A DNA stretch of 64,000 bases from Syntrophotalea acetylenivorans. Its GTDB lineage: Bacteria; Desulfobacterota; Desulfuromonadia; Desulfuromonadales; Syntrophotaleaceae. This document shows, in pieces, positions 1-64,000 of the stretch. Made by a program: the position numbers and the translations under genes. Each line of letters begins with the position of its first letter. The stretch's first letter is position 1. The notes under the pieces are model-generated. The model searched no databases. It saw nothing but the letters and a program-made list of their open reading frames with translations, and was not told the DNA's origin. The stretch spans positions 310,001 to 374,000 of the forward strand of contig NZ_CP015519.1 in assembly GCF_001887775.1 (NCBI RefSeq). The letters are read 5' to 3'.

Positions 1-725
1 TAATTTTCCCATTTGAACCTGCTTATTATGCAGATGAGGACATAGAGGTCGAATACGTCGGGCACCCATTGCTCGACGAAGCCAGGGCGACCAGGCAGAG
101 GGACGATTATCTACAGGAATTAGGTCTCGATTCTTCCCGACCGGTTGTGGGCATTTTCCCCGGCAGTCGCAATAGTGAACTTAAATACAATTTACCGACC
201 ATGCTGGAAGCCGCCGAGCGAGTAGCTCTGCAACTACCCGGTGTTCAATTCCTGCTCCCCGTTGCGCCTTCTTTTGACCTTGAGGCTATGCGACAACGGA
301 TTGAAAGCTGTATGTTGCCGATCCTATTGGTTAGGGGGTCGATATACGACGTGGCCAATGCTTGCGATGCTGTTCTGACTGTTTCCGGTACGGTTACTCT
401 GCAAATTGCTTTGGTCGGAACGCCGATGGCTATTCTCTATAAAACGGCTTCGCTGAACTATGCAATTGCCAAAAGGGTTGTTAATTTGCCCCATATCGGG
501 TTGCCTAACATCGTCGCAGGTCGTGAAGTCGTTCGAGAGTTTATTCAGGATCAGGCTACCGCGGAAACTGTCGCCGAGGAACTCATCAAAATACTGACAG
601 ATGCTCAATATCAAGAGAGCCTGCAACAGGGTTTGGGTCAGGTTCGCCAATGTATGGGGGACCCTGGCTGCTCTCAACGTGTCGCACAAATGGTTTCGGA
701 ATTGAGCCGAAGTCATCTTGCTTAG
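1..725 (+). CDS. lpxB: Lipid-A-disaccharide synthase, C-terminal part
   Basis: LpxB (GT19) joins UDP-2,3-diacylglucosamine to lipid X, making the tetra-acylated disaccharide of lipid A at the cytoplasmic face of the inner membrane. The gene enters from the left edge; the frame is open from base 3 and the start codon lies outside. Visible family landmarks are VGHPLLDE at the edge, the donor-site motif IFPGSRNSE, the SGTVTLQIAL stretch and NIVAGREVVREFIQ near the C-terminus. The residue after SGTVTL is Gln, where I expect Glu in most homologues. That is from memory and needs an alignment. The stop is 11 bases before the msbA start, and lpxB-msbA-waaA-lpxK run as one operon-like block. Confidence 0.95.
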   Translation, partial: IFPFEPAYYADEDIEVEYVGHPLLDEARATRQRDDYLQELGLDSSRPVVGIFPGSRNSELKYNLPTMLEAAERVALQLPGVQFLLPVAPSFDLEAMRQRIESCMLPILLVRGSIYDVANACDAVLTVSGTVTLQIALVGTPMAILYKTASLNYAIAKRVVNLPHIGLPNIVAGREVVREFIQDQATAETVAEELIKILTDAQYQESLQQGLGQVRQCMGDPGCSQRVAQMVSELSRSHLA

Positions 726-736
726 GAAGATTTCGA

Positions 737-2467
737 GTGAATAATAGTACTGCCACTACCTACCGTCGGGTTTATCGATACTCAAAACCGTATCTCGGAC
801 GGATCTTTCTTGCCTTGGCTGCCTCGTTACTGGTCGCGGGGACCGATGTTTCACTGGCGAAACTCGTTCAGCCTTTGATGGACAAAATCATCGTTGCCCA
901 AAATAAGGCTCTGGTTTATGTTGTGCCGGTTGTTGTTATCGGCCTGGCTTTCCTGAAGGGGGCCAGCCGCTATGTGCAGGAATATTTCATCAAGACTGCC
1001 GGGCAGTTGTCGGTACAGGATATCCGCAACGATCTCTATGAACATACCATGTCCTTGTCCATGGGCTATTTCTCTCGGGATTCGACGGGCAACCTGATGT
1101 CGCGAATTCTTAATGATGTCGGTATCCTGCAACGGTCGGCAGCCGACGTCCTGGTGGATGGAGTTCGTGAGAGTTTTACCCTGGTCGGCCTGACGGCCTT
1201 AGCCTTCTATAACGACTGGAAGCTGGCCTCTATCGCTTTTCTGGTGCTGCCGCTAGCTGTGGTGCCTGGTTCTTTCATCGGCCGGAAGATCAAACTGAAT
1301 ACCCGCCGCGGACAGAACACCATCGGCAACCTGACCCGGCTTCTGCAGGAAACCTTGTCCGGGATTAAGGTCATCAAGGCTTTCGGTACCGAACAGCGGG
1401 AAATGGAGAATTTCCGGCAGGAAAATTTGCGATTTTATCATTTCATGCGCAAGGTATTGAAGTACGATTCGGCGGCTGCACCAGTCGTTGAGATCCTCTC
1501 GTCTTTCGGTGTGGCGGCGGTATTCTGGTACGGCATTCATCGGGTGTTGTCCGGAGCCATGACTCAGGGGGAGTTGTTTTCGTTTATTGCCGCCATCTTC
1601 ATGATGTATACTCCGATAAAACGGTTGACCAGGGTCAGTAATAACATTCAGCGCGCGGTCGGTGCGGCGGAACGGGTCTTTGAGGTGCTGGACGTGGTCC
1701 CGGAGATTTGTGATTCTCCCCAGGCTATGGATATGGGAAGGGTGAGCGGTGGTATTACCTTCGATGGGGTTGGATTCGCCTACGACAAGGAACCGGTTAT
1801 AAGGGAGTTTTCTTTAAAGATTGCCCCAGGCGAAGTGGTGGCGTTAGTTGGTCCAAGCGGTGGAGGTAAATCGACGCTTGTCGGTATGCTGAGCCGGTTC
1901 TACGATCCGCAGCAGGGTACGATTTATATCGACGGTCTGGATATCCGCCAAGTGTCCCTCGCCAGCCTTAAACATAATATCGCCTTGGTCGACCAGGAAA
2001 CCTTTCTGTTCAACGACAGCATTCGCAACAATATCCGCTATGGCCGACCGGAAGCGACAGATGCCGAGGTCAAAGAGGCTGCCCGCCAAGCCTATGCAGA
2101 CGACTTTATTCGCGAACTTCCAGGAGATTACGAGAATACCATCGGTGATCGGGGGGCACGTCTTTCCGGGGGACAGCGTCAGCGCATCTGTATCGCGAGA
2201 GCGATTTTGCGCGACGCTCCTATTTTATTGCTCGATGAGGCCACCAGCGCGCTTGATACAGAAAGTGAAGCCATGGTGCAGAAGGCCCTCGGTAATCTGA
2301 TGAAAAATCGCACAACCATTGTTGTTGCCCATCGTCTTTCCACGATAATGCACGCAGATAAGATTGTTGTGCTGGAAAATGGCAAAATCCAAGAGATTGG
2401 TCGCCATACCGATCTGCTTAAGGGCGAAGGGCTTTATCGAAAGCTGTATGAGATGCAGTTTAAATAG
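737..2467 (+). CDS. msbA: Lipid A export ABC transporter permease/ATPase MsbA
   Basis: A half-transporter of 576 residues that flips lipid A-core across the inner membrane as a homodimer. The first ~310 residues are hydrophobic with six predicted membrane segments. The C-terminal nucleotide-binding domain has Walker A GPSGGGKST (~residue 375), the signature LSGGQRQR, Walker B ILLLDEATSALD and the switch VVAHRLST. The frame is open upstream to 650, but that would overlap lpxB. GTG at 737, preceded by AGGAAG at 725-730, gives the family's usual length. Position between lpxB and waaA supports lipid A rather than drug transport. Confidence 0.93.
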   Translation: MNNSTATTYRRVYRYSKPYLGRIFLALAASLLVAGTDVSLAKLVQPLMDKIIVAQNKALVYVVPVVVIGLAFLKGASRYVQEYFIKTAGQLSVQDIRNDLYEHTMSLSMGYFSRDSTGNLMSRILNDVGILQRSAADVLVDGVRESFTLVGLTALAFYNDWKLASIAFLVLPLAVVPGSFIGRKIKLNTRRGQNTIGNLTRLLQETLSGIKVIKAFGTEQREMENFRQENLRFYHFMRKVLKYDSAAAPVVEILSSFGVAAVFWYGIHRVLSGAMTQGELFSFIAAIFMMYTPIKRLTRVSNNIQRAVGAAERVFEVLDVVPEICDSPQAMDMGRVSGGITFDGVGFAYDKEPVIREFSLKIAPGEVVALVGPSGGGKSTLVGMLSRFYDPQQGTIYIDGLDIRQVSLASLKHNIALVDQETFLFNDSIRNNIRYGRPEATDAEVKEAARQAYADDFIRELPGDYENTIGDRGARLSGGQRQRICIARAILRDAPILLLDEATSALDTESEAMVQKALGNLMKNRTTIVVAHRLSTIMHADKIVVLENGKIQEIGRHTDLLKGEGLYRKLYEMQFK

Positions 2468-2576
2468 CAACTGTTTTCCAAAAGCCAGTCCAGGTCAGGG
2501 GATGTTCTACTGATCATTCTTGATAACAAATTTTACAAGCCGAACAACAAGAACCGCTTTGATTGGGAGAAATAGA

Positions 2577-3872
2577 GTGTATCTGCTCTATAATATATTG
2601 CTGCTGGTGCTGGCTCTGCCTATTCTTTCCGGTCATTTGCTCTATGGCTTGTTAAGAGGCAGACGGCGGCAGGGCGTACGTGAGCGCTTCGGTTATTATG
2701 GCAAAGATCAACTTGCATTTTTAGCTGGTAAAAAGACGGTTTGGATTCATGCCGTTTCCGTAGGGGAAACTCAAGCTGCGGTACCATTGGTAAAAGCCTT
2801 CAAGAAACGTTTTCCCGATTGGGCTGTAGTTCTGACCAATGTGACCGAAACAGGACACAAAGTGGCTACGGGTATTGCCGGTGTCGATTTGTGCCTATAT
2901 TTTCCCTATGATTTCCCTTGGACCATACGCCGAGCGTTTTCACAGGTAAAACCAGAACTTGTAGTGGTTGTCGAAACGGAAATCTGGCCGAACTTTATGC
3001 GCATCGCTCGCCTTGCAGGCATCCATGCTTTGCTGGTCAACGGACGCATCTCAGATCGTTCTTTTCCCCGTTATCGCAGATTGAAATTTTTTATAAAGCC
3101 GGTCCTCCAGCAGTTTACGCGATTATGCATGCAGTCCGCCCTTGATGCAGAACGAGTAGAGGCTATGGGGGCTCCAGCGGAGCGGATAGAAATAACCCGC
3201 AACCTCAAGTTTGATATGCAGACCGGGGGCGTCAGCGAACAGAATCCGGAGGCTATTCGAAGAAAATTTGGCTTCCCACCTGACGGCAAGGTACTGGTAG
3301 CCGGCAGTACTCATGCCGGAGAAGAAGAACTGGTAGCTAATGTATATCGTCGTCTTCTAAAAAAACAGCCTGACCTTTGTCTGGTTTTGGTACCCCGGCA
3401 TCCCGACCGCTGCCCGGCTGTTGGGGAGTTGTTGTCTTCGTATAATCTGGCTTATTCCTTACGTAGTGAGTGTGGCGATGATCCTGCCTTGTTGACGCCT
3501 GGAAGCGTTTTTCTGGTCGACACGATAGGAGAGCTGTTGCAGTTCTATGCTTTGGCTGATCTGGTATTTGTCGGTGGGAGTCTGGTTCCCGTAGGCGGAC
3601 ATAACATTCTGGAAGCGGCATTGCTGAAAAAACCGGTTCTTTTCGGACCGCATATGAATAACTTTAAGGAAATCAGTCGTTTGCTGATTAAGGCGGGAGG
3701 CGGTCTATGCATTCCTGACAGTGAAGAGTTATTTGATGCTGCTGCCGAGCTGTTGGCTGATTCCGATCGCTGCCAGGATATGGGAGCCAAAGGTTATGCT
3801 TTGCTGCAAGATAATCGTGGGGCTACGGAACGTACCCTGCAAGCCATCGAACGGATATTGGGGGACGAATGA
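2577..3872 (+). CDS. waaA: 3-deoxy-D-manno-octulosonic acid (Kdo) transferase
   Basis: WaaA/KdtA (GT30) transfers Kdo from CMP-Kdo to lipid IVA at the inner membrane. 431 residues. An N-terminal hydrophobic anchor (about residues 2-22) is followed by WIHAVSVGE, YFPYDFPW, VETEIWPNF, NGRISDRSF, AGSTHAGEEE, PRHPDR and GGSLVPVGGHN, a very typical set. Whether it adds one, two or more Kdo residues cannot be read from the sequence. GTG at 2577 is chosen because GGGAGA lies at 2565-2570. A TTG at 2520 is in frame but would add a non-conserved head. The end overlaps lpxK by ATGA, implying translational coupling. Confidence 0.94.
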   Translation: MYLLYNILLLVLALPILSGHLLYGLLRGRRRQGVRERFGYYGKDQLAFLAGKKTVWIHAVSVGETQAAVPLVKAFKKRFPDWAVVLTNVTETGHKVATGIAGVDLCLYFPYDFPWTIRRAFSQVKPELVVVVETEIWPNFMRIARLAGIHALLVNGRISDRSFPRYRRLKFFIKPVLQQFTRLCMQSALDAERVEAMGAPAERIEITRNLKFDMQTGGVSEQNPEAIRRKFGFPPDGKVLVAGSTHAGEEELVANVYRRLLKKQPDLCLVLVPRHPDRCPAVGELLSSYNLAYSLRSECGDDPALLTPGSVFLVDTIGELLQFYALADLVFVGGSLVPVGGHNILEAALLKKPVLFGPHMNNFKEISRLLIKAGGGLCIPDSEELFDAAAELLADSDRCQDMGAKGYALLQDNRGATERTLQAIERILGDE

Positions 3873-4951
3873 GGGGCCTGCAAGGCTTTTACCGCCGACT
3901 GGCCCGCAATGGTCCCGCCAGTTTGGCTGAAAAGGCAGTCTATGGTGTTTTACTGCCTTTCAGCATCATCTATCGGGAAATTATTCGATTAAGAGCATAT
4001 CTATACCGCCGGCGAATTTTTTCGAGTTACAAGGCCCCCGTTCCGGTCATCTCTGTGGGCAACCTGGCTGTGGGAGGAACCGGTAAAACTCCTGTTGTCG
4101 ACCATTTGATCAAGTTTTGCTTGGCTCAAGGAAGACGAGTGGCGGTTGTCAGCCGCGGTTATGGCGGTAAGAAATACTCTGGAGTGCAGGTCGTCAGTGA
4201 AGGAAAGGGCCCTTTGCTTGGGCCCGGCCAGTGTGGGGACGAACCGTATCTGCTGGCGCGGCGTAATCCTCAAGCTTTGGTTCTGGTCTCTCCTAAGCGG
4301 GTCCATGCAATACAACAGGCGGTTGAGAATTTTGGCGCTGACGTTGTACTGCTCGATGATGGATTCCAGCACCTGGCCGTGCAGCGCGACATCGATATTG
4401 TGTTGCTTGACGCGCAGCGTCCCTATGGCAACGGGCACCAGTTGCCCGCCGGGCTCTTACGGGAACCGATTGCTGCACTGGAACGTGGCGACCTTTTTCT
4501 GCTGACTCGCTGCAACAATAAAGAAGAGAGGAAGCTTCCGGTCAAAGGCCCTGTATTACATTGTCGGCATGTGCTGGCCGATCATGCCCAGACTCTGAAT
4601 GGTGAGCAGATTCCATTGACCCGTCTGGCTGAAAAGCAAGGAGTTGCTTTTGCCGGTATTGCAGAGCCTGAAGACTTTTTTCTGAGTCTCAAGGCCAAAG
4701 GTCTGCACTTGGTTTCCGGGGTTCCTTTTGCGGATCATTGTACCTATACTGAATCGGAACTTCGACAATTAGCGGCGGCCTGCCACGGAGCCGACTACTT
4801 GGTGACTACAGAAAAAGATGCCGTGAAGCTGACCGCTTTGAATTTGCCTTTACCTTGTTATCAGGTCCCGATGGCTCTTGATTTTCGAGAGCAGGGGGCG
4901 TTGGAGCGCTTTCTGAGCCCGATCGTTTGTCCGGAGGATAAAGAGTTATGA
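3869..4951 (+). CDS. lpxK: Tetraacyldisaccharide 4'-kinase
   Basis: LpxK phosphorylates the 4'-position of the tetra-acyl disaccharide to give lipid IVA; membrane-associated P-loop kinase. 360 residues. Seen: an N-terminal hydrophobic helix (residues ~20-45), the P-loop GNLAVGGTGKTP (~residues 65-76), SRGYGG, and DDGFQHLAVQRD, which carries conserved acidic residues. Start ATG at 3869 overlaps the waaA stop (ATGA) and the stop overlaps the next small gene in the same way. Although WaaA acts after LpxK, waaA precedes lpxK in this operon. Confidence 0.94.
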   Translation: MRGLQGFYRRLARNGPASLAEKAVYGVLLPFSIIYREIIRLRAYLYRRRIFSSYKAPVPVISVGNLAVGGTGKTPVVDHLIKFCLAQGRRVAVVSRGYGGKKYSGVQVVSEGKGPLLGPGQCGDEPYLLARRNPQALVLVSPKRVHAIQQAVENFGADVVLLDDGFQHLAVQRDIDIVLLDAQRPYGNGHQLPAGLLREPIAALERGDLFLLTRCNNKEERKLPVKGPVLHCRHVLADHAQTLNGEQIPLTRLAEKQGVAFAGIAEPEDFFLSLKAKGLHLVSGVPFADHCTYTESELRQLAAACHGADYLVTTEKDAVKLTALNLPLPCYQVPMALDFREQGALERFLSPIVCPEDKEL

Positions 4952-5115
4952 CACTTTCGCAGGAATTGCTGGATATTCTGGTCTGCCCAAAGTGCAAAGG
5001 GGAGCTTCTCTATCAGCAGAGCGAGTGCCGCTTGCTCTGTGAAACCTGTCAGCTTGCGTATCCTATTCGAGATGGTATTCCGGTGCTGCTTATTGATGAA
5101 GCGGAGAAGTTTTGA
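4948..5115 (+). CDS. Trm112/YcaR-like small zinc-ribbon protein
   Basis: A 55-residue protein. It has CPKC near residue 14, a second Cys pair (CETC, ~residue 35), and the ending YPIRDGIPVLL, a recognisable Trm112/YcaR (UPF0434) pattern. The start overlaps the lpxK stop (ATGA). E. coli ycaR is also found near lpxK. In eukaryotes Trm112 activates methyltransferases; the role of the bacterial relatives is not established, so I assign none. The intact Cys-x2-Cys pairs suggest metal binding. Confidence 0.87.
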   Translation: MTLSQELLDILVCPKCKGELLYQQSECRLLCETCQLAYPIRDGIPVLLIDEAEKF

Positions 5116-5120
5116 AGTCT

Positions 5121-5253
5121 CGTAATGCGTAATAGGTAATAGGTAATAGGTAATAGGTAATAGGTAATAGGTAAAAACCAATATCCCGAAATCTTGGCGA
5201 TTTTTGCTTTTAAAGTCTTTTCCCCATTACGATTTACGTCTTACGAATTACGG
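5121..5253 (+). repeat. Palindromic intergenic repeat with AATAGGT x6 microsatellite
   Basis: The left arm CGTAATGCGTAAT (5121-5133) runs into six perfect copies of the heptamer AATAGGT (5131-5172). The right arm at 5223-5253 carries the inverted words ATTACGATTTACG and ACGAATTACG. The arms can pair to a large imperfect hairpin. Related words recur at 48454-48561, 48779-48892 and 50099-50180. It fills the gap between the Trm112-like gene and waaF. Confidence 0.7.
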
Positions 5254-5279
5254 GCGTACACACCCCGGAGTTGATAGTT

Positions 5280-6308
5280 TTGAAAAAACTCGATAATAAG
5301 CAAATCAAAAAGATCATGGTGCGTTCGACCAACTGGGTTGGTGATGCAGTCATGACCACCCCGGCTATGGGCAATATCCGCGCAGCCTTTCCAGATGCTG
5401 AAATTGTCGTTGTAGCCAATCCCCTGGTCAGCGAGCTCTTCAGTTTTCATCCCTATTGCGATCGGGTGATCGTTTTTGATAAAAAAGGCCCCCATAAGGG
5501 ATTTGCCGGGCTGTGGAAATTTTCTTGTGAACTACGGCAAGAGAACTTCGATTTGGCTATTTTGCTGCAAAATGCCATCGAAGCAGCCTTGATGGCCACA
5601 TTGGCAGGGATCCCGCGCCGTGCAGGATATCGCACCGATGCACGCAGACTGTTGCTGAGCCACGGTGTTCCGGTCGGCCCAATTGAAAAGAAAATGCACC
5701 ATACCGATTATTATCAAAAAATGCTGCAACGGTTGGGGATCCAAGGCGGTGATGCTAATCTGCGTCTTGCTTGTACCGAAGAAGAACTTGACTGGGCTCA
5801 GGAAATACTTGGAGCAGGCGATTGGGTGGCTATAAATCCCGGGGCCGCTTACGGTTCCGCAAAGCGCTGGTTCCCCGACAGATTTGCTGAAACAGCCGAT
5901 GGCCTGGTCGCCGAATATGGCGTTAATATCGTTCTGACCGGCGGTCCGGGCGAAAAGGAAATAGGCCAGGACATAGCCGCTGCCATGTCCTCCAAGCCTC
6001 TCAATCTCATCGGCCAGACCAGCGTCCGTCAATTGATGGCTGTTTTGGCCAGTGTGCGTCTTCTGGTAAGCAACGATTCGGGACCGATGCATGTCGGTGC
6101 CGCCTTCGGGGTGCCCATTGTTGCTGTGTTCGGCCCTACCGATCACACGACGACCTCTCCCAAGGCTGATATCTGTCGCATTATTCGCAAGGCCACCGAC
6201 TGTGCTCCGTGCCTGTTGCGTCAGTGTCCCACCGATCACCGCTGCATGAAGGCGATTACCGCCGCCGATGTGCTGGTCGGAGTTCGTGATTTGCTGGGGG
6301 ATAGGTAA
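5280..6308 (+). CDS. waaF: Lipopolysaccharide heptosyltransferase II
   Basis: GT9 enzyme adding the second L-glycero-D-manno-heptose from ADP-heptose to the inner core. 342 residues. Seen: RSTNWVGDAVMTTPAM at the N-terminus (the WaaF signature), NPGAAYGSAKRW at the start of the donor domain, NDSGPMHVGAAFGVP, and a C-terminal Cys-rich patch CAPCLLRQCPTDHRCM. TTG at 5280 is chosen over TTG at 5271 because GGAG at 5267-5270 is 9 bases upstream; the first ATG (5316) lies too close to the signature. It overlaps the next gene by one base. Confidence 0.9.
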   Translation: MKKLDNKQIKKIMVRSTNWVGDAVMTTPAMGNIRAAFPDAEIVVVANPLVSELFSFHPYCDRVIVFDKKGPHKGFAGLWKFSCELRQENFDLAILLQNAIEAALMATLAGIPRRAGYRTDARRLLLSHGVPVGPIEKKMHHTDYYQKMLQRLGIQGGDANLRLACTEEELDWAQEILGAGDWVAINPGAAYGSAKRWFPDRFAETADGLVAEYGVNIVLTGGPGEKEIGQDIAAAMSSKPLNLIGQTSVRQLMAVLASVRLLVSNDSGPMHVGAAFGVPIVAVFGPTDHTTTSPKADICRIIRKATDCAPCLLRQCPTDHRCMKAITAADVLVGVRDLLGDR

Positions 6309-7354
6309 TGCGGGTTTTGATTGTCAAGATAAGTGCCTTGGGTGACGTCATTCACGCTTTGCCAACGCTTGCCTGGTTGAAAAGTATCGATCCGTCCATC
6401 GAAATTGATTGGTTGGTTGAAGAAGGTTTCGCACCATTGCTTGAGGGCCATTCTTTATTGCGTAAAGTCCATCGATTGGGTCTTAAACGTTGGCGGCGCC
6501 AAGGTTTTTTGGCAACCCTTAAGGGGATTCGACAAACCATCATTGATCTACGCCAAGAAAACTACGATATGGTGCTCGATCTGCAGGGTAACTGCAAGAG
6601 CGGGATCTTCACCTTGCTCGCTGGTGCTTCTCAGCGCTTCGGCTTTGCTCGCGACGGCGTGCGTGAATGGCCCAACCTGCTGGCCACCAACCGCAAGGTG
6701 GCTCTGACTCCTGCCGACCATCACGTCAGCGACCGTTCTCTGGCCGTGGCACGTGCTGCCTTTCCAGAGGGAAAAACGGCACTGCTGGCCGGGCCAATGA
6801 ACGTTTCCCCCGAGGCTTCTGCCACCGTGCAACGTCAGCTCACCGAGCTTGATCTTGATCGGCAACCGTTGGTGGTTCTGCAGTACGGTACTACCTGGAC
6901 CACCAAGCTGTGGCCCCTTGAATGTTGGCAGGAACTGGCCGGCAGATTGTGCGATGATTACCGGGTGCGACCTATTTTATTATGGGGAAATGACACTGAA
7001 AAACAGGCCTGTATTGCAATCCATCGGGCTACCGACGGCCGTGCGATTATTTGGCCGAGAGGATCTCTGCCCGAGTTGGTGGCTCTGCTGCAGAAAGCCG
7101 ACCTGGTTATTGGCGGTGATACTGGCCCGATTCACATTGCTGCTGCTGTCGGTACCTCGACGATCTCTCTTTTTCGAGTTACTGATGCCGAGCGCAACGG
7201 TCCGCGTGGGGATGAACACATATGCTTGCAGTCGCCCCTGGACTGCTCGCCCTGTTTACGGAAGGACTGCGAGCGGGATGCAGAGTGTGGCAAAAGTATT
7301 TCTGTGTCTGAGGTGTTTCGCTCCGTCTGTGTACTGCTGAGAGGAGATAAGTAA
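6308..7354 (+). CDS. waaC: Lipopolysaccharide heptosyltransferase I-like (GT9)
   Basis: 348 residues, second GT9 gene. The start KISALGDVIHALPTL and the WLVEEGFAPLL segment are WaaC/RfaC-like, so it probably adds the first heptose to Kdo. Also seen: QYGTTWTTKLWP, GGDTGPIHIAAAVGTST, and the Cys-rich end CSPCLRKDCERDAECG. ATG at 6308 overlaps the waaF stop by one base, so the two are coupled. It could instead be a third-heptose (WaaQ-type) transferase; the N-terminal motif favours type I. Confidence 0.8.
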   Translation: MRVLIVKISALGDVIHALPTLAWLKSIDPSIEIDWLVEEGFAPLLEGHSLLRKVHRLGLKRWRRQGFLATLKGIRQTIIDLRQENYDMVLDLQGNCKSGIFTLLAGASQRFGFARDGVREWPNLLATNRKVALTPADHHVSDRSLAVARAAFPEGKTALLAGPMNVSPEASATVQRQLTELDLDRQPLVVLQYGTTWTTKLWPLECWQELAGRLCDDYRVRPILLWGNDTEKQACIAIHRATDGRAIIWPRGSLPELVALLQKADLVIGGDTGPIHIAAAVGTSTISLFRVTDAERNGPRGDEHICLQSPLDCSPCLRKDCERDAECGKSISVSEVFRSVCVLLRGDK

Positions 7355-7512
7355 CAACAAAGAGGGGGGGTAGGTAACCCTTTTCTGTTACCAGGCAAAG
7401 TTTCATAGCCTCCATTCGTACAAAATCTGGCTGGATGCGGACTCGATGGGTTCTGCTTGAATTAAACATAAAAAGTTAAACTGTTGCATATTCTTTTAGG
7501 GGTAATAGGTTT

Positions 7513-8325
7513 ATGACAAATCCAGAAGTAACGATACTTATTCCGAACTTTCGCACTCTCGAGATCACCAAGCTGTGCTTTCGCCTATTGCGTAAGTACA
7601 CCGATTCGGACAAAGTTCATGTTATAGCTATTGATAATGGCTCTCAAGATGCTTCCACCGAATACCTTCGGTCGCTGAAGTGGATCAAGCTGATTGAGAG
7701 AACTCCAGCTCCTGAAGAAAAACCTGCACGTTCCCATGCCCTTGCTTTGGATCAAGCTCTCGAACAAGTTACCACCCCTTATGTTCTCTCTTTTCATACT
7801 GATACACTCGTTAAGAATGATCGGTGGCTGGACTTCTTGTTGCAAGAAATTCGAAAGAGCCCTGACATCGCAGGTGTCGGTTCTTGGAAACTAGAGACCC
7901 GGTCGTTTTTACAAAAGTTGGGTAAACAGGTGGAGAGAGGATGGCAAAGTCTTCTTTTCCCCCTGATGGGGAAGGGATTCGGACGTTTGGAGGGAAAAGG
8001 TGAGAACTATTTGTATCTTCGCAGTCATTGCGCTCTGTATCGGACTGACTTGATCAGAAAATATGGCTTCTCTTTCGCGCAGAATGGGGATACCGCAGGT
8101 AGGGCAATGCACAAAGAATTGATCGACCGTGGTTACAAGATGGTCTTTCTCCCTTCGGAAAAACTTGGTTCGTATATCATGCATTTGAACCATGCGACTA
8201 TGGTACTCAATCCGGAGCTGGGTTCCCGCAAAAAGTCTGTGGTTAAGGGGCTGAAGAGAATAAAAAAGTTCCTTAAAGAGATTGATGCCGAGCAGGTTCT
8301 TGCCGACGAGGGCCTTGATTCCTGA
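7513..8325 (+). CDS. Glycosyltransferase family 2
   Basis: 270 residues with a GT-A fold: TILIPNFRTLEITK (strand 1), IAIDNGSQDAS (nucleotide-binding loop) and SFHTDTLVKNDRW, where HTDT replaces the usual DxD. It lies after the heptosyltransferases and before waaG, so it probably modifies the inner core; donor and linkage unknown. ATG 7513 follows AGGGG at 7499-7503. The 158 bases upstream hold a G7 run (7364-7370) and no recognised gene. Confidence 0.8.
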   Translation: MTNPEVTILIPNFRTLEITKLCFRLLRKYTDSDKVHVIAIDNGSQDASTEYLRSLKWIKLIERTPAPEEKPARSHALALDQALEQVTTPYVLSFHTDTLVKNDRWLDFLLQEIRKSPDIAGVGSWKLETRSFLQKLGKQVERGWQSLLFPLMGKGFGRLEGKGENYLYLRSHCALYRTDLIRKYGFSFAQNGDTAGRAMHKELIDRGYKMVFLPSEKLGSYIMHLNHATMVLNPELGSRKKSVVKGLKRIKKFLKEIDAEQVLADEGLDS

Positions 8326-8344
8326 TGTCGGATCAGGTGATTTC

Positions 8345-9475
8345 ATGAAGCTGGCGTTTTGTCTGTTTAAATATTTTCCCTTCGGTGGTCTGCAAAGGGA
8401 TTTCATGCGGATTGCAACGGCCTGTCGTGACAGAGGACATGAGGTCGAGGTTTTTACCATGAAATGGGAAGAGGAAGTGCCGGACAACTTCAAGGTGAAC
8501 CGGGTGAACGTGCGTGCACTGACCAATCATGGAAAGTGTTCAGCCTTTGCCGAAACCGTGCAATTGGAAGCATCTAAACGTTTTGATGCGATTGTCGGTT
8601 TCAACAAAATGCCCGGGCTTGATCTCTATTTTGCTGCAGATCCCTGCTATCTTACCCGGATGAAGGAAACTCGCGGCCCACTGTCCCGACTTGGCAGTCG
8701 CTTTCGAACCTATGTGACTCTCGAAAGGGCGGTTTTTGATTCGTCAAGCAAGACACACATCCTAATCCTTTCGGAAGAAGAAAAGCGTCGATACATAGCT
8801 GCCTATGGCACGCCAGAGGAGAGATTTCACGTTCTTCCTCCCGGAATTGACCGCAATCGTCTTGCCCCGAAAAATGCTAGCACGATCCGGCGGGAGCTGA
8901 GAGAGGCATTTGGCATCAGTGACGAGTATCTGGTGTTGATGGTCGGTTCTGGATACCGGACTAAAGGCCTCGATCGATCCATCAGGGCGATAGCTGCGCT
9001 TCCCGAAGCACTACGTTGCAAGTCTCGGCTTTTTGTAATTGGTGAAGGCCAGGCCCGACCCTTTGTGAAAATGGCCAAGCGGTTTGGTATTGAGAAACAA
9101 GTTAGGTTTTTAGGAGGCAGAGAAGATGTTCCCCAATTTCTCTTGGGAGCGGATCTCCTTTTGCACCCCTCCTATACGGAAGCCTATGGTATGGCGCTAT
9201 TGGAGGCTATGGCCGCCGGTTTGCCGGTTTTGGTGACAGACATTTGCGGCTATGCATACCATATCGAGAGAGCCAATGCAGGACTCCTCATCCCCTCACC
9301 ATTTCAACAAGAGACTATGAATAAAATGCTGGTCCAAGCACTTTCTTCTTCGGATGCGAAGCAATGGCGACATAACGGTCTATCCTATGTTGCTAAGACG
9401 GATATCTTCAGCCTTCCTGAGAAGGCGGCAGATTTAATAGAGAGCGTCGCCCGTAAAGGAACCAGCCATGCTTGA
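8345..9475 (+). CDS. waaG: LPS core glucosyltransferase I (WaaG/RfaG)
   Basis: GT4 enzyme that adds the first outer-core hexose to heptose II. 376 residues. The start KYFPFGGLQRDFMRIA and the later GFNKMPGLD, LPPGIDRNR and LLHPSYTEAYGMALLEAMAA match enterobacterial WaaG very closely, as I recall that sequence. ATG at 8345 aligns with the WaaG N-terminus; the frame is open to 8282, but that would overlap the preceding GT2. The end overlaps waaP by 8 bases. Confidence 0.93.
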   Translation: MKLAFCLFKYFPFGGLQRDFMRIATACRDRGHEVEVFTMKWEEEVPDNFKVNRVNVRALTNHGKCSAFAETVQLEASKRFDAIVGFNKMPGLDLYFAADPCYLTRMKETRGPLSRLGSRFRTYVTLERAVFDSSSKTHILILSEEEKRRYIAAYGTPEERFHVLPPGIDRNRLAPKNASTIRRELREAFGISDEYLVLMVGSGYRTKGLDRSIRAIAALPEALRCKSRLFVIGEGQARPFVKMAKRFGIEKQVRFLGGREDVPQFLLGADLLLHPSYTEAYGMALLEAMAAGLPVLVTDICGYAYHIERANAGLLIPSPFQQETMNKMLVQALSSSDAKQWRHNGLSYVAKTDIFSLPEKAADLIESVARKGTSHA

Positions 9476-10292
9476 GTTGCGTAGCGATTTCGAGGCATAT
9501 TTCGGTGAGCGGGCTTTTGATAACATCTTGGCTTTGCAGGGCGAAGAGTTCCGGGCTTTAGAGGGTCGCAGGACTCTGCGCTGTATTTTTGAGGGTAAGG
9601 GAGTTTTTGTAAAAATTCATTTAGGTATCGGATGGAAGGAGATCTTTAAAAACCTGCTCCAGTTCAGGCTGCCGGTTCTCGGTGCTGAAAACGAATGGCA
9701 GGCTATCCGCAGGCTAGAACAACTCAGTGTGGCGACCATGAAGATCATTGGTTTCGGCAAGAGAGGTTGGAACCCTGCTCGACTAGAGTCCTTTATTATC
9801 ACAGAGGAGTTGGAGAATACGATCAGTCTGGAAGACTTTTGCAAGGACTGGGCAAAAAATCCACCTTCTCCGGCGCTCAAGCGAGCTCTGATAGGCAAGG
9901 TGGCGCAAATTGCCCGCTCTCTCCACCAGAATGGTGTAAATCATCGTGATTTTTACCTTTGTCATTTTCTACTTGATCGCCGGACCTTGGCGGAAGCAGG
10001 AAATCCTGAGAGCCTAAGGCTTTATTTAATCGACCTGCACCGAATGCAGCTGCGTAGGAGCACCCCCAGACGCTGGATCATCAAGGATGTGGCCGGGCTT
10101 TATTTTTCCAGTTTAGATATAGGTTTAACACACCGCGACCTGCTCAGGTTCTTGAAGATTTACTTTGACTGCCCTCTGCGAGAGGTTCTTATACGAGACC
10201 GGCTGTTTTTGAGTCAGGTAACCCGGCGGGCGGTTAAGCTTTACCGAAAGACTTTTGGCAGGGCTCCGCGGCTGAACTGGAAAAGTAACTGA
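9468..10292 (+). CDS. waaP: LPS core heptose I kinase (WaaP/RfaP)
   Basis: Kinase-like protein that phosphorylates heptose I of the inner core from ATP. 274 residues, close to the E. coli enzyme. Seen: LEGRRTLRCIFEGKGVFVKI with the ATP-binding Lys, PVLGAENEW, FIITEELENTISLEDFC, the catalytic loop NHRDFYLCHFLLD and the metal-binding IDLHRMQLRR. Start ATG overlaps waaG, the same neighbour pair as in enteric bacteria. Core phosphates normally bind divalent cations and stabilise the outer membrane. Confidence 0.94.
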   Translation: MLELRSDFEAYFGERAFDNILALQGEEFRALEGRRTLRCIFEGKGVFVKIHLGIGWKEIFKNLLQFRLPVLGAENEWQAIRRLEQLSVATMKIIGFGKRGWNPARLESFIITEELENTISLEDFCKDWAKNPPSPALKRALIGKVAQIARSLHQNGVNHRDFYLCHFLLDRRTLAEAGNPESLRLYLIDLHRMQLRRSTPRRWIIKDVAGLYFSSLDIGLTHRDLLRFLKIYFDCPLREVLIRDRLFLSQVTRRAVKLYRKTFGRAPRLNWKSN

Positions 10293-10324
10293 ACAACGAT
10301 GTCTGGGAATGACAGGGTAAATTA

Positions 10325-11110
10325 ATGAAGGAACTAAAGCTCTACTGGTCAACGAGTTTACAAGGCGGCCGCAAAAATTTCGGCGACTGGCTATCGCCTG
10401 TTTTATGCGAAGCCCTTTCCGGGATGAAGGTTGTTCATGCACGGCCTAACAAATGCGACCTGATGGCTTTGGGCAGCATCTTGGCCAAGGCCAAGAATCG
10501 TTTCTGGAATCGCCGCATCGACATTTGGGGGTCTGGCCTTATTGAAGGAATTCCCGCCTTCAGAAGCCCCCACCGGATTCACGCGGTGCGTGGATGGCAA
10601 ACCGCCCAAACGATTTGTAATCAGAAAATTGAGGTTGTTGGCGACCCCGGGCTTTTGTGTGACATGCTTGTCCCGGAGAACGTGACCGCCCAAAAGCGGT
10701 TCAGCGTAGGAGTGGTCCCCCACTACGTCGATCAGAGCAACCAACTCATTCAGCAACTTGTTGAGACGATTCCTAACGCTACGATGATCGATGTTTTTTC
10801 CGGGACGATCGAATTCATAAAACAGGTTGCGGCTTGTGATGTTGTCCTTTCTTCAAGTATGCACGGTCTTATTACTGCTGATGCCCTTGGTGTTCCGAAT
10901 GCGTGGATACGCTTGTCTGACAACGTGTGGGGGAAAGATTTTAAGTTTCATGACTACTATAGCGTCTTCAAGCTTGCAAATGTTAAGCCTTATCCGTTGA
11001 CAAGAGAGACCCGCCTTCAGGAAATTATGGATATTACAGACAGCTATTCTCGCCCTGGGATTTCAGAGGTCAAGGAAAGACTGTTAAATGCCTTCCCTTT
11101 TAAAAAGTAA
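10325..11110 (+). CDS. Polysaccharide pyruvyl transferase family protein
   Basis: 261 residues. Seen: LYWSTSLQGGRKNFGDWLSP at the N-terminus, IWGSGLIEG, HAVRGWQTA, VGDPGLLCDML, VGVVPHYVDQ, and SSSMHGLITADALGVP near the C-terminus. This is the usual motif order of the family that adds ketal-linked pyruvate from phosphoenolpyruvate to sugars (ExoV-like). It follows waaP by 32 bases and so probably decorates the core or outer core. Members of this superfamily also include glycosyltransferase-like enzymes, so the donor is inferred. Confidence 0.8.
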   Translation: MKELKLYWSTSLQGGRKNFGDWLSPVLCEALSGMKVVHARPNKCDLMALGSILAKAKNRFWNRRIDIWGSGLIEGIPAFRSPHRIHAVRGWQTAQTICNQKIEVVGDPGLLCDMLVPENVTAQKRFSVGVVPHYVDQSNQLIQQLVETIPNATMIDVFSGTIEFIKQVAACDVVLSSSMHGLITADALGVPNAWIRLSDNVWGKDFKFHDYYSVFKLANVKPYPLTRETRLQEIMDITDSYSRPGISEVKERLLNAFPFKK

Positions 11111-11261
11111 GAGAAAGTATTCAGCCATATATCGCCTTCTCAACTAGTCATGACCTTAAAAAATATTCGGAACATTTGTCAGCCCACATGTCGTTTTACG
11201 ATGGAATAAAACAAATAATTTTTAGTCAGAGATCTTGTATTTTACGAACTAGGTGTTAATC

Positions 11262-12749
11262 ATGGGCGCGGAGATATCCTTGAGGCAAATTAGTTGGGAT
11301 TACTTGACCGAGGACGGGGAGAGCTTCCTCGGTAAGCTTGAAAATGATCTTCAGGTAAAAACAGTTATTAAAGATTACCCAAAGCGTCGAGTAGTAAGCT
11401 ATCCTGGATTGTTTATGAAAGAGGTTCGCTATCGGGGTACAGCTGTTCTTTTCAAAACAATCTTGGGAGGAACGGCTTGCAAAGAAGGACGGATTTCACG
11501 GCGCTTATTTAAACTTGGAATAGCTGCTCCCGAGGTCCTTGGTTATGGGGTTGAAAAAAGGAACGGGATTCTCACTAGAGATGTTTTACTGACGAAGGAG
11601 GTAGAGAATAGTAAGAGCCTTTACGATACCTTGCTAGAGGATTATCCACGTTTTTCTGTTGCAAAAAAATGCCACTTTAATAAGGAGTTTGCCTCATTCG
11701 TAAGAAAGTTGCATGACAATGGAGTCTTCCACAACGATCCTCACATGGGAAATATCCTGTTTGTTAATGATCCCAGGAACCCCCATTTCGTCATCCTTGA
11801 TACGGATCGGGTCGACCTTAAAAACCGTGCTCTTTCCCAGAAAGAAAGGATCGCAAATCTCGCCTTGTTTCACACTTTGGGGGCCCTGGCGAGTAGATCC
11901 GAGTTTTTCAGATTTATTAAAGCCTACGGTTTTTCCCAAATAAAAAATCACCGCAAGCTCATTCTTCGCCTTCAAAAGAAAGCTCTTAGTCATTCAAAAA
12001 AGATCTGGCGTAAAAACTCACGTCGATCTTTGTCCAACAATTCAAGGTTCTGCAAAGAAAACCTCCATGGATTTTCAATTTTTAGGCAAAGGACCAGCGA
12101 AACCGCAAATATTCTTAAGACTCTGCTGCCTGATCCTGATCAAATCCTGGAACAAGGCGAAATTTTTAAAGACGGGCGGACTGTCAGAGCCGCCAAGATT
12201 CATGTAAACGGTATGGATTATTTTCTCAAGCGGTACAATGTCAAAGGCTGGAAATATTGCGTACGAAATGCTTTTCGTCGATCCAGATCAATCAAAACCT
12301 GGTTGTCTTTTTGGGAATTTCGCCTAAGAAGATTGCCTGTTCCAGAACCGCTTCTTTGCTTGGAGGAGCGGAGGTTTCGCTTGCTTGGGCGTTCATATAT
12401 TCTCAGCGAATTTATTGAAGGGTCTGAGAAGTTAAGTAAACATTGGCCGATGCTTGACCAAGGAAAAAAGAAAAGTTTGCTCGTAAAGCTAGGTATCCTT
12501 TTCGGCCGAATGCACCTGTTCGGTTGCTTGCACGGTGATCTCAAATGGGACAATATTCTTTTGCAGAACACAGGTGAAAAGTCAGAGGTCATATTGATCG
12601 ATCTCGATGGCACTCGGGTTCGTTCCCACCTCCGGGACGCACGAGCCCGCAGAGATATTGAGCGCTTCCTGCGCGACCTCAGGAAATGGGCAAGTGATGA
12701 AGATGTGCAATTCTTTTTGAAAAGCTGGCAAAGGTGGCGTGTTAGATAA
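11262..12749 (+). CDS. Protein with two tandem LPS-kinase-like domains
   Basis: 495 residues with two kinase-like units. Unit 1 (about residues 1-260) has FMKEVRYRG, LHDNGVFHNDPHMGNILF (catalytic Asp near 159) and FVILDTDRVDL. Unit 2 (about 290-495) has YFLKRYN, CLHGDLKWDNILL (catalytic Asp near 425) and VILIDLDGTRV. Both units keep an ATP Lys candidate, the catalytic Asp-x4-Asn and an Asp-x-Asp metal site, so both look active. They resemble the Kdo/InaA/WaaP kinase families. ATG 11262 follows AGGTG (11251-11255). Location suggests phosphorylation of two core positions; this is inference. Confidence 0.75.
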   Translation: MGAEISLRQISWDYLTEDGESFLGKLENDLQVKTVIKDYPKRRVVSYPGLFMKEVRYRGTAVLFKTILGGTACKEGRISRRLFKLGIAAPEVLGYGVEKRNGILTRDVLLTKEVENSKSLYDTLLEDYPRFSVAKKCHFNKEFASFVRKLHDNGVFHNDPHMGNILFVNDPRNPHFVILDTDRVDLKNRALSQKERIANLALFHTLGALASRSEFFRFIKAYGFSQIKNHRKLILRLQKKALSHSKKIWRKNSRRSLSNNSRFCKENLHGFSIFRQRTSETANILKTLLPDPDQILEQGEIFKDGRTVRAAKIHVNGMDYFLKRYNVKGWKYCVRNAFRRSRSIKTWLSFWEFRLRRLPVPEPLLCLEERRFRLLGRSYILSEFIEGSEKLSKHWPMLDQGKKKSLLVKLGILFGRMHLFGCLHGDLKWDNILLQNTGEKSEVILIDLDGTRVRSHLRDARARRDIERFLRDLRKWASDEDVQFFLKSWQRWRVR

Positions 12750-12953
12750 TTGCCGGTGAGGGGGATGTACTGAGCCTATGGTGGTTTCCGTTAAATTCGG
12801 CCAGAGATCTTCAACTTGCATCTAAAGCAGTGTCAGTTTAGGCTCAACCATAGAATGGCAGGATTTCTATAAATTGGTCCTCCATACTTTCAGAGATCGA
12901 CCTCTTAACCTAATCAAGGCACTTTTCCTGAGACACTTAGAGCGGTAAAAAAT

Positions 12954-14564
12954 GTGAATTCTAGTGGAGTAGAAAGCGTCATGAAGTTAATGGGCCGAGT
13001 AAGAGAATGGCTGAAAGGGGAGTGGGAGCTGGTATTTCTCTTACTGTCTTCGCTGATTCTAAAAGTCATTCTCCTTTCATCCGATCATATTATCAACCTA
13101 GATGGTGTTAGGTATATTAGTGCGGCTCAACAGTTTGCCGATGGCAATTTTCTGGAAGGGCTTCGGATTGACTGGATGCCCTTCTACTCCCTGCTTATTG
13201 CGGCCTTTCACTTTCTCGTGCGGGATTGGGCGCTGGCCGGTCAGCTGATTTCCCTTCTCGCTATGGTGTTGGCTCTGATCCCTCTTTACCTGCTGACAAG
13301 GGAACTCTTCGACAAAAAGGGGGCATTCTGGACTGGTGTTGCTTTCACCATATGCCCCACGCTTAATGGCCATGCCGTTGGTTTGCTTCGAGATCCTATT
13401 TTTATTTTTTTTGTTGCCTGGTCGGTCTATTTTTGTTTACGTGCGTTCCAAACTGAAAAAATCGTCTTTTTTACTCTGACTGCCCTATCATCGACCTTTG
13501 CCCTTTGCTGTCGGCTTGAGGCCCTTCTTTTGTGGGGTGTTTTTTTGTTGGTACTAGCTGCATTAGCAATCAAAAACCGATTGGAAAGGCCTCTTTTACT
13601 CAAAGGTATTTCTGTGTTGGTTGGCCTTCCACTCATTTTTGGATTGTTGTTGGGCGGCAGTGTATTGCTTGTTGCAGGGCCTGACCTTACATCTTTCGAT
13701 GTAGAGGGAGAGCATAAGTGGCAACTGAAGGATGTAGTTGCCGGCAACTCAATTAGTTACTACAAACGCAAAGTCAGTAAGGGAGTTCTTAGGAACTATC
13801 AAAGTCGTTATGAAAAATTAAAGGACTTGGAAAGTGCTTTGCCGGGCTGGAGTCATGGTGGCAATTTGCTAGAAACGACTCGGCATTATATGCCGCTCAT
13901 CTACCTGTTCAGTGCAGTTGAAGCCCTAGCGGATAATCTCTTTAGTTTTTTCGTTCTCCCCCTTTTGTTCGGCTTTGGGAAACGTTTAAATTGGCACCGC
14001 GGGCACTGGTTGATCCTGCTGCTTGTGTGTGCCTATTTCCTAATGGGCTACTATTTTCTGTTCACACACGATTGGATTAGCAAGCGTTATGTTCTGGTGC
14101 CAGCTTTGCTACTTATGCCTTGGTTAGGTCGAGGACTGGAGCGGATTCGAGCCAGGATCACTAGGTTTCGCTGGCCACGGTTTGCAATGGTTCTTTTCCT
14201 GCTAGTTTTCTGCGTTGTTCCCGTTTATAAATCCCTTGGAGATTTTATCGGGCAGGACAAGGACAATGTGGTTAAGGTTGCAGGTGAATGGTTGGCGGAA
14301 CAACCGGACTTGAAGGATGCACTAATTGCATCCAATGATCCAAGGGTTTGTTTTTATGCTAATCAAGAGTTGAATTTCATCAGGCGTTTACCAAAAGATT
14401 TTAGAAAAGTGGAAGCCCAAGCAATTCGCAAACAGGCTGATCTGCTGATTATAGAGACCTCTTCAAAGAGTCTGGGCCAGATACCCGAATTCAAAAAGTT
14501 TTCTTTGCTGAAGGAATTTGTAGGCACTAAAAATCATGTACGAATCTACCACCGAAATACATGA
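12954..14564 (+). CDS. GT-C type membrane glycosyltransferase (PMT/ArnT-like)
   Basis: 536 residues, about ten hydrophobic segments. The first periplasmic loop has NLDGVRYISAAQQFADG and WMPFYSLL, the acidic-loop pattern of GT39/GT83-type enzymes that use polyprenyl-phosphate sugars in the periplasm. The C-terminal ~100 residues after the last membrane segment form a soluble tail. GTG at 12954 gives the longest form; ATG at 12981 is a good alternative. The 200 bases upstream carry no other recognised gene. Confidence 0.7.
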   Translation: MNSSGVESVMKLMGRVREWLKGEWELVFLLLSSLILKVILLSSDHIINLDGVRYISAAQQFADGNFLEGLRIDWMPFYSLLIAAFHFLVRDWALAGQLISLLAMVLALIPLYLLTRELFDKKGAFWTGVAFTICPTLNGHAVGLLRDPIFIFFVAWSVYFCLRAFQTEKIVFFTLTALSSTFALCCRLEALLLWGVFLLVLAALAIKNRLERPLLLKGISVLVGLPLIFGLLLGGSVLLVAGPDLTSFDVEGEHKWQLKDVVAGNSISYYKRKVSKGVLRNYQSRYEKLKDLESALPGWSHGGNLLETTRHYMPLIYLFSAVEALADNLFSFFVLPLLFGFGKRLNWHRGHWLILLLVCAYFLMGYYFLFTHDWISKRYVLVPALLLMPWLGRGLERIRARITRFRWPRFAMVLFLLVFCVVPVYKSLGDFIGQDKDNVVKVAGEWLAEQPDLKDALIASNDPRVCFYANQELNFIRRLPKDFRKVEAQAIRKQADLLIIETSSKSLGQIPEFKKFSLLKEFVGTKNHVRIYHRNT

Positions 14565-14685
14565 TTTGGCGACTTTGACTGTTAAGTTTTGTGGGAGCCT
14601 GGGGCCGCTATAGAGTCAGGTTGGATTTGCTAAAGTCTCTGATTTTATATTTGCTAGGCTCATGCAGAGTAATGGGAGAGAAGAA

Positions 14686-15759
14686 TTGATAAAGAATATT
14701 TTGGTTACAGGGGGCTCCGGGTTTATCGGTGCGAACTTTATTCGCCTTGCTCTCGCAACTCTAGATAGCTGTCGACTGGTAAATCTAGATAAGCTGACTT
14801 ATGCGGGTAACCCTCAGAACCTTACTGATATTTCGGACGACCCCCGCTATCGATTTGTGCAGGGGGATATCTGCGATGCTTCGTTGGTGGAGCAACTCTT
14901 TGCCGAAGAACAGATCGACACAGTCGTCCATTTTGCCGCCGAATCCCATGTGGACCGGAGTATCACGGGTCCTGCCGCCTTCATCGAGACTAACATCCTT
15001 GGCACTTTTACGTTGCTCGAAGCTGCACGTAAGACCTGGGGCTTCGATGGCCGATCACCGTTAGCCGATTGCCGATTTTTGCACGTTAGCACCGATGAAG
15101 TTTATGGTTCGTTAGGCGACACAGGCCTCTTCACCGAAGAGACTCCGTACGATCCTCGATCTCCATATTCATCCAGTAAAGCCTCTTCCGACCATTTGGT
15201 TAGCGCTTATCATCATACTTACGGCCTGCCGACCTTGATTACCAACTGCTCCAATAACTACGGTCCGTACCAGTTTCCTGAAAAGCTCATTCCGCTCATC
15301 ATCAACAACGCCCTGAACGGCAAGGTCCTTCCGGTCTACGGAGATGGCAAGAACGTGCGGGATTGGCTCTATGTAGTCGACCACTGCACGGCTATTTTAA
15401 AGGTTTTGAAAAAAGGACATCTGGGGGAAACCTATAATATCGGAGGCAATAACGAAAAGCAGAACATCGAGGTAGTACAAACAATTTGCGATATTCTCGA
15501 TGACCAAGCTGCCCCTTTGCCGGAAGGAAAGCCAAGGCGCAGTCTGATCACTTTCGTCAAAGACCGCCCCGGACACGACCGCCGTTACGCTATCGATGCT
15601 GGAAAAATTACGAAAGAGCTCGGCTGGGAACCTTCAGTGACATTTGAGGAAGGGATTCGGAAGACTGTTAAGTGGTACCTTGAGAACTCCGATTGGATTA
15701 CCAAGGTGATCGATGGCACCTATCAGGAATACTACGATCGCATGTATGCGGGGCGCTGA
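14686..15759 (+). CDS. rfbB: dTDP-glucose 4,6-dehydratase
   Basis: Second step of dTDP-L-rhamnose synthesis, NAD-dependent. Extended SDR fold: [11 protein letters not shown] at the N-terminus, the catalytic [11 protein letters not shown] (Thr-Asp-Glu), and [12 protein letters not shown] with the Tyr-x3-Lys pair. TTG at 14686, six bases after AGAGAAG, gives 357 residues, the family norm; ATG at 14662 is in frame and would add eight. First of four contiguous rhamnose genes; stop abuts rfbD. Confidence 0.94.
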
Positions 15760-16665
15760 ATGAGCGGGATGACACGCAAAGTTGCCCTGATCGGAGCCAG
15801 GGGCATGCTAGCGAAGATGGTGCAGGCAGCAGCTCCGTCTAACTTTTCGATTCAGGGCTTTCAACGGCCCGAATTTGACCTGACTGATGTTGACCAAGTT
15901 CGACGGGCGATGGAGGAGTTTCGCCCTCAGGTCATTATTAACTGCTGTGCCTATACCCAGGTCGATCGTTGCGAAGATGAAGAGGAGCTGGCGACGCGGG
16001 TCAATGGTGAGGGGCCCGGTTATCTGGCAGTTGTCGCGAGAGAACTCGATGCTACCTTGGTGCATGTCTCCACCGATTATGTGTTTTCCGGGAATGCGAA
16101 TCGCCCTTACCGGGAGAATGATGCAACCGGTCCCATGTCGGCGTATGGCCGCTCCAAATTGAAAGGCGAGCAGGCCATATTGGAGAGCGGTCTGGAGAAG
16201 TACTTTATTGTCAGAACTAGCTGGCTCTACGGCCCCTGGGGAAAAAATTTCGTCGAGACCATTCTTCGCCTGGCTGCCGAAAGGGAAGAATTACGCATTG
16301 TGGCAGATCAGGTTGGGTGTCCCACTTATACCGGCGATCTGGCAGAGGCGATTTTCCGTCTACTGGAGCTTGAATCAGATTCTGAAACTCCTGCTGTGTT
16401 TAAGGGGGAGTATGGTGTCTACCACTTTGCCAACGAGGGCCAGTGTAGTTGGTATGACTTTGCTTGCGAAATCGTCGAAATAGCCAGGCAAATAGGGCTT
16501 CCGGTGAAGGCTCATCGGATTGAGCCGATTACAACCGAGCAATTTCCACTGCCAGCCCAACGTCCGACATATTCCGTTTTTGATACGGCGAAATACCAAA
16601 AGGCAACGGGTGTTTCAATTCCATCTTGGCAGGAAAGTCTGAAAACCTATTTCGAAGTGCGTTGA
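15760..16665 (+). CDS. rfbD: dTDP-4-dehydrorhamnose reductase
   Basis: Last step of dTDP-L-rhamnose synthesis, NAD(P)H-dependent. 301 residues. Seen: LIGARGMLAKMV (dinucleotide loop), VNGEGPGYLA, VHVSTDYVFSG, YGRSKLKGEQ with the catalytic Tyr-x3-Lys, and RTSWLYGPWGKNF. It starts at the base after the rfbB stop. Confidence 0.93.
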   Translation: MSGMTRKVALIGARGMLAKMVQAAAPSNFSIQGFQRPEFDLTDVDQVRRAMEEFRPQVIINCCAYTQVDRCEDEEELATRVNGEGPGYLAVVARELDATLVHVSTDYVFSGNANRPYRENDATGPMSAYGRSKLKGEQAILESGLEKYFIVRTSWLYGPWGKNFVETILRLAAEREELRIVADQVGCPTYTGDLAEAIFRLLELESDSETPAVFKGEYGVYHFANEGQCSWYDFACEIVEIARQIGLPVKAHRIEPITTEQFPLPAQRPTYSVFDTAKYQKATGVSIPSWQESLKTYFEVR

Positions 16666-16692
16666 ATTTCTTAACAAGGGAGTGCAAATAGA

Positions 16693-17577
16693 ATGTCCGG
16701 AATCAAGAGAGGAATTGTTCTTGCCGGGGGCGCAGGTACCCGCCTTTACCCACTGACCCTGGTCGCAAGTAAGCAGCTGCAGCCGGTTTATGACAAGCCG
16801 ATGATCTTCTACCCCATCTCCACTCTTATGCGGGCCGGTATCAGGGATATCCTCATCATCTCTACCCCACAGGACACGCCCCGTTTCGAAGAGCTTTTGG
16901 GGGACGGCAGCCGCTTTGGCATCCGCCTTTCCTATGCCGTCCAGCCCGAACCGAAGGGGATCGCTCAGGCCTTTCTGGTCGGTGAGGAGTTTATCGATGG
17001 CGACCCCGTTGCCCTGATTTTGGGAGACAATATCTTCTACGGCAAAATGGATCTTGACTCCATTTTTGAGCAATTCTCTGAGGGTGCACTGGTTTTCGGG
17101 TATCCGGTCAAGGACCCTGAGCGCTACGGCGTGGTCGAGTTTGACAAGGATGGCATGGCCATCGGCATTGAGGAAAAGCCGCAGAAACCCAAGTCGCATT
17201 ATGCCGTGCCCGGTCTTTATCTTTATGACAGCAAAGTGGTGCAAACTACCAAAAATCTCACCCCGTCAGCGCGCGGCGAGCTGGAGATCACTGATGTCAA
17301 TACTAAATACTTGAAGCAGGGGAAACTGAGAGTCGAAAAGCTCGAGCGAGGGATTGCCTGGCTCGATACTGGCACCCACATGAGCTTGCTTGAAGCCAGT
17401 CATTTCATCGGTACGCTGGAAGCCAGACAGGGCCTGAAGATTGCCTGTCTGGAAGAGGTTGCTTTTATAAAGGGGTACCTGTCTGAAAGTGAAATGACTA
17501 ACGTCATTGCCGACACTCCCAAGTCCAGCTATCGTGACTACCTGGAGATGGTTTTGAAGGATGGGATAAATATATGA
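16693..17577 (+). CDS. rfbA: Glucose-1-phosphate thymidylyltransferase
   Basis: First step of dTDP-L-rhamnose synthesis: dTTP + glucose-1-P to dTDP-glucose. 294 residues, the family norm. Seen: [14 protein letters not shown] (nucleotide-binding), [25 protein letters not shown] with the metal Asp, [17 protein letters not shown] and [17 protein letters not shown] at 16676-16682 precedes ATG. The stop overlaps the rfbC start (ATGA). Confidence 0.96.
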
Positions 17578-18119
17578 AGGTAATTCCCACAGATATCCCC
17601 GAGATTCTGATCCTCGAACCCAAAGTTTTTGGTGATGAGAGAGGTTTTTTTTACGAAAGCTTCAACCAGCGGGCGTGGGAGGAGGCGACGGGACTGAAAA
17701 GAAACTTTGTTCAGGACAACCATTCTCGTTCAGTTAAAGGAGTCCTGCGGGGCCTTCATTATCAGCTTCCGCCTTCAGCGCAGGGGAAACTGGTTCGTTG
17801 CGTTGTCGGAGAAGTTTTTGATGTCGCAGTGGATGTTCGAAAGAGTTCCCCCACATTCGGTAAATGGGTGGGTGTAAATCTTTCCGCGGAAAATAAGCGA
17901 CAGCTATGGATACCCGAAGGCTTTGCCCACGGTTTTCTGGTCCTTTCCGACGTTGCCGAGTTTTTGTATAAAGCCACCGATTACTATGCGCCTGAACACG
18001 AGCGCGGCATTGTCTGGGACGATCCGGAACTTGCCATCGATTGGCCCTTGACGGAAAAAACTACAGTTTCCGCCAAAGATCGGGACGCTCCACTTTTTAA
18101 AGACGCCGAAGTTTTTTAG
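17574..18119 (+). CDS. rfbC: dTDP-4-dehydrorhamnose 3,5-epimerase
   Basis: Third step of dTDP-L-rhamnose synthesis; cupin-fold homodimer. 181 residues. Seen: [27 protein letters not shown] with the catalytic His, [13 protein letters not shown], and [14 protein letters not shown]. It ends the rfbBDAC block, so the rhamnose pathway is complete in the window. A short hairpin (TTTCCA-AC-TGGAAA) lies just after the stop but has no U-tract, so I do not call it a terminator. Confidence 0.95.
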
Positions 18120-18197
18120 TTTCCAACTGGAAAACCTGCTTGTTTGCATCTGGATGTTTCGAAAAGGAAAATATTCGGAATATCAAAAGGCGCTATT

Positions 18198-18227
18198 GGC
18201 CACAGATGAACGCTGATTTACGCAAAT
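18198..18227 (+). repeat. Left inverted repeat flanking the GxxExxY gene
   Basis: A ~30-base arm containing CACAGATGAACGCTGATTTA. Its reverse complement matches the segment at 18645-18673 at most positions. The two arms enclose a single small gene. Similar words (GCAGATGAACGCAGAT) occur in the repeat region at 48727-48765. Confidence 0.75.
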
Positions 18228-18252
18228 ATGGCAACTTCGCTGGAGGAAAAGA

Positions 18253-18654
18253 ATGGTTCGGGAGGTTGCGTATCACGATAGTCTGACTGAGCAGATAATA
18301 GGATGCGCATACTCCGTAGGAAACGCCCTTGGTGAAGGTTTTCTGGAGAAAGTCTATGAGAATGCCTTGGCTCATGAACTAGAGAAGACAGGCCTGAAGG
18401 TTTCTCGTCAGGAGCCAATAACGGTTGTTTATGATGGTGTCGTGGTCGGGGATTATTTTGCCGACATGATTGTGGAAGAAGAAATAATTATTGAACTCAA
18501 GGCTGTAAAGAATATTGATAATTCCCATTTGGCACAATGTATTAATTATCTGAAGGCGACAGGGAAGAAGCTTGCTCTATTGATCAACTTTGGTAACAGC
18601 AGGGTGCAGGTTAAGCGGGTAATAAACACAAAACAAGTTAGTCCATCTGCGTAA
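18253..18654 (+). CDS. GxxExxY family protein
   Basis: 133 residues. The family-naming motif is in GEGFLEKVYENAL (residues ~32-44). DGVVVGDYFADMIVEEEII, IIELKAVK and HLAQCINYLKATG follow, a compact alpha/beta fold with Asp-x-Glu-x-Lys spacing like PD-(D/E)XK proteins. The function is unknown. It interrupts the run between rfbC and gmhA and sits between 30-base inverted repeats, suggesting a separately acquired unit. GGAGGAAAAG at 18241-18250 is a strong ribosome site. Confidence 0.85.
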   Translation: MVREVAYHDSLTEQIIGCAYSVGNALGEGFLEKVYENALAHELEKTGLKVSRQEPITVVYDGVVVGDYFADMIVEEEIIIELKAVKNIDNSHLAQCINYLKATGKKLALLINFGNSRVQVKRVINTKQVSPSA

Positions 18655-18673
18655 ATCGGTGTGAATCTGCGGC
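18645..18673 (-). repeat. Right inverted repeat flanking the GxxExxY gene
   Basis: Contains ATCTGCGTAAATCGGTGTGA, matching the reverse complement of 18198-18227 with a few mismatches. It overlaps the last codons of the GxxExxY gene, so the gene's C-terminus is partly encoded by the repeat. Confidence 0.75.
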
Positions 18674-18742
18674 TATACTTAGAAGTTTTGGCTTTCAGGT
18701 TGTTCAAGGAAATTCCGAAATGGCAGGGTTCGGAGGAAAAAA

Positions 18743-19315
18743 ATGACCGTTGAAGATATAAGAAATCATTTTGAAAAGCTTCAGGAATCGCTTAGTAAGG
18801 CGTCCGAAGTGATGTCTGACGATATTTTATTGTCTTGTCGCGCAATTGCCAATGCGCTGAAGCAGGGGAATAAAGTCCTGATCATGGGCAATGGCGGGTC
18901 AGCGGCCGATGCCCAGCATTTTGCCGCCGAATTGGTCGGACGTTTTCTATTGGAGCGCAAGGCATTACCAGCCATTGCGCTGACCACCGACAGCTCGATT
19001 CTGACTGCGGTGGGAAACGACTACGGATTTGATGAAATATTCAAACGCCAGGTAGAGGCCCTGGCTCAGCCCGGTGATGTTGTGATCGGTATTTCCACCA
19101 GCGGGCAGTCCGATAATGTCTTCCATGCCCTTTCCTCGGCCAACGAGATCGGCTGTAAAACAATCGGCCTGTTGGGACGGGATGGCGGCACTATAGCCAG
19201 CATTGTAGATATCGATCTCACCGTACCCGTTCAGTATACCCCGTACATTCAGGGTGCCCATGGCAGCATCATTCATATCATATGCGACTTGGTTGAAAAA
19301 GATATGTTCGGATAG
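18743..19315 (+). CDS. gmhA: D-sedoheptulose 7-phosphate isomerase
   Basis: First step of ADP-heptose synthesis: sedoheptulose-7-P to D-glycero-D-manno-heptose-7-P; cytosolic. 190 residues, a single SIS domain: MGNGGSAADAQHFAAELVGR (phosphate site and catalytic residues), ALTTDSSILTAVGNDYG, ISTSGQSDNV and the end GAHGSIIHIICDLVE. AGGAGG-like bases lie at 18731-18738. HldE and GmhB, which act next, are 31 kb downstream. Confidence 0.94.
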   Translation: MTVEDIRNHFEKLQESLSKASEVMSDDILLSCRAIANALKQGNKVLIMGNGGSAADAQHFAAELVGRFLLERKALPAIALTTDSSILTAVGNDYGFDEIFKRQVEALAQPGDVVIGISTSGQSDNVFHALSSANEIGCKTIGLLGRDGGTIASIVDIDLTVPVQYTPYIQGAHGSIIHIICDLVEKDMFG

Positions 19316-19714
19316 TGTGAGTAAGTCCTGCGGAAGCGCTTTGTCCTGCCTTTTCCTTAAATTTCGCATTTTGTTTCTTGTTTTTTACTTGCGCCGCAGT
19401 GCTGTTCCGCTGGATTAGAATAATTGTATTCCCGACGGATTTCTGGTAATTAAGGCCTGGTTCTTGGGTGCTTCTTCCTGCCCTGACTTCTTGTATCCTT
19501 CAAGAGAATATGTGCTGTTGCGAGGATGTTTCAATTCTTAACGGCTAGGGGATTGAGGATGCTATAAGTTTATGGTTTGGGTGATGGAACCCTGTGTGGA
19601 AGTACAAAAGGTCGATTTGCTTATTTCCGGATAATCATATAGATGGTGCTGTGGCAGAAAACGAAAAAGTCTTATATCTTTCTTTGTTTATGGATTTGAT
19701 AAAGTCAAATTAGA
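19316..19714. other. 399-base gene-free gap
   Basis: Between gmhA and the ABC transporter. No ORF, RNA motif, terminator with U-tract or convincing promoter was seen. The last ~150 bases are AT-rich (for example around 19617-19650) and are the likeliest place for a promoter, but no good -35/-10 pair was found. Confidence 0.5.
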
Positions 19715-21519
19715 ATGAATATTTCTGCATTCAAAAAGCTTCACGGCCTTCTCACTCCCCAAGAACGTCGCCGTGCCTACCTCCTGCTAGGTATGATCGT
19801 TTTTATGGCCTTGCTTGATGTTGTGGGGGTGGCCTCCATCATGCCTTTTATGAATGTGGTGGCGAATCCGGAGATGGTGGAAACTAATCGATATCTCGCT
19901 GTCGTTTACGGCTATTTCGGTTTCGAAAGCACAAAAGATTTTCTGGTTCTTCTCGGTATGCTCGTGTTTCTGGCCCTGGTTGCCTCCATAGGGTTCAAGG
20001 CGCTAACGACCTATGCCCTGTTGCGTTTTACCCATATGCGCAACTATTCGATAGGCAAGCGGCTTGTGGCCGGTTATCTGCGCCAACCTTACGATTGGTT
20101 CCTCAACCGTCATAGTGCCGACTTAGGCAAAGCTGTACTATCCGAAGTCCAACAGGTCATCACCGGCGCTCTTATTCCTTTGATGCAATTTCTTGCCCAT
20201 GGGGCAGTAGCTCTGGCTCTACTGGGTTTTTTAGTCATGGTAAAGCCAATTCTTGCGTTAATTGTCGCGGCTGTTCTAGGAAGTGCGTATGCGGCAATCT
20301 ACTTAATGCTACGGCGGTATCTGGAGAATATTGGATTAGACAGGGTACGTGCCAACCGTGAGCGTTTTGAGGTTGTTCAGGAGGCTTTTGGTGGTATTAA
20401 AGACATTAAGGTTGCTGGCCTTGAGGGAGGTATGCTGGATCGTTTTGAGAGATCGGCAAAACGCTTGGCCAGACGTCAGGCCGCATTTCAGGTGTCCAGC
20501 CATTTACCGCGTTTCGCACTGGAAATTGTTGCTTTCGGAGGCCTGTTGGCCGTGGTTCTCTACCTGTTGGCTGAGTCCGGAAGCTTGAGACAGGCTCTGC
20601 CGGTGCTTTCCGTCTACGCTTTTGCCAGTTACAGGTTGATGCCTGCTCTGCAGCAAGTTTACCTTCAGTTGTCGAATATGCGTTTTGCCGGTCCGGCATT
20701 GGACGCATTGTACCGAGACTTTGGCAGCCTAAGCTCCGGAGGCGTTGCCAATTTAGATCGAAGCACTCTCACTCCGCTTGGTATCCGACAGGGACTACGG
20801 TTAGAGCAGGTGGGATACTCATACCCAAATGCGCCACGGCCGGCATTGAATACTATTACTATTGACATTCCGGTCCGCGCCACCATCGGCCTGGTAGGAA
20901 CCACCGGTTCAGGCAAGACCACTACTGTGGATATCATTCTTGGTTTGTTATGGCCTCAGTACGGAAAGCTTTTGGTTGACGGCAAGTCCATCACCCGGGA
21001 GAATGTTCGTTCCTGGCAACGTACAATCGGTTACGTTCCCCAGCATATTTATCTTTCTGACGATACTGTGGCTGGAAACATCGCTTTCGGCTTGCCTGCT
21101 GCGGAAATCGATCAGGATGCGGTTGAAAGAGCCGCCCGCATAGCTAATCTCCATGAGTTTGTAGTTAACGATATGCCCCAAGGCTATGCAACCTTCGTTG
21201 GGGAACGCGGTGTGCGCCTGTCCGGGGGCAGCGGCAACGGGTGGGGATTGCCCGTGCCTTATACCATGACCCTGAGTTGCTTGTCCTTGACGAAGCTACC
21301 AGTGCTTTAGACAACGTAACTGAACAGGCAGTGATGGAGGCGGTGAACAATCTTGGTCGCCGTAAGACCATCATTCTAATTGCCCATCGACTTACTACCG
21401 TTCGCGGATGTGATCAAATTTTCGTGTTGGAAAAGGGGGAATTGGTAGACCAGGGTAGCTATGAGGATCTGGTAAAGACTAACGCTTGTTTTCGGGCAAT
21501 GGCATCTGGCCACAGTTAA
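19715..21519 (+). pseudogene. Flippase-like ABC transporter, frameshifted in the LSGGQ motif
   Basis: A fused membrane-ATPase half-transporter (~600 residues) like those exporting lipid-linked oligosaccharides (PglK/MsbA class). The first ~320 residues are hydrophobic. The ATPase domain has VGTTGSGKTT and a Q-loop at GYVPQH. At LSGG the frame breaks: the run at 21224-21228 has five G where six would encode LSGGQRQRVGIARAL. The original frame stops at 21310; the correct reading continues as a second ORF with LLVLDEATSALD and IAHRLTTV to 21519. Only one base is missing and everything else is intact, so sequencing error, recent loss or slippage are all possible. Confidence 0.85.
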
Positions 21520-21562
21520 ATTCAAATATGAATGGGTCTTTGTTTAGCATCATAGACGATAG

Positions 21563-22558
<996 letters not shown>

Positions 22559-22579
22559 CTCAGACGGAGGGATCCATAA

Positions 22580-23233
22580 ATGAATGACTATTTTGTGCAC
22601 GCATCCTCTTATGTTGACGCTGGTGCTGAAATTGGCGATGGGACCAAAATTTGGCATTTCAGCCACGTTCTTTCTGGTGCGCGGATTGGCCAAAACTGCA
22701 GTTTTGGCCAAAATGTCTGCATCGCGGGTGGTGTCGTAATTGGCAATAACGTCAAGGTGCAGAACAATGTCTCCATTTATGAGGGGACCATTGTTGAAGA
22801 CGATGTCTTTCTAGGTCCGTCCTGTGTTTTGACCAATGTGACCAACCCCCGATCGCAGGTGGTCCGAAAATCGTTGTACGAAAAAACCCTTCTGCGGCGA
22901 GGCGCCACGATTGGTGCAAATGCAACAATCGTTTGCGGGATCACTCTTGGACGGTATTGTTTTGTCGGTGCCGGCGCGGTCGTTCAGCGCGATGTGCCGG
23001 ATTACGCCCTGATGCTCGGGGTCCCGGCCCGTCAAAAAGGCTGGATGAGCCGGCACGGGCATATCCTCAATAACCCTGACCAGGATGGTGTGATGGTTTG
23101 TCCGGAAAGCGGTTTGCGGTATCGAGAGGAACAGCCGGGCCGGCTTCGTTGCTTGGATCTGGATGAAAATACACCTCTTCCCGAGTCGTTGGCCGTCGGG
23201 GAAAAATCGTACGATGATTTTAAAGAGGCATAA
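22580..23233 (+). CDS. wbpD: UDP-3-amino sugar N-acetyltransferase (WbpD/WlbB type)
   Basis: Left-handed beta-helix acetyltransferase placing acetyl from acetyl-CoA on the 3-amino group made by WbpE. 217 residues. Hexapeptide repeats run through most of the chain: [40 protein letters not shown]. The WbpD-type NNVSIYEG and [11 protein letters not shown] are present. AGGGATC-like bases precede ATG. It sits between the dehydrogenase and aminotransferase of the same pathway. Confidence 0.87.
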
Positions 23234-23238
23234 AATAT

Positions 23239-24375
23239 ATGAGCTCGATTCCATTTATTGATCTGCAGGCACAGCAGGCCCGCATCCGTCCCGAAATCGA
23301 TCGGCGAATTCAGGACGTGCTCAACCACGGAAAATATATCATGGGGCCTGAGGTGGCTGAGTTGGAATCCCGCCTTGCCGACTATGTGGGCGTGCAGCAC
23401 TGCATCGGTGTGGCCAGCGGTACCGATGCGCTACTGATGGCCCTGATGGCCTATGGCGTCGGTCCCGGGGATGCTGTTTTCACCACACCCTTTACCTTTG
23501 TTGCAACGGCGGAGGTCATCTCTCTGCTGGGAGCTACTCCGGTATTTGTCGACATCGATCCACAAACGTTCAATATCTGCCCTAAGTCCTTGGAGCAGGC
23601 CATTGCCAAAGCCCGTGCAGAAAATCGGGGGCAATTGATCCCCAGAGGGATCGTGCCGGTCGATCTGTTCGGTCTCCCGGCGGACTACGACGCCATTAAT
23701 GCTTTGGCTAAGACCCACGGACTTTTTGTTTTGGAAGACAGTGCTCAAGGGTTAGGCGGGGTATATAAGGGTCGGATGGCGTGTAGTCTGGCTCACAGCG
23801 CTGCAACCAGCTTCTTCCCGGCCAAGCCTCTGGGTTGTTATGGGGATGGCGGCGCCATCTTCACCTCTGACGATGAATTTGCCGAAAAGCTCCGGTCGAT
23901 CCGGGTACACGGGAAGGGCTCCAACAAGTACGACAATATTCGGATCGGGGTGAACGGCCGGTTGGATACTCTGCAGGCCGCCATCCTTCTGCCAAAGTTT
24001 GATATCTTCCCCGAAGAGATCGATAAGCGTAATGCCGTGGCTGAAGGTTATTCGAAACGCCTTTCACAGGTTCCGGGCCTCCGGCTGCCGATCATGCCAG
24101 AAGGGTACAGAAGTGCCTGGGCCCAATATTCTCTGCTTACAGAGCGCCGGGAAGAGCTTCAGGCGTCCTTGAAAGCAGTTGGGGTTCCGACCGCCGTCTA
24201 TTACCCCAAGCCTCTTCATCTGCAAACGGCCTATGGCGGTCTTGGTTCTGGAGAAGGGGCGTTCCCCGAGTCGGAGAAGGCGGCTCAAAGCATCATGAGC
24301 CTTCCGATGCATCCTTATCTCCAAGAAGAACAGATCGCATTTATTTGCGACACCATTAGGGAGTCTTTGCGTTAA
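23239..24375 (+). CDS. wbpE: DegT/DnrJ/EryC1 aminotransferase (WbpE/WlbC type)
   Basis: PLP enzyme that aminates the 3-keto sugar nucleotide, normally from glutamate. 378 residues. Seen: IPFIDLQAQQARI, GVASGTDALLMAL (PLP phosphate site), EDSAQGLGG, and SFFPAKPLGCYGDGGAIF with the Schiff-base Lys, then RVHGKGSNKYDN and GVNGRLDTLQAAIL. Starts five bases after wbpD. The UDP-GlcNAc 6-dehydrogenase (WbpA) that feeds this pathway is not in the window. Confidence 0.87.
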   Translation: MSSIPFIDLQAQQARIRPEIDRRIQDVLNHGKYIMGPEVAELESRLADYVGVQHCIGVASGTDALLMALMAYGVGPGDAVFTTPFTFVATAEVISLLGATPVFVDIDPQTFNICPKSLEQAIAKARAENRGQLIPRGIVPVDLFGLPADYDAINALAKTHGLFVLEDSAQGLGGVYKGRMACSLAHSAATSFFPAKPLGCYGDGGAIFTSDDEFAEKLRSIRVHGKGSNKYDNIRIGVNGRLDTLQAAILLPKFDIFPEEIDKRNAVAEGYSKRLSQVPGLRLPIMPEGYRSAWAQYSLLTERREELQASLKAVGVPTAVYYPKPLHLQTAYGGLGSGEGAFPESEKAAQSIMSLPMHPYLQEEQIAFICDTIRESLR

Positions 24376-24446
24376 TAGTTACTTAGAAGTATTCAGTTAC
24401 CCACTTTTGTTGAGGGCGTTCTACACAATTTATTCAGGGATATTTC

Positions 24447-25238
24447 ATGGAAGATCGAAAAATCGTTATCCTCCTTCCTGCTTTTAATGAGGAGGCTTCT
24501 CTACCAGCGTTGCTACCAAAAATCGGTTCTGTTATGGAGCAAGAAGGGGTTGAGTACAAGATTATCGTCTGTGATGACGGCAGTAAAGACAACACTGCCA
24601 TGGCACTCCTTGAGTACCAGAAAAAACTTCCCCTAGAAGTCATTACTCATAAAATCAATCGCGGACTCGGTGAAACCAGTCGGGACCTTTTTGAAAGGGC
24701 CGCGGAAATCTGTAACCCGCAAGATATCCTCATTCGCCTGGATTGCGACGATACCCATGAACCTGAGTTTATCCCGAGGATGATTGCCAAGATCGAAGAA
24801 GGATTTGACGTCGTTATTGCCTCTCGCTTTCTCCCTGGTGGTGGACAGATAGGCGTTACCTCCTACCGTGCTTTCATAAGTCGTTGTGCAAACCTGTTTA
24901 TGAAAGCATTTTTTCCGATTGAAGGCTTGCGTGAATATTCTTGTGGATTCCGTGCTTATAAAGCCTCAATCATTATTGATTCCATTCAGAGATTTGGAAA
25001 TAATTTCATTCAGTTAAAGGGGCTTGGTTTCACTTGTACCCTTGAAAAACTAGTTAAGCTAAAATTGATGGGCGCTAAATTTGGGGAAGTACCTTTTGTG
25101 CTGCGTTACGACCAGAAACAAAGTGACAGCAAAATGATAAATAGCCTTACCACGCTGGGATATATTGTGATGACGGTTATGTACCATTGGCCGTGGGGTG
25201 GGTGGCGCAGACTTTGTTCTTCCGCAAAATCAAAATAA
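24447..25238 (+). CDS. Glycosyltransferase family 2, polyprenyl-phosphate mannosyltransferase-like
   Basis: 263 residues, GT-A fold. Seen: ILLPAFNEEASLPALL, VCDDGSKDNT, INRGLGETSRDLFERA, LDCDDTHEP (metal Asp) and FRAYKASI. The architecture resembles dolichol-phosphate-mannose synthase without a membrane tail. Such enzymes can supply polyprenyl-phosphate sugars to GT-C enzymes, of which two are in this window (12954 and 35192). That link is inferred. Confidence 0.78.
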   Translation: MEDRKIVILLPAFNEEASLPALLPKIGSVMEQEGVEYKIIVCDDGSKDNTAMALLEYQKKLPLEVITHKINRGLGETSRDLFERAAEICNPQDILIRLDCDDTHEPEFIPRMIAKIEEGFDVVIASRFLPGGGQIGVTSYRAFISRCANLFMKAFFPIEGLREYSCGFRAYKASIIIDSIQRFGNNFIQLKGLGFTCTLEKLVKLKLMGAKFGEVPFVLRYDQKQSDSKMINSLTTLGYIVMTVMYHWPWGGWRRLCSSAKSK

Positions 25239-25286
25239 TTTTTTGAAATAAGTTATTTCTGCAAGTAGACGTGAGGTATCATTTAA

Positions 25287-27185
25287 GTGTGTGGCATTTG
25301 TGGAATTATAGGCCCTCCTGCCGCGGGGGATGAGTGGCAGGAAACAGTTGGGGCTATGATGAAATCTCTGGCCCACCGAGGGCCTGATGATGCAGGTTTG
25401 ACCTCGGGCAAGGGGTTCGCCTTTGGCCATAGGAGGCTCTCAATTATCGATCTGGAACATGGGAAGCAGCCCATGCAAACAGTCGATGGGCGCTACACAC
25501 TTGTTTTTAATGGAGAAATTTACAACTACCTTGAGCTTCGGAATCAATTGATTCAACAGGGAAGCCGGTTCAGGACCTTCTCCGATACTGAGGTGTTGTT
25601 GCAGTTGCTGATTCGTGATGGCGAGCAGGCGCTTGAATTGCTCAATGGCATGTTTGCCTTCGCCTTTCATGACAGCGAGACCGGTAAATGGCTTCTGGCC
25701 CGGGACCCATTTGGTATCAAGCCTTTATACTATTCAAAGAAAGGCGATAGTCTTTATTTCAGTTCAGAGATCAAAAGTCTATTCTCTGCCAGTGATATCC
25801 GCCCCCGGCAAAATTGGAAAGCCCTTCAACACTATCTGACCTTCCAGGTCTCTTTGTCCGAGGAGACCTTGTTCGATGGAGTCAAAAAGGTAGAGCCTGG
25901 TTGTTATATCGTTGGCAACAGGTCAGGAATGCAGAAGATTGTTCGGTACTGGGATACCAACTATCAGATTGACAACCATCATACGGAAGAATATTTCAAA
26001 GACCGTTTACTGACCCTGCTGGAAGACAGTGCCAGGCTTCAAATCCGAAGTGATGTTCCCTTGGGGGCCTATCTGTCCGGTGGCCTTGATTCCAGTTCTG
26101 TCGCCTCTATGGCGGCGGATCATCTGGGAAGCTCTATCAAGGTATTTACTGGAAGGTTCGCCGAAGGCCCTGCGTATGATGAGTCGGCATATGCCCGCCA
26201 GGTCGCTGAAAAAATCGGTGCTGAATATCTAGAGGTGGTCCCCACGGCCGAACAGTTTGTCGATTGCCTGCCAAAACTGATCTATGCCATGGATGAGCCC
26301 GTTGCCGGCCCAGGGCTTTTCCCACAGTACATCGTGAGCTCACTGGCTTCAGAGCATGTCAAAGTAGTTCTTGGTGGCCAGGGGGGTGATGAAATATTTG
26401 GTGGCTATGCGCGCTATTTGATCGGGTATCTGGAACAGGCGCTGAAAGGAGCTATTTTCGAGACCCAGGAAGAGGCCCAGCATATTGTCACCCTGTCCTC
26501 GATCATCCCCAACTTGCCGCTGCTGAAGGAATACCGCCCACTGATGCAAAGGTTTTGGCATGATGGGTTGTTTGACGATATGGACGCCCGGTATTTCCGG
26601 TTGATCGATAGAAGCCCTGACGTGGAAACTCTTCTGACTGCAGATGCAAGAAGGGCCTATAACCGAGAAGAAGTCTTTGCCGACTTTCAGCAGGTATTCA
26701 ATCACCCCGATACAAAGTCCTATGTCAACAAGATGACGCATTTTGATCTGAAGACTCTGCTTCCGGCCCTCTTGCAAGTGGAAGACCGTGTCAGTATGGC
26801 AGTGTCTCTTGAGTCGCGCGTTCCCCTTTTGGACACCCGAATCGTAGATCTTATCACCACCATGCCGCCTCAGATGAAGTTTCAGGGCGGGAAGACCAAA
26901 TATATTTTTAAACAGGCGGTCAAAAACCTTATTCCTGCCTATGTAATGAATCGGAAAGATAAAATGGGCTTCCCGGTTCCTCTAAAGGAGTGGATGGAAA
27001 ATGGTATTGTTAGGGACTTTATTCACGAAACGTTACTTGGAAAGCCGTCCAGGGACCGTGGGCTGTTTGATCCCAAGGCATTGGAAGACCTGATTGTGAA
27101 GGAAAAAACTTTTGGGCGTCAGATCTGGGGGGCCTTGTGTCTTGAGCTCTGGCACCAGAGGTTTATTGACGGCGGGATGGCATGA
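25287..27185 (+). CDS. asnB: Asparagine synthetase-like glutamine amidotransferase (AsnB)
   Basis: 632 residues. Class II glutaminase domain: GTG start then Cys2 (CGICGIIG), RGPDDAG, FNGEIYNY. Synthetase domain: PP-loop LSGGLDSSSVA (~residue 260), and RVPLLDTRIVD and KDKMGFPVPLKEW near the C-terminus. In free metabolism it makes asparagine. In polysaccharide clusters such proteins (WbpS is the model) amidate uronic acids, and here it follows wbpBDE. So amidation of a sugar acid is the more likely role, by context only. The stop overlaps the next gene. Confidence 0.88.
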   Translation: MCGICGIIGPPAAGDEWQETVGAMMKSLAHRGPDDAGLTSGKGFAFGHRRLSIIDLEHGKQPMQTVDGRYTLVFNGEIYNYLELRNQLIQQGSRFRTFSDTEVLLQLLIRDGEQALELLNGMFAFAFHDSETGKWLLARDPFGIKPLYYSKKGDSLYFSSEIKSLFSASDIRPRQNWKALQHYLTFQVSLSEETLFDGVKKVEPGCYIVGNRSGMQKIVRYWDTNYQIDNHHTEEYFKDRLLTLLEDSARLQIRSDVPLGAYLSGGLDSSSVASMAADHLGSSIKVFTGRFAEGPAYDESAYARQVAEKIGAEYLEVVPTAEQFVDCLPKLIYAMDEPVAGPGLFPQYIVSSLASEHVKVVLGGQGGDEIFGGYARYLIGYLEQALKGAIFETQEEAQHIVTLSSIIPNLPLLKEYRPLMQRFWHDGLFDDMDARYFRLIDRSPDVETLLTADARRAYNREEVFADFQQVFNHPDTKSYVNKMTHFDLKTLLPALLQVEDRVSMAVSLESRVPLLDTRIVDLITTMPPQMKFQGGKTKYIFKQAVKNLIPAYVMNRKDKMGFPVPLKEWMENGIVRDFIHETLLGKPSRDRGLFDPKALEDLIVKEKTFGRQIWGALCLELWHQRFIDGGMA

Positions 27186-28491
27186 GCCAGGGCGCGGGGT
27201 TGCGAGAATATGCTCTTGAAACCCTGAGTATCTATTGGCCTGAAGGGAAGGCGGCAATTAACTCGCTGCCCATTTCTGCCATCGCCGTAGAGGAAAAGAA
27301 TGTCACTATCCCTCCGTTAATGGACCTGGTTTCCCTCCCCGCATGGGCTGCGGATACAGGTGTCGAAGGAACGATTCTGGTCCCTGCCTACCTCATTGAA
27401 AAAGGCGAGGGAGAGGTATGGACCCGGGTCGATTGGATTGGGGTAGCTGCCTGGTATCTGTCCGGACTCCCGGAGCGGGAGTATGAACGGCAACATGGCC
27501 CGGTGCATTCCTACAGTTTCCGTCTGGCAAAGTGGGATACGCGGATCTGGGAACGCGCCTGGGTTAATCGGATAGCTCTGTTTCTGAGGCGCTGGGCAGC
27601 AGAACATCTCGGTCAGGAAGAAATGACGGTTTGTGGTCCTTTGCCCGAACCAAGGATCCTGTTGACACATGATGTCGATGCCGTCAGGAAAACGCTGGTC
27701 ATTCGAGCCAAGCAAGGAGCTTTTTTTCTTTTTAACGCTGCCAGGACCTTGTCCCAGGGTAAGCCGAAAAAGAGCTTATCCCATTTCTTTAAAGGGCTTG
27801 GTTTCATTTTCAGAAAAGCTGATTACTGGTGCTTTGGTACGATTCGTTCCCTTGAAGAAAAGTACGGTGTTCGCAGCCACTTTAACTTTTTTGGGGGAAA
27901 CGGTCCTCGAAAGGGGGGTGGCTGCGCTTTCTTCTAGATCCTTCCTATGATATTTTTGACCCTGCCTTAAAAAAAGAAATACGGGATCTCGAAGAAAACG
28001 GTTGGACCGTCGGCCTTCACCAGTCTTTTTACGCCTGGGATTATGCCGCACTGATGGTTGACGAAAAGACTGCCCTTGAAGAAAGTTTGGGGGTGCCCGT
28101 CTGCACCTGCCGTCAGCATTGGTTGCGGTTTTCCTGGGAAAAGACCTGGAGGGCACAAGAAAAGGCAGAGATCCGGTTGGATACGACGCTCGGATTCAAT
28201 GATCGGCCCGGGTTTCGAATTGGTGCAGCCCTGCCTTTTTTCCCATGGGACCATCAAAGAAAGACCCCTTTAAAGATTCAGGCTGTGCCCATGGTTTTGA
28301 TGGACTCGCACCTGTACGATTACGGGGATATGTCTTCAGAAGAGCGGCAGAGACAGATAACAACCTGGCTCGACGAAATTAAATCGGTCCATGGAACCGC
28401 CACGATCATCTGGCATCAACGTGTTATGAGCCGAGATTATGGCTGGGGGCCTGGATACGAACAATTGCTACAAATTCTGAGGGATCAATGA
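27182..28491 (+). pseudogene. Polysaccharide deacetylase family protein, frameshifted at a G run
   Basis: About 435 residues when joined. The first part (27182-27937) carries an N-terminal domain without known motif, then ILLTHDVDAVRKT (~residue 160), the metal-binding start of a NodB-like deacetylase, and HFNFFGG. At 27913-27918 there are six G; seven would continue as GGWLRFLLDPSYDIFDPA in the third frame. That frame runs open to 28491 and includes WTVGLHQSFYAW and IWHQRVMS. A single base is missing. Joined, it would remove acetyl groups from an amino sugar or glycan. The end overlaps the methyltransferase (ATGA). Confidence 0.8.
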
Positions 28492-29267
28492 GTTCGAAGT
28501 ACCCTACATTTGGTTACCGGTTGCCCCACCTTCTCAGCTCACGCCTTTTTGGAGACCGCCAGCGCTTTGGGCTTAAGGCGAATATGGAGGACGCCTGCTG
28601 GAAAGAGTGGGAAAAATGCTACCTCGATTTTTATTATGAGAACCAGAAGAAGTCGGTAGGGTCGGTTGTAAACGATGCTGGCTACAAGGTCATGGAAAAG
28701 GTCGATCTCACCGGGAAGAAAGTGCTGGAAATCGGTCCTGGTGATATACGCCATATGTCTTTCTGGTGTGGAATGCCTGCTCATTATGTAATTGCCGACA
28801 TTAATCAGGCGATGCTGGATAAATCAGCCTCAAGATTGCGAGAGCAAGGGGTTGACTATTCGACTGTTCTTCTTTCCAAGCAGGAGACGGCGCGGTTGCC
28901 GTTTGAGGACTCTGAATTTGATGTTGTAGTCTCATTTTATTCGCTGGAACACCTCTATCCGCTTGAACCTTATCTTACCGAAACGTCCCGGGTTCTTAGG
29001 CAAGGGGGTGTATTCGCTGGCGGAATTCCCTGCGAGGGAGGGCTGGCTTGGGGGATAGGCAGGTTTTTAACAAGCCGACGTTGGCTCAAGAACAATACTC
29101 GGATAAATCCTGACAAGATCATTTGTTGGGAACACCCGAACTTTGCAGAAGATATTCTGAAATCCCTGGATGAGAATTTTGCGCTTAAATATCTTAGCTA
29201 TTGGCCTTTCGGGGCCCGCGTAATTGATATCAACCTGGTTGCCAAATTTGTTTATGAAAAACGCTAA
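28488..29267 (+). CDS. Class I SAM-dependent methyltransferase
   Basis: 259 residues. Seen: VLEIGPGDIRHMSF (SAM loop, ~residue 82), YVIADINQAML (acidic residue after strand 2), ARLPFEDSEFDVVVSFYSLE and LRQGGVFAGGIP. This is a Methyltransf_11-type domain with an extra N-terminal ~65 residues. Substrate unknown; it lies in a coupled run (deacetylase-methyltransferase-29254), suggesting a shared sugar or lipid substrate. Confidence 0.82.
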   Translation: MSSKYPTFGYRLPHLLSSRLFGDRQRFGLKANMEDACWKEWEKCYLDFYYENQKKSVGSVVNDAGYKVMEKVDLTGKKVLEIGPGDIRHMSFWCGMPAHYVIADINQAMLDKSASRLREQGVDYSTVLLSKQETARLPFEDSEFDVVVSFYSLEHLYPLEPYLTETSRVLRQGGVFAGGIPCEGGLAWGIGRFLTSRRWLKNNTRINPDKIICWEHPNFAEDILKSLDENFALKYLSYWPFGARVIDINLVAKFVYEKR

Positions 29268-30816
29268 CCCTTACCGGGAACAAGTCTGGTCGACTCTCCC
29301 ACGCCTTCTGGCGCTGTTCGATAATGATCCGACGAGCCCTACTTATGGGCAGGGAGATCGATATCGTTGGGCCTGGAAGTTGATCGACTTCGGCAACGGG
29401 ACCTACCAGGGGGCGGCCCATGGTCTGGCAAGACTTCTGGCGGCAGGCATGTTGCCACCGGAGTTTTCAGGGCAGGCCATTCTGCAGAGAATCGATGCCT
29501 TGTTTATTGGAGCTGGGCGTTTAAGACGGGCGGATGGCAGTATGGAGGAGGCCTTTCCCTTTGAGGCGTCTTATTGTGTCACTGCACTGGCCGCTTATGA
29601 TCTTCTCAGTGCCGTAGAGCTTCTGCAGGAGGGCTTCTGGGACAGGTCGAAGGTCCAAGGTGGACTTGAAGTTGTAAAGCCCATGATCGAGTTTTTATGC
29701 CAGTCGGATGAGGTACATGCGTTTATTTCGAATCATCTGGCAACGGCATCCGCTGCGTTATTCAAATGGACGCGCCTTACGGGAGAGGATGGCCGAAAGA
29801 AAGGGGAAGACCTCCTTCAGAGAATTCTGCTGGAACAATCGGAGGAAGGTTGGTACCGTGAGTATCAGGGTGCAGATCCGGGCTACCAGTCCTTGTGTAC
29901 CTATTATCTGGCCGACATCTATCGAATGGAGCCTACTTCCGAATTGCGAGATTCCCTGGAGCGCTCTCTGGAGTTTCTTTGGCACTTTGCCCATCCGGAC
30001 GGGTCTTTTGGTGGACTTTATGGAAGCCGGAATACCCGTTTTTATTATCCCGCCGGAATTGAGTACCTGTCAGGTTCCTTTCTCGAAGCGGCCTCACTGG
30101 CGAGTTTTATGCGGCAAAGTGTGCAAAAAAATAGTGTTGTGACATTGGCTGCCATGGATGAGTCTAACCTGGTGCCTATGTTCAACAGTTATTGTTGGGC
30201 TGCGACAACCTTATCTGACGATCGTCCCAGTATCGCTGTCCCCGCCCTAGAACGGGGGAAGTGGAGAAAGGTTTATGAAAAGGCCGGTCTCCTGGTTGAT
30301 AAGGGACCGGAGCATTACACGATCATCTCATGGCATAAAGGGGGGCTGTGCAGCCATTTTAGTACAACGGGCACTGTGGTTAACGCTGGAGCTATTGTAA
30401 GTGATGCGAAAAATCAACTGTTTAGTACGCAGGGGTATGATGGGTCCAATTCTCTGATTCTGGACGGTGATAATGTGATGGTCGAGTCACATTTTACACG
30501 GATGAACAGAGAGCATCCGACCCCGTTTCAATTTGCAGTACTGCGTTTTCTTTGCCTCACCGTTATGCGGCTGGGGTGGTTAAGGGACCTGATAAAAAAA
30601 ATGCTTGTGACTCGACTGATTACCGGGGTCCATAAGGCCGGCTTCGTCAACAGAAGAAAGATTGAATTGGGGCCCGATCTCCGGATAGACGATCATCCTG
30701 AGTTACCGGGGGGATGGCGCTTGAAGAAAAAACATCAACAGTTTTTTGCCATTCATATGGCAAGTCAGGGCTACTGGCAAATACAGGACGAGGGCTGCCA
30801 TGATCCCAAGGTTTAA
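29254..30816 (+). CDS. Uncharacterised alpha/alpha-barrel-like protein
   Basis: 520 residues from ATG 29254, which overlaps the methyltransferase by 14 bases; the frame is open to 29224. I do not recognise the family with certainty. The first ~310 residues look like an alpha/alpha toroid as in glycoside hydrolases, heparinase-type lyases or terpene cyclases. They repeat helical segments with small-residue turns (FGNGTYQGAAHGLARLL, HLATASAALFKW, YQSLCTYYLADIY, HPDGSFGGLYGSRNTRFYY). The last ~200 residues are beta-rich (HYTIISWHKGGLCSHFST). No signal peptide. A heparinase II/III-like or epimerase-like enzyme is possible. It overlaps the following aminotransferase by 17 bases. Confidence 0.65.
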   Translation: MKNANPYREQVWSTLPRLLALFDNDPTSPTYGQGDRYRWAWKLIDFGNGTYQGAAHGLARLLAAGMLPPEFSGQAILQRIDALFIGAGRLRRADGSMEEAFPFEASYCVTALAAYDLLSAVELLQEGFWDRSKVQGGLEVVKPMIEFLCQSDEVHAFISNHLATASAALFKWTRLTGEDGRKKGEDLLQRILLEQSEEGWYREYQGADPGYQSLCTYYLADIYRMEPTSELRDSLERSLEFLWHFAHPDGSFGGLYGSRNTRFYYPAGIEYLSGSFLEAASLASFMRQSVQKNSVVTLAAMDESNLVPMFNSYCWAATTLSDDRPSIAVPALERGKWRKVYEKAGLLVDKGPEHYTIISWHKGGLCSHFSTTGTVVNAGAIVSDAKNQLFSTQGYDGSNSLILDGDNVMVESHFTRMNREHPTPFQFAVLRFLCLTVMRLGWLRDLIKKMLVTRLITGVHKAGFVNRRKIELGPDLRIDDHPELPGGWRLKKKHQQFFAIHMASQGYWQIQDEGCHDPKV

Positions 30817-31998
30817 GCCCTGGCTTGACCATAGAGAGGCGTTGGCTCTTTTCAGGCGCAACAAAGGGGCTGTCCTCCGATTCGAAAAAAGCTTTGCCAA
30901 AACATTCGAGGCAGAAGAGGCGATTTCTTTTTCTTATGGCCGAAGTGCTTTATGGGCTTTTTTTAAGGCCGTAGGTATTGAAGGGGCCGAAGTCGTATTG
31001 CCCGCATACACTTGCTCCGTGGTTGCCCATGCCGTCAGCTTGAGTGGCAATTCACCTCGCTTTGTCGACATCAGGTTGTCGGATTACAACATGGACCTCG
31101 ACCTGTTGCCCGAGGCGATTAATAAAAAAACCAGGGCTATTGTTGCCACCCACCTTTTTGGATACCCCCTAGACATCGATCGCCTCGAGGAAATCGTTGC
31201 CGAGGCAGAATTGCGATACGGGCACAAGATCTGGTTGATTCAAGATTGTGCACATTCTTTTGGTGCCCGTTGGAAAGGTCGGCTCGTATGCAATTCTGGT
31301 GATGTCGCTATTTTTGGTCTAAATATCAGTAAAATGATCACGTCAATTTTTGGGGGGATGCTCACGGTCAATGACCCTGAATTAGCAAAGAGGATCCGCT
31401 CTTGGCGTGATGCCAATTTCATAAAAGCGCCATGGATAAAATCATGGTTACGTAAAATATATCTTTTGACGGTTTACGTTGCATTCTCCCGTCCCATATA
31501 TGCGGTTACGCATTGGTTACAAGAACAAACCCCTTTTTTAAACAAGCTTACCAAGTCATATCACCTTGATGACCAAATACATTTTCCACCAGATTATTTG
31601 GAGCTATTGACGGATGTTGAAGGTGAAGTTGGGCTTGTGCAGCTAAATATGTACCCCAAGATTGTTTCTTCAAGACGTAAGTGTGCCAAATGGTTTATTG
31701 ACAGTATTCAATGGCCAGAAGATTGGAAGCCCCCTTACTGGTTGAAGGAGCGACCTATTCCCATTTTGTTGTAAGAGTTCCTGATCGCCGCAAAGAAAAT
31801 GAATTTTTTGCAAAAAATGGCGTTCAATTGGGGGAACTGATCCAATACTCTGTGCCGGGATTGGCCAATTACGAAAAACTTGAAGATAAATTTGTTAAAT
31901 CGGAGCTCGCTAGCAAAACAACAATAAATATCCCTATTAGCCCAGATCTTAAAATTAAAGACTTAGAGAAAATAAAAAAAATTATAAATAAGAAATAA
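30800..31998 (+). pseudogene. DegT/DnrJ/EryC1-type aminotransferase, frameshifted at a C run
   Basis: About 400 residues when joined. Seen: FSYGRSALWAFFKA, LPAYTCSVVAHAV, THLFGYPLDIDRLE, IQDCAHSFGA and FGLNISKMITSIFGGML with the PLP Lys. The first frame ends at 31774. The run at 31730-31734 has five C; six would continue as KPPLLVEGATYSHFVVRVPD, the usual DegT C-terminus, open to 31998. ATG 30800, preceded by GAGGG, is chosen over the longer frame from 30746. It probably makes an amino sugar, or a related amino compound, for the surrounding module. Confidence 0.82.
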
Positions 31999-32005
31999 AT
32001 ATTTT

Positions 32006-32587
32006 ATGGGAACTGTTATTAAGCAAGTAACAAGAAGTCATATAAATGAACTTGTTAGGATACATCAAGAGTCTTTGCCAGATGATATTCTTCCATCACT
32101 TGGAAGTGGAACTTTGCTAAAATACTACGAATTTGTACTTTGTTCTTATGGACAATACATTTTAGGGGCCTTTCAGGAAGGTTGCTTGGTGGGGTTTTGT
32201 CAGCTTTCTGTAAACCAATTTTCAATTTTATCCATTTTTTTAAGAAACCCATCATTTATTCTCAGAATAACTATTCTGGCTCTAACAAGACCAAAAAAAT
32301 TTATTTCAGGGGTTTTGATGGTATGGCATAAGTCAAAACTTAACTCTCGTTGCCCTGAAATAGAATTTATTGCTGTTGATAAAAAATTTCAGGGGATTGG
32401 TATTGGCAGTAAGTTAATTGAATCTGTGACAAAGCATGAGGCGGTTATTGGTGCAACTTTAATGACTAAAACCTCAAATCCTCTTGCAAAAAATATTTAT
32501 GAAAAAAAATATAACGCTATTATATCTTATGAGTTTTTATTGTTTGGTAAAAAGTATTGGTATTTAACTTGGAAACCTAGTATTTGA
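32006..32587 (+). CDS. GNAT-family N-acetyltransferase
   Basis: 193 residues. The acetyl-CoA loop is GIGIGSKLI (~residue 133), preceded by IEFIAVDKKFQ and followed by ATLMTKTSNPLAKNIYEKK, the normal GNAT motif order. The coding sequence is clearly AT-rich compared with the genes before 31 kb, so it may be of foreign origin. It could acetylate the amine made by the DegT enzyme just upstream; inferred only. Confidence 0.78.
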   Translation: MGTVIKQVTRSHINELVRIHQESLPDDILPSLGSGTLLKYYEFVLCSYGQYILGAFQEGCLVGFCQLSVNQFSILSIFLRNPSFILRITILALTRPKKFISGVLMVWHKSKLNSRCPEIEFIAVDKKFQGIGIGSKLIESVTKHEAVIGATLMTKTSNPLAKNIYEKKYNAIISYEFLLFGKKYWYLTWKPSI

Positions 32588-32597
32588 AGTTTGTAAA

Positions 32598-33578
32598 ATG
32601 AATAAAGTAAATAAAAAAAATATCAACTATTACTCCGTGTTCAGACTTTTAATTATTATTTTAATTGCTTTTTTTGCCATCTTCGGAGTAGATTATGGTG
32701 CGCTAATTGACCATTTGACTGCTAGGCTGTTGGCGGCAATGGTTCTTAGCCAAGTTGTTGTTCTTTTGTCTCTTACGTTGCTCTCTTTTAGGCTTTCACT
32801 CTTCATAGACAAGAAAAATCCTCCTGTTATCGCTTCCTTTAAGGCAATAGTTCTTGCAATGGGGTTTAATCTTATAATTCCTGGCAGGATGTCCGAGTTT
32901 GTAAAACCTTTGTTTCTAAAGAGTAAAGTAGGTATTTCAATGGAAGGTGGACTAAGCTCTGTTTTCCTGGAACGTGTAACAGACATGTTTATTATTTCTT
33001 TGCTTTCAAGTGTTGTTTTAAGCGGTTCATTTGTTGACTTTGATGGCAGAATAATGATTTGTGCTGCCTCCGTTTGTTTCCTTTTGCTTCACTTCCTGCC
33101 AAAAGGTATGCCATGGGTTGAAAAAGGTGTTGCCTTTATCCCTTTTAAGAGATTGTCTAGTTTGATATTGAATATTCTTGAACATCTTTCTCAAGCCATC
33201 ATTGATAAACGGTTATATGGTGGGTTTGCCTGTGGATGCCTTGCCTGGTGTTTTACGGTAAGTAGTTTTTTTGTGTTCTTTTTTGTGGCGGAGAATGGGC
33301 AATTCTCTATTGATAAGTGTCTGATATTGTTTGTTATCTCAACGATTGCCTATGCTGTTCCGGCCTTGCCGGGTGGTGTCGGAACCTATGAGGCGAGTAT
33401 CGTCTTTGTGTTACAGCATTATGGATATAGCATGGAGCACTCCCTTGTGCTGGCTGCCGCTCTACATCTAAGCCAAATGCTAATGGTTGGGCTTTTGGCT
33501 GGTGTGGTTGTTGTGAGGGAAGATTTGACCTTGGGGGATTTTTTTGGAAGGGCCAAAGCTGTCCCCTCTCGTGGGTGA
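32598..33578 (+). CDS. YbhN/AglD-like integral membrane protein (flippase-like domain)
   Basis: 326 residues with about eight membrane segments. LIIPGRMSEFVKPLFLKSK, GGLSSVFLERVTDM, and ALPALPGGVGTYEASIVFVL near the C-terminus mark the lysylphosphatidylglycerol-synthase transmembrane family (PF03706), here without the synthase domain. Members are proposed to flip lipids or lipid-linked sugars. Starts 10 bases after the GNAT gene and shares its AT-rich codon use. Confidence 0.83.
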   Translation: MNKVNKKNINYYSVFRLLIIILIAFFAIFGVDYGALIDHLTARLLAAMVLSQVVVLLSLTLLSFRLSLFIDKKNPPVIASFKAIVLAMGFNLIIPGRMSEFVKPLFLKSKVGISMEGGLSSVFLERVTDMFIISLLSSVVLSGSFVDFDGRIMICAASVCFLLLHFLPKGMPWVEKGVAFIPFKRLSSLILNILEHLSQAIIDKRLYGGFACGCLAWCFTVSSFFVFFFVAENGQFSIDKCLILFVISTIAYAVPALPGGVGTYEASIVFVLQHYGYSMEHSLVLAAALHLSQMLMVGLLAGVVVVREDLTLGDFFGRAKAVPSRG

Positions 33579-33637
33579 TTCTGCCGCTCCCCTCAAAATT
33601 TTTTACCCAAAACATGTAACTGGTTAATGGGAAAGGT

Positions 33638-35191
33638 ATGAAAAAACTGGATCTTCTTCTTATTTTCCCGCAGCTTGGGGCTTTTGACGAGTTGGTGAAA
33701 GATATCCCACTGAGTTTGATATATGCTGCTGCTGATGCCGTAAAGGATGGATTTTCTGTCGAAATACTCGATTTGCGGCTCTATGGCGACGGATGGCAAG
33801 AACAGATCGATCAACGAATGAAGGATGGTTGTTTTCTCGTTGGCTTATCCGTGATGACCGGCAATCCCATCAGGACAAGCTTGGAGGTGTCCAAATACAT
33901 CAAAAGCAAGTACTCCTCGGAGATCGTTTGGGGCGGCGCTCATCCCACCATTCTGCCGGAACAAACCCTGGAAAATGAGTACATTGACTATGTAATTCGG
34001 GACTGGGGTTCTAAAGCACTATGTCAATTGGTGGGGTATGTAAAGCAAAGGGACCTTCCCCTCGATTCCATTGTCGGGCTTGGGTATAAAACCGGGGGCC
34101 AAGTACATCTGAATGAAACGTGCTCCGAGTTCGAAATCCTTGATTTCCGCGATATCCCATATCACCTGGTCGATGTCGCCTCCCCAGCCTACAACAGGCT
34201 AAGCAACGGTGAAATGATCTTTCCTGTTTTTACGGCTGTTGGATGCCCTTATAAGTGCACGTTTTGTATGTCGCCCGCCGTCTATAAAAAGATAAAGGGT
34301 GGCAAATGGATACCTTTTGAAATGGAAGAGGTGTTCCAGCATATGGATTACCTGCTGGATAGCTACCCAATTTCACGGTTCCAGATTTATGACGATGATA
34401 GTTTTGTTGATATTGAGCGGATGCGCTCTTTCTTTCGAGAGTATATTTCTCGTGGATACCCAGACCGTGTAAAACTCGATTTTCGGGGAGTTCGGATTGA
34501 CGAATTAGACAGGACGGACGACGAGTTTCTGTCGCTGATGGTGGAAAGCCGCGTCGAAATTATGGCCATTGGTGTTGAGTCGGGATCAGATCGCATGCTG
34601 GAAAGCATGAAAAAGGGGATTACTGCTGAGCAAATTCGGCGGGTCAATCGAAAATTGGCGCGTTTCCCGTCGCTGAAGCCCCATTACAACTTTTTTTGCG
34701 GTATCCCCGGTGAAACTATGGCAACGCTAATCGAAACCAAGAATCTTTTATTGCAACTGGTCCAGGATCATCCAGGCTGTTATTTGGGGGTCGGGGCGGA
34801 CTGGAAACCGTTGCCCGGCTCTGTTATGACCGATCAGGCAGTAGCTGATTACGGTTTGAAATTGCCCGAAAAGTTGGAAGAATGGGCTGATATCGACTCT
34901 TTTGATGCCGAGAAAATCGTCCATCCTTGGTACTCCCGTGAAATGGACAATATGATTCGATTGCTGCAAATTGCTGGACAAGCTCTGGATTGCAAACTTT
35001 ACGATTTTAAGAAAGAACTCGGCATTTTTTGGGGAAACTTATTGATCAGCTTGGCGTCTTTGTACAGGCCGATCTTGATGTTCCGCCTCACTAGAAATTT
35101 TGTCAGTTTTCCTGTTGAGTACACCCTAAAGAATTGGATGTTTACCCTCCTGGTTAAAACCAAGTCCCTTTTTGGGGGAAAGAGCTGTTGA
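33638..35191 (+). CDS. B12-binding radical SAM protein
   Basis: 517 residues. An N-terminal cobalamin-binding-like Rossmann domain has LLLIFPQLGAFDE, VEILDLRLYG, VGLSVMTGNP and VWGGAHPTILPEQTLE. It is followed by the [4Fe-4S] motif CPYKCTFC (~residue 204; Cys-x3-Cys-x2-Cys), YDDDSFVDIERM, VESGSDRML and FFCGIPGE. The DXHXXG cobalamin His motif is not seen, so cobalamin may bind base-off or not at all. Family members methylate unactivated carbons or rearrange lipids and sugars. The next gene starts directly after its stop. Confidence 0.85.
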   Translation: MKKLDLLLIFPQLGAFDELVKDIPLSLIYAAADAVKDGFSVEILDLRLYGDGWQEQIDQRMKDGCFLVGLSVMTGNPIRTSLEVSKYIKSKYSSEIVWGGAHPTILPEQTLENEYIDYVIRDWGSKALCQLVGYVKQRDLPLDSIVGLGYKTGGQVHLNETCSEFEILDFRDIPYHLVDVASPAYNRLSNGEMIFPVFTAVGCPYKCTFCMSPAVYKKIKGGKWIPFEMEEVFQHMDYLLDSYPISRFQIYDDDSFVDIERMRSFFREYISRGYPDRVKLDFRGVRIDELDRTDDEFLSLMVESRVEIMAIGVESGSDRMLESMKKGITAEQIRRVNRKLARFPSLKPHYNFFCGIPGETMATLIETKNLLLQLVQDHPGCYLGVGADWKPLPGSVMTDQAVADYGLKLPEKLEEWADIDSFDAEKIVHPWYSREMDNMIRLLQIAGQALDCKLYDFKKELGIFWGNLLISLASLYRPILMFRLTRNFVSFPVEYTLKNWMFTLLVKTKSLFGGKSC

Positions 35192-36700
35192 GTGCTTTTT
35201 ATGAAATTTTTATCTCACCTGAACGTTAAGGGCATCCTTTTTACCGTCATTCTTGTAGCGGTTGCATTGCGATGCTTGATGCCGGCTTATTTGGTGATAC
35301 ACCAAAAACCGTATCGTAAATATATGATAAGTTCCAGTGCGACCTGGGATATGTTGGCGATGTCTGTTGCGGTCGCAAAAGGGGAAGGGTTTCATTTGGA
35401 ATACCTACCGTATGTGCAGAAGGAACTAAAGCTTTATAGCCCCCCATTAAATAAACTGCAGCGGCAGCCGAATGACAGGCCTTTCTATTTTGATAAAGGG
35501 GGGGTGGGCCAGGTTATTGTCAGTAGTGCAGTTTTTTTTGCTCTTAATCAGGTCAATGTGCCCGCCGTTCAATTCGTCCAGGGCGTCATTGATTCCCTAG
35601 GGTGCTTGCTGATCTTTTTAATACTAAGGATATTTTCCAGTCGAGTTGTTTCTCTGTTAGGTGCTGCTCTGTACGCGGTATGGCCGGCTTCTATTTTTTA
35701 TAGTTATCACTTGATGTCTGAAGCCTATGTTCCCGTTACCCTTCTTGCTGCTGGGTTGTTTTTTATCAAGGCTGTCCAGAACTGGCGCTGGCAGGATATC
35801 CTGTTTGGTGGTGTTTTTGTTGGGTTGTCTTTTTCGTTTCGGTTGGACAATATTCTGGTTCTTCCCTTTTATATGGCTTTTATGCTTCTGGTCGGTCCTG
35901 AAAGATGGAAAGTGCGAATTTGTAATGCGGGATTGGTTTTTCTGGGTTGTGTTCTCGGTTTATTACCTTTTAGCCAAATGATTCCACAGGATGCGAACAA
36001 ACCTTCAAATGTTGGAGTGGCATTATACAATTCCCTGGCCGAATATCCTGCAAACTACAAAGGGCTTCGTTTTTTTCATGACAAAAGCGCTACTGAACAT
36101 GGGATCCAAAAAGCTCAGGAGTATATGGGAAATGATGCCGTCTTCGATTCATTGTATGCATTGAGCCAAAATCCGATGGTTCCAGGGTTCTTCCGGCCGA
36201 TGAAAGATAGCCATTTGGTAACCCTGGCTTATATTCGTGAAGTGATTTGGGGGAAGCCGGTACTTTTTATCAGTCGGGTAATCAGTCGTACTATAGCGTA
36301 TTTTCCGGCCAATCCATTTGTTGGATGTATTGCTTATTTCTGGGAGAGCCCCCGCGGGACATCCACCATGCGGAATTACCGGTTTAGTGAAACCTTTCAA
36401 CTGTTTAAATACTTCGATTTCATATTGTTTTTTAGTTTTTGTGGAGGCGTTTGGTGTTCGAGAAAGAAGACGGCTCTGTTAAGTCTTTTCTGTATATATC
36501 TGGGGGTATTGTTAAGTCATGTATTGCTAGGGGGAGGAGAGGTCCTTTTTCGTAATGACCAGGAATATATTTATCTTGATCCCCGATATATGCTCGGAAT
36601 GGTAACGCTTTGGCCTATATTTATTGCAACTTTTTTGGGGAAGATCCTTGAAGTTTTAAGAGTGAATAAACCTGCATTATCAGAGTACGAGGCTCAATGA
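35192..36700 (+). CDS. GT-C type membrane glycosyltransferase
   Basis: 502 residues with 9-11 hydrophobic segments. The first large loop has SSATWDMLAMSVAVAKGEGF, where the acidic residue takes the place of the GT39 catalytic Asp, and the next segments carry YHLMSEAYVPVTLLAAG. It ends with a short cytoplasmic tail. GTG 35192 is seven bases after AAAGAG and immediately follows the radical SAM stop; ATG at 35201 is the alternative. It contains an in-frame G7 run at 35498-35504. The IS3 element begins 24 bases beyond its stop. Confidence 0.72.
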   Translation: MLFMKFLSHLNVKGILFTVILVAVALRCLMPAYLVIHQKPYRKYMISSSATWDMLAMSVAVAKGEGFHLEYLPYVQKELKLYSPPLNKLQRQPNDRPFYFDKGGVGQVIVSSAVFFALNQVNVPAVQFVQGVIDSLGCLLIFLILRIFSSRVVSLLGAALYAVWPASIFYSYHLMSEAYVPVTLLAAGLFFIKAVQNWRWQDILFGGVFVGLSFSFRLDNILVLPFYMAFMLLVGPERWKVRICNAGLVFLGCVLGLLPFSQMIPQDANKPSNVGVALYNSLAEYPANYKGLRFFHDKSATEHGIQKAQEYMGNDAVFDSLYALSQNPMVPGFFRPMKDSHLVTLAYIREVIWGKPVLFISRVISRTIAYFPANPFVGCIAYFWESPRGTSTMRNYRFSETFQLFKYFDFILFFSFCGGVWCSRKKTALLSLFCIYLGVLLSHVLLGGGEVLFRNDQEYIYLDPRYMLGMVTLWPIFIATFLGKILEVLRVNKPALSEYEAQ

Positions 36701-36783
36701 GCGGGCTTGCGGGAAAGAGGATGTGAATCGCCCCTAGTTTTGTAGACACTCCTGGGTTATAAAAAATGACTCAGGAGGAACCC

Positions 36784-37059
36784 ATGAGCAGCAAGCGTTA
36801 CACTGAAGAGTTCAAGATCGAAGCCGTCAAGCAAATCACCGAGCGCGGCTACTCCGTTTACGATGTCGCTCAGCGTCTGGGAGTGACCACCCACAGCCTA
36901 TATGCCTGGCGCAAGAAATACGCTTCAGGTCCCCAGCACGACCCGAGTCTCGACCAGGATGCCGAGATCAAGCGGCTTCGTGCCGAACTGAAACGGGTTA
37001 CCGAAGAGCGAGATATTTTAAAAAAGGCCACCGCATACTTCGCCAAAGAGTCCCGGTGA
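36784..37059 (+). CDS. IS3-family transposase OrfA
   Basis: 91 residues. A helix-turn-helix DNA-binding segment (KRYTEEFKIEAVKQITERGY and VAQRLGVTTHSLYAWRKKY) is followed by a Leu/Glu-rich coiled coil. ATG 36784 follows AGGAGG at 36775-36780; the frame is open to 36766. Near its end AAAAAAG (37020-37026) allows -1 slippage to make the OrfAB transposase. Confidence 0.93.
   Translation: MSSKRYTEEFKIEAVKQITERGYSVYDVAQRLGVTTHSLYAWRKKYASGPQHDPSLDQDAEIKRLRAELKRVTEERDILKKATAYFAKESR
37020..37026 (+). promoter_or_regulatory. Programmed -1 frameshift heptamer AAAAAAG
   Basis: The A6G slippery sequence lies in the overlap of orfA and orfB. The -1 frame is open from here through the orfB reading frame, as expected for IS3 transposase production. 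Confidence 0.75.
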
Positions 37060-37928
37060 GGTATGCCTTTATCCGGGCACACCTAGGGCAGTTCGCTATT
37101 CGCAACCTGTGCCGGATGATGCAGGTTCACCGCAGCGGCTACTACGCCTGGATCAAGCAACCCAAGTCGGGCCGGCAGAAGGACGACGAGAGGTTGTCGG
37201 GACTCATCAAACAACTCTGGCTGGAGAGTGGCTGTGTCTATGGTTATCGCAAGGCCTATAAAGATCTGCGTGAAATCGGCGAGACCTGTGGTCCGAACCG
37301 GGTGGCCCGCCTGATGAAACAGGCCGGGTTGAAAGCCCAGGTAGGCTACAACAAGCCCCGGCATAAAGGCGGTAAGGTTTCTGTCTTGGCCGACAACCAT
37401 CTCAATCAGGACTTCGATGTCCAACAACCCAATCAGGCCTGGGTCACCGACATCACCTATATTCGCACCTATGAAGGGTGGTTGTTCCTGGCCGTCGTCA
37501 TAGACCTGTTTTCCCGTCAGGTCGTGGGCTGGTCAATGCAACCCAAGATGCAGGTCGATCTCGTACTCAACGCGTTGCTCATGGCGGTGTGGCGGCGCAA
37601 ACCAAAGAACCCGGTGTTGGTCCACTCCGACCAAGGAACCCAGTACACGAGTAGCGACTGGCAGAATTTCCTAAAGACGCAAAATCTGCTGTGCAGCATG
37701 AGCCGCCGTGGTAATTGCTACGACAACGCTGTCGCAGAGAGCTTCTTCCAACTCTTAAAACGAGAGCGAATCAGACGCAAGACCTACAAGGACCGAGAAG
37801 AGGCCCGGCGCGATATCTTCAACTACATCGAAATGTTCTACAACCCGGTTCGCCGTCACGGTTACAATGACAACCTGTCGCCAATGGAGTTCGAAAGGCG
37901 CCATTTCAGCAAAACCCAGAGTGTCTAG
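37056..37928 (+). CDS. IS3-family transposase OrfB (integrase core)
   Basis: 290 residues in the -1 frame of orfA. The DDE catalytic core is complete: WVTDITYI (Asp), VHSDQGTQYTS (Asp) and NAVAESFFQLLKRE (Glu). An N-terminal HTH_21-like segment has RSGYYAWIKQ and YGYRKAYKDL. The GTG at 37056 may not be used alone. Its stop TAG lies inside the right terminal inverted repeat. Confidence 0.93.
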   Translation: MRYAFIRAHLGQFAIRNLCRMMQVHRSGYYAWIKQPKSGRQKDDERLSGLIKQLWLESGCVYGYRKAYKDLREIGETCGPNRVARLMKQAGLKAQVGYNKPRHKGGKVSVLADNHLNQDFDVQQPNQAWVTDITYIRTYEGWLFLAVVIDLFSRQVVGWSMQPKMQVDLVLNALLMAVWRRKPKNPVLVHSDQGTQYTSSDWQNFLKTQNLLCSMSRRGNCYDNAVAESFFQLLKRERIRRKTYKDREEARRDIFNYIEMFYNPVRRHGYNDNLSPMEFERRHFSKTQSV

Positions 37929-38016
37929 TATTCTGGTGGCGATTCAAACTTTAGCCTAACGTCGCTTAGCGCGGCAGTGTTTAAAATCTTTAAGGGCGGT
38001 TTTTTATGGAGTTTTT

Positions 38017-39395
38017 ATGAGAACAAAAGTTGCAGCTGTTGTGTTCAACTCAGTGTTCAGAGATGCTCGAGTTTTGAAGCAGGCTGAAAGTATGGAAAAA
38101 AATAATTATGAAGTTAAAGTTTTTGGCATACAAGATGAAAATAATAAGATTAGGAACCCTAAAACAAATTATCAGTTCGATATAATATTGAGTGAATGCC
38201 ATTCGTACAGAAAGTTTTTGTTGTGCGGAATTTTAACCTTATTTTTTGTTTTTATTTTTCATAAAATTCCTGACCATGCTGGTTTTTTAAAAGGGATTGT
38301 TATTGTCTTTTTTTTGTTTGCATTTTTATTTCTTTTTAAGAAAAAAAACAAATAAAAATTAAAGTAAAAAGTAGTCTTCAAAAATTATTTCAAATTTTGA
38401 ATGACAGGTCAGTTTTCTTTTCAAAGTTATATGAACTTGTTTTGTTGGTTCGTAGGATTTGGCTTTACCATGTATGGAAAAAATGTTTGATAAGAGAAAT
38501 TTTAAAATTTAAGCCAGATGTGGTTCATTGTCATGATCTTGTTACGGTTCCAGTTGGGTTAAAAGTTAAAAAAATTATTGGCGCTAAAGTTGTTTATGAT
38601 AGCCATGAAATTTTTACCAAGCTTTCCCATGCTACACCTATATGGGAATGGTGGTTTCATCGAGTTGAGGAGAAAATTTCACATAAAATCGATGGTTTTG
38701 TAACCATTAACAAAAGTATTGCTGATTATTTGAAAAAAGAATACCCGGCTTTGCCTGAACCGGTTTTGGTCAAAAACGCAACAAAGTTTAACGGAGGGAG
38801 AGGGGCTTATGATGGGAGGCTGCATAAGGCTACTGGTCTCCCTTTGGACCAAAAAATATTGCTCTATCAGGGGGGATATTCCCCGCATCGTGGATTAATT
38901 CAATTGGTAAAAGCTGGTGGACTTTTACCTCAAGGGTGGACACTTGTATTAATGGGGTGGGGAGGGCTTGAAGAGGACTTGCGCCAAATGGCTCACCAAG
39001 TTGACCCTGAGGGTGTCCGGATCAAATTTATTCCCCCTGCTCCGCAAACAGAGTTGGTTTGCTGGAGTGCTGGCGCTACCCTGGGCGTCATTCCCTATGA
39101 AAATATCAGTTTGAACCACTGGTATTGCACTCCTAACAAGTTATGGGAGTATCCTGCGGCTGGCGTCCCCATCCTGTGTAGTCCTTTCCCGGAGTTGTCT
39201 GCCGTAGTTGAAGCTTTTGGGGTTGGGGCCCTGCTGAACGATCCGGTAACCCCTGAGGCAATTGCTGCAGCGGTTGCGAATATGACAGCGGAGGATGTCC
39301 AGAAACAGGTTGAATCTTGTTGGGAGTTTATCCGAAAGGATAACTGGGGAGTTTACGAGCGGAATCTTATTGATTTATATAGGTCTGCCCTTTAA
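38017..39395 (+). pseudogene. Glycosyltransferase family 4, frameshifted at an A run
   Basis: About 460 residues when joined. The N-terminal part (38017-38355) has AAVVFNSVFRDARVLKQAES and two membrane segments. It is cut by a stop after A8 at 38341-38348. One more A would continue as QIKIKVKSSLQKLFQILNDR in the next frame, open to 39395. The second part has VVHCHDLVTVPVG, VVYDSHEIF, LYQGGYSPHRG and IPYENISLNHWYCTPNKLWE, a classic GT4 set. The 5' half is strongly AT-rich, the 3' half less so, suggesting a mosaic gene. Confidence 0.8.
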
Positions 39396-39420
39396 TTCAT
39401 CTATTGGTAAGGAAAAGAAG

Positions 39421-39831
39421 ATGGTTGGCAGGATTTTTGATATGCCTTTTCAATCAATTCATAATTATTTGGGGAATTGCCTTTGGCTTTTGTCTGACGG
39501 GCTGAAAGGGTGGTGGCAATGCGTCTGGGTTATTTTATCAGGTTTTTTAGGTGCCACGAATTTTTCTGTTACCTTTCTCCTGTTGTTGGGGTATGCCCAC
39601 TTTCAATTCGGTGGACGCGCGGTTAGTTTTAAAGGGATATCTTTGATTGTCCCTCTGGGACCTGGGGGAATATTTTGTATGCAGGGGGGTGGACTGATCA
39701 TGGGGTTGCTCAGTGCGTATTGTATATATTGGGGGAAACGAGGTTCTCTCAACGTCGCTGAACAATATCATTTGGAGGCAGTACCAGCGGATTCAAATAG
39801 GATGATTGCCGCGATAAAGGACTCGGTTTAA
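39421..39831 (+). CDS. Small membrane protein of unknown function
   Basis: 136 residues with two or three hydrophobic segments (CVWVILSGFLGATNFSVTFL, GISLIVPLGPGGIFC and GGLIMGLLSAYCIYW). I do not recognise the family. The frame is open to 39295, but ATG 39421 follows AAGGAAAAGAAG and avoids overlap with the GT4 gene. It sits between a glycosyltransferase and the Wzx-like flippase and could be an accessory export or assembly factor. Confidence 0.5.
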   Translation: MVGRIFDMPFQSIHNYLGNCLWLLSDGLKGWWQCVWVILSGFLGATNFSVTFLLLLGYAHFQFGGRAVSFKGISLIVPLGPGGIFCMQGGGLIMGLLSAYCIYWGKRGSLNVAEQYHLEAVPADSNRMIAAIKDSV

Positions 39832-39835
39832 TATC

Positions 39836-41128
39836 GTGTCTGGATATTGGAAATCTGTTGCCACCATTATCTCTGGTGCGGCCGGAGCACAATTCGTTTT
39901 CTTCTTATCAATTCCTTTTCTTACGAGGTTGTATTCGCCTGAGATATTTGGGAAATATGCCGAACTATTTTCGCTTGCGTCCATTTTTGGTATGGTTGTT
40001 TTTTTGGGCCTAGAGCGTGCTCTTCCTTTGGTTCCCCATACTTTCCTTTCGCAATTTTTCAAATGGTTATCAAATGCCTTTGTGGGCATAAGTTTGATAG
40101 TTTTTTTCTTTTACGGGCTATATCTTTTTTTGGATGGAAGCTTTTCACTATTAAAGTGCATATTATTTTATTTGCTCATAGTCGGCGTCGGACTTTTAAA
40201 TCTCTCCTCATATGTAGTTGTACGAACAGAGGCATTTAAACTAGAGGCTGGAGCTAGAGTTGCCCAGTCTATAATGATGGTACTTTTGCAGTTTGTTGCT
40301 GCTTTTATTGCTAAATCTAGCCTAATCCTCATGTCGGTCGATGCCTTTTCACGATTGTCCACCGGTATTTATATTCTTGTTAGGAGAGTAAGCCATCTAT
40401 TGGCATGTGATAATAGTCGTCTTAAAGAAAAAAATAGTTCCTTAAAAGGAGCGCGCATTACTCCTGAATGTCAAAGATTTTGCCTAAGTGATTATAAGCT
40501 ATTTTATACCTATGGATTATTTTCTACCTTATTGGTGGTGTCGGCCTCGAACCTTCCAGTTTTTCTTACTTCTTTAGTGTTTAGCCCAAGCATAGCTGCT
40601 ACTTTCTTTTTGGCGCTGAGGCTTTCTACCGTGCCGATTACCCTTATAGGTACTTCTATTGGCAAGGTGTATTTCTCTGAAGCCTCAAAGAATATTTCGA
40701 ACCCATGGAGGGTTAGGGAGCTTTTTATACAGAACCTTAGGAACTTGTCGTTGTTGTTTATCTGTGTGGTGACCCCGGGCATTCTTATCGGATGTCATAT
40801 TCTACCATTTTTGTTCGACAGTGAATGGGCTCCCGCTGTTGATTATCTTCTTGTTTTGCTACCAATGATGTTTTTTCAGTTTGTTGTTTCTCCATTATCT
40901 CTAACTGTTACAATATTCAAACGTCAACAGTACGATGCTATTTTCTCTATTGTCAGACTTTTCTTTATTGTTGTTCCTTTTGCGTCGTCTCATTTTTTTG
41001 ACGCGGATTTTTTAATTTGTTTGCACCTATTAGTGTTCTTGTCTTCTCTTTCCTATGGCTTGTTTGGGTTTTCTTGTTGGAAGGTGATAAATAATGAATG
41101 TAAAAAAAGTGTTGAAGCTGTTATTTAG
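39836..41128 (+). CDS. Wzx-like O-antigen flippase (MOP superfamily)
   Basis: 430 residues with about 12 membrane segments and no ATPase motif. FLTRLYSPEIFGKYAELFS near the N-terminus is the usual opening of polysaccharide flippases, followed by FLGLERALPLV. It would move undecaprenyl-linked repeat units to the periplasm. GTG 39836 follows the preceding stop by four bases. Its end overlaps the acyltransferase. Codon use is AT-rich. Confidence 0.82.
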   Translation: MSGYWKSVATIISGAAGAQFVFFLSIPFLTRLYSPEIFGKYAELFSLASIFGMVVFLGLERALPLVPHTFLSQFFKWLSNAFVGISLIVFFFYGLYLFLDGSFSLLKCILFYLLIVGVGLLNLSSYVVVRTEAFKLEAGARVAQSIMMVLLQFVAAFIAKSSLILMSVDAFSRLSTGIYILVRRVSHLLACDNSRLKEKNSSLKGARITPECQRFCLSDYKLFYTYGLFSTLLVVSASNLPVFLTSLVFSPSIAATFFLALRLSTVPITLIGTSIGKVYFSEASKNISNPWRVRELFIQNLRNLSLLFICVVTPGILIGCHILPFLFDSEWAPAVDYLLVLLPMMFFQFVVSPLSLTVTIFKRQQYDAIFSIVRLFFIVVPFASSHFFDADFLICLHLLVFLSSLSYGLFGFSCWKVINNECKKSVEAVI

Positions 41129-41675
41129 ATTATGTGGTGTGCCTGTTCTCAGGGGGATAGCACCCTTGTTTTATAAGAAAGAATTACTTCGGGGTCGTTA
41201 TTTTGACGACAGTCTAGAAGGGTGGCTTTGGGTATTTAGAGGCTTTTGGTTTCAAAAAATTCTAGGGTTTAATAGACATTTGCCCTTTCCTGCCTCCTCG
41301 CACGTTCATGTTTCAGATCCTCAAAACCTTATTTTAGGCAGCAATGTGCTTAATAATTTTCAGTCTTTTGGGATTTATTTTCAGAACTTTTCTGGAAAAA
41401 TACATTTGGGGAATGATTGTTATATCGGACCTAATGTCGGCCTTATTACAGCGAATCATGATCTAAGCGATCCTTCAAAGCACCTACCTGGGAAGGATAT
41501 CATTATAGGGGCACGTTGTTGGGTTGGAATGAATAGTGTGATTATGCCTGGTGTTGTCCTTGGTGAAGGGACTGTGGTTGCTGCCGGTTCTGTCGTTACA
41601 AAATCATTTCCCGAGGGAAATGTTCTTTTGGCAGGTAGTCCTGTAAAAGTTATGAAGGAGATAATAAATTCATGA
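41094..41675 (+). CDS. Hexapeptide-repeat acyltransferase
   Basis: 193 residues, left-handed beta-helix acetyltransferase (CysE/LacA/WbbJ class). Seen: IHLGNDCYIGPNVGLITANH with the catalytic His, HLPGKDIIIGARCWVGMNSV, GVVLGEGTVVAAGSVVTKSF and AGSPVKV. It probably O- or N-acetylates an O-antigen sugar. It overlaps the flippase by 35 bases and the epimerase by four. Confidence 0.84.
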   Translation: MNVKKVLKLLFRLCGVPVLRGIAPLFYKKELLRGRYFDDSLEGWLWVFRGFWFQKILGFNRHLPFPASSHVHVSDPQNLILGSNVLNNFQSFGIYFQNFSGKIHLGNDCYIGPNVGLITANHDLSDPSKHLPGKDIIIGARCWVGMNSVIMPGVVLGEGTVVAAGSVVTKSFPEGNVLLAGSPVKVMKEIINS

Positions 41676-42751
41676 AAGTCGTAACAATAATTGGAGCTCG
41701 CCCACAATTTGTAAAGGCCGCAGTGGTTTCTCGTGTCTTTAAAAATAATCAACCAAGGGTGTCTGAAATAATTATTCATACCGGGCAACATTATGATAGC
41801 AATATGTCCGATATTTTCTTTGAAGAGATGGAAATACCTAAGCCTAACTTTAATCTCGGGGTTGGAGGTGGGCGTCATGGATCAATGACTGGACAGATGC
41901 TTGAAAAAATTGAAGATGTGTTGCTAGAGGTGCAACCTGATTGGACTCTCGTTTATGGCGATACTAACTCGACCATCGCCGGAGCATTAGCGTCTGCTAA
42001 ATTAAATATTCCAGTAGCTCATGTCGAAGCAGGATTGCGATCCTTCAATCGGCGGATGCCTGAAGAAATCAATAGGGTGGCCACCGATCACATTTCAGAC
42101 TTGCTTTTCGCTCCAACTCAGATCGCGGTCCAAAATTTAAAACGGGAAGGGGTTGCTGAGGAACGTATTATTTTGGCTGGAGATGTGATGCTTGACGCGG
42201 CCCTATTTTATCGGGATAGAGCGTCTGGACTGTCTTGTAATGCGAGCCGTTTGCCGGGGGGGGACTTTGCTCTTTGCACAATTCATCGTGCTGAAAATAC
42301 AGATGATCCGCAACGTCTTGCGAATATTGTAGATGCCCTTGAAGAAATCGCTTTTTCTGATATCCCAATTTATTTGCCATTGCATCCTCGAACGCAAAGA
42401 TGCCTAGCTGCGAATGGGTTTTCGTTTAAACATGTGACGGTTATCGATCCGGTTGGATATTACGATATGTTAGTTTTGCTTGATCGCTGTCGATTTGTTT
42501 TAACCGACAGTGGTGGCTTGCAAAAGGAGGCTTATTTTTTTGAAAAACCCTGCATTACTTTAAGGGACGAAACTGAATGGGTGGAATTAGTAGAGTCAGG
42601 GGCTAATCAACTTGTGGGGGCTCAGGGTGATAAAATACTATCCGCAGTTCGGGACGGATGGAAAGATGATTTCGAATCGTGCGTGTGGCCTGCATTCTAT
42701 GGTGATGGGCAAGCCGGAGATGTAATATTTAAGACTCTTTATTCGCGTTGA
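41672..42751 (+). CDS. wecB: UDP-N-acetylglucosamine 2-epimerase (WecB/WbpI family)
   Basis: 359 residues, non-hydrolysing epimerase. Seen: IIGARPQFVKAAVVSR, HTGQHYDSNMSDIFFEEM, YGDTNSTIAGALA, HVEAGLRSFNRRMPEEINR, LTDSGGLQKEAYFF and TLRDETEWVEL. The WbpI subgroup turns UDP-GlcNAc(3NAc)A into the manno form, the next step after WbpBDE, and that role fits here. Plain UDP-ManNAc formation is equally possible from sequence. An in-frame run of eight G occurs at 42256-42263. Confidence 0.9.
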   Translation: MKVVTIIGARPQFVKAAVVSRVFKNNQPRVSEIIIHTGQHYDSNMSDIFFEEMEIPKPNFNLGVGGGRHGSMTGQMLEKIEDVLLEVQPDWTLVYGDTNSTIAGALASAKLNIPVAHVEAGLRSFNRRMPEEINRVATDHISDLLFAPTQIAVQNLKREGVAEERIILAGDVMLDAALFYRDRASGLSCNASRLPGGDFALCTIHRAENTDDPQRLANIVDALEEIAFSDIPIYLPLHPRTQRCLAANGFSFKHVTVIDPVGYYDMLVLLDRCRFVLTDSGGLQKEAYFFEKPCITLRDETEWVELVESGANQLVGAQGDKILSAVRDGWKDDFESCVWPAFYGDGQAGDVIFKTLYSR

Positions 42752-42820
42752 ATATGAGGAATCTAAGCTTTCCTTGCTGTAACTAGTATTTGTGAGGGTT
42801 AGTTTGATTGGACACGGTCT

Positions 42821-44098
42821 ATGAAGACAGTTTTGATAATTTGTTATGATTATGTGCCTTATTTTCCTTCTTTAGGCGGTGTATTGCGTGTTCTCACTCT
42901 TTCTAGGTATCTCTCTAAGAATGGTTGGAAAGTATTTGTCTTGACTTCAAGAGGGCAAGATTTTGGTTTTCATGGTTATGAGGACATACTTAAGGATGTT
43001 GAGATTGTTTATATAGATGATCCTATTAAAGTTAATATTCAAAAAGTTTTGAATAAGCAACTTGAAAATACTGCCAATAAAAAGGGAAATCTGCCCCTTT
43101 CTTCCCTTAAAGGATTTATAAAGTCCTTTGTATCCTATGTCGTTGTTCCAGACTTGGGCGTTTTTATGGTACGGAAATACTTGAAGTCTGCGGAAAGAAT
43201 TATAATTAAAAACAGTGTTAAAAACGTAATTGTTTCATCACCTCCCCACAGTATGCAAATTGTTGGAGCCTTGTTAAAAAATAAATTTAAGTCTAATGTT
43301 AATCTAATTGTTGATTATAGGGATAGCTGGAATATGACTGCCATATTTAGGAAGAAAAATGTTATTGCTAACTATTTCTCCTGTCTTTTGGAAAAATATA
43401 CTTTGAATAAATGTGATCATTTTTCATATGTTTCTAAACCTATTCTTGATAAACTTATCAATTTCTATGGCATTGATTTGGAATGTAAATCTACAATTGT
43501 GATGAATGGATTTGATGAAAAAACGATTTTTCCGTCAGTTGATTCGAATCATGATTCCGGGGTGGTTAAGATAGGTTATTTTGGTGCCATAAGTGACGAT
43601 AAGACTTCCTTCAGAAGTATATCCAATGTTTTAGATGTATTGATTGATCTCGCAAGTAAAAATTCTTTGCCGAGACTTGAATTTAATTTTTATGGTGCCA
43701 CAAATTTTGAACGTTATGATTTGCAGAAGCTTCCCATGGTCAAAGTTAGGGGAAATGTGCCACATGATGAAGCTCTCCGTTGTATGGCCGATATGGATTT
43801 CTTAATGTTGTTGCATTCTGATCCCTTGAGTGCGGATGAAGTAATTACTGGAAAGTTCTTCGATTATATCTCTATGAAAAAGCCTATTCTGTGCTTTGCG
43901 CCACAAAATATGGAGGCAAGGCGTTTGATCGAGAAAAACCGGCTCGGAGTTAATGTTGACATTGAGAGTACGATCGATATTGCAGAAAAACTGATCGCTT
44001 TGCCATTGTTTCTGAATAGCCCCTTTTATGAAGGTTTTAATATTGATCAATATCAGCGAGTTAATCAATATAATAAGATGATAGAGTTGTTGCGGTAA
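42821..44098 (+). CDS. Glycosyltransferase family 4
   Basis: 425 residues, GT-B fold, WbuB-like. Seen: YFPSLGGVLRVLTLSRYLSK with the GG loop, VIVSSPPHSMQIVG, LIVDYRDSWN, VVMNGFDEK-like VMNGFDEKTIF, KIGYFGAISDDK and KFFDYISMKKPILCFA. Donor and acceptor unknown. Strongly AT-rich, like the genes around it. It is the last gene before a decayed transposase fragment. Confidence 0.83.
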   Translation: MKTVLIICYDYVPYFPSLGGVLRVLTLSRYLSKNGWKVFVLTSRGQDFGFHGYEDILKDVEIVYIDDPIKVNIQKVLNKQLENTANKKGNLPLSSLKGFIKSFVSYVVVPDLGVFMVRKYLKSAERIIIKNSVKNVIVSSPPHSMQIVGALLKNKFKSNVNLIVDYRDSWNMTAIFRKKNVIANYFSCLLEKYTLNKCDHFSYVSKPILDKLINFYGIDLECKSTIVMNGFDEKTIFPSVDSNHDSGVVKIGYFGAISDDKTSFRSISNVLDVLIDLASKNSLPRLEFNFYGATNFERYDLQKLPMVKVRGNVPHDEALRCMADMDFLMLLHSDPLSADEVITGKFFDYISMKKPILCFAPQNMEARRLIEKNRLGVNVDIESTIDIAEKLIALPLFLNSPFYEGFNIDQYQRVNQYNKMIELLR

Positions 44099-44099
44099 G

Positions 44100-44320
44100 T
44101 GACGTTTGAGATACCATGTTTGTGCATAGTTATCGTGGACGCCCTTTTTTCGCTTTGCCACCTTCAGGATAGAGAAATTTTATCCCTGAGAAAAAACCGA
44201 CCTCGAAGTCTATCTGCCCTTTTCCTGGGGCAAGCCGAATATCAAGAAACTGCCACGGCGACATGAGGCTCAGAGAAGCAGCCGATAGGTATTTGTAATT
44301 CAGAGAACGACCTCCATCAA
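44100..44320 (-). pseudogene. ISL3-family transposase N-terminal remnant
   Basis: On the minus strand the reading LSLMSPWQFLDIRLAPGK, then VGFFSGIKFLYPEGG, then (one frame over) VHDNYAQTWYLKRHL resembles the start of ISL3 transposases: a PW...V/LDIRL opening, a F-x-C-P-x-C-G zinc motif and VHD...TW-x2-L. Both zinc-motif Cys are altered (Tyr and Gly), the frame is broken once, and the rest of the gene is missing. The fragment fills most of the 375-base gap between two glycosyltransferase genes. The family assignment is from memory of its consensus. Confidence 0.5.
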
Positions 44321-44473
44321 ATTTGTTGACACTGAAAGCATTATATTTCGTGGTTGCTCCTAAGCAAATAGTTCTTATGTCGCCACACAAAAAGAAACAG
44401 AACCATTGACATAGTTTTGGCAGGTTCTAGACCAAAAACTACCTAATTATATTTTAAAGAAAAGAGAAGGTTA

Positions 44474-45601
44474 ATGAAGGTTGCCTTGATAGGGACGCGT
44501 GGAGTACCTGCAAATTATGGAGGGTTCGAAACTTGTGTCGAGGAACTTGGTCGCAGACTTGTGGAGCGTGGACACTCCGTCACTGTTTATTGCCGGAAAA
44601 GTTATTATGATGAAAAGGAGAGCCATTACTTAGGGATGAAACTGGTTTATCTCCCGAGTCTCAAGAGAAAGTCCCTAGATACTCTTTCACACACACTTTT
44701 GTCCGTGGGCCATGCTCTCTTTAATCCCTATGACGTTTTGATGGTCTTCAATGCTGCTAATAGTCCAACGCTTATTTTACCCAGACTTTTTGGAAAAAAA
44801 ATCGCCATCAATACTGACGGTCTTGAGTGGAAGAGGGGTAAGTGGGGCTCTATAGCCCGGAAGTATTATAAGTTTTCCGAGTGGTTGTCGACAAAATTGG
44901 CCAACCGGATAGTTGCAGATTCTCTTGGGATCCAAGATTATTACCGTAAACATTATGGCGTTGAGAGCTCATATATAGCCTATGGTGCACCTGTTATTTA
45001 TTCCTCTAAGCCAGCACTATTGGACCGGTTTGGTGTTAGCCCTGGACAGTACTTTTTGCAAATCACCCGTTTTGAACCGGAAAATAACCCCCTGTTGACA
45101 ATAAAGGCTTTTAAAGCAGCCAATACCGGGAAAAAGCTTGTTCTTGTTGGTGGCGTTCCTTATGAGAGTGAATATTCCAGACAGATTGAAATGGAAGCCG
45201 ATGAGGACGTTATTTTGCCTGGCTTTCTTTACGATAAAGAGCTGTTGAATGAACTTTGGGCGAACTGCTTTGCCTATATACATGGGAATGAGGTTGGTGG
45301 GACCAATCCGGCTCTTCTTCAGACCATGGGTGCTGGTTGTTTTACCATTGCGGTAGATTGCACTTTCAGTCGTGATGTTCTTTCAGATTGTGGGATTTTT
45401 TATGAAAAAAACGTAGAGAGTCTTTCCTCCAAGATGATATGGGCGACCCAAAATGAAAAGAAGTTGGACTCATTTAAGGCCAAAGCAGTGGCGCGCATTA
45501 AAACTCACTATACCTGGGACAAGGTAACGCATGGATATGAGTCTCTATTCGTCAAACTGGTAAATGGAAAATATCCTTGGAAGCCTTTCAGAAAAGACTA
45601 A
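44474..45601 (+). CDS. Glycosyltransferase with DUF1972 domain (rhamnosyltransferase-like)
   Basis: 375 residues. The start LIGTRGVPANYGGFETCVEE is the DUF1972 signature. It is followed by NTDGLEWKRGKWG, ADSLGIQDYYRKHYG, FLQITRFEPENNP, and HGNEVGGTNPALLQTMGAGC, the GT4 donor site. Related enzymes often transfer rhamnose, and the window encodes the whole dTDP-rhamnose pathway, so rhamnosyl transfer is a reasonable guess. AAGAGAAGG (44460-44468) precedes ATG. Confidence 0.83.
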   Translation: MKVALIGTRGVPANYGGFETCVEELGRRLVERGHSVTVYCRKSYYDEKESHYLGMKLVYLPSLKRKSLDTLSHTLLSVGHALFNPYDVLMVFNAANSPTLILPRLFGKKIAINTDGLEWKRGKWGSIARKYYKFSEWLSTKLANRIVADSLGIQDYYRKHYGVESSYIAYGAPVIYSSKPALLDRFGVSPGQYFLQITRFEPENNPLLTIKAFKAANTGKKLVLVGGVPYESEYSRQIEMEADEDVILPGFLYDKELLNELWANCFAYIHGNEVGGTNPALLQTMGAGCFTIAVDCTFSRDVLSDCGIFYEKNVESLSSKMIWATQNEKKLDSFKAKAVARIKTHYTWDKVTHGYESLFVKLVNGKYPWKPFRKD

Positions 45602-45658
45602 TGGCAGTCTGAGATGGTGTCATCTGCCGATGTGCGAGGTTATTGCGTAAGCTTCCCG

Positions 45659-46500
45659 TCAAGTAGACAGTTGAAAAATAGAGTTTTCAGCGTTCTGTGA
45701 CAGATATTCAGCCGGAGTCAGATCCCCTAGGGAATCGTGTGGCCGCTGTTTGTTGTATTCGATCTTCCACCAATAGGTGGTTTCCTGCACTTCATTCAGA
45801 TTGCGGAACAGGTAATGGTCGAGAACCTCGTTCCGATACGTTTTGTTAAAGAGTTCGATATACGCATTCTGGTTCGGCTTGCCGAGCTCAATGTATTGAA
45901 TTGTTATCCCGGCCTCCTCGGCCCAAGCGATGAAATCGCCGCTGAGAAACTCAGGTCCGTTGTCGGTCCGAAAAACATCGGGTAGATTTCGCTCCAATCT
46001 GAGTCGCTCAAAAACTCGGATCAAACGTTTCCGGGTGATCGAGGTATCGATTTCGACATGCAGCAGCTCGCGGTTAAAATCATCGATCACTTTAAAGGTG
46101 CGGAACCGCCGACCGGCATAGAGCGAATCACTCATAAAGTCGGCTGACCAGACCTGGTTCGGTTGTTTTGGTACCAGCAACGGCTGCTGAATACGTTTTG
46201 GAAGCTGCTTCTTGGCCGTCGTTTCTGATTCAAGTTCAGTTTGCAGTAAATACGATAAACCCGTTTATGGTTCCAGCGGTGTCGCTTGCGCAGATATTTT
46301 CAGCATTTCCAAAAGCCCCACCGGGGATGTTTATCGAGCAATGCATTGATGGCATCGACGACTTCGGCATCACGATCCTGCGCTATAGGATGTCGATAGT
46401 AGGCCGCCCGAGACAGACCGACACAGCGGCAACTGCGCTGCACAGATAAGCGATGTTCGGCAATCAGATAGGTGATGGCCTCACGCTTGTCAGGCGGCCT
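45659..46500 (-). pseudogene. IS3-family transposase OrfB, disrupted
   Basis: The intact C-terminal half (45659-46180) holds the whole DDE core: WSADFMSD, FRTDNGPEFLSGDF and KPNQNAYIELFNKTYRNE. Upstream the minus strand reads EAITYLIAEHRLSVQRSC and INALLDKHPRWGFWKC, then hits TGA, resumes with KYLRKRHRWNHKRVYRIYC, and changes frame before LPKRIQQPLLVPKQPNQVW. Two lesions make full-length translation unlikely. Subgroup resembles IS51/IS407. Confidence 0.85.
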
Positions 46501-46765
46501 TAAAGCTTTTTTTCGATCAGGTCTTTCAGGGCCCGGTTCTCAAGGGCCATATCAGCGTACATGCGCTTGAGTTGAGAAAGTTCCTGTTCCATCTCTTTCA
46601 TGCGCTTGAGATCGGAGGCACTCATGCCGCCGTATTTCGATTTCCAATTGTAGTAAGTGCGTCCGAGATGCCATGTTTGCGGCAAATCTCTTTAACTTGA
46701 ACACCAGCTTCGCCCTCTTTGAGAATGGCGATGATTTGATTTTCGGTAAAACGGGTCTTTTTCAT
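46500..46765 (-). pseudogene. IS3-family transposase OrfA, frameshifted
   Basis: From ATG at 46765 (preceded by AGGAGG on the minus strand) it reads KKTRFTENQIIAILKEGEAG, then EICRKHGISDA. The frame breaks near 46652-46661 by a one-base loss; in the next frame TYYNWKSKYGGMSASDLKRM and the coiled-coil end follow to 46500. Helix-turn-helix plus leucine-zipper layout as usual for IS3 OrfA. Confidence 0.82.
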
Positions 46766-46979
46766 CAGAGCCTCCTGAATGGATTGTGCCAGAAAACTCT
46801 ACTTTTGGCATGTCAATCATTTGGGGAAGCTTACGAAAGCCGCTGGGTTTGATTAGAACTGCTGTAGATTTTGCGGGTTCCGATAAAATCTTATAGAACA
46901 AGCAGGTCACCTTTTTCACCTTAGTAAGCCCATTTTAAGTATTTAGGTTTGGCAAAACCGATTTTTTAGAGAGGTAGTG

Positions 46980-48392
46980 ATGCTCCGGCAACAGGCGAAA
47001 CTGTTTAACAAACTTTCCATCTGCGTGGACACCTTTATCATATGCACCTCCCTGTTGCTAGCCTACCATGTCAGGATCTTTTTTAACGGCAATCTCCTTC
47101 CGTTGGACAACTATCTCTGGGTGCTGGTCATCGTCATACCTATTTGGTTCTACCTTCTCAAACTCAACGGCCTCTACTCCTCGATTCGACGCTGGTCGAT
47201 TTTTGACATTGTCAGCAAGCTGTTCAATGTTCATCTGCTTGGTGGTTTGCTGACAGCTTCGATAATTTACTTTGTCGACCGCGATCAATACAGTCGGGGG
47301 CTATATCTTGCCTTTCTGGGCACATCCTTTCTGCTGCTCTCCTTGGTAAAGGTCATCGTTCGCATGGGGCTAGGGTTTTGCCGACGACGAGGGGTCAATA
47401 CAAGGCATTTGCTAATCGTAGGCACCAGGGAAAAGGCTCGACGTTTGCATCAACTAGTCGAACAACACGAGGCCTGGGGCCTGGTAGTTGCTGGCTTTGT
47501 TCAGGTTGGTGGTGCTCAGGTTCAAGACGAAGTGGAGGGACACAAGGTGCTCGGCCAGGTTGATGAGCTCCTGACCATTTGCAAAACTAAGCGAATCGAT
47601 GAGGTTATTTTTTGTCTCCCCAAGGATTTCATCGTGGACGCCGAGGCCTATCTTCAGGAACTTGAGGAGTTAGGTGTCACTGTCCGAATGGTTCTTGATT
47701 TCTACGATTTTTCTTTCTACCGACGCGAGCTGAGTTTCTTTCATGACGAGTTGCCGATCCTCACCTATCACCCCAAGGCGTTTGAGGGACAGCAACTTTT
47801 TGTGAAACGATCTCTCGACATCCTAGGCGCCCTCTGCGGACTTGGGATTACCGCGATTTTATTTCCTTTCATCGTTATGGCCATCAAATCTGATTCTTCT
47901 GGACCTATCTTTTTCGGTCAGCAGCGGATTGGTGAGAATGGTCGGACCTTCCGTTGTTGGAAGTTTCGGTCTATGTTTGTTGACGCAGAAGAACGTAAGA
48001 AGGAACTACTGGCTCAAAATGAAATGAACGGGGCCATTTTCAAGATCAAAGACGATCCGCGCATTACGAAGGTGGGTTCTTTTTTGCGCAAGACTAGTTT
48101 GGACGAACTTCCGCAATTCTGGAATGTTTTAAAGGGAGATATGAGTCTGGTCGGAACCCGGCCGCCGACTCCTGACGAAGTGGCGCAGTACGAAAACTGG
48201 CATCGTCGGCGGATCAGCATCAAGCCGGGAATAACCGGTATGTGGCAGACCAGCGGCCGCAATCGGATCGAAGATTTTGATGAAATTGTCCGGCTGGATT
48301 TGCATTACATCGACAACTGGTCCATCTGGCTGGATATTTTAATTCTCTTTAAAACGGTAAAGGCGGTCTTGGTTGGTTCTGGTAGTTATTAA
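46980..48392 (+). CDS. Polyprenyl-phosphate sugar-1-phosphate transferase (WbaP/PHPT type)
   Basis: 470 residues. Four N-terminal membrane segments, a central Rossmann-like domain ([19 protein letters not shown]), and the C-terminal catalytic domain. The last has [20 protein letters not shown] (membrane hairpin), [43 protein letters not shown] and [14 protein letters not shown]. It starts repeat-unit synthesis by moving a hexose-1-phosphate onto undecaprenyl phosphate; hexose unknown. ATG 46980 follows GAGAGG; GTG at 46977 is in frame. Its base composition returns to the chromosomal type, unlike the AT-rich genes before it. Confidence 0.9.
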
Positions 48393-48410
48393 GCTGCACG
48401 CTTCAAGGAC

Positions 48411-49024
48411 CTCACGCGGAGTCGCGGGGAACGCGGATAGGGCCATAATTCTCGTAATGCGTGACGCGTAATGTGTAATTGGTAAATTCATTTGCTGAAA
48501 CCGTTAAAAATCTGGTGATGTCAAGTTTTTTACCCCTTACCAATTACGTCTTACGATTTACTAATTTAAAGATTAATCAGCAAATGCGAAACATCAGATT
48601 TTGTCTGCGCCTGCCCAGGGTTTAAAGGTCTAGGTTTTTCCTGCATTTTTATCGGAATTCCTCCGTGTCCCCGCGTCTCCGCGTGAACAGAACGGAAGGA
48701 TAGTTTGCTCTTCTTTACATATTGTCAGAAAAGCAAGGTGCTTTGGACGCAGATGAACGCAGATAGGGCCATAAGGTTCGTAATGCGTGACGCGTAATGT
48801 GTGATTGGTATATTCAACTGCTGAAACCATAAACAATTTGGTGATGTCAAGTTTTTCCCCCCCCCACCAATTACGTATTTCGATTTACGGGTTTAAAGAT
48901 TGATCAGCGAATGCGAAGCATCAGATTTTATCTGCGTCCATTCTAGCGGTTAAAGATCTAGCTCTTCGCCTGCATTTCTATTGGTTTCCTCCGTGTCCCC
49001 GCGTCTCCGCGTGAACCGAACGGA
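48411..49024 (+). repeat. Tandem pair of nested palindromic repeats (~262 bp each)
   Basis: Copy 1 (48436-48696) and copy 2 (48761-49024) are near-identical direct repeats separated by ~65 bases. Each contains an inner inverted repeat (GTAATGTGTAATTGGTA with TACCAATTACG) and ends with CTCCGTGTCCCCGCGTCTCC. In copy 1 an outer arm at 48411-48436 is the inverse of that ending; in copy 2 the outer words are GGACGCAGATGAACGCAGAT and TATCTGCGTCC. It fills the whole 682-base gap before the deoxyhypusine-synthase-like gene. No ORF of note. A run of nine C lies at 48857-48865. Confidence 0.85.
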
Positions 49025-49074
49025 AAATGAGATCAAAGACCGAATGCGAGTCGTGAGTTAAGGGAGGTTGAAAA

Positions 49075-50031
49075 GTGGCAAAAAAAACTTATAAGTCCAT
49101 CGATTTTTCCGCCGTCAAACGCTACTCCATCAAAACACGCGATAACAAAGTCAACGTGGGTGAGCACTTCGCCCAGCCACCGAAACCAGGGCAGTCGGTG
49201 GCCGACTTTCTCGATGGGTTGCCTCATCTCCTTGGTGCCGACAATCTTCGGGGGGTGGTTGATGCTGTTGTGGCTGCACGCCAGAAGGGTAAACCTGTTG
49301 TTTTGGCGATGGGTGGTCACGTCATCAAATGTGGCTTGCAGCCGGTGCTGAAGGCACTGATCGAGGCTGATGTCATTACCGCGGTGGCCATGAACGGCTC
49401 GGTTACCATTCACGATTTCGAGGTTTCTCTGATCGGTGCCACTTCCGAGGATGTGGCCGCGGTTTTGGCCGCCGGCGATTTCGGATTCTCCGAGGAGACC
49501 GGCATCGGCATGAACGAGGCCTTGAAGCAGGGCAGGGAACATGGGGTCGGCTACGGCGAGGCGATCGGTCGTTGTATCGTCGACAACGACCATCCGTATC
49601 GTGACTACAGCCTGCTGGCGGCCTGTGTCGAAAAGGAAATTCCGGTGACGGTGCATGTGGCAATCGGTACCGATATAATCCATCAACATCCCGAGGCGGA
49701 TGGCGCGGTTATCGGTGAGATGAGCTATCGGGATTTCAAGCTGCTTACATCGGTAGTAAGCGAACTCGGCGACGGCGGTGTCTGGCTTAACGTTGGTTCG
49801 GCAGTATTGTTGCCGGAGGTTTTTCTCAAGGCTCTGTCCATCGCTCAGAATCTCGGGTACCATGTGGACGGTTTTACCACCGCCAATTTCGATATGATTC
49901 AACACTACCGTCCTTTGGCCAATGTGGTTAAGCGACCGACTATGGGAAAGGGACGTGGGTATACTATTACCGGCCACCACGAAATCAATATTCCCCTCTT
50001 TGCACAGGCGGTTCTCGACCGGCTTCGCTGA
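49075..50031 (+). CDS. Deoxyhypusine synthase-like protein
   Basis: 318 residues with an NAD-binding Rossmann-like core: PVVLAMGGHVIKCGLQPVLK, TAVAMNGSVTIHDFEVSLIG, VHVAIGTDIIHQHPEADGA, and a C-terminal ANVVKRPTMGKGRGYTITG, whose Lys could match the catalytic Lys of deoxyhypusine synthase. Bacteria lack eIF5A, so the true substrate is unknown; some bacterial relatives make homospermidine. GTG 49075 follows GGGAGG. Lying directly upstream of hldE, it may be linked to envelope chemistry. Confidence 0.8.
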   Translation: MAKKTYKSIDFSAVKRYSIKTRDNKVNVGEHFAQPPKPGQSVADFLDGLPHLLGADNLRGVVDAVVAARQKGKPVVLAMGGHVIKCGLQPVLKALIEADVITAVAMNGSVTIHDFEVSLIGATSEDVAAVLAAGDFGFSEETGIGMNEALKQGREHGVGYGEAIGRCIVDNDHPYRDYSLLAACVEKEIPVTVHVAIGTDIIHQHPEADGAVIGEMSYRDFKLLTSVVSELGDGGVWLNVGSAVLLPEVFLKALSIAQNLGYHVDGFTTANFDMIQHYRPLANVVKRPTMGKGRGYTITGHHEINIPLFAQAVLDRLR

Positions 50032-50097
50032 AATCGCAGCGGAAAACCTTGCATAAATTCCTGCTTTATGATACCCGAGTAACGCGTTCTGGCTAAG

Positions 50098-50196
50098 GGC
50101 CGTAATGCGTGAGGATGAGGCCGTGAGGGTGAGACCGTGAATGGTTTTAACCCATTACGCATTACGGATTCTCACTCACGGATTTGTCTGTCACGG
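50098..50196 (+). repeat. Palindromic intergenic repeat, GTAATGCGT family
   Basis: Left arm GCCGTAATGCGTGAGGATGA (from 50099), right arm CCCATTACGCATTACGGATT and CTCACTCACGG (50150-50180). Between them GTGAGG/ACCGTGA words repeat imperfectly. Same word family as 5121-5253 and 48411-49024. It lies between the deoxyhypusine-synthase-like gene and hldE. Confidence 0.7.
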
Positions 50197-50231
50197 CATT
50201 TTTAAGCTTGCAGCTTACAACTGGATTTTTT

Positions 50232-51704
50232 ATGAATCGTACTGAAGTGGAAATGTTTTTAGATCGTATCGGCGCCGTCAGAGCTTTGGTGGTTGGCGAT
50301 CTGATGCTTGACGAATATTTATGGGGCAAGACCGATCGGATCAGTCCCGAGGCCCCGGTTCAGGTGGTTGATATTACCAACGAAGATTTGCGCCTGGGTG
50401 GTGCCGGTAATGTCATCAATAATCTGGTGACCCTCGGTTGCCAGGTTCATGTGGCCAGCGTTCTCGGCAATAGTCAGGATGGCGATCTGGTGCGCAATAT
50501 GCTGGATGAAATTAAAGTTGATACCACAGGACTTTTATTTGACCCTCAGCGTAAGACCAGCCGTAAAACCCGTATTTTGGCTAGCCACCAGCAGATGATG
50601 CGTTTTGACCGGGAGAGTCGGGAGCCGATTTCTGCCGAACAGGAGCAGGTTTTAGCTGATTATGTCAGAGAGAATGCGACCCGGTTCGATGTTATTTTGA
50701 TTTCGGATTATCTCAAAGGGGTATTAACCGAAGGCTTGCTGCAGCAGATCATTCGTATCGGTAAAGAGCAGGGGCTGCCGGTGGTTATTGATCCGAAAGG
50801 CAGTGATTACGGAAAGTACCGTGGTGCGACCCTGTTGACCCCTAATCGCAAGGAGACGGAAGTCGCCTCCCGGGTAGCCATTACCGATCAGGACAGCCTG
50901 CGCCAGGCGGGGCAGGCGTTGTTGAAAAACTTGGAGCTTGAAACTCTGGTGGTGACCCGTAGTGAAGAAGGAATCAGTATCTTTTTTCAAGACGGTCAAG
51001 AGGTCCACTTACCGACGGAAGCCCAGGAAGTGTATGATGTAACCGGCGCCGGTGACACGGTATTGTCCCTGATCGGAGTGGGATTGGCGTGCGGATTGTC
51101 CATTGAGGATGCCGCAGGCATGGCCAATCTTGCCGCTGGGATTGCGGTTAGTAAGGTCGGTACTTCCACCGTTAGTGTCGATGAAATTCGTGAGATGTTT
51201 TCCCATCAGTTCCTTGAAGGGGATGCCAAGATCAAACGTCGCGAACGGTTGGCGCAAATTCTTGAGACTGAACGGCAACGGGGCAAGACCATCGTCTTTA
51301 CCAACGGCTGCTTCGATTTGCTGCACGTCGGTCATGTCAAGTATCTGCAACAGGCTCGGCGACAGGGTGACTTGTTGGTGTTAGGGCTTAATTCGGACGA
51401 TTCGATTCGTCGTCTCAAGGGGCCCAACCGCCCACTTATCGGCGAGCAGGAGAGAGCGCATATCCTGGCTGCATTGACCTGTATCGATTACGTGGTGACC
51501 TTTGACGAGGATACCCCTTTGGAACTTATCGATATGCTGCGACCCGATATTCTGGTCAAGGGCGGCGATTACACGCCTGAAACGGTGGTTGGCCGGGAAC
51601 TGGTGGAAAGCTACGGTGGCCGGGTGGCGTTGATTGATTTGGTGGACGGTCGTTCTACGACCAACATTATCGAGAAAATTCTCGACCGTTATGAACAGGA
51701 ATGA
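50232..51704 (+). CDS. hldE: Bifunctional heptose 7-phosphate kinase / heptose 1-phosphate adenylyltransferase
   Basis: 490 residues, both domains present. Kinase (PfkB/ribokinase fold, ~1-320): VVGDLMLDEYLWGKTDRISP, GGAGNVINNL, and TGAGDTVLSLIG with the catalytic Asp. Adenylyltransferase (~350-490): FTNGCFDLLHVGHVKYLQQA with the HxGH-like site, and RRLKGPNRPLIGE. Steps 2 and 4 of ADP-heptose synthesis. ATG 50232 is chosen by alignment to the family; the frame is open to 50184 through a non-conserved stretch. It overlaps gmhB by 14 bases. Confidence 0.95.
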   Translation: MNRTEVEMFLDRIGAVRALVVGDLMLDEYLWGKTDRISPEAPVQVVDITNEDLRLGGAGNVINNLVTLGCQVHVASVLGNSQDGDLVRNMLDEIKVDTTGLLFDPQRKTSRKTRILASHQQMMRFDRESREPISAEQEQVLADYVRENATRFDVILISDYLKGVLTEGLLQQIIRIGKEQGLPVVIDPKGSDYGKYRGATLLTPNRKETEVASRVAITDQDSLRQAGQALLKNLELETLVVTRSEEGISIFFQDGQEVHLPTEAQEVYDVTGAGDTVLSLIGVGLACGLSIEDAAGMANLAAGIAVSKVGTSTVSVDEIREMFSHQFLEGDAKIKRRERLAQILETERQRGKTIVFTNGCFDLLHVGHVKYLQQARRQGDLLVLGLNSDDSIRRLKGPNRPLIGEQERAHILAALTCIDYVVTFDEDTPLELIDMLRPDILVKGGDYTPETVVGRELVESYGGRVALIDLVDGRSTTNIIEKILDRYEQE

Positions 51705-52272
51705 TTCAGCCGGCCGGCCGGCGATATTCCTCGATCGGGACGGGACGATTAATGTAGAGAAAAACTACCTGCATCGGATTGAGGATTTTCAGTTCATTGA
51801 CGGAGCCCCTGAGGCCATTAAAGCACTCAACCAAGCCGGGTATCTGGTGCTGGTGATAACCAATCAGTCCGGAGTGGCCCGCGGCTATTTCTCTCTAGAG
51901 GATGTTGAGTCTCTCCATCAACATCTGGCTCAGCGTCTGGCTGCTGCAGGCGCTCGTGTCGATGGCTTCTATGTTTGTCCTCATCACCCCACAGCTGGGC
52001 TGGGTGAGTTGCGTAAGGCCTGTTCCTGCCGCAAAGGAGAGCCGGGGATGCTGCTAAAGGCGGCTAACGAGCACGGTATAGACCTGACTCGTTCCTATAT
52101 GATCGGCGATAAAGAGGCCGATATTGAGGCCGGCGAAAAGGCGGGTTGTTCGTCTCTACTGGTTCTTACTGGCTATGGGAACGAGACGGCACAAGTTGTC
52201 TCGCCGGATCGAGCCAAAAGATTTGCCGACCTTAAACAGGCTGCAGATTATATCTGTCGTCAGACCGTCTGA
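51691..52272 (+). CDS. gmhB: D-glycero-beta-D-manno-heptose 1,7-bisphosphate 7-phosphatase
   Basis: 193 residues, HAD phosphatase, step 3 of ADP-heptose synthesis. Seen: IFLDRDGTINVEKNYLHRI (nucleophile Asp-x-Asp), VITNQSGVARGYF, a zinc-loop CPHHPTAGLGELRKACSCRK, and MIGDKEADIEAG. ATG 51691 lies within the end of hldE (coupled). With gmhA and hldE only the epimerase HldD is missing from the window. Confidence 0.94.
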   Translation: MNRNDSAGRPAIFLDRDGTINVEKNYLHRIEDFQFIDGAPEAIKALNQAGYLVLVITNQSGVARGYFSLEDVESLHQHLAQRLAAAGARVDGFYVCPHHPTAGLGELRKACSCRKGEPGMLLKAANEHGIDLTRSYMIGDKEADIEAGEKAGCSSLLVLTGYGNETAQVVSPDRAKRFADLKQAADYICRQTV

Positions 52273-52308
52273 TGACAAATTTCCATTGAATTGGACAAAG
52301 GAATATTC

Positions 52309-53187
52309 ATGATTAAAAGTATGACCGGTTATGGCAAAGGCCAAGCCACCCGCAACGATATATCCCTCTCTGTGGAAGTGAAGTCCGTCAATCATCGCTA
52401 TGGCGATGTGACTGTCAAGGTGCCTCGCACTTTGATGGTTCTGGAAGGGGAGGTGCGCAAGCTGGTCGGGGCCCGATTGAAGCGGGGTCGTATCGATGTC
52501 TATGTCAACCTTGAATTTGCTTCGGATGCCGATAAGGTACCGGTCCTCAATCGTGCTCTGGCGGATAGTTATTTGCAGTTGCTCGAGGGGATGGAACGTA
52601 CTTTTGAATTGACCGGTGGGGTCAGTGTACAGTTGCTGGCGGCGCAGAAGGATGTCATTACTCTCAAAGAGGCCGAACCGGCCGTGGAGGATGTTCGGCA
52701 CTGCCTGGAAGTCGCTCTGGATAAAGCCTTGTCCACCGTGGAAGACATGCGCCTGGCAGAAGGAACGGCAACCTGCGAGGATATGCGGGAGCGTTTTGCA
52801 ACGCTTGAGACACTGTTGGCCGAGGCTGCCGAGAGGGCACCGTTGATCCCTCAAGAATGGCGGTTGAAATTGCAGGAGCGACTGGCTCGGCTGGATAAAG
52901 GATTTGAATATGATCCCCAGAGGGTAGCCCAGGAAGTGGCCGTTTTTGCGGATCGCTGTGATATCAGCGAAGAACTGACCCGCTTCAAAAGTCATCTGCA
53001 ACAGTTTGCATCCTTGTTTGAGAGTGATGAACCCGTTGGTCGGCAGATGGACTTTTTAGTCCAGGAACTGAATCGCGAAGCGAACACCATGGGGTCTAAA
53101 TCGAACGATGTCGAGTTGACTCGCCACGTTGTGACCATAAAGTCAGAACTGGAAAAAATTCGTGAGCAGGTACAGAATATCGAATAG
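52309..53187 (+). CDS. yicC: YicC family endoribonuclease-like protein
   Basis: 292 residues. MIKSMTGYGKGQA at the N-terminus and MDFLVQELNREANTMGSKSN near the C-terminus are the family signatures. E. coli YicC has been linked to ribonuclease activity; its biological role is not firmly known. ATG 52309 follows AAAGGA. It precedes gmk, the neighbour order seen in many bacteria. Confidence 0.92.
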   Translation: MIKSMTGYGKGQATRNDISLSVEVKSVNHRYGDVTVKVPRTLMVLEGEVRKLVGARLKRGRIDVYVNLEFASDADKVPVLNRALADSYLQLLEGMERTFELTGGVSVQLLAAQKDVITLKEAEPAVEDVRHCLEVALDKALSTVEDMRLAEGTATCEDMRERFATLETLLAEAAERAPLIPQEWRLKLQERLARLDKGFEYDPQRVAQEVAVFADRCDISEELTRFKSHLQQFASLFESDEPVGRQMDFLVQELNREANTMGSKSNDVELTRHVVTIKSELEKIREQVQNIE

Positions 53188-53194
53188 ATTCATG

Positions 53195-53262
53195 GTGTGA
53201 GGCAAGTGGCGAGTGGCAAGCTCCTCAAACCGCTAGCCCATAGCCGCTAGCCGATATCTTTC
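53195..53262 (+). repeat. Short intergenic word-repeat element
   Basis: GTGGCGAGTGGCAAGC (53206-53221) and CGCTAGCCCATAGCCGCTAG (53231-53250) form repeated and partly complementary words in the 86-base gap between yicC and gmk. The style is the same as the GTAATGCGT family, but the words differ. Confidence 0.5.
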
Positions 53263-53273
53263 AGGAAAAAACT

Positions 53274-53891
53274 ATGCAACATAGAGGTAACCTTTTTGTA
53301 GTTTCGGCACCCTCCGGGGCCGGTAAAACGTCGCTATGCAAGGCGGTAATTGACATTTTACCCAATCTGCGGCACTCTGTTTCCCATACGACTCGTTCGC
53401 CTCGTACTGGCGAGGTTGATGGCCAGGATTATCATTTTGTTTCCAACGCTCAATTCGATGCCATGGTGGCGGACGGTGCGTTTGTCGAATGGGCATTAGT
53501 CCATGGCAATCGCTACGGAACGGCCGTGGCCAGCCTTGAACAAGTACGTGATGCCGGTTGCGATCTGCTGCTTGAGATCGATTGTCAGGGAGCTGCTCAA
53601 CTTAAGGAACGTTGCCCGGACGCCATTTTTATCTTTATCCTGCCTCCTTCATTACAGGAGTTGGAAAGCCGCCTGAAAGGACGCCAGACTGACACGCCTG
53701 AAGTGATCGCGCAGCGCCTGCTCAATGCCCGGGACGAAATGCGCGAGATGTTCTGGTATGATTATCTGGTAATTAATGATGAGTTTGATCTCGCCAGCCA
53801 GCAGTTGCAAGCCATTTTGCTTGCTTCCGGTTGCCGAACAGAGGTTTTAAAAGCTCAGGTTCAGGTTCTTTTTGAAGAGCTCGATCTTTGA
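53274..53891 (+). CDS. gmk: Guanylate kinase
   Basis: Phosphorylates GMP to GDP. 205 residues. P-loop SAPSGAGKTSL (~residues 10-20), then HTTRSPRTGEVDGQDYHFV (GMP site), FVEWALVHGNRYGT and LLEIDCQGAAQLK. It precedes rpoZ and rel, the standard order, and shares the guanine-nucleotide theme with the latter. Confidence 0.96.
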   Translation: MQHRGNLFVVSAPSGAGKTSLCKAVIDILPNLRHSVSHTTRSPRTGEVDGQDYHFVSNAQFDAMVADGAFVEWALVHGNRYGTAVASLEQVRDAGCDLLLEIDCQGAAQLKERCPDAIFIFILPPSLQELESRLKGRQTDTPEVIAQRLLNARDEMREMFWYDYLVINDEFDLASQQLQAILLASGCRTEVLKAQVQVLFEELDL

Positions 53892-53970
53892 TTACTGCTC
53901 TTTGCATGAGCGTCTCAGGTTATTCGTTTGATAATGATTGTCTTTAACCACATAACAGGGAAATATTTCT

Positions 53971-54177
53971 ATGGCACGTATCACTGTAGAAGATTGCTTG
54001 CAGCAGATTCCTAACCGTTTTCTGCTCGTCATGGTGGCGGCTAAGCGCACCAAGCAGCTTTATAAAGGCTCTCAGCCGTTAATCGAAAACAAAAGCAACA
54101 ACAAAAAGATAGTACTTGGTTTGCGGGAAGTGGCCGCAGGAAAAGTAGATTTTGAAATTCCCATCCGTAAAAGCTAG
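53971..54177 (+). CDS. rpoZ: RNA polymerase omega subunit
   Basis: 68 residues. [20 protein letters not shown] and AAKRTKQL are the conserved omega core, and [16 protein letters not shown] its C-terminal part. Omega helps assemble RNA polymerase and in some bacteria forms part of a ppGpp binding site, matching its position before rel. CAGGGAAA lies 8-9 bases before ATG. Confidence 0.96.
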
Positions 54178-54189
54178 TCTTTGATAATA

Positions 54190-54217
54190 CTGGCCGGTAC
54201 TATCAGGTGCCGGCCAG
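54190..54217 (+). terminator. GC-rich hairpin between rpoZ and rel
   Basis: Perfect 8-bp stem CTGGCCGG/CCGGCCAG with a 12-base loop, followed by a poor T-stretch (CCCTCTTTG). It may act as a weak terminator or attenuator after rpoZ. It lies in the stretch between the rpoZ stop and the chosen rel start. Confidence 0.4.
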
Positions 54218-54279
54218 CCCTCTTTGCGTGTTTGCGGCACCGCATTTTTAACCCGGTTTCGCTTCTTCGGCCTTTTGTC

Positions 54280-56448
54280 ATGCGCCCATCCCAACAGTTT
54301 AAAAAGATCGTCCAAGAGCTTCTCGATCATCATTCGGCCACGGATATCGACTTGTTGCGTCAGGCTTACACTTTGTGCGTCAGTGTCTATTACGGCAGGC
54401 ACCGTGAATCCGGCGAAACCTGTCTAACCCATGCTGTTGAAGTGGCTCATATTTTGTGCCGCTTTAAGCCCGACGCGGCCACCCTTGTTGCCGGTATGCT
54501 CATTGATATCGTTGATCAGCAACTGGTTGATGTTGCCGCGCTCCGGCAGCAGTTCGGTACCGAGATCGGCGAACTGGTTGAGAGTCTAGCGAATCTCCGT
54601 AAATTGGTATATTCCGCAGAGGAAGAGCGGCAGGCGGAGAATTTTCGAAAGATGCTGCTCTCCATGGCCAGGGATATCCGCATTGTCCTGGTGCAGTTAG
54701 CCGATCGGTTACATTGTTTACGTACCATGGAGAAGATCCCTGAAAAGGAACAGCGGCGTTTTGCCAAGGAGACCTTGGCGATTTATGCTCCTCTGGCGAA
54801 TCGTCTCGGTGTCAGTTGGTTGAAATGTGAAATGGAGGATTTGTCTCTGCGCTATGCCATGCCGGAGATTTATTTCGACCTGAGGGACAAGGTATCCCGC
54901 AACGAAAAAGATCGCTCCGGCTACATAACGCAGGTCAAGCGACTGCTTCTGGAAAAAATCGGTCGACAGGGGATCAAGGGGGTCTGTTACGGGCGTTATA
55001 AACACCTTTATTCGATTCATCGAAAGATGGTTCGTCAGCAGGTTGTTTTCGATGAGGTTTACGATCTTATTGCCTTTCGAGTGATTGTACAGACGATTCC
55101 TGAGTGCTATACGGTGCTTGGTGTCATTCACGCTGCCTGGAAGCCCGTTCCGGGACGATTCAAAGATTTCATCGCCATGCCCAAGCCGAATATGTATCAG
55201 TCATTGCATACAACGGTTATCGGTCCTTTTGGTGAGCGCATGGAGGTGCAGATTCGTACGGAGGAAATGCATCGCATCGCCGAAGAGGGCATTGCAGCCC
55301 ACTGGAGATATAAGGAGCAACAGGCAGGGAAGGCTCCTGGCTCCGAGGTGGACAAACAAAAAGGTTTCTTTGAGCGGGAACCTGAGAAACAGCCGGCAAA
55401 GAGTGATGAAGTTGGATTGCTGGAGGCCCTCAACGATGATTTGTTCTCCGATGAGGTCTATGTCTTTACTCCCAAGGGAACGGTTAAAGCCTTTCCGCGC
55501 GGGGCTACTCCCATCGACTTCGCGTACAGCGTGCATACCGATGTAGGTCATCACTGCAGTGGAGCGCGGGTTAACGGCAAGCTGGTACCTTTAAAGACTC
55601 AATTGCATAGCGGTGACATCGTCGAAGTCATTACTGCCACCAGTCAACAACCCAGCAAGGATTGGTTGAAGTTTGTCAAGACCTCCAGAGCTGCCAGTAA
55701 AATACGGCAGTGGATTAAGGCCGAACAGCATGAGAAGAGTTTGCTCCTCGGCCGCGAGCTCCTTGAAAAACGATTGCGTAAATATGGTGTAAGTCTAAAA
55801 CGGGCGCTCCAGTCTGCTGAAATGGCTACAGCCATGGAGGAACTGGGCTATCACGCCAGTGATGACCTGCTGGCTGCCATTGGTTATGGTAAATTATCGC
55901 TGGGACAAGTGGTAGGCCGGGTTGTTCCGGAAGAGAGCCTTAAGCCCGAAGCCCCCAAAGAAAAGGGCCGGATTGGCCGGGTTCTGGAAAAAATCCATAA
56001 AAAACCCTCCAGTGCTATAAAAATTCAAGGTCTTGACGACATTATGGTGCGATATGCCAAATGTTGCAATCCGTTGCCGGGAGATCCGGTGGTTGGCTTT
56101 ATTACCCGTGGTCGTGGTATTGCCGTGCACGCCGCAGATTGTCCCGGAGTTATGCAGAGCGATCCCGAACGGCGTATCGAAGTAGAATGGGATTTAAAGA
56201 AAAAGTCATCCCATCTGGTCAAGGTGAGGGTATATTGCCTCGATCAAAAAGGAATTCTAGCTAATATCAGTGGTGAGATAAGTAACTGCGAAGCTAACAT
56301 CATTTCGGCTAACGTACATACAACCGACGACAGCAAAGCCCGGATTGTTTTTACCATCGATCTGCAGGACCGGGAACACCTTAATCGAATAGTCAAGGCT
56401 TTGAAACAGGTTAAGGGTGTTCATCAGGTCGAACGAGTGCGGGGTTAA
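54280..56448 (+). CDS. relA: RelA/SpoT-type (p)ppGpp synthetase with degenerate hydrolase site
   Basis: 722 residues with the full long-RSH layout: HD-like (~1-180), synthetase (~220-370), TGS (~400-460) and ACT (~650-722). Synthetase residues are in place: FDEVYDLIAFRVIV (Asp), PGRFKDFIAMPKPNMYQSLH and MEVQIRTEEM (Glu). In the HD region the usual LLHDVVED reads MLIDIVDQ, losing the His and the following Glu, and DRLHNMRT reads DRLHCLRT, losing the Asn. Hydrolysis is therefore probably lost, making it RelA-like in activity. ATG 54280 is chosen; the frame is open to 54181. Confidence 0.93.
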   Translation: MRPSQQFKKIVQELLDHHSATDIDLLRQAYTLCVSVYYGRHRESGETCLTHAVEVAHILCRFKPDAATLVAGMLIDIVDQQLVDVAALRQQFGTEIGELVESLANLRKLVYSAEEERQAENFRKMLLSMARDIRIVLVQLADRLHCLRTMEKIPEKEQRRFAKETLAIYAPLANRLGVSWLKCEMEDLSLRYAMPEIYFDLRDKVSRNEKDRSGYITQVKRLLLEKIGRQGIKGVCYGRYKHLYSIHRKMVRQQVVFDEVYDLIAFRVIVQTIPECYTVLGVIHAAWKPVPGRFKDFIAMPKPNMYQSLHTTVIGPFGERMEVQIRTEEMHRIAEEGIAAHWRYKEQQAGKAPGSEVDKQKGFFEREPEKQPAKSDEVGLLEALNDDLFSDEVYVFTPKGTVKAFPRGATPIDFAYSVHTDVGHHCSGARVNGKLVPLKTQLHSGDIVEVITATSQQPSKDWLKFVKTSRAASKIRQWIKAEQHEKSLLLGRELLEKRLRKYGVSLKRALQSAEMATAMEELGYHASDDLLAAIGYGKLSLGQVVGRVVPEESLKPEAPKEKGRIGRVLEKIHKKPSSAIKIQGLDDIMVRYAKCCNPLPGDPVVGFITRGRGIAVHAADCPGVMQSDPERRIEVEWDLKKKSSHLVKVRVYCLDQKGILANISGEISNCEANIISANVHTTDDSKARIVFTIDLQDREHLNRIVKALKQVKGVHQVERVRG

Positions 56449-56541
56449 AATTTTAGATCTATTATGGGCAGTCAAAGTCAGGACTGGCTCATCGTGAGTA
56501 AATTTTTGGGATGAGTCGACGGGGCAGGGAGGGAGTGAGCT

Positions 56542-56931
56542 ATGACAGGCAAACAAGTTGTTTCCACATCTGAGGCACCAGCTGCAATCGGGCCTTATTC
56601 CCAGGCTGTCAAGGCTGGGGACTTGTTGTTTTTTTCCGGTCAACTTGCCCTTGATGTTGCTAGTGGTGAGTTGGTTCCGGGGGGGATTGCTGAACAGACT
56701 GAGCAGGTTATGGCGAATATCGGTGCGATTCTCAAAGCGGCCGGCCTGGATTATGATTCGGTTGTTAAAACCACCATTTACCTGCTTGATTTGAAAGACT
56801 TTAGCGTGGTTAACGAAATCTACGGACGATATTTTAACGTTGATTCAGCCCCGGCGCGGGCCACTATACAAGTGGCGGCTCTGCCTAAGCAGGCGTTGGT
56901 AGAGATCGAGGGGATAGCCCGGGTCAGCTGA
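56542..56931 (+). CDS. ridA: RidA family reactive intermediate deaminase
   Basis: 129 residues; hydrolyses reactive enamine/imine intermediates to keto acids and ammonia. Seen: [20 protein letters not shown] with the conserved Tyr/Ser, [14 protein letters not shown], and the C-terminal [19 protein letters not shown] with the substrate-binding Arg and Glu. GGGAGGGAG precedes ATG. It ends in a strong shared terminator. Confidence 0.96.
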
Positions 56932-56954
56932 TGTTTCAGCTAGTTGTTTGGAAA

Positions 56955-56990
56955 TAAAAAAGGGTGGAACTAATGTTCCACCCTTTTTTA
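56955..56990. terminator. Bidirectional intrinsic terminator between ridA and rpmB
   Basis: Perfect stem AAAAAAGGGTGGAAC / GTTCCACCCTTTTTT with loop TAAT. Runs of A and T on the two sides let it work for ridA (plus strand) and rpmB (minus strand). Confidence 0.93.
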
Positions 56991-57024
56991 TTGATACATA
57001 ACTGTATGGTCCGTTGTAGACCGA

Positions 57025-57213
57025 TCAGGCCTTGGTAACGGCTCCGGAACGCAGACAGCGGGTACAGATCTTAATCGACTGTACCTTGCCTTTGTGCAGC
57101 GCTCTTATTTTCTGGAGGTTAGGATACCATACCTTCCGGGTCTTGTTCTGTGCATGGCTGACATTATTGCCAGTCGTTGGTCTCTTGCCGCAAATCTCAC
57201 AAACTCTTGCCAT
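57025..57213 (-). CDS. rpmB: 50S ribosomal protein L28
   Basis: 62 residues, the family norm. [20 protein letters not shown] with a zinc-type CxxC, then [12 protein letters not shown] and [13 protein letters not shown] giving the second CxxC, so the zinc-binding (C+) form of L28. AGGAGG on the minus strand at 57223-57228 fixes the start; the open frame beyond it to 57492 is not coding. Confidence 0.96.
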
Positions 57214-57341
57214 TTTGAAAACCTCCTGGAATTTTAGAGCTGCTATATTTAGCACGCTTTTTAGACCTTTGCAACCTCTTTTTCCTGTTTCAGGCGTTTG
57301 TCGGGCTACAGTAAATCGAGTTGAAAAATGTTTTGAAATGG

Positions 57342-58607
57342 CTATCCCATCCGCTTTTGTAAACAGCCTGCGACCGCTTGTCCCAGCATTATGTCGGCAT
57401 TTAAACCGATCGATGGCAGCAATTGCGAACCATGGCAGAATATGGCGTTGGAGGCTACCGGGTTGGGCAGGCTTCCCCTCGGCCAGAAGCATTTAGGCAT
57501 GACTTTTTCGTTTTGCGGGCGGGCCGATTCAGTTAATTCATAATCGATAAAGGGCAGTACAGACGATAGCTGCTCGCGAACCATATCTGTGGTGAGTTGG
57601 GTTTGGTCCGGCGGTTGGGCTGCTTCAAGAAGTGCCTGACCTGGCGTCAGTTTATTTTGATCCCAGGTCAGGCGCAAGGTTTGTTCGCCGGCCAATATAA
57701 CCTGCCGAGAAAGTATGGACAGGCGCTGTCGAGGCAGGTTGGACAGGGTCCAGGTCTGTGGCTTACCTGGAACCTTGGCCAGGGTAGAAGTCAGGGCCGG
57801 GTAAGGCTCCACATGCTCGGGTAAGGATCCGATCAGGAACTGGTCTGCGCTGAGAACTTTTCCATTTTTTAAGCTGGCGCCAGTTTGACGTTTCCCGGCA
57901 CGTTCCATTCCAGACAATTCATCGAGAGGGATATGTTGTCCGCCGGCAGCGGCATATCTCTCTGTCAAAAGTTGGCTCAAGTCCGACAATGAAATGGTTT
58001 GAGGGCGGGTGGTTATGTGCCATTTTAAAGCGGCCTCGGCGATAGAAAGTCTTTTGGGGGCCACCAGACAGAGTCCGGATAACAACTGGTTTAGCGCTTC
58101 CTGCGGCTTATGCGAACCAAGTGTTGTTGTTAATTTTAAGATAGGTTGTTGCAGGCGCCGGGCGGGCAGTTTTTGAGCTAGTTGACGCCGATAAAGGGTT
58201 AAAAGGCGAAAAGCAATCAAAGAGGCATCGGGTGCGGGGCTGGCTAGCAGCAGGCTGAGTTTTCGGCCCCACTCATCAAGGCGGGCTAATAAGGCCAGTA
58301 TTGAGGGGTGGTGCTTTGGAAATTCTCGCAGGAGTTCATTTTCTAAAGGCAGGAGACCGCCCACTTGCAAGCGAATGTCATTCGTTACCAGTTGTAAGGA
58401 CTCGCCCGAATCAATTAAAAGGTGTTCCCCTTCAAGTGTCTTCAGTAATTTGTTCAGGGCCGGACAGCACGGTAAGGACTGTGCCGCCGGTTGAATAGCA
58501 GAAGGCAAGGAAAGCACGCGATAGCCCTGCCTGGCGAGCAATGTGGCGCAAATTTGTTCGCCAATATTTGCACCAAGGACGATCAGGTTATAATGTTCCG
58601 TAGCCAT
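57342..58607 (-). CDS. Uncharacterised FAD-dependent oxidoreductase-like protein
   Basis: 421 residues. The N-terminus [20 protein letters not shown] is a dinucleotide-binding beta-alpha-beta start (Gly-x-Asn-x-Gly instead of Gly-x-Gly-x2-Gly), and the end [20 protein letters not shown] resembles the C-terminal FAD-binding stretch of amine-oxidase/phytoene-desaturase-like proteins. No other motifs recognised. It may have lost a clear catalytic site. Codirectional with rpmB and purMN. Confidence 0.6.
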
Positions 58608-58673
58608 AGGTTAAGGTCCTGACTCTATGCTCAACAGACAATAGGGGAATGGGGGAATGGGGAGGTTGATCAG

Positions 58674-59123
58674 CTAAATGTCCTCTTCACTGTACACTCG
58701 CAGGCCGTTATGCTGCAGCATGGCGGTGGCGACTCCTTGACCGGCTACTGATTGTTGCTGGCGATAGACGCGCCCAACGCCACAGGAAGGACTGCCCTCC
58801 TTGAACAGGGCTGTTTGGCAATCGGTAAGGCGTGCGATTTGCAGAGTCACCTCTGCGCCCCTGATAAAATGGGAGTTCATTTCCTTGCCATCGGATCGGA
58901 CAAGCCTGCCCTTGCCCAACAAAACCTCTTTGCCGTCCCCCTGGTCAAACCAGCATTTCGGTCGAGGCGTGGCCAAGCCGGCTAATTGCTCCGGACACAC
59001 GGGGATGGGATGCAGCCCTTTTTCCTTAAGATGAGTGAGGACCTGACTATTCTCTTTGTGTTTCCCATCGTACCGAGTAGGTAATCCGAGCAAGCAGGCA
59101 CTAACCAGAATCGGTTTGAACAT
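58674..59123 (-). CDS. DUF523 family protein
   Basis: 149 residues. ILVSACLLGLPTRYDGKHK, CPEQLAGLATPRPKCWF, and LFKEGSPSCGVGRVY are the conserved blocks, with several Cys that could bind metal. Function not established. ATG at 59123 follows GGAGG on the minus strand; the frame extends to 59135. Lies 44 bases after purN, probably in the same transcript. Confidence 0.87.
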   Translation of the reverse strand: MFKPILVSACLLGLPTRYDGKHKENSQVLTHLKEKGLHPIPVCPEQLAGLATPRPKCWFDQGDGKEVLLGKGRLVRSDGKEMNSHFIRGAEVTLQIARLTDCQTALFKEGSPSCGVGRVYRQQQSVAGQGVATAMLQHNGLRVYSEEDI

Positions 59124-59167
59124 CAAGTCCTCCAATGGGCATGGATGACCTTGGAAAATGCTTGTAC

Positions 59168-59827
59168 TTAGCTGAGCGGGGGGCTAAGGAGGGTTTGGTC
59201 AGGATTTTCCAAGGGTGGATCAATCAGAACCCGTCGACCTTCAAGGCGTAGCCGACCTTCGGCAAAAAGACGAATCGCTTCTGGGTAGATGCGATGTTCC
59301 TGACGGAGGATGCGTGCTGAAAGGGTCTCCAGGGTGTCGTTTTGCAGGACCGGCACCGCTGCTTGAACGACAATGGGGCCGGTATCGACTCCGGCATCGA
59401 CGAAGTGAACGGTACAGCCGGTAATCCGGGTGCCGTGGTCAAGAGCCTGTTGTTGGGCATTCAAGCCGGAAAAGGCGGGCAACAGGGCAGGGTGGATGTT
59501 CATGATGCGGTCGGGAAAGGCCTCAAGAAACTCATTGGAGATCAGGCGCATGAAACCGGCAAGTACGACCAATTCCACTCTGGCTTCGTTCAAGGCGGCA
59601 ACCATGGCCCGGTCAAAATCAAGCCGGTTTTTATATTGCTGCTGGTCGATGCAAAGAGTTGGGATGCCAGCCAACCTTCCGCGTTGCAATGCGCCGGCAG
59701 TCGGCTTATTACTAAGAATAAGGGCAATTTCAGCGTGGAGGGTGCCGTCCTGGATGCGATCGATGATCGCCTGCAGATTGGTGCCGCCGCCGGAAGCAAG
59801 GATACCGAGGCGTAACTTGTTGCTCAC
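59168..59827 (-). CDS. purN: Phosphoribosylglycinamide formyltransferase
   Basis: Adds formyl from 10-formyl-THF to GAR in purine synthesis. 219 residues. Seen: LGILASGGGTNLQAIIDRI, AGFMRLISNEFLEAFPDRI, MNIHPALLPAFSGLNAQQQA with catalytic Asn/His, and HFVDAGVDTGPIV with the catalytic Asp. GTG start follows GAGGAA on the minus strand. 47 bases after purM. Confidence 0.95.
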   Translation of the reverse strand: MSNKLRLGILASGGGTNLQAIIDRIQDGTLHAEIALILSNKPTAGALQRGRLAGIPTLCIDQQQYKNRLDFDRAMVAALNEARVELVVLAGFMRLISNEFLEAFPDRIMNIHPALLPAFSGLNAQQQALDHGTRITGCTVHFVDAGVDTGPIVVQAAVPVLQNDTLETLSARILRQEHRIYPEAIRLFAEGRLRLEGRRVLIDPPLENPDQTLLSPPLS

Positions 59828-59874
59828 AGAGATTCCTCGAAACGTTTTAGGGCAGGCCGAAGGCCTGCCCGTTG

Positions 59875-60921
59875 TTAATTCAGTACGACGCTTTCTCCCG
59901 TATCGCTTTTGGCGATGCGGCCGATTACGTAGGCTTTTTCATCGAGACCGGTAAGTCGTACCATTATCTCATCGACTTCTTGTTCCGGAACAATAAGAAC
60001 CATGCCGATGCCGTAATTAAGGGTGCGATACATTTCCAGTTCGTCGATGTTGCCGCCGCGGCGCAGAACTTCAAAAATGGCTGGTTTTGGCCAGCTGTCC
60101 TTTTCGATAATTGCCTGGCAGTTCTTAGGTAGAACCCGGGGTACGTTTTCGACAATGCCGCCACCGGTTATGTGCGCCATGCCCTTGATCTCAAAGTCGC
60201 GCAACAGGTTGAGAATCGTTTTGACGTAGATTCGAGTCGGTGTCAGTAATTCTTCGCCAAGGGGCTTGTCCAATTCGTCAAGCTGAGAGTCGACAGTCAG
60301 GCCCATTTTCTCAAACAAAATCTTACGCACCAATGAGTAGCCGTTGGAGTGCAAACCGCTCGAGGCCAGTCCGATCAACCGGTCGCCAACAGTAATGGTG
60401 GAGCCATCGATAATTTTACTGTTGTCGACGATGCCGACGGTGAAGCCGGCCAGATCGTATTCGCCATCGGCGTAGAAACCGGGCATTTCAGCCGTTTCTC
60501 CGCCAATAAGAGCACACCCCGCCTGGAGACAACCCTCAGAGATGCCTTTAACGACTTCCACGCCCTTTTCCGGTGCCAGTTTGCCGGTGGCCATGTAGTC
60601 CAGAAAAAAGAGAGGCTCAGCCCCCTGAACGGCGATGTCGTTGACACACATGGCCACCAGATCGATGCCGACAGTATCGTGTTTGTCCGCCATGAAGGCA
60701 ATTTTAAGCTTGGTGCCCACGCCGTCGGTGGCGGTAGCGAGAGTCGGTTTTTCGTACTTGTCGGCATGAAGTGAGAACAGGCCGCCGAAACCGCCGATAT
60801 CGGTCAGTACCTCTGGTCTGGCAGTTGCTTTGACCAATGGTTTGATCATGTTGACGAAACGATTGCCCGCATCAATATCGACGCCGGCATCCTTGTAGGT
60901 CATTTTCTTGTCGTTGCTCAA
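59875..60921 (-). CDS. purM: Phosphoribosylformylglycinamidine cyclo-ligase
   Basis: AIR synthetase, ATP-dependent ring closure in purine synthesis. About 348 residues. Seen: YKDAGVDIDAGNRFV, DIGGFGGLFSL, DGVGTKLKIA, DLVAMCVNDIAVQGAEPLFF, GGETAEMPG and HITGGGIVENVPRVLP. TTG at 60921, eight bases after GGGGAG, matches the family N-terminus; ATG 60903 and ATG 60954 are in-frame alternatives. Pairs with purN as an operon. Confidence 0.95.
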   Translation of the reverse strand: MSNDKKMTYKDAGVDIDAGNRFVNMIKPLVKATARPEVLTDIGGFGGLFSLHADKYEKPTLATATDGVGTKLKIAFMADKHDTVGIDLVAMCVNDIAVQGAEPLFFLDYMATGKLAPEKGVEVVKGISEGCLQAGCALIGGETAEMPGFYADGEYDLAGFTVGIVDNSKIIDGSTITVGDRLIGLASSGLHSNGYSLVRKILFEKMGLTVDSQLDELDKPLGEELLTPTRIYVKTILNLLRDFEIKGMAHITGGGIVENVPRVLPKNCQAIIEKDSWPKPAIFEVLRRGGNIDELEMYRTLNYGIGMVLIVPEQEVDEIMVRLTGLDEKAYVIGRIAKSDTGESVVLN

Positions 60922-60952
60922 TTCTTGGCTCCCCTTGCAGATAAATTCGGCC

Positions 60953-60983
60953 ATTATTAAAACAATCAGCCACTCATTGTCAA
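60953..60983 (-). promoter_or_regulatory. Candidate sigma70 promoter for purMN
   Basis: On the minus strand TTGACA (60978-60983) is followed after 19 bases by AATAAT (60953-60958). The -35 is perfect but the spacer is two bases longer than ideal. If real, the transcript starts just upstream of the TTG start of purM and excludes the ATG at 60954. Confidence 0.3.
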
Positions 60984-61211
60984 CGCCAAAGTCCCCTGTC
61001 GTAACGACAGCAAGATTGGTTCTTTACACTGTACAGGGGGTGAATTATGATGCGCTGAAGCGGGTAGCCATAATACTTTAAGCCGCTGCCCTTTGAAGAA
61101 TTATTCTAACCGCTTTTAGCCAGTCTGTCATGATTCTTTTATCATAACGGGTATTTTTCTCATGCGTTGCTGTTGCTACCGTTGCAGTTTCCCATGCGCC
61201 ACACGCTTCCT

Positions 61212-61694
61212 ATGAACCCAGAGAATATCATCCGCTGTATGACCGAGGCCGATCTGGAACAGGTGCTGGTTGTTGAGCAGCTGTGTCATCGTGCGCCCTG
61301 GTCCGAAGCTATGTTCCTTAACGAATTGGCTAATCCGCTGTCACGTATTGATCTATTGTGGCGTGGACGCGATCTGGCCGGATTCCTCTGTGCTTGGCGA
61401 GTTTGCGAAGAACTGACCATCCTCAATGTGGCGACAGCGCCGAAAATGCGCAGAAGCGGTGTGGCTCATGCTTTGCTTGAGCAGGTTTTGCATAGGAACC
61501 TGCAGACCGGTCTCGAGAGCGCATTGCTGGAGGTTCGTCCCTCTAATGCAGCGGCTATTGCTCTCTATCGATCTTTTGGGTTCAGTGAGATTGACCGCCG
61601 TTTGCGTTATTATAGTGATGGAGAAGATGCCCTGGTGATGCAGTTGCTGCTGACGGAGCATGGAATGCCGGGCAAGAATTGTTTAAAACACTAA
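61212..61694 (+). CDS. rimI: Ribosomal protein S18-alanine N-acetyltransferase-like
   Basis: 160 residues from ATG 61212 (ATG 61194 and an upstream start at 61167 are in frame). GNAT fold: CHRAPWSEAMFLNEL (RimI opening), ELTILNVATAPKMRRSGVAH (acetyl-CoA loop) and LEVRPSNAAAIALYRSFGF. RimI acetylates the N-terminal Ala of S18. Divergent from purM and upstream of pyrK. No strong ribosome site seen, so the start is uncertain. Confidence 0.87.
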   Translation: MNPENIIRCMTEADLEQVLVVEQLCHRAPWSEAMFLNELANPLSRIDLLWRGRDLAGFLCAWRVCEELTILNVATAPKMRRSGVAHALLEQVLHRNLQTGLESALLEVRPSNAAAIALYRSFGFSEIDRRLRYYSDGEDALVMQLLLTEHGMPGKNCLKH

Positions 61695-61740
61695 TGGTTA
61701 ACTGTTTATTTACAATTAATGGAGTGACCGAGAGTTCACA

Positions 61741-62598
61741 ATGAAAAATTTTAATACCACCATCCTGTCTAACCAGGAAGTTTCACCAGATTATTATCGA
61801 ATGAAAATTCTGGCACCGGGGATTTCAGATTCGGCCCAACCCGGGCAATTTGTCATGTTTCGGTCTCAAGCTACGAATGAACCCTTGTTGCGCCGACCTT
61901 TCGGCATTTTTCAGACCGGGACGCTAGCCTCCGATTGCGAAGGAATGCCCGCCAAGGAGTTCGTGGAAATTCTTTATAAGGTGGTTGGCAGGGGAACCGC
62001 CATCATGCAGGAACTGCACGAAGGGGATCGGGTCGAGTTGTTGGGGCCGCTCGGTCATGGTTTCGATTTGTCTGCCGACGGCAGTGAGGTGATCCTGGTT
62101 GGCGGGGGTATCGGATTGGTCCCTCTGTATATGCTTGCCAGCGAACTGGTAAAAACGAACAAAGTTCGGTTGCTTATCGGCGGGCGTTCTCGTAAGGACG
62201 TGTTGATGGTAACGGAATTTGAGCGCCTCGGAGTGGAAACCTACGTGTCGACCGATGATGGTACGCTCGGAGAAGAGGGTCCGGTTACCCAAGTGTTGCA
62301 GCGCAAACTGACGAAATTCCCCGGCGCGGCGGTATATGCTTGCGGTCCAATGCCGATGCTGGAAGCGGTTCATCGGATCTGCCAGCCCCGTAAGGTGAAA
62401 TTACAGGTTTCACTGGAAGCGTTTATGGCTTGCGGGGTAGGGGCCTGTCTCGGGTGTGTGGTCAAAGGGGCCGGTCATAGCGAAGAAAATCCCCGTTATC
62501 TCTGTACTTGCAAGGAAGGCCCTGTATTTGATGCAGAGGATCTCGACTGGGAATTGCTGGAGAAGCGAATGAACGAGGAGGGCCACAGCCATGAGTGA
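61741..62598 (+). CDS. pyrK: Dihydroorotate dehydrogenase electron transfer subunit
   Basis: Passes electrons from PyrD to NAD through FAD and a [2Fe-2S] cluster. 285 residues. FAD site LLRRPFGIFQ, NAD site GGGIGLVPLYML, cluster Cys in MACGVGACLGC and LCTCKEG. Overlaps pyrD by 8 bases, as expected for a two-subunit class 1B enzyme. Confidence 0.95.
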   Translation: MKNFNTTILSNQEVSPDYYRMKILAPGISDSAQPGQFVMFRSQATNEPLLRRPFGIFQTGTLASDCEGMPAKEFVEILYKVVGRGTAIMQELHEGDRVELLGPLGHGFDLSADGSEVILVGGGIGLVPLYMLASELVKTNKVRLLIGGRSRKDVLMVTEFERLGVETYVSTDDGTLGEEGPVTQVLQRKLTKFPGAAVYACGPMPMLEAVHRICQPRKVKLQVSLEAFMACGVGACLGCVVKGAGHSEENPRYLCTCKEGPVFDAEDLDWELLEKRMNEEGHSHE

Positions 62599-63541
62599 GA
62601 TGCCGCAATCAAAGAGTCCGTCGGCAGAAACTCCGGACCTGTCAGTTGGATTTGCCGGTCTGCGGTTGAAGAACCCGGTCATGCCAGCTTCTGGTACTTT
62701 TGGCTACGGTGAGGAATATAGTCCCTATATGGACCTCAACCGCCTGGGCGCTATTGTTACCAAGGGGCTTTCTCTTCGTCCTAAAGCCGGGAATCCAACC
62801 CCCCGGATCGCCGAAACCAAGGGCGGCATGCTGAATGCGATCGGTCTGCAGAATGTCGGAATGGACGTTTTCGCCGAGCAGAAACTGCCCTTTTTGAAAG
62901 AGGTGCAGACGCCGGTGATTGTCAATTTCTTTGGCAATAGTCTGGAAGAATACGGTATGGCCGCGCAGCGACTGTCGCAGATCGATGGCATTGCCGCGGT
63001 TGAACTTAACATCTCCTGCCCTAATGTAAAACAAGGGGGTATCGTTTTCGGTACCGATCCCGGCGCCGCAGCCGAAGTAGTTGGTCTGGTACGGCGGCAT
63101 CTCAACGTGCCGCTCATCGTCAAGCTGACTCCCAATGTCACCGACATTACCGTCATCGCCCGGGCTGTCGAGGAGGCAGGAGCCGACGCTATCAGTTGTA
63201 TCAATACCCTGACCGGCCTGGCGGTCGATATCCGCCGCCGCACCCCGCGTCTTGCAAACGGCACCGGAGGGCTTTCCGGTCCCGTGTTGAGGCCTCTGGC
63301 GGTACGCATGGTGTATCAGGTGGTGCAGGCGGTGAGCCTGCCGGTAATCGGCGTCGGTGGTATTATGACTGCCGAGGATGCCTTGGAGTTCCTTATCGCC
63401 GGCGCGCAAGCCGTTCAGGTCGGAACGGCCAATTTTGTCGACCCAGCGGCGATGATCACTATTATCGATGGTCTGCAGCAATTTTGTCAGGAAGAAGGGG
63501 TGTCTCATATCACCGATTTGATCGGTAGCCTGCATTGCTGA
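62591..63541 (+). CDS. pyrD: Dihydroorotate dehydrogenase, class 1B catalytic subunit
   Basis: Oxidises dihydroorotate to orotate with FMN, fourth step of pyrimidine synthesis. 316 residues. Seen: LKNPVMPASGTFGYG, GLQNVGMDVF, VELNISCPNVKQGG with the catalytic Cys typical of class 1, VKLTPNVTDI, SCINTLTGLAVDI, GGLSGPVLRPLAVRM and GVGGIMTAEDALEFLIAGA. PyrK upstream confirms class 1B. Confidence 0.96.
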   Translation: MSEMPQSKSPSAETPDLSVGFAGLRLKNPVMPASGTFGYGEEYSPYMDLNRLGAIVTKGLSLRPKAGNPTPRIAETKGGMLNAIGLQNVGMDVFAEQKLPFLKEVQTPVIVNFFGNSLEEYGMAAQRLSQIDGIAAVELNISCPNVKQGGIVFGTDPGAAAEVVGLVRRHLNVPLIVKLTPNVTDITVIARAVEEAGADAISCINTLTGLAVDIRRRTPRLANGTGGLSGPVLRPLAVRMVYQVVQAVSLPVIGVGGIMTAEDALEFLIAGAQAVQVGTANFVDPAAMITIIDGLQQFCQEEGVSHITDLIGSLHC

Positions 63542-63583
63542 TTAGACCGCTTTAGCCTCTGCCCGGTTGGTGCGAAAGTCGCT

Positions 63584-64000
63584 ATGGACGTTATTACCAC
63601 CCATATCAATGCCGATTTCGACTGTCTTGGCAGCATGATTGCGGCTAAAAAGCTCTACCCGCAGGCTGAAATGGTCTTTGCCGGTGCCCAAGAGCGAAGT
63701 GTGCGGGAGTATCTGCTTAAAAATCCTGAGCAGGCTGCTCTTTTCAAGCGCATCCGCGATATCGACCTGGCCGACATCCGCCGGTTGATCCTGGTCGATG
63801 TTTGCCAGGCGGAGCGGATCGGCCCTTTTGCCGAGGTTCTTGAGCGACCGGGGATCGAAGTTCATGTCTACGATCATCATCCGCTCTGCCAGCTTAGCGT
63901 CAAGCCATCCCTTGAGAAGATCGAGGAGGTTGGCTCGACGGTTACCATCTTTGCCCATCTGTTCCAGGAGCAGGGGATTGAACTCAGCTCCGCTGAAGCG
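63584..64000 (+). CDS. DHH-family phosphoesterase, N-terminal part
   Basis: Runs off the right edge. From ATG 63584 it reads VITTHINADFDCLGSMIAAK, with the Asp-x-Asp of DHH phosphoesterases, then LILVDVCQAERIG and VYDHHPLC carrying the DHH motif. The MDVITTHINADFD opening is like the multi-domain DHH-CBS-nucleotidyltransferase proteins (poly(A) polymerase/tRNA nucleotidyltransferase relatives) seen next to pyrD in related bacteria, as I recall. If so, CBS and nucleotidyltransferase domains should lie beyond 64000. A single-domain nanoRNase is the alternative. Confidence 0.82.
   Translation, partial: MDVITTHINADFDCLGSMIAAKKLYPQAEMVFAGAQERSVREYLLKNPEQAALFKRIRDIDLADIRRLILVDVCQAERIGPFAEVLERPGIEVHVYDHHPLCQLSVKPSLEKIEEVGSTVTIFAHLFQEQGIELSSAEA

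Follow-up and report, generated by a model that had tools for sequence, protein, structure and literature searches.

In Coxiella, the intervening sequence (IVS) of the 23S rRNA has tandem heptamers ahead of an S23p gene, and RNase III excises it (PMC4990558). In G. metallireducens, three classes (1–3) of putative global regulator binding sites were described in 2009 and read as IHF/HU sites, with paired tandem units of 7–9 nt on opposite strands, at a variable distance in classes 1 and 2, according to the accessible portion of that article (PMC2700814). REP/RAYT systems comprise dispersed intergenic palindromes, which the available text of PMC3733652 describes as thought to be moved by a nuclease whose own gene is flanked by the repeats. 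The Rpn/YhgA-like recombination-promoting nucleases are broadly distributed and linked to DNA mobilisation in the accessible sections of two further papers (PMC5350276, PMC10327210).

Here we describe an intergenic element in a 64,000-nt stretch of the Syntrophotalea acetylenivorans genome (contig NZ_CP015519.1, positions 310,001 to 374,000; hereafter the window, in whose numbering positions are given). The element resembles REP/RAYT palindromes in being dispersed and intergenic, whereas the elements here are much longer than 20–40 bp and the repeats do not flank a tyrosine transposase gene. The Rpn/YhgA-like nucleases, which we take to belong to the same nuclease superfamily as the GxxExxY proteins considered below, fall in a different Pfam family (PF04754), and we know of no iterated inverted arms associated with them. 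Like the 23S IVS/IVP cassettes, in which a gene of the IVP family (PF05635) stands beside heptamer-unit arms, the element has inverted arms of 7-bp units; unlike them, it lies between two protein genes and not in rRNA, and it holds neither an IVP gene nor a remnant of one. With the G. metallireducens sites it shares the paired tandem units, and, compared by description, those sites differ in that the accessible text links them to no GxxExxY or IVP gene (PMC2700814).

The element is also like a MITE, being short, dispersed and gene-less, with terminal inverted repeats and several non-coding dispersed copies; internal-deletion derivatives of a gene-bearing element, a further MITE trait, were seen at a related isomerase locus and not at the element. 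It is unlike MITEs in that its ends are iterated units which differ between copy families and are tied to a PDDEXK_3 nuclease or an IVP protein, and in that no transposase is tied to these ends and no target duplication was found. We found no accepted explanation of short-word intergenic palindromes in the literature, and in the open-licence literature neither any of six repeat words of the arms, nor a link of such arms to GxxExxY or IVP genes, nor a single cassette plan uniting them. The element is, in our estimation, probably a pair of adjacent copies of a compound, gene-less, MITE-like relic derived from two kinds of small, probably mobile, repeat-armed cassette.

Structure and setting of the element

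The genome comprises 3.22 Mb in a single contig, and the element lies between a polyprenyl glycosylphosphotransferase gene (46977–48392) and a GSU2086-family gene (49075–50031). Its parts are as follows:

48412..48440, + strand: outer 5′ arm of copy 1, three ~9–10-bp units (CGCGGAG, CGCGGGG, CGCGGAT), pairing with 48659–48686 and 48987–49014
48453..48485, + strand: inner 7-bp-unit left arm of copy 1 (CGTAATG CGTGACG CGTAATG TGTAATT ...)
48537..48561, + strand: inner 7-bp-unit right arm of copy 1
48571..48611, + strand: base-element right end of copy 1, decayed
48659..48686, + strand: outer 3′ arm of copy 1, CGCGGAG type
48745..48765, + strand: base-element left end of copy 2, two CGCAGAT units
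48779..48808, + strand: inner 7-bp-unit left arm of copy 2
48867..48889, + strand: inner 7-bp-unit right arm of copy 2
48898..48939, + strand: base-element right end of copy 2, with GCGAAGC at 48913–48919
48987..49014, + strand: outer 3′ arm of copy 2, identical to the outer 3′ arm of copy 1

The direct copies, copy 1 at 48429–48697 and copy 2 at 48755–49025, are identical in 229 of 272 aligned columns (84%) and have a start-to-start spacing of 326–329. The initial annotation had read them as a tandem duplication of about 262 bp; the two direct copies stand, the repeated unit is nearer 270 bp, and the tandem is not a clean one, since 57 bp between the copies are unshared. The copies have in common a pair of inverted arms of 7-bp units (CGTAATG CGTGACG CGTAATG ...), followed by the motif GATCAGCGAATGCGAAGCATCAGATTTTATCTGCGTCC, which is decayed in copy 1, and by the right end TCCTCCGTGTCCCCGCGTCTCCGCGTGA. 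The inner arms are tandem repeats of 7-bp units and the outer arms consist of 9–10-bp units, and the pairing of the arms bears out the nested inner and outer inverted repeats that had been claimed for each copy. The end described as highly conserved is indeed so, with 39 of 40 bases identical between the copies (98%).

On the left side, the first 19 nt of the CGCGGAG/CGCGGGG units of copy 1 (48412–48440) show 95% pairing to the right end of each copy, and the CGCAGAT units of copy 2 (48745–48765) pair at 81% over 21 nt with the inner 3′ arm at 48920–48940; the outer 3′ arm of copy 2 has no 5′ partner inside that copy. One core is framed by CGCGGAG/CGCGGGG units in copy 1 and by CGCAGAT units in copy 2, in agreement with the earlier observation that the outer arms differ while the core is the same. 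A run of nine C at 48857–48865, near the middle of the inner palindrome of copy 2, is a possible slippage site; copy 1 has TACCCC at the corresponding place.

Relatives of the element and the base element

The pattern CGCAGATGAACGCAGAT matched 13 places in the genome at up to 2 mismatches, against none for the reversed control, and one of these lies immediately 5′ of the window GxxExxY gene (18253–18654); the pattern TGCGAATGCGAAGCATC gave 8 matches and its control none. The right outer end CCGTGTCCCCGCGTCTCCGCG, sought genome-wide at up to 3 mismatches, was found only at its two places in the element, and arms related to it were seen elsewhere at L191, L226 and L246 (the last two by reading). 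When aligned with the upstream arm of L029, an IVP cassette of the same genome, the inner left arm of copy 1 is identical at 28 of 34 bases (score 19, maximum of 300 shuffles 12); against the upstream arm of a second one, L030, the score was 8, within the shuffle range.

A base element of about 100 bp with CGCAGAT arms is represented by 21 distinct right ends in the loci searched. The left end lies 56–80 bp upstream in 8 of them (un-nested) and at 147–239 bp in 5, is doubtful in 1 and is not recognisable in the other 7. When copy 2 is aligned with the un-nested base element, the 7-bp-arm palindrome appears as an insertion in the loop. Base-element copies have a terminal repeat of about 26 bp (by eye), which is decayed at the right side of the element's own copies. 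GCGAAGC, an unusually stable DNA mini-hairpin, is located inside the base-element right end, and its loop varies (GAA, GCA) among copies.

A search with copy 2 gave matches in 5 of the 14 genomes of the family, 4 of them in the genus Syntrophotalea with the own genome (G000) counted; the matching pieces, which are not whole elements, number 14 in G000, 16 in G004, 4 in G001, 1 in G002 and 2 in G008. The initial annotation had let its reading depend on other copies and on compensatory changes in the arms, and other copies are present in the own and in related genomes. A contig of G001 carries the compound at two places, at one of which no left end can be recognised; in G004 the base element lies close to CGCGGAG-type repeats on one contig, and a CGCGGAG-type palindrome stands alone on another (by reading). 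The idea of swapped modules fits this picture, as palindromes with CGCGGAG-, CGCAGAT-, CACGAAG- and GTAATGCG-type arms are found both alone and in other combinations in the own genome and in sister species (by reading). In the same-genus genomes G001 and G002 the gene junction at the element's site is kept, and the intergenic DNA there is short and lacks the element (by reading); no match came from G003, and the only one in G004 was weak and non-orthologous.

Like a GxxExxY cassette, the element has inverted arms of 9–10-bp units, and unlike it, it lacks the nuclease gene. A search for an ORF remnant in the two copies gave best E values of 0.014 and 0.038, with stops, and no convincing remnant, so that the element can only be a gene-less relative of such a cassette; no parent with a gene was identified for the base element or for palindromes of the CGCGGAG type.

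An inverted-pair scan of 264 kb (the window and 10 stretches of 20 kb at arbitrary places) gave 14 pairs above threshold; the same stretches after Markov shuffling, one copy of each, gave 2. The period test flagged 2 of the 14, namely the element itself and an A/T-rich pair at 38231 which is of a different kind. By eye, the tandem-arm kind also includes two further pairs (L191, L194), and the majority of the remaining ones resemble terminator hairpins.

GxxExxY and IVP genes with inverted arms of family-specific period

The own genome has 5 GxxExxY and 2 IVP genes, each with inverted repeats of short tandem units on both sides (by reading), and the arm sequences differ from gene to gene. One of the GxxExxY cassettes lies in the window:

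18199..18227, + strand: left arm of the gene-bearing cassette with 9–10-bp-unit arms
18253..18654, + strand: GxxExxY (PDDEXK_3) gene
18644..18673, + strand: right arm, overlapping the gene end

At L024, L027, L028 and L030 the gene adjoins whole palindromes and is not inside one simple arm pair (by reading), hence the cassette plan is not always that of one simple pair. Across the order, 42 of 58 genomes have GxxExxY and 40 have IVP (34 above the family cut-off), the own genome included in both counts.

In order to compare the two flanks of each gene, 300 bp upstream were aligned with the reverse complement of 300 bp downstream, an arm test that does not separate the whole-palindrome neighbours named above from simple arm pairs. 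We used 34 of 88 GxxExxY rows, consisting of the own genome's 5 and one each from 29 of the 41 further genomes in which it was matched, and 31 of 108 IVP rows, of which L162 and L164 were dropped for a flank below 150 bp (n = 29). The own-flank mean was 17.99 for GxxExxY (n = 34), against a permutation mean of 10.10 and a maximum of 12.65 in 5000 permutations, and 18.48 for IVP, against a mean of 9.89 and a maximum of 16.45. The best arm period was 9–10 bp in 29 of 34 GxxExxY loci and 7 bp in 24 of 29 IVP loci; this period is the best value of a range, in which single loci can err, and in each family 5 loci have a period other than the main one. Just 16 of 34 GxxExxY and 16 of 29 IVP loci had their own flank as single best partner (12 of 34 GxxExxY under looser scoring), because several loci share one arm class. 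In G001 (L215, L119), the orthologous GxxExxY gene is separated from its right arm by extra DNA, which holds another CACGAAG-type palindrome and is missing in the own genome.

Covariation of arms and proteins

For both kinds of protein, arm similarity rose with protein identity in comparisons between taxonomic families of the order. For GxxExxY the correlation was r 0.477 (452 pairs, 32 loci; the orthologues L119 and L132 omitted from the 34), and for IVP r 0.444 (360 pairs, 28 of the 31 loci; L162, L164 and L167 absent), with 0 of 3000 permutations as high in either case. Control stretches further out gave r 0.004 for GxxExxY (1382 of 3000 permutations as high) and r 0.107 for IVP (501 of 3000). 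In five inter-family GxxExxY pairs chosen for like arms, one locus sitting in two of the pairs, four-fold sites were alike at 7/28, 10/32, 11/35, 4/27 and 11/27, and in the orthologues L025 and L119 both 27-bp arms are identical with four-fold sites alike at 19/35. Since the arms are alike while the four-fold sites have diverged, the arms seem to be held by some constraint. Recognition of the arms by the cassette protein would be the simplest reading of this covariation; co-descent under another constraint could also be the source of the correlation.

Gene-less derivatives at the mannose-6-phosphate isomerase/tRNA-Leu locus

A locus shared by several of the genomes lies 3′ of a gene with mannose-6-phosphate isomerase C-terminal and nucleotidyl transferase domains, with a tRNA-Leu gene downstream in G002 and G004. 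The own genome has an intact GxxExxY gene (L024) and gene-less copies there, G002 likewise has a GxxExxY gene and gene-less copies, and G004 has one palindrome, which corresponds to the last 41 nt of the L024 gene and 25 nt of right arm (88% over 66 nt, E 4e-17). In the own genome, three gene-less copies were tested, and each contains about 75 nt from the gene's 3′ terminus together with the right arm (71–73% over 100–101 nt, E 2e-15 to 4e-14; protein E 4e-7 to 2e-5). Among three tested in G002, one matched the ORF weakly (67% over 70 nt, E 4e-5), and the other two matched over 32 nt, mostly arm. The palindromes of this locus that lack the gene but still contain its 3′ portion are thus internal-deletion derivatives. 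A gene-less derivative of about 195 bp also forms a tandem array beside the intact L024 gene (G000:C1:91580–92300, L177 11580–12300; by reading).

Both arms have CGCCGAG as their outermost unit in G004 and CGCAGAG in G000 and G002, and in G002 both have CGCTGAG as their second unit (by reading); these both-arm changes are few events, counted by eye. Such a paired arm difference is the compensatory change named by the initial annotation, encountered here at a related orthologous locus.

Occurrence beyond the order

GxxExxY matches were found on 8 plasmid records from five phyla. Clear own arms are present at 3 of these 8 loci, in Bernardetia and Bacteroides (Bacteroidota) and in Sphingomonas (Pseudomonadota), and the other 5 have no clear arms. 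Both GxxExxY loci on viral contigs have clear arms (2/2, by reading), and phage records contained no GxxExxY match at E 1e-5. On the Gemmatirosa plasmid (L206), a gene-less palindrome of CGCGGAT units is located just 3′ of the GxxExxY match.

In Sphingomonas parapaucimobilis a GxxExxY cassette lies between fabD and fabG; in S. paeninsulae, where fabG is unannotated, a few dozen bases separate the aligned end of fabD from that of the fabG start. Empty sites were found in G001 and G002 for the element and in Sphingomonas for the cassette, with exact junctions blurred by flank divergence, and no target-site duplication was established. Parts of the fabD–fabG cassette of S. parapaucimobilis between query positions 96 and 544 (L209, hit H25) match another replicon of this species in two pieces within 255 bp, which may represent a gene-less copy.

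The GxxExxY nuclease

The D, E and K of the presumed active site, assigned as the PD-(D/E)XK site of the superfamily, and a downstream Q are invariant in all 34 GxxExxY proteins. The fold was predicted with a mean pLDDT of 96.9; a sequence search of the PDB gave no match at E up to 1. The best fold match is SSO0001 (4ic1; Foldseek E 9.7e-4; VIA-align Z 9.9, rmsd 3.1, 96 aligned), which we take to be a Cas4 protein, and a shared fold with it shows no function. The Holliday-junction resolvase Hjc scored Z 7.5, among many nucleases near Z 6–8. Cutting of cruciforms by GxxExxY is possible on the predicted model and is not singled out by the fold matches.

Discussion

The two kinds of cassette would share one plan, in which a small gene stands beside or between inverted arms of short tandem units: arms of ~9–10-bp units and a GxxExxY (PDDEXK_3) nuclease gene in the first kind, arms of 7-bp units and a 23S-IVP gene in the second. 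The element would have been built from the base element of ~100 bp with CGCAGAT arms, with a 7-bp-arm palindrome in its loop, placed beside arms of the CGCGGAG type; its two adjacent compound copies may reflect local amplification, as in the ~195-bp array beside L024. We suggest that the arm units of a cassette are recognised by its own protein, either in the form of DNA or as a folded stem, and that this recognition may keep both arms alike. Breaks made at the arms by the GxxExxY nuclease could then lead, through repair or copying, to the spread of cassettes and gene-less derivatives to new sites in trans.

Among the guesses of the initial annotation, a non-autonomous element, a structured RNA and a nucleoid-protein binding array, the non-autonomous element is the one backed by evidence. 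A transcribed structured element, the arms of which would form a dsRNA stem cut by RNase III or stabilising or terminating transcripts, with selection on the RNA keeping the pairing, appears unlikely to us. It has a model in the 23S rRNA IVS, and the IVP genes here have 7-bp-unit arms, comparable to the heptamers upstream of the S23p gene in the RNase III-excised IVS of Coxiella (PMC4990558); moreover, flanks match within a locus, and copy 1 folded as DNA is better than all 200 shuffles (z −3.9). However, copy 2 under the same DNA parameters is not exceptional (z −1.0; 32 of 200 shuffles equally good), and the sole match in an Rfam search, far under the gathering score (20.6 bits against 75; E 0.38), points to no known RNA family and leaves the structured-RNA guess with no positive support, while selection on pairing alone leaves both the arm–protein covariation and the sorting of period by family unexplained. 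The same two features bear on an array of IHF/HU-type nucleoid-protein sites serving as a global regulatory element. The accessible text of the 2009 study proposed such sites for the paired opposite-strand tandem repeats of G. metallireducens, and its class TCTCCGTS resembles the CTCCGTG/TCTCCGCG units of the element (PMC2700814). Such an array fits poorly and is highly improbable, because the arm period goes with one protein family and the arm sequences covary with that protein, unlike IHF/HU sites.

Passive palindrome dynamics, in which slippage and template switching would homogenise the units of functionless, hitch-hiking repeats, would be consistent with a near-constant period combined with sequences that vary between loci, and with the tandem amplification of the ~195-bp gene-less unit (by reading). 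Free drift, however, would not give like arms with diverged four-fold sites, and arms do resemble those of related proteins in other families with four-fold sites alike at only 15–41%, and remain identical over both 27-bp arms in L025 and L119 despite 19/35; on these grounds we regard such dynamics as improbable.

The element itself, then, is probably a relic without a gene, and what makes it of interest is the system to which it belongs. Our wider proposal, which we hold tentatively and would place somewhat short of probable, is that two unrelated proteins (PDDEXK_3 and 23S-IVP) in selfish cassettes may read their own arms, with the unit length fixed by family and the unit sequence co-diverging with the protein, that gene-less passengers may be mobilised in trans, and that much intergenic short-repeat palindromic DNA may belong here. 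If cassette proteins do read their arms in this way, unexplained bacterial repeats would become a testable system of protein–nucleic acid recognition, and GxxExxY and 23S-IVP, two families of unclear function, would gain a plausible role in selfish elements.

A REP/RAYT system was considered and rejected, the sole Y1 transposase gene in the genome (E up to 0.001) being without such arms by eye. This gene (L140, G000:C1:1504848–1505171) is surrounded by GACACCATACTCATTAG-like sequences, which are unrelated to the arms. An ORF on the minus strand of the window (45659–46180) presumably encodes an IS3-type transposase, as judged from how it reads. Two further palindromes of 7-bp units are present in the window, one at 5121–5250 (GTAATAG repeats / CATTACGATTTACGTCTTACGAATTACG) and one at 50101–50165, just 3′ of the GSU2086 gene that neighbours the element.
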